Shown here piece by piece: positions 1 to 23,032 of a stretch of DNA of 23,032 bases. The notes beneath the pieces are model-generated. The model was not told the origin of the DNA. It ran no database searches and worked only from the letters and a program-made list of their open reading frames with translations. Position numbers and translations under genes: made by a program. Every line of letters begins with the position of its first letter. Position 1 is the stretch's first letter. Source of the DNA: a virus. The stretch lies in IMG/VR virus record IMGVR_UViG_3300037485_000702, positions 1-23,032 of that record. The stretch is one strand, 5' to 3'.

Positions 1-69
1 CTCGACCGTATGGTTTGGAATCGTTCCATCAGTGCCATTGGGCACCAGCTTGTCTTGATTCTTGCTCAT
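1..69 (-). CDS. Partial minus-strand gene, N-terminal 23 residues only
   Basis: An ATG on the minus strand at 67-69 opens a frame that runs without a stop to the left edge. The translation begins MSKNQDKLVPNGTDGTIPNH. A purine-rich ribosome binding site (GGAAAGG, minus strand, at 77-83) sits 7 bases upstream, which is why I accept so short a stretch. A 5-bp GC hairpin (CCGGG at 82-86, CCCGG at 92-96) overlaps the site and could affect its access. The fragment is hydrophilic and I do not recognise a family. It points away from the non-coding region, so that region separates it from the methyltransferase operon. Confidence 0.55.
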   Translation of the reverse strand, partial: MSKNQDKLVPNGTDGTIPNHTVE

Positions 70-177
70 AGTGTAACCTTTCCGGGGTTGTCCCGGTTTG
101 TTTCCCTTGCCCAACATAGGCAAGGAAATGTTAAGCGTGCAGGTAGTATGTAGCAGGTTAGTGGCACTAGGTACACA

Positions 178-216
178 CGTACCCGCCACACCCGCCACAC
201 ACCCGCCACACCCGCG
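178..216. repeat. Short tandem repeat of ACCCGCCAC
   Basis: Four adjacent copies of a unit close to ACCCGCCAC are seen. The last copy has decayed to ACCCGCGCC, and one copy carries two extra bases (AC). It is an isolated C-rich, strand-asymmetric patch in AT-rich surroundings. No function is evident. Confidence 0.6.
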
Positions 217-273
217 CCGTATTTGTCAATCGTTGTCATGTTCTCATTGTACTAAAGGTGCAAGCGGAAAAGT

Positions 274-540
274 GAATAAACTTATCAACAGCTTATAAAC
301 ATTGTGTAAGTGATTGCTATATAGAGACTTATGCCGCAACGTGTAAGCAATAAATCTTTTTACGCCTTCGATATTTAAGTATCGATCTCGCCTATTATGT
401 ATAAGTGTTTGATATGCAATGCTTTATACCTGAAAAGTGTACGGGGTTTTGGCGTGAATAGTTATTAACACCTTATTCACATTGTAAGTTGTTGATAATC
501 AATGCTTTATGACTTATTGTTAATAACCTGTTCATAACTC
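274..540. other. Candidate replication origin: paired DnaA-box-like 9-mers
   Basis: Seven 9-mers resembling the DnaA box TTATCCACA lie in 260 AT-rich bases. On + they are TTATCAACA (282-290), TTATAAACA (293-301), TTATTAACA (462-470) and TTATTCACA (473-481). On minus they are TTATCAACA (490-498), TTATTAACA (518-526) and TTATGAACA (529-537). Three pairs have the same 11-base start-to-start spacing, about one helical turn: 282/293, 462/473, and 518/529 in inverse orientation. The pairs at 462-481 and 518-537 face each other across the single box at 490. The bases around the first two pairs are also alike (274-307 versus 455-487), suggesting an old duplication. TTATTCACA fits the relaxed consensus TTWTNCACA exactly; the rest have one or two mismatches. 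An origin is inferred, not shown. Confidence 0.45.
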
Positions 541-633
541 TGCTTATTAGAATATGCTATATGGTATGCGTTACTCTTAAGCATTGCTTAATCGTAAGAC
601 GAATTGCACGTTATACGCTGCCACGATTCGGCG

Positions 634-653
634 CGGGATGTGTCGGTATCCCG
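634..653. other. Small hairpin next to an A/T tract
   Basis: CGGGAT (634-639) and ATCCCG (648-653) form a 6-bp stem with an 8-base loop, followed on + by AAAAATATAAAA. There is no T run after the stem on either strand's downstream side, so it is not a convincing terminator. It lies between the DnaA-like cluster and the 30-base repeats. Confidence 0.3.
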
Positions 654-691
654 AAAAATATAAAAGGCAAAATCACCGGATATTCAGATTA

Positions 692-721
692 AGTATAATT
701 TACACTGTATAAGTAACAGTT
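692..721. repeat. 30-base direct repeat, copy 1
   Basis: This is an exact 30-base match to 751-780, with starts 59 bases apart. The unit begins AGTATAATTTACAC and ends TAAGTAACAGTT. Its centre is a dyad, TACA-C-TGTA, typical of a protein binding site. It also contains a TATAAT word. An iteron or operator role is inferred. Confidence 0.75.
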
Positions 722-750
722 CGCCTTAAACCAAATACCGCCTATCCGGT

Positions 751-780
751 AGTATAATTTACACTGTATAAGTAACAGTT
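751..780. repeat. 30-base direct repeat, copy 2, with a partial third copy at 804-814
   Basis: Identical to copy 1 at 692-721. The terminal part AAGTAACAGTT recurs at 804-814, and a related AGTAACCCATA occurs at 848-858 (compare AGTTACCCATA at 811-821). The series therefore decays rightward. Confidence 0.75.
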
Positions 781-955
781 AGCAAGTATACCGGAAATAC
801 CTAAAGTAACAGTTACCCATAGCAATAAAACATTGAGTACCTGTATAGTAACCCATAAACTACCGTTACCTTCTACCTTACTTGTAGTGCCATACCGGGA
901 GTGTAATAGCACCGTACAGTAAAGTGTAGGACTGAAGGTATATTAAATAGATAGA

Positions 956-970
956 TCAATGAATCATTGA
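956..970. promoter_or_regulatory. Operator-like palindrome TCAATGA-A-TCATTGA
   Basis: A perfect 7-1-7 dyad. No gene start with good signals follows it; a 16-codon frame from 979 is the only one near. It is compatible with a repressor site. Confidence 0.35.
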
Positions 971-1065
971 GAGTAAACATGGTAGTAGCACATGTGGGAA
1001 ACTGTGTAAGGTGGTGTGCAAATTGGTAAGTGAATACTGCATGTGATCTGTGTAACTGAAGTTAT

Positions 1066-1075
1066 AGTGTACACT
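1066..1075. promoter_or_regulatory. 10-base perfect palindrome AGTGTACACT
   Basis: Self-complementary and directly followed by a CCGGTA word (1077-1082). It shares the half-site TACACT with the dyad inside the 30-base repeats, so one regulator might read both. This is inference. Confidence 0.3.
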
Positions 1076-1485
1076 TCCGGTATTGAACAAACTGTATGTA
1101 GAAAGGTAAACTAATGGTTTACATATAGTGGTATAATAGTAACTGGTGGTGATAAAGTGGTATATGTGGTTATAACTACAAGTATATGGTATTATATGTT
1201 ACAACACATAGTTTGATTAGGTGTACTGGCTGGAATGATACCGGAAGGGAATAATAGGGTATGGTGATGGGTGAGTTGCCTATAATATGCGGTATAGGTA
1301 ACATTATGGCGAGTTATACCGGTATAGAGGCAATATAGTGGCGTTAGTGACGAGTTATAGGCTGCAGCGGGTGTAATTACTAGTATAGCGGTAGATTATA
1401 GCTTGTGGTGACTATAATGGGTGATTATAGCCTATAGACGCTATAAAGTGATAGTATATCTCCGGTTTGGCGCGAAAGTGGAGAT

Positions 1486-1549
1486 AGTTGACTGTACATT
1501 ATCTACTTGGTTAGTGGAAGCGGGTAGATAATGCTAGATACTGTCAACT
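1486..1549. other. Large imperfect inverted repeat downstream of the minus-strand operon
   Basis: The left arm 1486-1506 starts AGTTGACTGTA and ends CATTATCTAC. The right arm 1524-1549 is its reverse complement apart from one mismatch and a 5-base insertion (1534-1538). The loop is 17 bases. It lies 17 bases past the stop of the minus-strand secreted-protein gene, so a transcript end is possible. There is no T run after it in the minus direction, so an intrinsic terminator is doubtful and a recombination or protein binding site remains open. Confidence 0.5.
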
Positions 1550-1566
1550 GGTGACATTAACAGGTA

Positions 1567-2316
1567 TTATGGACTAGATACTCTAAAGAACTTACCTGTA
1601 ACTACTTCGACATTAACTGGTGGTGTTCCTTGAATAGCGGATTTTAGAACAAGCCATTCGCTAAAGTCTAGTGAACCCCATAGGGTGTATACCGCACCTG
1701 TAATACTAGGCCAGAATACCTCTACCTTCTGGTTTATAACCCTGATATTAACAGAGAACGGGGGTACAGGAATAACAGTTGGAAGCTCATTAGTACTATT
1801 AAGTATACCATAGGTTAACAGATTAGAAGCCTGATTATCCGTTATAACTAGTAACTCAACACGCGGAAACCCATTACTGACTGGTCTACCCCACGGTTTA
1901 AAGTTTCCTGTGCCTAGACCTGCCTGATTGGGTAAGAATGTAGGTAAACGTGGAATAGCTAATCCATAGAATAGCGGTACGGCTACACAGTTTGGGTCAC
2001 CAAAGTACCAAGCATCAAATGTGCTGACTGGACTTCCCCCATTACCAAACCAGCACCAGTTATTACCACCTACCTGCTTCCACTTCCGATTAGTTACTAA
2101 TACACCACCTGTAATATACGACTTGTCTGCAGGTAAGTAATATCCTTCAACACTCTTAGTATCGGAAACAGTTACGACTGAACCATCATACTTGAGCCAC
2201 CTATCCTGCCAGATTGCTATTGGTGCGTCCCAAGGACCAGAAACATGTAAACACTCAACTCCTGTTGCCACAGAAGTAAACATACAACAAAGCGCAAGTA
2301 GTATCTGTTTTAGCAT
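1567..2316 (-). CDS. Secreted protein of unknown function, C-terminal beta-sandwich-like domain
   Basis: The 249-residue product starts with a Sec-type signal peptide (MLKQILLALCCMFTSVATG; K3, hydrophobic core about 4-17, likely cleavage near residue 19). I chose ATG 2316 because it places the signal peptide at the N-terminus; ATG 2358 in the same frame would add 14 residues before it. Neither start has a Shine-Dalgarno match. The middle is rich in W, G and C (WCWFGNGG, DAWYFGDPNC). The last 60 residues (KVEVFWPS, YTLWGSLDFSEW, KFFRVSSP) look like the small C-terminal beta domain frequent in exported proteins of Verrucomicrobiota and Lentisphaerota. It lies 51 bases after the methyltransferase gene and is probably co-transcribed. 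It could be a lysogenic-conversion (moron) gene or a surface-exclusion factor; the sequence does not decide. Confidence 0.6.
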   Translation of the reverse strand: MLKQILLALCCMFTSVATGVECLHVSGPWDAPIAIWQDRWLKYDGSVVTVSDTKSVEGYYLPADKSYITGGVLVTNRKWKQVGGNNWCWFGNGGSPVSTFDAWYFGDPNCVAVPLFYGLAIPRLPTFLPNQAGLGTGNFKPWGRPVSNGFPRVELLVITDNQASNLLTYGILNSTNELPTVIPVPPFSVNIRVINQKVEVFWPSITGAVYTLWGSLDFSEWLVLKSAIQGTPPVNVEVVTGKFFRVSSP

Positions 2317-2335
2317 AGTGCACCGGATGTTTCTA

Positions 2336-2358
2336 TTAAATAATTCTACTGTTGACAT
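2336..2358 (-). repeat. Duplicated leader, copy upstream of the secreted-protein gene
   Basis: On the minus strand this reads TCAACAGTAGAATTATT followed by TAATAG. It matches 3135-3157, ahead of the methyltransferase gene, at all but about one base. CAGTT stands just upstream in both. It would lie in the 5' untranslated region between the promoter at 2367-2396 and ATG 2316. Confidence 0.65.
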
Positions 2359-2366
2359 TAACTGGG

Positions 2367-2396
2367 ATTATAGTAATGGCACTTCTGTAGATTCAA
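2367..2396 (-). promoter_or_regulatory. Predicted sigma-70 promoter for the secreted-protein gene
   Basis: On the minus strand, TTGAAT (2391-2396), an 18-base spacer and a perfect TATAAT (2367-2372) lie across the 3' end of the methyltransferase gene. Transcription would start near 2360, leaving a leader of about 45 bases that contains the duplicated element. Confidence 0.5.
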
Positions 2397-3123
2397 TACG
2401 GGATTTGGCTATATTGAAGTAGGTTGGGTCTAGTTCTATGCCTATGAATGAGCGTTTGGTTAGTTTTGCTGCTACACCACAACTACCTGACCCCATAGTA
2501 AAATCGAGTACAGTGTCGTTTTCATTTGTATAGGTACGAATGAGGTACTCCATTAGTGCTACAGGTTTCTGTGTTGGATGTAGTTTACTACGTTGGTCTC
2601 TGGCAAAATAGATAAGTTGCTTAGCTAGGAGTTTATCTGGTTCGTATGTTTTACTATAAACCGTCTTATCAGGCATATTAGGCATTATCTCTTTAGCTGT
2701 GTTTGTGTTCGTAGAAACAGCTAAGTGCCGTTTTGATACGCCTTTTGGGTTAATGGTCTTCTGTGAATGATAGGTAGGTTGATTGGTGTAGAATACACTG
2801 GCAATCTCTATAACCTTCAACGGTTGCTTATTCCCAAAAAGGAAGTTACATGCTTTATCCTTCTGCCAGTACCAATCATACCTGTACATTTTGGGGTTAC
2901 TCATGATTAAAGCGGAAGTGAAGGGTTGTGAACCAAACAGTACTATAGCACCGTTTTTCTTAATAACTCGTTTCAACTGTGCCCACATAGGTTCAAATGG
3001 AATGATAGTATCCCATTTACAGGCAGTAGTACCGTATGGTGGGTCAGTCAACACTAGGTCTACAGATTCGGAAGGTATATCCCGCATCTTTTCTAAGCAC
3101 TCGCCATTTATGAGTGAGATCAT
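2368..3123 (-). CDS. DNA adenine methyltransferase, N6_N4_Mtase family, beta class
   Basis: A 251-residue S-adenosylmethionine-dependent DNA methyltransferase. The catalytic motif DPPY is at residues 27-30 (preceded by VLT, followed by GTTACKWD). HPTQKP (motif X) is near 182 and the cofactor-binding FTMGSGS (motif I) near 208, followed by GIELDPTYF. The order DPPY, then target region, then FxGxG marks the beta group, and DPPY implies adenine-N6 (or cytosine-N4) modification. I start at ATG 3123, giving MISLINGECLEKM as usual in the family; a TTG at 3132 in frame is possible. No restriction enzyme gene is adjacent, so it is probably an orphan phage enzyme that protects phage DNA or marks it for replication or packaging. 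It is first in a two-gene minus-strand operon. Confidence 0.93.
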   Translation of the reverse strand: MISLINGECLEKMRDIPSESVDLVLTDPPYGTTACKWDTIIPFEPMWAQLKRVIKKNGAIVLFGSQPFTSALIMSNPKMYRYDWYWQKDKACNFLFGNKQPLKVIEIASVFYTNQPTYHSQKTINPKGVSKRHLAVSTNTNTAKEIMPNMPDKTVYSKTYEPDKLLAKQLIYFARDQRSKLHPTQKPVALMEYLIRTYTNENDTVLDFTMGSGSCGVAAKLTKRSFIGIELDPTYFNIAKSRIESTEVPLL

Positions 3124-3134
3124 ATAATCCAATC

Positions 3135-3157
3135 TATTTAATAATTCTACTGTTGAA
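3135..3157 (-). repeat. Duplicated leader, copy upstream of the methyltransferase gene
   Basis: On the minus strand this reads TCAACAGTAGAATTATT followed by AAATAG, nearly identical to 2336-2358. It ends about 12 bases before ATG 3123. A weak promoter match precedes it on the minus strand (TTGCAT, 18 bases, TAGAAT), with the -10 inside the element. Confidence 0.6.
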
Positions 3158-3454
3158 CAACTGTGTAATGCAACTATTATTTATATACTATATACTATAT
3201 TCAGGAATATGGAATGGGTAAAGTGTTTAAGTAAAGTTGTAAATAATACCATATAGTAATTTTGGGCAATTATATAATATGATACAATTCTCTGATACCC
3301 TATTTCACATTCTCCCTTAATCCTTATTCCTATCCTTGGTCTCCGCCACCCTTCTGGTAGTCTCATAGTGAGGCCATAGGTAGCTCACAAAAGGAAAAAC
3401 TGAAAGAAAAAACCCGTCAAAAAAGAAAGGCAAAAAGGAAAAACGGCCCCACGC

Positions 3455-3466
3455 GTATAATTATAC
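3455..3466. promoter_or_regulatory. 12-base perfect palindrome GTATAATTATAC
   Basis: Self-complementary and directly preceded by ACGCGT. It is located midway between the divergent operons. It shares GTATAATT with the 30-base repeats at 692 and 751. A repressor site controlling both operons is conceivable. Confidence 0.35.
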
Positions 3467-3598
3467 CAAACCTAACGGCATCTGGCAAGTGCAATCCGAA
3501 AATAAATACCCTTGTAACTCCTTGCTATTCAAGTACTTATGGAAGCATGCGATTTTCCTTGACAAAAACAGACTATTTTACGGGTTCTTTCAACGTAC

Positions 3599-3627
3599 TT
3601 GTCATGTGGTACTAATTATGGTATATT
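3599..3627 (+). promoter_or_regulatory. Promoter P1, packaging operon
   Basis: TTGTCA (3599-3604), a 17-base spacer, then TATATT (3622-3627). The start of transcription would fall near 3634. This argues against the ATG at 3634 as translation start and favours ATG 3649. The -10 and following GAC are the same as in P2 at 6299. Confidence 0.65.
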
Positions 3628-3648
3628 GACTCCATGTTAAGGGGTACT

Positions 3649-4461
3649 ATGATGTATAAGTATGGGGCGAGAGAACCGAATCAAGAACGAATGGGAGCAG
3701 CACTTCCACTGTCAGAACTTTTGACAGGAGATGTGCCTGTACACCCACTCATAGCTGACCACCTCACAAGTATACAAAGTTTCCAGCTTTATCAAAATGA
3801 CAAGTATGCAGTTTGCGGCCCTGCTGCAGTAGGGAACCAGCGAATACTGATCTCTACACACTTAGGTGCGGCTACAGTACCCAGTACAACAGATGTATTT
3901 GATCTCTACCACAGGTCAAGCGCACCTCAGTTTACAATGAGGAAAGAGAGAAAGTGGCTGTGGTCTCGCACAAAAGTAGAGAATGATAATGGGGTTATAT
4001 TGCAGGAGATGTGTGATGAACTATTACGTGGTGGTATTGCGGGTGTCAAGGCTGTCGCTTTCGCAAAAGTAGATGTAACTAACCTAGAAGAAGTAGCGGC
4101 TGCGGTTTCAATCTTTGGTTCTGTTTTACTTGGGTTACGAATGACTGTTGCACAGCATCGACAAATTAGTAAGCGGGTTTTTGATTATTGGCCAGACTAT
4201 GCCCCTGTTATGGGACACGCAGTATTAGGTGGTGGGTATGACAAGACAGATTTAGAAAAAGCAAAAGGGGATATAATTACTTGGGGCAAGTCTATGAAGA
4301 TGACACGTCCCTTTATGGAACGGCATATTCAAGAGTGTTGGGTGATTATCTGGCCTGAGAATCTAGGGACAAAACAGTTTCAGCAAGGCATTGATTTGGA
4401 TGCACTGAAAACTGCGTATTATCGGATAACAGATAGAGAGTTGGTACTTTATGGCAAATGA
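3649..4461 (+). CDS. Papain-like cysteine-peptidase-fold phage protein, function unknown
   Basis: The 270-residue product starts at ATG 3649, 4 bases after an AAGGGG ribosome binding site (3639-3644). Visible marks of a papain or C39-like fold are QNDKYAVCGPAAVGN with a candidate nucleophile Cys56, a mixed alpha/beta middle (EMCDELLRGGI, LEEVAAAVSIFGSVLLGL), GHAVLGGGYD with candidate His190, and ITWGKSMKMTRPF (W212) where papains have the N-S-W-G segment. The same sequence of signatures is known from uncharacterised actinobacterial and phage proteins. The Asn of the classical triad is not evident. The gene is first in the packaging operon and overlaps the small terminase start (ATG 4451 within its last codons). 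It might mature a head protein, act on the host, or be a non-catalytic structural protein. Confidence 0.6.
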   Translation: MMYKYGAREPNQERMGAALPLSELLTGDVPVHPLIADHLTSIQSFQLYQNDKYAVCGPAAVGNQRILISTHLGAATVPSTTDVFDLYHRSSAPQFTMRKERKWLWSRTKVENDNGVILQEMCDELLRGGIAGVKAVAFAKVDVTNLEEVAAAVSIFGSVLLGLRMTVAQHRQISKRVFDYWPDYAPVMGHAVLGGGYDKTDLEKAKGDIITWGKSMKMTRPFMERHIQECWVIIWPENLGTKQFQQGIDLDALKTAYYRITDRELVLYGK

Positions 4462-4903
4462 AATAGTGGTATGGGGTCGTGGCCCTTTACGGCGTGCGGT
4501 TAGTTTAGACAAGTTAGCTGACTCCTTTGAAGAGTTTGGAAATGATGGTTTGTCTTTGCGCGAGATAGGTGATAGGATGGGTACGGATGCGGGTAGGATA
4601 ACCCGAAAGTATCCAGAATTGAAATCGGCCTATCAACGTGGCATAGATGGGCGTACCATAGACGTAGAAGCCATGCTGATGAAAAGGGCATTAGGTTATA
4701 AGGGTACAAACAAAACCGTCACTAGGAGGCTAATGGGGGGCGTAGAAGTGGAGGTAGTAGAAAAGGTAGAGGACGTAGACATACTACCGGACGTTGGGGC
4801 AATGCGGTTGCTACTTAAAGGACGTACTAAACGGTATAGCGGGGATGAGGATATGAAAGTAGGAGTGATTGTAAACCTTAACGCACAGGATAGCAGGTTG
4901 TAA
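4451..4903 (+). CDS. terS: Small terminase subunit
   Basis: A 150-residue DNA-recognition subunit of the packaging motor. The N-terminal third holds a helix-turn-helix-like segment (LSLREIGDRMGTDAGRITRK, about 35-54). The second half matches the pattern of phage small terminases: VEAMLMKRALGY, then a charged hairpin (VTRRLMGGVEVEVVEKVED), then LPDVGAMRLLLKGR. It starts inside the end of the upstream gene. Its own stop TAA overlaps the ATG of a 26-codon frame. It sits directly before the large terminase, as expected. Recognition rests on architecture and position; family members diverge strongly. Confidence 0.75.
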   Translation: MANEIVVWGRGPLRRAVSLDKLADSFEEFGNDGLSLREIGDRMGTDAGRITRKYPELKSAYQRGIDGRTIDVEAMLMKRALGYKGTNKTVTRRLMGGVEVEVVEKVEDVDILPDVGAMRLLLKGRTKRYSGDEDMKVGVIVNLNAQDSRL

Positions 4904-4983
4904 TGCTAGATATATTTCTATACATTATATCTGGTCTATTCCTGCTTTCCGGTGTAGTAATACTTATAATCTCATTCTTTTGA
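4903..4983 (+). CDS. 26-residue membrane peptide between the terminase genes
   Basis: The ATG at 4903 overlaps the small terminase stop (TAATG), and the frame ends at TGA 4981-4983, seven bases before the large terminase ATG. The product is MLDIFLYIISGLFLLSGVVI followed by LIISFF: one uninterrupted hydrophobic stretch with a single acidic residue (D3), and no positive charge. An AGG lies 9 bases upstream. The large terminase start has no Shine-Dalgarno site, so reading through this small frame would also couple its translation. It may be a real one-pass membrane protein (small holin-like or other), or only a coupling device. No family is recognised. Confidence 0.4.
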   Translation: MLDIFLYIISGLFLLSGVVILIISFF

Positions 4984-4990
4984 TACTTAT

Positions 4991-6274
4991 ATGGAACATA
5001 CAGAAATAGTACAGGCATTTAAGAAAACTCTGCGACAAGAAGAAGCAGTAGCATTACTGGGGAACCCGTCTGTAATAAATGTACTGCTGGCCGGTGGGAG
5101 TCGATCTGGAAAAACTTTTATACTGTGTTACGCCCTGTTTGTGCGTGCCTTTAAAGCTGCAAATAGCAGACACCTTATACTGCGACTCCGGTTTAACCAT
5201 GCGAAACAGTCACTAGCATTAGACACCATTCCTAAGATGCTGCGCCTGTGTTTTCCGGGTGTAGATGTCAAGTTGAGTAAGGTAGACTGGTATTACACAC
5301 TGCCTAATGGTAGTGAGGTGTGGATAGGAGGACTGGATGATGGTGAGCGAGTTGAGAAGATTCTAGGACGTGAGTTTAATACTATCTATTTTAATGAGTC
5401 TAGTCAGATTGACTGGAAATCTATAGGTACAGTAAAAACTCGGTTAGCGCTCAAACATCCGGGTTTAGTAAACAAACTGTACTTTGACTGCAATCCTCCT
5501 AATAAGAGGCATTGGCTGTATAAAATCTGGATTGAAGGCAAGAACCCTGATAATGAGAATGTACCTTTAGTAGATAAGGAGTCATATGGCTACCTGCGGA
5601 TGAATCCTAGTGATAACACAGACAACTTAGCAGATAACTACATACGATCTATACTCGATGGACTAAGTGAGCGGGATAGACGCAGGTTCCGCGATGGTGA
5701 GTTTACTGATGATGCGGAAGGCTCATTGTTTAAGTGGGAAGAGTTGTGTAAATATCGTGTGATTAAAGCACCTGAACTAATGCGGGTAGTAGTCGGCATT
5801 GACCCTGCAGTTACTTGTAATGATGGTTCTAACAATACTGGTATCGTTGCGGTGGGTGTTGCTAAGTTAGGTAAGGAAGATCACTATTATGTATTAGGCG
5901 ACTTCACAATGTCCGGTACACCTTACCAATGGGCACAGGCGGCTATAGATGCGTATGACAAGACGGAAGCAGACAAGATCATAGCTGAAATCAACCAAGG
6001 CGGTGACTTAGTAGAACATAACTTGCGTACACTGCGCCCACTACTACCTTATGAGTCTGTACGCGCTACACGCGGGAAGGCTATACGTGCTGAACCTGTC
6101 GCTACCGCATGTGAGAAGGGTAGATTGCACATGGTAGGTGAATGGCCTGAACTGGAAAACGAACTAACTAGTTGGGCACCTGCTTCCGGTGAACCTTCAC
6201 CTGACAGATTAGATGCTATGGTATGGGCTGTTAGGTCACTCATGGGTGCAAACAAGCGTATCGGTACGTGGTGA
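4991..6274 (+). CDS. terL: Large terminase subunit (ATPase and nuclease)
   Basis: The 427-residue motor translocates DNA into the prohead and cuts it. The ATPase domain shows Walker A GGSRSGKT (35-42) and Walker B IYFNE with Glu136. The RNase-H-like nuclease domain shows VVGIDPAV (Asp271), IIAEINQGGD (Glu333) and PDRLDAMVWA (Asp405/Asp408), the acidic cluster of the family. Length is normal for short siphovirus terminases. There is no ribosome binding site before ATG 4991, so translation probably depends on the upstream frame. Promoter P2 begins two bases after its stop codon. Confidence 0.96.
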   Translation: MEHTEIVQAFKKTLRQEEAVALLGNPSVINVLLAGGSRSGKTFILCYALFVRAFKAANSRHLILRLRFNHAKQSLALDTIPKMLRLCFPGVDVKLSKVDWYYTLPNGSEVWIGGLDDGERVEKILGREFNTIYFNESSQIDWKSIGTVKTRLALKHPGLVNKLYFDCNPPNKRHWLYKIWIEGKNPDNENVPLVDKESYGYLRMNPSDNTDNLADNYIRSILDGLSERDRRRFRDGEFTDDAEGSLFKWEELCKYRVIKAPELMRVVVGIDPAVTCNDGSNNTGIVAVGVAKLGKEDHYYVLGDFTMSGTPYQWAQAAIDAYDKTEADKIIAEINQGGDLVEHNLRTLRPLLPYESVRATRGKAIRAEPVATACEKGRLHMVGEWPELENELTSWAPASGEPSPDRLDAMVWAVRSLMGANKRIGTW

Positions 6275-6275
6275 C

Positions 6276-6304
6276 TTGACAGATTAGGAAATAATTAGTA
6301 TATT
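6276..6304 (+). promoter_or_regulatory. Promoter P2, portal gene
   Basis: A consensus TTGACA (6276-6281), 17 bases, TATATT (6299-6304), starting just after the large terminase stop codon. TAAGGA (6317-6322) is the ribosome binding site for ATG 6328. Confidence 0.75.
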
Positions 6305-6327
6305 GACTTAACCCTTTAAGGATAACT

Positions 6328-7815
6328 ATGCCCGTTAAGAAAACCACACGTAAAGCCAATACTGTAGATGTGCCCGTTCAAGTAATGCGGCAGTTACTCT
6401 ATGGTAACACTGCTGGTATTACATCCTCACGTATGGACTTTATGAATAGAACTGGTACGCATAACCAGTTTTCAGGCACGCGCAATATACGTGAAGTTGC
6501 AGGTTATCCAGAGATTTTAACGTATGATGACTATCTTACTGCATACGATAGACAGGATGTAGCAACACGGGTTATTGAAACCTATCCTGATTATACGTGG
6601 ATTGACGTACCAAACATTTATGAGACTGAGAAACCGGCTGATACCAAGTTTGAAAAAGACATTAAAGCCATGTTCCTGTCGGGTACAGTCATTTCTACTC
6701 TGCGGGCACTAGACATTTTAGCAGGTATTGGTGAGTTTGGTCTACTAGTAATTGGCATTGATGACGGTGGTAAACTAGATACACCAGCACTAGCAGTAGC
6801 CAAGACGCATAAAATTATGTATATGCGCCCTTATACTGAGGGGGAAGTAAAGATTAAGAAATGGGATACTGACCCCACTAGTGAACGGTACATGCTTCCT
6901 GAACTATATACTGTTACACCTGCGGAGTACACTGCTAGGTCTTCCACGTTACCCGCTATAAGTCGCACCTTCGACGTACATCATAGCCGTTGCATCCATT
7001 TTGCTGACAATGCACTCAACAGTGTTATCTATGGTACGCCGAGATTGAAACGGGTATATGACCGTTTAATGGACATACTGAAAATTGTTGCTGGTTCCGG
7101 CGAAATGTTCTGGCGTGGCGCATACCAAGGGTTCAGTTTTGAAGCTGATGCCGATGGTGAGTTTAGCGATGATGACAAGACCGCGATGAAAGAGTCCATT
7201 CAGAAGTATCTGATGGGTATGGATCGCGCAATGCTTCTTAAAGGTGTCAAAACTAACTCCCTTGCTCCTTCCGTATCTAGCCCTAAAGAACACTTAGACG
7301 CGCAACTCACAATGGTATCTATTGCTTCCCGTATTCCTAAGCGTATTTTGACGGGTAGTGAGATGGGTAAGTTAGCTTCTACACAGGATGCGGCTAACTG
7401 GGCACAGCAAATTAAGACACGGCGTACAAATGTAGCCTCACCTAAGATTTTACGGCCCTTTATCCAGTTTTGCATTAAGAATAACATCATTTCCGCGCCT
7501 ATAGGTGAGGAAGATAGTTACACAATCGAATGGCCTGCACTAGAGTTGCCTACTGACAAGGATCAGAGTGAGATTGCTATGAATTTCACTAATGCCTTAG
7601 TACAGTATGCTACAAATAACTTGTATTTAGTGATAAAGTTTGAGTTGTACCTACAGAATGTCTGGAATTACCCTGTAGAACGCTCTAGAGAGTTTGCAAA
7701 ACAGTTTGATACTGCTGCTTTTGAGAAATTAGCCAAGGAATTGAACGAAAAAGCCGCCCCTAAAGGTGGTGTTCAGACACCGAAAAGTACTAAAAATGAG
7801 ACACCGGAAGCGTAA
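6328..7815 (+). CDS. Portal protein (DUF1073-type)
   Basis: The 495-residue product forms the dodecameric ring at the packaging vertex. It begins with a basic tail, then the signatures of the DUF1073 portal family: SRMDFMNRTGT near 35-45, YDDYLTAYDRQDVATRVIETYPDYTW near 70-95, and a core with HHSRCIHFAD, YGTPRLKRVYDRLMDILKIV and FWRGAYQGFSFE. The middle SRIPKRILTGSEMGKLASTQDAANWAQ segment and the long C-terminal helices fit the stem and crown. It follows terL directly and has its own promoter and a good ribosome binding site. The tail (KEL NEKAAPKGG, TPKSTKNETPEA) is low-complexity. Confidence 0.9.
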   Translation: MPVKKTTRKANTVDVPVQVMRQLLYGNTAGITSSRMDFMNRTGTHNQFSGTRNIREVAGYPEILTYDDYLTAYDRQDVATRVIETYPDYTWIDVPNIYETEKPADTKFEKDIKAMFLSGTVISTLRALDILAGIGEFGLLVIGIDDGGKLDTPALAVAKTHKIMYMRPYTEGEVKIKKWDTDPTSERYMLPELYTVTPAEYTARSSTLPAISRTFDVHHSRCIHFADNALNSVIYGTPRLKRVYDRLMDILKIVAGSGEMFWRGAYQGFSFEADADGEFSDDDKTAMKESIQKYLMGMDRAMLLKGVKTNSLAPSVSSPKEHLDAQLTMVSIASRIPKRILTGSEMGKLASTQDAANWAQQIKTRRTNVASPKILRPFIQFCIKNNIISAPIGEEDSYTIEWPALELPTDKDQSEIAMNFTNALVQYATNNLYLVIKFELYLQNVWNYPVERSREFAKQFDTAAFEKLAKELNEKAAPKGGVQTPKSTKNETPEA

Positions 7816-7819
7816 GTAC

Positions 7820-7848
7820 TTGACAGAAAGCACATAATTTAGTAACTT
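7820..7848 (+). promoter_or_regulatory. Promoter P3, head protein block
   Basis: TTGACA (7820-7825), 17 bases, TAACTT (7843-7848), beginning five bases after the portal stop. The -10 is weaker than in P1 and P2. AAAAGGA (7854-7860) serves ATG 7866. Confidence 0.6.
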
Positions 7849-7865
7849 ATATCAAAAGGACAGAT

Positions 7866-9098
7866 ATGGCTGAACTAGTAATTTTTGAATCCAACAAGGT
7901 AGATTCTAGCAAACTTCAACTGAAAAGTCTGAATGGCCGTACCTATTTAGCTGGCCCTGTCGTTATGGCTAAAGAACAGGTAATGAATGGCATACTGTAC
8001 CCTAAAGATGAGCTTAGTAGAGGGTGTCCCGGCTGGAATGGCCGTCCGGTAACAGTAGGACATCCTAAGGCAGATGGCAAACACTGTTCCGCTAATGTTC
8101 CTGCTATCTTAGAAGCAAACCAGATTGGGTTTATCTTTGACTCCAATATGGATAATGATAAGTTACGTGCGCAGTTATGGTTAGATGTAACGAAACTTGA
8201 TATGTTCCCAGAAGTACGGGATGCGATTGCAAACGGTGTAATGCTAGAAGTATCTACAGGTCTTATGCTTGATCGCACAGAAGATACTGGTGTCTTTGGT
8301 AATGTAGAGTATAAGGGCAAAGCTATTAACCACCTACCTGACCATCTAGCACTTCTACCCGGCGATGTGGGCGCGTGCAGCATTAAGGATGGTGCAGGTT
8401 TCCCCCGTGTGAACCGCATGTTTGCTGGCAATGAGGTAGCTTTTGGTGAACGGCATAGACTTATTCGTAATGAGTTACTGAAAACGACAAACAAGTGGTT
8501 TTACATCGTAGACCTATTTGAGGATAGTGTAGTTATAGAAAGTGAAGATAAACTTTTTGTATACACGTATGGCGTAAACAAGGAAACAGGTAGTGTTACG
8601 GTAGGTTCCACTGTAGAAGTGTTCCAGAAGATAGAATATCCTCCAATCACACAATTAGGAGTTAATACAATGACAGAAGCAGAGAAGAAAGCAAAAGAAG
8701 ATGCAGATGCACTAGTTAAGGCTAATGCAGATGCCGAAGCGGCAGCTAAAGCAAAGGCTGCCGCAGATGCTGAACTAGCCGCTAATGCTGAGAAGGCACG
8801 GGTAGACGCAGAGAACGCTGAGAAGGCGCGTGTTGCAGCACTCCCTTCCCCTGAAGTTAATGAAGCCCTTGAGTTTCTTAAAGAGGAAAAGGCTAAGCTA
8901 ATTAAGGAAATCCTTGCTAACAAAACAAATACTTTCACAGAAGTTGAACTGAACGATATGAAGTTTGGGCAACTGCGTAAGATTGCTACACTAGCGATAC
9001 CAACCCACGCTAATGTAGATCGGTCTGGTTTGGGTGGCCCCGGTGGTATGACTGCCAATGGGAGTGTTGTAGAAGAATCCCCCTACATTGGGGCTTAA
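7866..9098 (+). CDS. DUF2213 prohead protease fused to a scaffold domain
   Basis: A 410-residue two-part protein. Residues 1 to about 190 carry the DUF2213 signatures: LAGPVVMAKEQVMNGILYPKDEL, WNGRPVTVGHP, EVSTGLMLD and LPDHLALLPGDVGACSIKDGAG (His160 and the Ser of GACS are candidate catalytic residues). This fits the head maturation protease group. From about 269 to 330 an alanine, lysine and glutamate-rich stretch predicts a long coiled coil, as in scaffolds. The end (LNDMKFGQLRKIATLA, then GLGGPGG) resembles the conserved tail of such fusions. The gene lies between portal and decoration or capsid genes, the classical place. A second start inside it (8670) would yield the scaffold alone. 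Confidence 0.85.
   Translation: MAELVIFESNKVDSSKLQLKSLNGRTYLAGPVVMAKEQVMNGILYPKDELSRGCPGWNGRPVTVGHPKADGKHCSANVPAILEANQIGFIFDSNMDNDKLRAQLWLDVTKLDMFPEVRDAIANGVMLEVSTGLMLDRTEDTGVFGNVEYKGKAINHLPDHLALLPGDVGACSIKDGAGFPRVNRMFAGNEVAFGERHRLIRNELLKTTNKWFYIVDLFEDSVVIESEDKLFVYTYGVNKETGSVTVGSTVEVFQKIEYPPITQLGVNTMTEAEKKAKEDADALVKANADAEAAAKAKAAADAELAANAEKARVDAENAEKARVAALPSPEVNEALEFLKEEKAKLIKEILANKTNTFTEVELNDMKFGQLRKIATLAIPTHANVDRSGLGGPGGMTANGSVVEESPYIGA
8657..8672 (+). promoter_or_regulatory. Internal ribosome binding site and start for a separate scaffold protein
   Basis: AGGAG (8657-8661) lies 8 bases before ATG 8670-8672, in frame with the protease gene. The site is stronger than many true starts in this window. 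Confidence 0.6.
8670..9098 (+). CDS. Scaffold protein from an in-frame internal start
   Basis: Translation from ATG 8670 gives a 142-residue protein, MTEAEKKAKEDADALVKANA and onward: highly charged, alanine-rich and predicted coiled coil in its first 60 residues. It is exactly the scaffold half of the protease fusion. The same nested arrangement is known for lambda C and Nu3, where the internal product is the main scaffold. Support comes from the AGGAG site and from the start falling at the domain boundary. Expression of both forms is inferred. Confidence 0.55.
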   Translation: MTEAEKKAKEDADALVKANADAEAAAKAKAAADAELAANAEKARVDAENAEKARVAALPSPEVNEALEFLKEEKAKLIKEILANKTNTFTEVELNDMKFGQLRKIATLAIPTHANVDRSGLGGPGGMTANGSVVEESPYIGA

Positions 9099-9110
9099 TA
9101 AGAGGTAACT

Positions 9111-9593
9111 ATGGCTGTAACACAAAATTCAGTTATTGTGCGCTCGTTTTCTGAGGTGTGGGAGGATGGCCTTTATGCACCCGCTTCGAGCGTTAGTGTA
9201 ATCTATCCCGGATACTTGCTCTATCAGTATTCTGGTGGGATTACTACAGGCGATGCTGGCACCGCCTACCCGACCTATCGTGAAAATGCTGATGTCAACT
9301 ACCCGCCCGTAATCGTATTTGAAAACGATCTCGCTGGCGAGACTATTGACGATGACATTGCGGATGGCGATTATATCCGTGTCAAGTTCCTGCAGGTTGG
9401 GGAAAAGTACGTTGTATACGGTCAGGCTACCACCGCTGTTGCAGTTGGTGCATTGCTTAGCCCTCATACAGATGGCAAGGTTATTGCCAACAGTGGTCCG
9501 GCTGCGGATGCCAAGACCTTGTTCCGTGCGGAAACTGCGGTTGCTGCGGATGCTACCGATACCCGCCTAGTTGTCCGTGTTCTTCGCGTCTAA
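9111..9593 (+). CDS. Probable head decoration (capsid stabilising) protein
   Basis: A 160-residue beta-rich protein directly before the capsid gene. The order YPGYLLYQYSG, PPVIVFENDLAGETIDDDIADGDYIRVKF, GQATTAVAVGALLSPHTDGKV and a final LVVRVLRV resembles capsid cement proteins that follow the protease in many siphoviruses. AAGAGG precedes the ATG. Codon choice is richer in GC than in the packaging genes, like the capsid gene after it, as expected for an abundant virion protein. The function is inferred from position and pattern. Confidence 0.65.
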   Translation: MAVTQNSVIVRSFSEVWEDGLYAPASSVSVIYPGYLLYQYSGGITTGDAGTAYPTYRENADVNYPPVIVFENDLAGETIDDDIADGDYIRVKFLQVGEKYVVYGQATTAVAVGALLSPHTDGKVIANSGPAADAKTLFRAETAVAADATDTRLVVRVLRV

Positions 9594-9608
9594 TGAAAGG
9601 AGTATATT

Positions 9609-10724
9609 ATGGCTTTTGCACCATTCATGGTTAATATTGATGAAGCAAACATTCCTGTCATTGGCGACTTTAACGCTTTTGATGTGAATGCTAAACGCCC
9701 CTATCGTGGGGAGAAGCGTGCTGACCTAGCTTACATTACCGAATCTGCTGGTAATGATGCTGAAGGTAAACCCGCTTTCAAGGCTCGTTGTGTCGGCGTT
9801 GCCAATGCCTCTACTCTCCTACGGGATGAGTGGAAGGTTATTGATGACGCGATTGGCGTAGCCCGTCAGAAGCGGATGAACTTCGTAAACTGGCTGATCT
9901 CTAAGGGCTGCGTAATCGACATCCCGAACGGTCTCGGCGTCACACAGTACGAATGGCAGAACATTGGTAGTCTCTCTGGCGCAGACATCAGCATGGACGG
10001 CCTGAAGCAAGGCGATACAGACCGTGTTGAATATGCTGCGGCCACTATGCCCCTGCCTATCATCAGCAAGAACTGGCGTCTAAACCTCCGTTATCTTGAG
10101 GAAAGCCGTCGTAAGGGTATGCCTATGGATACCTACTTCATGGCCGAAACAGCCCGTATCGTTGCTCAGTATGTTGAACAGATGGCTGTTGTAGGTTGTG
10201 GTAGCTTCAAGTTTGGTGACGACACCATTTACGGTCTACTTGACTCCCCGAACGTGGAAGCGTTGACAACCGGTAGCGGCGTATTCACCGTTGCTTGGGA
10301 TGACGCGACTGCTACAGGCACAGGTATTCTGGCTGACGTTCGCGCTATGGCACAGAAGCTGAATGACAATCTGCGCTACGGCCCGTTCGCTATGTGGCTC
10401 CCGCAGAAGTATCAGCTTGCACTCGCTAAGGACTACTCGACAGAGTACCCCAAGACGATTGCACAGCGGATTCTTGAGACTGGTATCGTTTCTGAAATCC
10501 AGTACAGCGATTACTTCACACAGGCTGGTGGTAAGGATCGCGTAGTCATGATGGAAGCCTCAAAGGAAACCATTGCTATCGTTCGCGGTATGGAGTTCCG
10601 CGACTTTGAATGGACTAGCCTTGGTGGTTGGGTCATGGAACATAAGGTTGCCGGTATCTATGCTCCGCTAATCCGTGCGGATGCAGGTAGCAAATACGGC
10701 ATCGTCAAGGCTACCTTGGGTTAA
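9609..10724 (+). CDS. Major capsid protein, HK97 fold, encapsulin-like subgroup
   Basis: A 371-residue shell protein. KRMNFVNWLISKGCVIDIPNGLGVTQYEW, DRVEYAAATMPLPIISKNWRLNLR and the C-terminal VVMMEASKETIAIVRGMEFRDFEW with VMEHKVAGIYAPLIRAD correspond to the E-loop side, spine and A/P domains of encapsulin-like phage capsids. A strong AAAGGAG (9597-9603) sits just before ATG 9609. There is no N-terminal scaffold region, consistent with a separate scaffold. Codon use is the most GC-rich of the + strand genes before the right-hand end, pointing to high expression. It is followed by a strong terminator. Confidence 0.88.
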   Translation: MAFAPFMVNIDEANIPVIGDFNAFDVNAKRPYRGEKRADLAYITESAGNDAEGKPAFKARCVGVANASTLLRDEWKVIDDAIGVARQKRMNFVNWLISKGCVIDIPNGLGVTQYEWQNIGSLSGADISMDGLKQGDTDRVEYAAATMPLPIISKNWRLNLRYLEESRRKGMPMDTYFMAETARIVAQYVEQMAVVGCGSFKFGDDTIYGLLDSPNVEALTTGSGVFTVAWDDATATGTGILADVRAMAQKLNDNLRYGPFAMWLPQKYQLALAKDYSTEYPKTIAQRILETGIVSEIQYSDYFTQAGGKDRVVMMEASKETIAIVRGMEFRDFEWTSLGGWVMEHKVAGIYAPLIRADAGSKYGIVKATLG

Positions 10725-10747
10725 GGTTTGATACCAAAGTAGCGTCA

Positions 10748-10785
10748 GGGTATGCCGGTAGCAATACTGGCATACCCTTCACTTT
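10748..10785 (+). terminator. Hairpin terminator after the capsid gene
   Basis: A 13-bp stem (10748-10760 with 10765-10777, one G-T pair) closes on the tetraloop GCAA, a GNRA type, and is followed by TTCACTTT. It lies 24 bases after the capsid stop and ahead of the next gene, whose real start is therefore 10800 and not an ATG inside the stem at 10752. Partial read-through is likely, since no promoter is visible before the connector genes. Confidence 0.75.
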
Positions 10786-10799
10786 ATAAGGTTCTAGCT

Positions 10800-11438
10800 A
10801 TGATCTCAATTCTTATGACACCTTGTTTAAAGACAGGTGATTTTCAAGCACAGTTTGAAACAATAAGTAAGACGATTGGGTGTGAATTTGAAGTGTTATG
10901 CACACTTATTAACGGTGATCCAGAACAAGATTGGTTTGAGAACTACTACAAAGTAAACAAAATCAGATACCTGAAAGTACCTGATTTGGGATATACTACC
11001 CTGATAAATGTATTAGCTGCACGCGCAATAGGCGATATTATACTGTATATTTCCCCTACTACGGTAATTAATAGTGAAGAAACTGGATGGGGTTTGAAGG
11101 TAATTGCATCATTAAGCGATACGGATAGAATCTGCGGCGCAGTACTATCTTTAAAGCACAACGATTTAGATTGTAGTGGACTAGCGATACCAGTTAGAAC
11201 ATTTATCACTTTAGGTTATTATTGCCTCCCTATATTTGAAACACAGGTTTATGGTACTAGATGGAATGCCTCAGTCTTGACAGAATGTAAAAGATTGTAT
11301 AACATTGTGTGTGACTTCACTTATGCTAATATCAATGGTTCAGATATGTATGTAGCAGACCGGGCACTATTTGATATTACTAGAAGCGCAAGACATACCG
11401 CAGTAAGTAGACTTGAACAATTTATGGAGGTTAAATGA
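10800..11438 (+). CDS. Glycosyltransferase-A-like protein, possibly without catalytic acids
   Basis: The product has 212 residues. The start is ATG 10800, after ATAAGG. The outline is that of a family 2 glycosyltransferase (nucleotide-sugar binding Rossmann-like fold): beta start MISILMTPCL, EFEVLCTLINGDPEQDW, IRYLKVPDLGYTTLINVLAARAIGDIILYIS, and GTRWNASVLTECKRLYNIVCDFTYANING near 152-180. In active members the ILYIS strand ends in Asp residues of a DxD motif; here SPTT (85-88) stands instead. It may be inactive, or the assignment may be wrong. The place between capsid and connectors suggests a virion or head modification role. It overlaps the next gene by ATGA. Confidence 0.45.
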   Translation: MISILMTPCLKTGDFQAQFETISKTIGCEFEVLCTLINGDPEQDWFENYYKVNKIRYLKVPDLGYTTLINVLAARAIGDIILYISPTTVINSEETGWGLKVIASLSDTDRICGAVLSLKHNDLDCSGLAIPVRTFITLGYYCLPIFETQVYGTRWNASVLTECKRLYNIVCDFTYANINGSDMYVADRALFDITRSARHTAVSRLEQFMEVK

Positions 11439-11833
11439 CAGAAGCAACACCATTGGTTACTGATGCGGAGCTAAAGAGTATCTGTGAGGAACTAGATGCT
11501 GCAGCAGTTACTACTTTGTTTATTAGTTCAGCGCATAGTATAGTGTGGGAATACTTTGGTACTTCTACAAAATATACTGCGGCAAGACTGAAACTAATTG
11601 AGTTATATCTTGCTGCCCACTTTGCTGCTATCACCAATCCTGTATCTTCATTTGAAGGTGTTGGTAAGGTACAGCAATCTGTTCAATACAAGGTAGGTTT
11701 AGGGTTACAGTTTACCAAGTATGGGCAACAGGCACAGATGCTAAGCGGCGGGACATTACTAGGTAAGAAGATCAGTATCACATGGCTTGGTACACTTCCT
11801 TCTGATACGGAGACCGTCTATGCGACTAATTAA
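11435..11833 (+). CDS. Head-tail connector (DUF4054 / gp6-like adaptor)
   Basis: A mostly helical 132-residue protein. The conserved segment ARLKLIELYLAAHFAAI (about 50-66) followed by VGKVQQSVQYKVGLGLQFTKYGQQAQ is typical of head-tail adaptors of the DUF4054 group, which bind the portal after packaging. It has an excellent GGAGG site (11426-11430). Its ATG overlaps the previous stop, and its end overlaps the next start by 14 bases. Confidence 0.7.
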   Translation: MTEATPLVTDAELKSICEELDAAAVTTLFISSAHSIVWEYFGTSTKYTAARLKLIELYLAAHFAAITNPVSSFEGVGKVQQSVQYKVGLGLQFTKYGQQAQMLSGGTLLGKKISITWLGTLPSDTETVYATN

Positions 11834-12191
11834 GAAATGCCGTATACATGATGCTATCTTGTGGCGCAGTAAAGGCGATAATGGCCGTGGTACTTACGTC
11901 TATGAGTTACCAGTAGCGATTAAGTGCCGTTGGGAAACACTTGAGTCACAACAGTTTACGACGGACGGTGTAGAGTTTAAGGCTAATGCAACTGTACTAG
12001 TTGACCGTGACGTTACTACGGGCGATATACTGAAACTGGGGTTACTAACCGCACTAGTAGGCGATGCAACTGATCCTACGGCACTAGATGGGGTAGGGTA
12101 CATACGGAAGGTTGAAAAGACCCCGACATTAAAGAACGCAGACTTTACTAACTTTGACCAGATGGCCTGTTTTGCATACGTAGGACAGTAA
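11820..12191 (+). CDS. Putative head closure / head-tail joining protein
   Basis: A 123-residue protein. I place the start at ATG 11820 because GGAG (11809-11812) lies 7 bases before it; a longer frame opens at 11787 but lacks such a site. The N-terminal IHDAILWRSKG, IKCRWETLESQQFTTDGVEFKANATVLVDRDV and GYIRKVEKTPTLKNADF are beta-rich, and the order fits small stoppers of siphoviruses. Identification rests mostly on position between adaptor and tail completion proteins. Its stop overlaps the next ATG (TAATG). Confidence 0.5.
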   Translation: MRLIKKCRIHDAILWRSKGDNGRGTYVYELPVAIKCRWETLESQQFTTDGVEFKANATVLVDRDVTTGDILKLGLLTALVGDATDPTALDGVGYIRKVEKTPTLKNADFTNFDQMACFAYVGQ

Positions 12192-12880
12192 TGGCACAAT
12201 TTAGACATAGTATACTTAGCGGGGGCAAGTATTCAGCAGGTAGTTTCGTAAAAGGACTACTGAACCCCGGTGGTAATGGGTTAGTTAGAATGAGTCTCAC
12301 TTCGGTAGGGTGGGACAAGGTATATAATGGGTTACGGAACATACCACCATCAGTTCAGATTTCGATAGCAGCCGCAATGCGGAAGAACAGTGGGAATGTA
12401 GCAGATGTAGCAAGAGAAAACGCGCCAGAAGATACAGGCGCACTACGGGAAAGCATACAGGACGTACCGACTGACAATCCGTTAATGCGGACGGTAGAAG
12501 CTAATACACCTTATGCCTACTTTGTAGAAGATGACATACACACGAGTTACTTACGGAATGGGCCACCCCCACCGTCTGTATTTGGTGACAGTCCGGGGCA
12601 AGGCGACCCACAAGGTGCTCATTATATGGCAAGGGCCATTGCTGACACGGAAACGGCCAGTAGTGCGGCTATGGACGTAGCCCTACAGAATGGCATACTA
12701 AAGGCTATAGCTATGGCATCACGGACGTATCAGGGCGGTTTGGATGTGAGGGGTAGTAGGGCAGCAGGTGCGTTTGATTTCTTGAAGTCGGTTAATAGTG
12801 TTGGGGTAGGTATACCATCAGCTAGCGGGGTTAGAACGGAGATTTCTCCTTTAGACATGGCATTAAGAGGTATTGAATGA
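12191..12880 (+). CDS. HK97 gp10-like tail completion protein
   Basis: A 229-residue protein. The hallmark is VARENAPEDTGALRESI (about 74-90) with the later YAYFVEDDIHTSY, and GAHYMARAI at about 140-148, as in HK97 gp10-like neck proteins that complete the tail end. The C-terminal third (GGLDVRGSRAAGAFDFLKSV) is longer than in short members. It is preceded by the overlap TAATG and ends in ATGA with the next gene. Confidence 0.72.
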   Translation: MAQFRHSILSGGKYSAGSFVKGLLNPGGNGLVRMSLTSVGWDKVYNGLRNIPPSVQISIAAAMRKNSGNVADVARENAPEDTGALRESIQDVPTDNPLMRTVEANTPYAYFVEDDIHTSYLRNGPPPPSVFGDSPGQGDPQGAHYMARAIADTETASSAAMDVALQNGILKAIAMASRTYQGGLDVRGSRAAGAFDFLKSVNSVGVGIPSASGVRTEISPLDMALRGIE

Positions 12881-13284
12881 AAAGTTGTGCGGAAGAGATT
12901 ATGGATTACTGCCAAAGTAAGGGCGTAGGCAAGATAGGCGAACAGTTATTCTATGCCCGTGTATTTGATGATAAGAAGCAACGGAAAGAAGCAATTGTAT
13001 TTTCTGATGCTGATGGTGGTAAGTTTGAACGGCGTTTAGACGCTATTGCATACGAACATGATTTAGTAGACGTTTGTATACGTACTGATACTCCTAGTCG
13101 GGGTTATGAGCTAGTTGCCGCTATACAAACTGTTGTAGAGGCTATGAAGGGGTACATTAGTCCAGACAAGACTAAATATGAATCTGCTTTACTTGTTTCA
13201 CCACCTAAACTAATTTATGGGAAGGCAGATGTATTTATACATACTTTCCTAATAAAAGTCATGCGACGTACAGTGCGTACTTGA
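12877..13284 (+). CDS. Tail terminator / minor capsid-like protein
   Basis: A 135-residue alpha/beta protein. YCQSKGVGKIGEQLFYARVFDDKK, VCIRTDTPSRGYELVAAIQTVVEAMKGY and a final VFIHTFLIKVMR fit the small proteins that cap the tail tube and join it to the neck. Its ATG overlaps the stop of the gp10-like gene, and promoter P4 begins within its last codons. Sequence evidence alone would not settle it; gene order supports it. Confidence 0.6.
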   Translation: MKSCAEEIMDYCQSKGVGKIGEQLFYARVFDDKKQRKEAIVFSDADGGKFERRLDAIAYEHDLVDVCIRTDTPSRGYELVAAIQTVVEAMKGYISPDKTKYESALLVSPPKLIYGKADVFIHTFLIKVMRRTVRT

Positions 13285-13309
13285 CGTTTTCACTTAATAC
13301 TGGTATTCT
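13281..13309 (+). promoter_or_regulatory. Promoter P4, tail tube block
   Basis: TTGACG (13281-13286), 17 bases, TATTCT (13304-13309), overlapping the stop codon of the preceding gene. An AAAGGAG site (13326-13332) serves ATG 13339. Confidence 0.65.
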
Positions 13310-13338
13310 TAAATAAACCCTAACTAAAGGAGTTGATT

Positions 13339-13776
13339 ATGGCTGATATAGGAAAAAATGCGTTTGAACCATCCGGTACTACTATGTCTATCGGGTCATG
13401 GACTGTTTACGGAATTGAGATCACACCTCCTGCTTGGGATGGCGGTGATGCTATTGATATTACTACGCTAGGTAATACTGCATATAAGACTAAGATGGCA
13501 CAAACATTGAAGGATATTGGCGAATGCTCCTTTAGTGCGCACTATGACCCATCTATCTTTGCAAGTGCACCTATCAATACCAATGGTGAGGTTACTATTA
13601 CGATCCCTAACTGGGGTGCGTTATCATTCTACGGCTATCTCCGTAGCCTTACACCTTCCGCACTAGTAGTTGGCGACGCTGCTAAGATGGATGGTGTTAT
13701 CGTTGTAACTAATACCGTTATCACTGGTGTTGGTGCTAATCGTGTTATCACTGAAACCGCCCCAACTTGGGCCTAA
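13339..13776 (+). CDS. Major tail tube protein
   Basis: A 145-residue protein. I start at ATG 13339, six bases after AAAGGAG; a TTG two codons earlier is in frame. MSIGSWTVYGIEITPPAWDGGDAIDITTLGNTAYKTKM followed by DIGECSFSAHYDPS and VTITIPNWGALSFYGYL matches the beta-sandwich tube proteins of lambda-like and HK97-like tails (tube subunit, hundreds of copies). It has its own promoter and the best ribosome binding site of the tail block, consistent with high demand. No sheath gene follows, so the tail is non-contractile. Confidence 0.88.
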   Translation: MADIGKNAFEPSGTTMSIGSWTVYGIEITPPAWDGGDAIDITTLGNTAYKTKMAQTLKDIGECSFSAHYDPSIFASAPINTNGEVTITIPNWGALSFYGYLRSLTPSALVVGDAAKMDGVIVVTNTVITGVGANRVITETAPTWA

Positions 13777-13791
13777 TAAGAGAAAGACTAT

Positions 13792-14172
13792 ATGACTATT
13801 TCTAATGTATCGGCACTCAACAAATACCTGAATAAGCCGAAGTCAGTTAAATTGGATGAGGAAACCACTGTTCTTGTTAAGCAGTTGAAGAACGCTGAGT
13901 TGACCGCGCTACAGGAAAAGTGTAAGACACTTGAGACTTCTGAAGATGGTACACGCAGTACACAGCCTATTGCTGAATTACTATCATCCCTGATTGTAGA
14001 CGAAAATGGGGTATTGCTATTTGATACACCCGAAAAGGTACAGGAACTTGCTGATAATGTAACATTAGACTTCATTCGTGTATTCTTCCTGCGGGTATGG
14101 GAAGCGTATGGGTTCAGTGAAAAGGAGTTAGCTTCTGCGGAGGCTCAATTTCCGCGCCAACCCGACGCTTAA
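13792..14172 (+). CDS. Tail assembly chaperone, G-like
   Basis: A 126-residue acidic, helical protein between tube and tape measure genes, the fixed place of the lambda G product. KSVKLDEETTVLVKQLKNAEL and LSSLIVDENG, with the C-terminal VTLDFIRVFFLRVWEAYGFSEKEL, fit the family, which binds the tape measure during tail assembly. The ribosome binding site is GAGAAAG. The end of the frame overlaps an open stretch of the T frame (14132-14172), see the frameshift entry. Confidence 0.75.
   Translation: MTISNVSALNKYLNKPKSVKLDEETTVLVKQLKNAELTALQEKCKTLETSEDGTRSTQPIAELLSSLIVDENGVLLFDTPEKVQELADNVTLDFIRVFFLRVWEAYGFSEKELASAEAQFPRQPDA
14132..14172 (+). other. Predicted +1 (or -2) programmed frameshift joining G to T
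   Basis: The T reading frame is open from 14132, after a TAG at 14129-14131, and overlaps the G frame to its stop TAA at 14170-14172. Moving from G to T needs +1 or -2. The most attractive site is CCC-G at 14161-14164, where a proline tRNA on CCC could re-pair with CCG, giving FPRQP joined to TLNFKFRLAMALGRT. There is no Shine-Dalgarno site for the ATG at 14192, and the residues just before that ATG (KFRLA) look like part of the conserved T domain. Confidence 0.6.
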
Positions 14173-14191
14173 CTTTAAGTTTAGATTAGCA

Positions 14192-14503
14192 ATGGCATTG
14201 GGGCGAACAGTTGAAGAACTAGACGCCTCAATGACCACTGATGAGTTTTATCAATGGGTAGCGTTTTCTTCGCTTGAACCGTGGGGGGAAGAGCGTGCGG
14301 ACTGGCGGTCAGCACACACTAATGCGTTACTAAGTAGTTTGTTGGGGTCAGGGAAGAAACAGGTAAAGATTACTGACTACTTACTAAAGTTTGAGCAACC
14401 TAAATCTAAACTTAAACTGGACACAAAGTTATCGGTAGACGAGAGAAATAAGTTAGCATTACTAGGTCTATTCCCTAAGGCTACGAATACTAAGAAAGGA
14501 TAA
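14192..14503 (+). CDS. Tail assembly chaperone, T-like part (DUF4035-like)
   Basis: From the first ATG there are 103 residues: MALGRTVEELDASMTTDEFYQWVAF, LEPWGEERADWRSA and a basic C-terminus. This is the T domain pattern (leucine-rich start, EFxxW, LEPWG) that is made as a G-T fusion in lambda and many siphoviruses. The protein domain probably begins some 10-20 codons earlier in the same open frame. The stop lies just before the tape measure ATG, with AAAGGA inside the last codons. Confidence 0.75.
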   Translation: MALGRTVEELDASMTTDEFYQWVAFSSLEPWGEERADWRSAHTNALLSSLLGSGKKQVKITDYLLKFEQPKSKLKLDTKLSVDERNKLALLGLFPKATNTKKG

Positions 14504-14505
14504 GC

Positions 14506-16953
14506 ATGACAAGTTATCTTGGTGTTATTCGTACAGTAATGTTAGCGGATACGTCGCAGTTCAATATGGCTATGGCTAGTGCTACTCGCGCTACCCGTGC
14601 ATCAGCCATGCAAATGCGGACATCAGCCCAATCCCTCGTAGGGATTGGGGCTGCTTTAAATCTAGGTATCACAATACCCACCTTGATGGCTATTCGCGCT
14701 ATCAGTAAGGTGGGTATTGAATTTGATAGTAACATGATGAAGATTCGGAACGTCACTGATATGACTTCCGATACCCTTAATAAGTTCAAAGACGCACAAA
14801 AGGGCTTATCTAGTACGGTTGCTATGTCGCAACTTGATCTCTCCAAAATTGCCTATATCGGAGGTCAGGCACAGTTAAAGACGGTAGCACAACTTACTGA
14901 ATTCCAAAAAGCTATTGCTAACGCGCAACTTGCTTATCCTAGTGACGCACCAATCGAGTCTGTCGCCTCCGGGTTTACCAGTGTCATTAACTCATTTGGA
15001 ATTCAGGCTAGTGACTACGAAAAGACAATGGCTGAGATGATTCAGACCATTAACTTAGGCACCATCTCATGGGAAGAGTATGCTAACACGATTAAACAGG
15101 TAGTTGCAGTATCATCTAGCTTAAGAGACCCAAATGCGTTCCAGAAACTTAATGTGGCTATGGCTATGGCTACACAAGGTGGTGTATCCGGTAAATCAGT
15201 AGCTACCGCTATTCGGAATATTTATACCCGTATCTGGAAAGAAAGTTCCCAATCAAAATCGGGTCTAAATTATATAGCAAGCCAAAGTGGGTATAAGTCT
15301 GCGGCTGATATGTTTGAAACGGGTGCTGGTAAAGATTTAATAACCTATATCAAGATGGTTACTAATGACGGTAAGAACGCAACACCTGAAATTGCTACCG
15401 CATTAGGCATGATGCAGCGGGAAATAACGGCGTTCCTTAAACTCGCTAATTCTAATCCTGCAGAACTTGCACGGTTCAGAGCACAGATGGGTTCAGCGCA
15501 ACCTGACTTTGTAAAGAAGGTGGGGGAGGCACAGTCTAATCCACAGACAATAATGGCTAGGATGGCTACCGCATTCTCTAATCTTAAAATAAGTTTTTGG
15601 CAAGTAATTGGGCCTAAGTTACTCAAATTCGTAGAAGGGTTGACCCGATTAATTGACACGATAGGTAGATTACCAGAAGCAACCAAGAAATTGTTATTTG
15701 CTTCTGCTATGTTACTATCTATGGCATCCGCATTTTTACTTCTTGCAGGTATAGTTAAATCTGCTGTCTTTACCCTTACCCTTTTGAACTCTGGCAGTAT
15801 TGGTAAAGCAGTAAGTGGTGTACCTAGTAAAAAAGCACTAGCAGGTATGACTACCGCACAACTGTTACAAGCAGCATCCGCGCAAACTGGGGTTACTGTT
15901 GGTGTTCCTAATGCGGCTAAGATGCAAGGACGTGGGGCGGGGGGTAGATTCTTATCTTATGCGCAGACAGCAGGAAATACTGCAAAGATGGGAGGGGCAG
16001 GTGCAGCGGCTGGTGGAGCGTTCTTTGCCAATCTAGGAAAATCCGTTGTTACCTTCCTTGCTGCTGTAGGACGTGCGGGGGTTGGTTTTACTAGGTTTCT
16101 AGGTATTGGCACACTAGTATACATATTCTTTAAGGGGTTGGGGGATGCACTATCCGTAACGCTAATACCAGCATTAGCCAGTTTTGGTATAGACCTAAAT
16201 GATTTAGGTAATATATTCAAATGGATTACAGACCTTATAGCTCTACTTTCAAAAGTAGTGGCCGCTGCTTTCATACTCATTATTAGTACGGTTGAGACTA
16301 TCTTTGGTGTAATAATAGAGTTAGTTAAGGCTATATGGGAAGGTTTGAAATGGGTAGGTAATAAGGCTTGGAGTTGGGTAACTGGGGAGGAAAAGGTATC
16401 TGAGCAAAAGCCATTCAGTTATCCTGCTTTACCTGTAAAAGGGAAGGACGAGACACAAAGGCAGTATGAAGAACGCGCAATAGCATGGGACGCACGTAAA
16501 TCCCAGCGACGTGCCGAATGGAATAGAAGTGAACAAGCGCGTTTAGCGGATAATGGGTTCTCTGGTATTGGCAAGGAGCTAAAGAGTCTATTTACGGGTT
16601 CTGTGTTTGAGAAGAATATTGATGCCCTGCTATCTAAATATATAAAAGCACCAGTAGACACACCCCCACCTGAACCTACTAAAACCCCAAGTGTAACACC
16701 AGCGGCTAGTACTGAGGATATATTAAATACATTATTGATTGGGGCAAGGGGGCAAACTGCTGATTTTGCTGAATATGGCACACAGGCAGGATTTAATGCA
16801 ACACAAGACGCACGTAATTCTGTAACGGATGCTATAGAGCGACTCCGCAAAGAATCAGAACGGCAAAGTAAAGAATTGGCTACATTACTTAGAGATGGTA
16901 ATGACGAGCAAAAGATAACGAATGATGTACTAAAAGCAAGTGTTACGGAGTAA
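14506..16953 (+). CDS. Tape measure protein
   Basis: The 815-residue protein sets tail length. The N-terminal 370 residues carry the TP901/PhageMin core (TRATRASAMQMRTSAQSL, AISKVGIEFDSNMMKIRNVTDM, IESVASGFTSVINSFGI, GTISWEEYANTIKQVVAVSS, GGVSGKSVATAIRNIYTRIW). Three hydrophobic regions follow, about 395-427, 506-545 and 572-612, the usual membrane-inserting parts. A proline-rich linker lies near 719-735, and a charged helical end near 780-815. A tail length near 100-120 nm would be expected from this size by the common rule of about 0.15 nm per residue. AAAGGA precedes the ATG. Confidence 0.93.
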   Translation: MTSYLGVIRTVMLADTSQFNMAMASATRATRASAMQMRTSAQSLVGIGAALNLGITIPTLMAIRAISKVGIEFDSNMMKIRNVTDMTSDTLNKFKDAQKGLSSTVAMSQLDLSKIAYIGGQAQLKTVAQLTEFQKAIANAQLAYPSDAPIESVASGFTSVINSFGIQASDYEKTMAEMIQTINLGTISWEEYANTIKQVVAVSSSLRDPNAFQKLNVAMAMATQGGVSGKSVATAIRNIYTRIWKESSQSKSGLNYIASQSGYKSAADMFETGAGKDLITYIKMVTNDGKNATPEIATALGMMQREITAFLKLANSNPAELARFRAQMGSAQPDFVKKVGEAQSNPQTIMARMATAFSNLKISFWQVIGPKLLKFVEGLTRLIDTIGRLPEATKKLLFASAMLLSMASAFLLLAGIVKSAVFTLTLLNSGSIGKAVSGVPSKKALAGMTTAQLLQAASAQTGVTVGVPNAAKMQGRGAGGRFLSYAQTAGNTAKMGGAGAAAGGAFFANLGKSVVTFLAAVGRAGVGFTRFLGIGTLVYIFFKGLGDALSVTLIPALASFGIDLNDLGNIFKWITDLIALLSKVVAAAFILIISTVETIFGVIIELVKAIWEGLKWVGNKAWSWVTGEEKVSEQKPFSYPALPVKGKDETQRQYEERAIAWDARKSQRRAEWNRSEQARLADNGFSGIGKELKSLFTGSVFEKNIDALLSKYIKAPVDTPPPEPTKTPSVTPAASTEDILNTLLIGARGQTADFAEYGTQAGFNATQDARNSVTDAIERLRKESERQSKELATLLRDGNDEQKITNDVLKASVTE

Positions 16954-16955
16954 TT

Positions 16956-18146
16956 ATGGGTGTTATACTGTGCAAAGAGGTAACTAGTTTAGGCGATGCG
17001 TGTGGTATAGATACCGAAAAGATTGGGTATCGAGAGAATAGCGTTCTCACTGCCACAAGAAAGTTTATAATACAACTAAGCACCGATAGTGATCTGTCTA
17101 CTTATTCAGAAGATATGTTGGCAGCATTACCTATTCGGGGTAGTGTACACCCGGCAATTACTACTTGTTTTGTAGATAATATCTCCTGTGTGGCAAAAGA
17201 AGACCCATACACCTATGAAGCATCAGTAAATTATAAGTGGAATCAGAATACAAGTGGTACCACACCGGACGAAGAAAAGCCAGAGGATAGTGACCCTAAC
17301 TTGCCGTGGACCCAACCGGCATCATTATCATTCAATTCCGACACATCCATTACGCGTGCTATGGACAAAGCCTATGGTTGTTTGGGTGCCCAGTATATAA
17401 CAGCCCTTACCCCATCTACCATTCAGGCACTAAATTTAGCAAATATAGACGCTGATAAAGATTTATATGGTAAGGTATATGCTAATGGTACTGGGGTTGA
17501 TTTAAATGTTCCCCTAGTTATAAGACCAATAAACGAACAACCAATGAATCTACCGGAAGAACCAGTAGGTGGGGTTGCCATAACGCTTTCTGCTAATATT
17601 AAAGGCAAGAACGTGAATAGCCCTGTTACACATGACTTCTCTGTTATACAGGATTTACTAGCGTTATCCCATACAGTATATGCTATTAAAGACGCTGCAA
17701 CAGCATTCGATATACGTGGGTATGATATCAAACGGTATTGTGGTTATATCAGTAACATAAATATTGAGAACTCATGGTACTTTAGTCAGGTATTTAAAAA
17801 GAATTATGCTTACTACAAAGTAACTATTACTATCATAGATAATAGGGAAACATGGGTTCGACCTGTTCTGAATCTAAGTTATAATTATCTTGGGCAAACA
17901 ATACCTAAAACTGTAACGCAGATACGGGTAAAAGATGATAAAACAAAGACAGAGGAACTACCTGACAAACCACTGTATATTGATGTACTTACCGGATTGC
18001 CATTAGCGGTTAATGTTGAAACGGGGCAACAACAAGACACAAATGGGCGGGAACATGCCGTATTGTATTTGACTAAACCTATAAATGCGTGGGCTACACT
18101 AAAGACGTTTATAGAAGGATTAGAATGGGATGCACCACAGGCGTAA
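16956..18146 (+). CDS. Tail protein of unknown function, probably tail tip
   Basis: A 396-residue protein directly after the tape measure, with CGGAG before the ATG. It is beta-rich without recognisable catalytic motifs. Visible landmarks are RGSVHPAITTCFVDNISCVAKEDPYTYEASVNYKW, an acidic linker (TPDEEKPEDSDPNLPW), PWTQPASLSFNSD, and a second half with YFSQVFKKNYAYYKVTITIIDNRETWVRPVLNL. The W-Q-P linker and following strand pattern recall tail-tip proteins seen in other uncharacterised siphoviruses. Position suggests the distal tail or hub; I cannot name a family. Confidence 0.6.
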   Translation: MGVILCKEVTSLGDACGIDTEKIGYRENSVLTATRKFIIQLSTDSDLSTYSEDMLAALPIRGSVHPAITTCFVDNISCVAKEDPYTYEASVNYKWNQNTSGTTPDEEKPEDSDPNLPWTQPASLSFNSDTSITRAMDKAYGCLGAQYITALTPSTIQALNLANIDADKDLYGKVYANGTGVDLNVPLVIRPINEQPMNLPEEPVGGVAITLSANIKGKNVNSPVTHDFSVIQDLLALSHTVYAIKDAATAFDIRGYDIKRYCGYISNINIENSWYFSQVFKKNYAYYKVTITIIDNRETWVRPVLNLSYNYLGQTIPKTVTQIRVKDDKTKTEELPDKPLYIDVLTGLPLAVNVETGQQQDTNGREHAVLYLTKPINAWATLKTFIEGLEWDAPQA

Positions 18147-18149
18147 AGT

Positions 18150-18653
18150 ATGATACTTAAACGTAAACAGTATGAGAGTATCTTAAAGGATATTAAGTCC
18201 GCTAGTGCCCAATGTAGCAATACTAGTACAGCCTCGCGGCGTATTGATACTGATACTAACTATGTCTACACGGCTAAAGTAACACTTTCTACTAATACTG
18301 CTACTGGTTCTACTGCTACCGTCTGGGTATACCAAGCTAAGATACTATGGACACCATTCGGTAAAACTGATTTAGACGCATGGGAACTTAGTATAGCAGC
18401 TAAGGCGGGTGATACCGATTTACTTCTATCCAAGTATGATTTAGCAGCACATGGTACCGATGTTATTTACTTGCCTTGTGTGCGACGTGGGTTCTACTTT
18501 GAGAACCTATTAAGTGGTGCGGGTGGTGGAACAGTTACAGTAGATGATGCCTCAATCAACTATAATACCGCTGACGAATTGCAGATTTATGGGTTTGAAA
18601 CGGGCCTCCCCGCTGCGGCCAAATCAATAGCTGAGATACTCATGGGCTTATAA
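18150..18653 (+). CDS. Hypothetical tail protein
   Basis: A 167-residue protein starting three bases after the previous stop, without a clear ribosome binding site. It has a basic N-terminus (LKRKQYESILKDIKSA), then a threonine-rich beta region (YTAKVTLSTNTATGSTATVWVY), then LPCVRRGFYFENLLSGAGGGTVTV. The context is a tail-tip operon. No family is recognised. It could be an adaptor for the large fibre that follows. Confidence 0.6.
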   Translation: MILKRKQYESILKDIKSASAQCSNTSTASRRIDTDTNYVYTAKVTLSTNTATGSTATVWVYQAKILWTPFGKTDLDAWELSIAAKAGDTDLLLSKYDLAAHGTDVIYLPCVRRGFYFENLLSGAGGGTVTVDDASINYNTADELQIYGFETGLPAAAKSIAEILMGL

Positions 18654-18654
18654 A

Positions 18655-21582
18655 ATGGCATATTCCCTAATAACTAGAAATAGTGCTGCGTCACCTGTAC
18701 TCAAGTATACTGCGCTTGGCGCATTAGCTGCGGGTCAGGTTCACGCACACGCAATGCCAACCCCAAGAGTTGTTCACGCACATGAGGACGCTAGCACTCC
18801 TGAAGGAATTATCCACCTATACAATCATGCGCATACGATAAATTTCTATAAGTACCACAGACATTTTATCGAGTCTATAGAACCACTTTTGCACGCACAC
18901 GATGGGGTTATAGAGCATAAACATACGATTGCTTACCAAGACGAGACCTATAAGTATTCTGTGACAAGGCAGACGGGAACAGACGCACCGGTAGTTACGC
19001 CGGACGTAGGCACAGCAGCAGTTATTCGTGTGCCTGATGGGGCTAGCCAGACAGATACTGAAAACGCTGACGTAGTGGTTGAATTAGCAGATACGGAAAC
19101 CCTTGGTGACGATGACCATCTGGTTGTTGGCCCAAGTGCTAATTCAGGTTATTATGAGCCGGGAAGCAACTACGCAGAGGTAGAAACTGCCACCGACAGC
19201 GTTGCAGATATATCTGTAGGGTTAGCCCTTGATGAGACACCGCAATCTAAAGTAGTTACCACCTCCGCTACAACAGACGCTGCTATGCACAAAGGTGTAG
19301 TTGGGGCAAATCCTGCGGTAGAGACTAATGCAAATGGTGATAACAACAAAGTTATTATGCTAGATGCAACAGACTCCATCGCGGGAGATATTCTCGGCAT
19401 AGGCAGTGGGGGAGCCTCTGTGTATTCAAACACGTACCATAAACAAACACCTCCTGATGGTTATTATAGAACAGAACCTGATACAAGTAAATGGTTAGCT
19501 GCCCCATCCGTTTCAGGTTTCGCTGGATGGAGTCTTACCTCTTGGGACCCTAGCCTTACGTGGGATTACCCCATGATTCGCTTTTACAAACTAGGTGATT
19601 CGCCTGATGGGGTTTGGACACCTAGAACCTGCAATGAAGTACTATCCGTCAATCCGGATATGACTGACGTTCCTTCTACCCTTGCCTTTGTTGGGACATA
19701 CAACTTAGGAGCGGAAGGGTATGGCTTGGAACAATGGGGGGATACATCGGACAACTCCGTAGGCTACGATACTGATGCTTGGTACATTTACAACTACTAT
19801 ACTGGTGCTGCATACAAAAAACTAGCGGATAACGCATTCGACCCTACAGGGGATTATGATGGGATAAACGGCAATACTGGAACCTATAGAATTTCTAGTA
19901 CCACCACTCCGGGTAGTTTTAGGGCTGCTTGGAACACGTTGCCGGAGTTGCAATATTCCCCTATCAAAAAGGCGTATCATGGGCAGCACCAACATGACAT
20001 TACAGATACACCTGAGTACACGTCTGTCGAACATGCCCACGCAGACCAAATGTATGACTATCAGCATAGGCATCAATGCGAGTTCCCTAAACACAAACAT
20101 ACCCCACCGGAGGGGGCTGATTTTGAGTCGCATAAGCATACCATAACAATAACAGACCACGCTCACGCCCCCGTTGTTTACGGCATCTGGCGCACAGTAT
20201 CTATACTCTCTAATGTCACGTTCAAAAGAATTGACGATGTATCCCCGTGGGTATTGTTTGCGGTAGACACCATTCAGGTCAGTTATCCTAGTCCTACTGT
20301 TGGAGCTGAAGTAGCAGATGTAGAATGGCCTGTATCTAAGGCTACTAGTTTATCCGTTGAGATGGAGTCAACTGTTGACTTGGCTACAGATATTGACCCT
20401 ACGATTGGGGAAGAGGATGCCGAGGAACAAGAAGGAACCAGATATACAGACCAAGTAACTATAGAGGATATTCCTCTTGCGTTTGGCGACTACATAGCTG
20501 GCGTCCCCGAACTTGAATGGGTTACTGGGACAAAAACTGCATTGGCTTATCATATTGGGGTAGGAGAGGCGGCTGGAACACCGGAAGAGCAATCGCTGGT
20601 TAGTCCTCTAGATGCTACAATTAGTGTGCTTGTACGCAATAACGGGGTTCTAGAACGCATGAAGGTGGGGCGTTTACCTACCGGAATAGCACACACACAC
20701 AGTTACACCGACAAAGCCTTTAAGTTATTGGCGCACCCACACGATGTAGTATTTCCTTGGCGTGGGGAACTTGCACATACCCATACGATGTATCTAGCAG
20801 ACCCACACAGTCACCCGCAAAAAAACATACCTACTGAGTCGCATAAGCATAATGTTGTAGCCTGTGACGAGACCCCACACACTCATGAGGTAAACTCAAC
20901 TGAGGAAGCTAGCGCATTTGTAACAGGGATTGACAATGTAGTTGACGATACATTTGACGAGGACATTGACAGTTCGGGAACCGTCTGCTACCCATTGTCA
21001 ACCGGCTCAACTAATGGGGCAGAGACTGGGGTAGCGACAGTAACTACAACTGATAACGCATTGTCTATGTTGCATGTAGTCTCTACCGTAGACCCAACTC
21101 TAGACGGGGATTACCAAAAAACATTTAAGTCTATTACCGGAAATGCCTTCTATTTGGTCTCATGGGTTAAGATTGACGACCCAACAAAGAGTTTTGGTGA
21201 TAATGGAAGTGGTTGGTATGTCCTGAATGGCGTTGCCTACCGCTCTTACGCGTCTGGCCCAGTTGGTGATTATGGAGCCGCAGAATATCCTTATCCGCTT
21301 TATGCTACCGTTACAAACTCAACGCTACTGGGGGTAAAAGATGTTGGTATAAGCAGAGATATAACTACGTCTGCTGAGAAGAAGTTTGTCCCTCATAAAT
21401 ACTACGGGCAATCTACTCTACAGGCTTATATCTGGGACTGGGCGGCTGAGACGTTTGATCCTGTTATTTCTTCTTTCGAAACGGCTGGTCAAGAAGGAAG
21501 CCTAACAGCAGTAGATGACGATGGGGAGGTAGACTTTACAATGACTGGGACTACGGATGAAAAGCTACATTCTGGCATCTAG
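18655..21582 (+). CDS. Large tail fibre or spike with three sets of six HxH motifs
   Basis: A 975-residue protein. HxH triplets occur at residues 30, 41, 58, 68, 80, 88; then 445, 460, 471, 480, 493, 502; then 680, 694, 708, 718, 730, 742: eighteen in three clusters of six with similar spacing (8-17 residues). Between them lie a globular aromatic region (about 260-440, many W, Y, G) and very acidic beta regions (110-255 and 510-660). A C-terminal globular domain follows (750-975). In the T4 long fibre tip, HxH motifs of three chains bind iron in a slender needle; the same geometry is inferred here. ATG 18655 comes one base after the previous stop and lacks a ribosome binding site, so coupling is likely. 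No enzymatic motif was seen. Confidence 0.7.
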   Translation: MAYSLITRNSAASPVLKYTALGALAAGQVHAHAMPTPRVVHAHEDASTPEGIIHLYNHAHTINFYKYHRHFIESIEPLLHAHDGVIEHKHTIAYQDETYKYSVTRQTGTDAPVVTPDVGTAAVIRVPDGASQTDTENADVVVELADTETLGDDDHLVVGPSANSGYYEPGSNYAEVETATDSVADISVGLALDETPQSKVVTTSATTDAAMHKGVVGANPAVETNANGDNNKVIMLDATDSIAGDILGIGSGGASVYSNTYHKQTPPDGYYRTEPDTSKWLAAPSVSGFAGWSLTSWDPSLTWDYPMIRFYKLGDSPDGVWTPRTCNEVLSVNPDMTDVPSTLAFVGTYNLGAEGYGLEQWGDTSDNSVGYDTDAWYIYNYYTGAAYKKLADNAFDPTGDYDGINGNTGTYRISSTTTPGSFRAAWNTLPELQYSPIKKAYHGQHQHDITDTPEYTSVEHAHADQMYDYQHRHQCEFPKHKHTPPEGADFESHKHTITITDHAHAPVVYGIWRTVSILSNVTFKRIDDVSPWVLFAVDTIQVSYPSPTVGAEVADVEWPVSKATSLSVEMESTVDLATDIDPTIGEEDAEEQEGTRYTDQVTIEDIPLAFGDYIAGVPELEWVTGTKTALAYHIGVGEAAGTPEEQSLVSPLDATISVLVRNNGVLERMKVGRLPTGIAHTHSYTDKAFKLLAHPHDVVFPWRGELAHTHTMYLADPHSHPQKNIPTESHKHNVVACDETPHTHEVNSTEEASAFVTGIDNVVDDTFDEDIDSSGTVCYPLSTGSTNGAETGVATVTTTDNALSMLHVVSTVDPTLDGDYQKTFKSITGNAFYLVSWVKIDDPTKSFGDNGSGWYVLNGVAYRSYASGPVGDYGAAEYPYPLYATVTNSTLLGVKDVGISRDITTSAEKKFVPHKYYGQSTLQAYIWDWAAETFDPVISSFETAGQEGSLTAVDDDGEVDFTMTGTTDEKLHSGI

Positions 21583-21585
21583 CCC

Positions 21586-21614
21586 TTGACTATTTACAAC
21601 GTATAGTATACTAT
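21586..21614 (+). promoter_or_regulatory. Promoter P5, distal fibre block
   Basis: TTGACT (21586-21591), 17 bases, TACTAT (21609-21614), starting three bases after the fibre stop codon. It is followed by AGGAG (21624-21628) and ATG 21635. A TTG at 21614 in the same frame lies inside the -10 and cannot be the start. Confidence 0.65.
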
Positions 21615-21634
21615 TGATACCACAGGAGCAAATT

Positions 21635-22225
21635 ATGTCCCGCACAATTCTCTCATATTACGACATTGACAGGAATAGGTGGTGTGAATCTGACGGTTCC
21701 CCCATCCTAGAACGGCATTTCCCATACTTCAATCTATACGAGACACCTGTACTAGTTATCAACCTAATCAACAGTGACGCTGACCCCGTAACCATCCTAC
21801 CATCCTCTACTTTCCAGTTTGTTGTAACTGATATGGATTATGACCCCATTGCAGTACCTATGACTAATGGGGTCAATAATGAAGCAGACTATGAAGATGT
21901 AGACCCTGATAACGGCATATTTAGCTTTAGGTTAAACTTTGCAACAGAAGAAGCAGAAGATTTACTAGATGGATACCGCAGATTACCTGTAGTAAGTAAC
22001 CTGAATATCATAGCTCCTACTACCAGTTATAACATTAACCTCATAGGTGACTCCATCCTTAACAAGGTTTATAAGGATACCGCCACCGTTATTCCTATTG
22101 GTGTTCCTTCTCAATACCGGATTAATACCACGGATGGGGGTACAGATATTTGGGACTATGGGCAGTCAGTTTGGTTAAGGCCGGTGCTTAGCAACGGAAT
22201 CCTCAGTTACTACCCTGCGCCGTAA
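21635..22225 (+). CDS. Hypothetical tail protein, BppU-like N-terminal pattern
   Basis: A 196-residue protein starting six bases after AGGAG. TPVLVINLINSDADPVTILPSSTFQFVVTDMDYDPIAV followed by DPDNGIFSFRLNFATEEAEDLLDG has the strand order of BppU-type baseplate or fibre-attachment domains, in which a polymorphic polyproline-free beta sandwich anchors receptor-binding proteins. The resemblance is weak. It is acidic and has no signal peptide, unlike the two genes after it. AAAGGA at its end serves the next gene. Confidence 0.55.
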   Translation: MSRTILSYYDIDRNRWCESDGSPILERHFPYFNLYETPVLVINLINSDADPVTILPSSTFQFVVTDMDYDPIAVPMTNGVNNEADYEDVDPDNGIFSFRLNFATEEAEDLLDGYRRLPVVSNLNIIAPTTSYNINLIGDSILNKVYKDTATVIPIGVPSQYRINTTDGGTDIWDYGQSVWLRPVLSNGILSYYPAP

Positions 22226-22234
22226 AGGACTATT

Positions 22235-22783
22235 ATGAAGTATTTACTAATATTATGTTCGCTATTGTGTGTAGGCGTATTACAAGCTGTTCCACCATAC
22301 CCGACCAACGCGGTGAAGGCTGAAACGGTTACTGTGCTGTATAATTCAACAAATCGCGTGGCAAGTTTAGGCCCGTCTAATGCAGTTACCCTTATAAACA
22401 GCATGATTAACACAAACGCAACAGTTACTTCTATCAGTAATGCTGTTGTTGTAATTCAATCTAACACTAACAACTGGAATACCGCTTATGGGTGGGGCAA
22501 TCATTATGGGCTATACAGAGCATTTAACTGGGTTCCGGGATGGAATGACGTTACCAATAAACCTTCAACTTTTACACCTGCACCCCATGATTATACAGCA
22601 GTTACTAACCCGCCTTGGTTGACAGTACAGACTAATCAACCGTATGCGGGGCAGGCGGGTACAGCACAGGTAGCAGTAGTTGCGTTATCTGTTGGCCCCG
22701 CAGTAAGTAACTCCTTTTTACGTGTATATGATTCAGGCGGTGGCGCGTGGAAGGTACTTTTACCCGGGGAGGTAGCACCATGA
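22235..22783 (+). CDS. Fibre-like protein with an N-terminal signal peptide
   Basis: A 182-residue protein. The first 18 residues (MKYLLILCSLLCVGVLQA) form a textbook Sec signal sequence with an AxA-like end (LQA, then VPPYP). Then comes an asparagine- and valine-rich stretch and NWNTAYGWGNHYGLYRAFNW, a phrase common in phage tail fibre proteins, followed by WNDVTNKPSTFTPAPHDYTAV. There is a good AAAGGA site. It ends with an ATGA overlap to the next gene. The fibre phrase says virion protein while the signal peptide says exported protein; I cannot reconcile these from sequence alone. Confidence 0.65.
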   Translation: MKYLLILCSLLCVGVLQAVPPYPTNAVKAETVTVLYNSTNRVASLGPSNAVTLINSMINTNATVTSISNAVVVIQSNTNNWNTAYGWGNHYGLYRAFNWVPGWNDVTNKPSTFTPAPHDYTAVTNPPWLTVQTNQPYAGQAGTAQVAVVALSVGPAVSNSFLRVYDSGGGAWKVLLPGEVAP

Positions 22784-23032
22784 AGAGATTAGTAATGATT
22801 CTTGTTTTGGCCTTGTGCGCGGTTTCGCGTGCGGGAGACTTGCGCATAGGTGGTGTGATCAACGCTGATACGGCCGTGACCGTGACAGGCACGCAGAGCA
22901 ACACGATTGCCGGGGCTGTGCAGACCAACGACACGCGCTATCTTGCTACGCTGACCAATGGCAGCCCGCACAGTTCAGTTTCCGGCATCGAAGGCGCCGG
23001 GACGCTGCACGTTACGGCCAGCGATACGAACC
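22780..23032 (+). CDS. Partial fibre-like gene with a signal peptide and shifted GC content
   Basis: The ATG at 22780 overlaps the previous stop and follows GGGGAGG (22766-22772) at seven bases. The 84 visible residues start MKRLVMILVLALCAVSRAG, a second signal-like sequence. Then comes a threonine-, asparagine- and glycine-rich part with QTNDTRYLATLTNG, like fibre repeats, and the frame runs off the window. From about 22800 the GC content is near 60%, against about 35-40% in the preceding gene, and codons such as GCC, ACG and CTG replace GTA and TTA. This suggests recent acquisition from a GC-richer genome, possibly the host. Confidence 0.6.
   Translation, partial: MKRLVMILVLALCAVSRAGDLRIGGVINADTAVTVTGTQSNTIAGAVQTNDTRYLATLTNGSPHSSVSGIEGAGTLHVTASDTN

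Follow-up and report, generated by a model that had tools for sequence, protein, structure and literature searches.

The 975-amino-acid (aa) protein described here contains exactly 18 HxH motifs, grouped as 6 + 6 + 6 in three widely separated sets, and we consider it likely, with a probability of roughly 0.6, that this protein is a trimeric tail-tip fiber (adhesin) of a tailed phage in which HxH motifs form metal-stapled shafts. The gene is located in a linear 23-kb sequence that constitutes a complete IMG/VR record, and the whole of this stretch (23,032 nucleotides) is referred to below as the window (Table 1). The iron chemistry of HxH motifs and the presence of several such motifs in one fiber are already known. 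What appears to be new here is their division into three separated equal sets, a layout of which we found no description in our searches of the open-access literature, in agreement with the earlier note, which knew of no precedent.

TABLE 1 Regions of the HxH gene and neighboring tail genes in the window
Feature	Coordinates	Strand	Remarks
Candidate HxH fiber/tail-tip adhesin, 975 aa	18655..21582	+	ATG start; ORF with 18 HxH motifs
N-terminal head, residues 1-29	18655..18741	+	Presumed attachment end, judged from position only
HxH set 1, residues 30-90	18742..18924	+	Spacings 11, 17, 10, 12, 8
Spacer region 1, residues 91-444	18925..19986	+	Net acidic; homolog not found
HxH set 2, residues 445-504	19987..20166	+	Spacings 15, 11, 9, 13, 9; weak tblastn matches, mostly to tail-fiber proteins
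Spacer region 2, residues 505-679	20167..20691	+	Net acidic; homolog not found
HxH set 3, residues 680-744	20692..20886	+	Spacings 14, 14, 10, 12, 12
C-terminal region, residues 745-975	20887..21579	+	Candidate receptor-binding or trimerization end, judged from position
Tape measure protein	14506..16953	+	PhageMin_Tail, E = 1e-11; phrog_28, E = 7e-23
396-aa tail gene between tape measure and fiber slot	16956..18146	+	About 40-56% identity in relatives
167-aa tail gene upstream of HxH gene	18150..18653	+	264 aa long in relatives; similarity confined to roughly the first 120 residues
203-aa conserved gene, right border of cassette	21614..22225	+	91% identity in the two closest relatives

RESULTS

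Eighteen HxH motifs are arranged in three sets of six.

The motifs start at residues 30, 41, 58, 68, 80, and 88 in set 1, at residues 445, 460, 471, 480, 493, and 502 in set 2, and at residues 680, 694, 708, 718, 730, and 742 in set 3. Our recount thus reproduces exactly the 18 motifs in three sets of six, beginning at residues 30, 445, and 680, that had been reported from a first reading of the sequence. The three sets have the same number of motifs, a similar length (60 to 65 residues), and a similar range of spacings, which overall vary from 8 to 17. They are separated by gaps of 357 aa and 178 aa, and 231 residues follow the last motif. Both the number of motifs and their clustering are beyond what is expected by chance, as composition-preserving shuffles of the protein contained on average 2.1 and at most 8 HxH motifs (n = 2000), compared with the 18 observed, and as the 20 other predicted genes examined in the window contained none at all.

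The distance from the third to the fourth motif is 10, 9, and 10 residues and that from the fourth to the fifth is 12, 13, and 12 residues in sets 1, 2, and 3, respectively, matching the values of 9 to 10 and 12 to 13 given previously. When spacings were permuted within sets, the probability that two spacing positions agree within 1 residue across the sets was 0.043, with the positions picked post hoc; this common 3-4-5 spacing is a marginal agreement and we treat it as weak evidence. The spacings are all odd in set 2 and all even in set 3, and set 1 has one switch, so that parity changes once in 12 instances (permutation P = 0.002, post hoc). Such coherence is what would be obtained if the motifs kept a regular strand register.

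His pairs aside, no similarity between the sets was detected at matching motif index (P = 0.22), and no DNA repeat linking the three sets was found. The sets are therefore not the products of a recent internal triplication, an origin that we considered and rejected. Pairwise local alignments of the sets did outscore alignments of shuffled sequences, and the shared histidines suffice to explain this. The earlier note had also described the domains between the sets as very acidic. This holds for their isoelectric point (about 4.06) and net charge (-30, -18, and -24), but their Asp and Glu content of 14 to 16% is ordinary for this phage, and the low pI is due to the small number of Lys and Arg residues.

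The HxH gene occupies an exchanged slot in the tail cluster.

The order of genes in the window is terminase, portal, major capsid, head-tail genes, tape measure, the 396-aa and 167-aa genes, the HxH gene, the 203-aa gene, and a tail-fiber-like ORF with a match to phrog_9729. The HxH gene thus lies downstream of the tape measure within the tail cluster, and synteny assigns it to the tail-tip/adhesion slot. The capsid protein is 89 to 96% identical in related contigs (89% in G003/L004), and the 203-aa gene displays identities of 91% in each of the two viral contigs that span the slot (L007 and L013) and 48% in a MAG contig (L266). In all three of these relatives, the slot of the HxH gene instead encodes an unrelated protein with no HxH motif, which is about 645 aa long and is partial in L266. 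We examined whether this could be a diverged version of the 975-aa protein and rejected that relationship. As the slot protein is unrelated in the three relatives, the HxH gene is a swapped-in cassette, and its left border lies inside the 167-aa gene, because the match of this gene to the 264-aa gene of the relatives is limited to about the first 120 residues. Exchange of the slot in the presence of a close capsid and a close right-flank gene is the usual behavior of host-recognition cassettes.

Sequence searches recover tail fibers with set 2 only.

The 975-aa protein had no match in Pfam, PHROG, or NCBIfam and no significant sequence match in the PDB, where no match to the solved pyocin fibers was obtained at E values up to 10. 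It had been proposed that homologs sharing the three sets of six be sought. A whole-protein search of IMG/VR viral contigs, 50,697 phage records, the phage's own record, and related records returned only the 975-aa protein itself. Searches with set 1, set 3, spacer region 2, and the C-terminal region as separate queries gave nothing convincing, and no phage homolog of the C-terminal region was found. Set 2 alone gave weak matches (best E = 0.03) that, among those listed, were mostly to tail and side-tail fiber proteins of T4-like and P2-like phages, along with the minor structural protein of Enterococcus phage EFC-1. HxH arrays were present in all four of the match regions inspected, of which three had been obtained with set 2 or a similar query and one with set 3. 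The original designation of the protein as a tail fiber is thus supported by the tail-tip slot, by the exchange of the cassette, and by the predominance of tail fibers among the set 2 matches, but not by any family match. AlphaFold, run on the single sequence without an alignment, gave a pLDDT of 30 for the full chain as well as for residues 670 to 975.

The protein shares features with several types of HxH fibers.

In solved phage fibers and spikes, an HxH motif from each of three chains contributes to a six-histidine octahedral iron site (PMC6116203). Such sites have been solved in T4 gp37, in the R1/R2 pyocin fibers, and in the spikes of P2 and phi92 (PMC6116203, PMC6957217). The tip of T4 gp37 coordinates seven irons, and those iron-binding histidines that have been tested are needed (PMC6957217). 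The seven HxH motifs with which the 975-aa protein had initially been compared are borne out by the T4 genome, in which the needle motifs of gp37 are found at residues 883, 915, and 929 and then at 966, 980, 989, and 998 around the tip; one further HxH is present at residue 742, in addition to the seven of the needle. The spacings near the tip (14, 14, 9, and 9) are within the range of the 975-aa protein.

The gp37 tip (PDB 2XGF) and collar-type needles resemble the 975-aa protein in having HxH motifs at spacings of about 9 to 15 in a host-recognition fiber, and a six-His octahedral iron per HxH layer would be common to both, by analogy in the case of the 975-aa protein. In the gp37 type, a Collar domain usually precedes the needle, two arms surround one tip near the C terminus, and the spacers consist of small residues, whereas the 975-aa protein has no match to PF07484 (or to any other Pfam family), has three sets far apart from one another with 231 residues after them, and has bulky or charged spacers. 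The residues between motifs are 28% G/S/T/N/A and 57% bulky or charged in the 975-aa protein, versus 73% and 27%, respectively, in the T4 needle, and T4-type packing is therefore not simply transferable. The suggestion of three gp37-like needles in one chain is not supported as worded by these observations, as the two-arm-plus-tip layout, the C-terminal placement, the Collar domain, and the small-residue spacers are all absent.

The R1/R2 pyocin fiber, composed of Rod, Knob1, Knob2, Shaft, and a lectin domain, is a beaded trimer in which an HxH-iron shaft is placed between globular domains (PMC6116203). This layout is compatible with that of the 975-aa protein, as far as the latter can be read from sequence, but the pyocin fiber has one HxH iron and one shaft, whereas the 975-aa protein has three sets of six and no sequence match to it. 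The gp12 fiber of Alteromonas phage R22Y, a predicted trimer, has six predicted iron-binding HxH motifs from His-24 to His-340 (PMC11705849), and a Burkholderia phage fiber has seven HxH motifs (PMC8174754). R22Y gp12 resembles the 975-aa protein in that several HxH motifs are distributed along a long stretch of one fiber chain, but these are six in total and do not form three equal sets, in contrast to the 18 in three sets described here.

Internal HxH arrays are also present in Tal-type tail-tip proteins, namely, the minor structural protein of EFC-1 (L015 1432-3450) and a Prophage_tail protein from IMG/VR (L249 4459-7041). Like the 975-aa protein, these have a further domain beyond the HxH array and a non-collar setting, and the EFC-1 protein is encoded just behind the tape measure and has spacers that are partly hydrophobic or composed of Thr and Pro. 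They differ in having only one array, with a nearly regular spacing of 9 in EFC-1, and the 975-aa protein, unlike the Prophage_tail protein of L249, has no match to PF06605.

Surveyed HxH arrays in viral contigs are mostly two-armed.

Discrete HxH arrays were sought in IMG/VR by pattern scanning, which identified at least 120 loci, and 105 distinct ORFs were compared. Filtered patterns were used because a first broad HxH scan had returned mostly low-complexity HxHxH or out-of-frame matches, and the survey pattern was biased by its requirement for HAH and for one step of 12 residues. Among the matches listed, 97 of the 105 array ORFs have two arms and 8 have one arm, the arms are separated by 29 to 67 residues, and the median distance from the end of the array to the C terminus is 25 residues. 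In the 105 arrays listed, the median composition between motifs is 70% G/S/T/N/A and 25% bulky or charged residues. None of these 105 ORFs has three HxH sets, an absence that applies to the ORFs surveyed and not to all phages. Pfam searches with eight surveyed array proteins detected a Phage Tail Collar domain (PF07484) in seven and Prophage_tail in one. The 975-aa protein departs from the surveyed arrays in its number of sets, in the gaps of 357 and 178 residues between them, in the 231 residues that follow, in its 28% of small residues between motifs, and in having no Collar domain. The exact 10-then-12 spacing is uncommon, with 13 loci identified by the filtered pattern; these look two-armed or collar-type, with the exception of L265, in which an array is absent in the matching frame. 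Inspection of all long frames at 267 loci revealed no second protein in which three discrete sets occur, and the sole other match was a low-complexity frame.

As some two-arm arrays in the survey reach 19 motifs, 18 motifs alone do not constitute a record. Fibers with 17 to 19 HxH motifs are encoded on viral contigs L078, L036, L056, L259 to L262, and L221, with two arms, a tip between them that comprises about 35 residues (more in L221), and a Collar domain in those tested (L078 and L036). In these gp37-like needles, the number of motifs is more than double that of T4. Another ORF (L149 9353-9847) contains eight 12-residue repeats like DFAHTHVKADVT, with HxH in a bulky, charged context (DFAHTHVKAD...), and a tblastn search with this repeat gave no phage match. 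Since HxH also occurs in the bulky repeat of L149, bulky spacers alone are not unique to the 975-aa protein.

DISCUSSION

We propose that the 975-aa protein would assemble into a homotrimer in which HxH pairs from the three chains meet on the 3-fold axis, with each triplet layer coordinating a transition metal ion, probably Fe(II), octahedrally through six histidines. The trimer would thereby contain three stapled shaft segments with up to six metals each, or up to 18 in total, joined by the acidic spacer domains, and receptor binding may be carried out by the C-terminal region or by the spacers. Use of the same six-His chemistry in three shaft segments is, we infer, the most economical reading of the protein. 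In favor of this proposal are the number and clustering of the HxH motifs, the position of the gene and the exchange of its cassette, the solved octahedral iron sites of phage fibers and spikes, the HxH arrays of Tal-type tail-tip proteins, the spacing range of T4 gp37, the coherent spacing parity, and the matches of set 2. The absence of homologs and family matches, the composition between motifs, and the N-terminal position of set 1 count against it; with set 1 starting at residue 30, few residues are left at the N terminus for a domain that attaches to the tail.

As the antiparallel two-arm-plus-tip layout is absent, the sets probably do not qualify as true gp37 needles. A through-going shaft such as the Shaft domain of R-type pyocins seems more likely for each set than a gp37 needle proper, as shafts of this type are better suited than antiparallel arms to a protein in which domains follow each set. 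The most demanding version of the proposal, with three separate through-going metal-stapled shafts per chain, built from bulky or charged strands and carrying up to 18 metals per trimer, is one that we advance only tentatively and to which we give distinctly less than even odds.

The motifs may be axial only in part, with one set, most likely set 2, forming a metal-stapled shaft and the others belonging to non-needle domains, as parts of loops or hairpins that bind metal. This would account for the lack of common index-wise sequence beyond the motif, for the fact that tail-fiber matches covering most of the query were obtained with set 2 and not with sets 1 and 3, and for the position of set 1, with its mixed spacing parity, at the extreme N terminus. 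We nevertheless find it unlikely, as all sets are equal in motif number and similar in length (60 to 65 residues) and spacing range. A miniature gp37-like hairpin needle in each set, running three motifs down and three up, with motifs 3 and 4 connected by a tight turn, would place the turn where the spacings are most constant (9 to 10 between motifs 3 and 4, and 12 to 13 between motifs 4 and 5) and would follow the two-arm rule for HxH arrays (97 of the 105 listed). However, the arms of surveyed arrays are 29 to 67 residues apart, not 9 to 10, a Gly-rich turn was not seen, and a hairpin returns to its base and thus fits poorly with the domains that follow each set, making this arrangement improbable.

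Two further possibilities depart from buried staples altogether. The histidines could be surface sites for metal capture, involved in metal-dependent receptor binding or in a siderophore-receptor "Trojan horse" mechanism. An iron-carrying role has been proposed for HxH fibers of marine phages (PMC11705849), and charged residues are abundant in the sets, but the solved HxH sites are formed by three symmetry-related copies inside the trimer (PMC6116203), and we regard surface capture as very improbable. That the protein is no fiber at all, but a nonvirion or enzymatic protein located by chance in the tail cluster, would be in line with the complete absence of domain matches; this we find hardly credible, because the slot, the cassette behavior, and the type of motif all indicate the tail tip.

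HxH fibers carry several metal ions each and have a bearing on debates over phage-bound iron and over the folding of slender trimeric fibers. If the 975-aa protein does have three stapled shafts with nonglycine spacers, the known design space of these fibers would be wider, and the protein would provide a test object for metals as folding reference points. Through-going shafts with bulky or charged residues would then represent a second structural solution for HxH fibers beside the glycine/serine-rich arms of gp37. Should the protein turn out to be ordinary, it would be one further orphan host-recognition cassette.

Other features of the window and clues to the host.

Tail-fiber-like ORFs at positions 22235-22783 and 22747-23031 of the window, and at 4955-7411 of L007, start with signal-peptide-like sequences (MKYLLILCSLLCVGVLQA..., MKRLVMILVLALCAVSRAG...), which is unusual for virion proteins. 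At the other end of the window, positions 1-1560 comprise about 1.5 kb without long ORFs and harbor a repeated "gtataatttacactgtataagtaacagtt" stretch. An N6/N4 DNA methylase (Pfam PF01555) is encoded at 2368-3132 on the minus strand, opposite to the structural genes. A 263-aa secreted-looking protein, encoded at 1567-2358, also on the minus strand, has a C-terminal "VYTLWGSLDFSEWLVL" stretch, which we take to resemble secreted proteins of Verrucomicrobiota and their relatives and which presumably offers a possible clue to the host. A search of genome contigs for the host identified only one distant relative in Fuchsiella and a short contig from a Chloroflexi bin with a capsid match of 77%. 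L138 and L266 are contigs of a MAG with a Chloroflexi title ("DeepCast_200m") that harbor the 77% capsid homolog and the 48% homolog of the 203-aa gene, and they are probably phage contigs within the bin.
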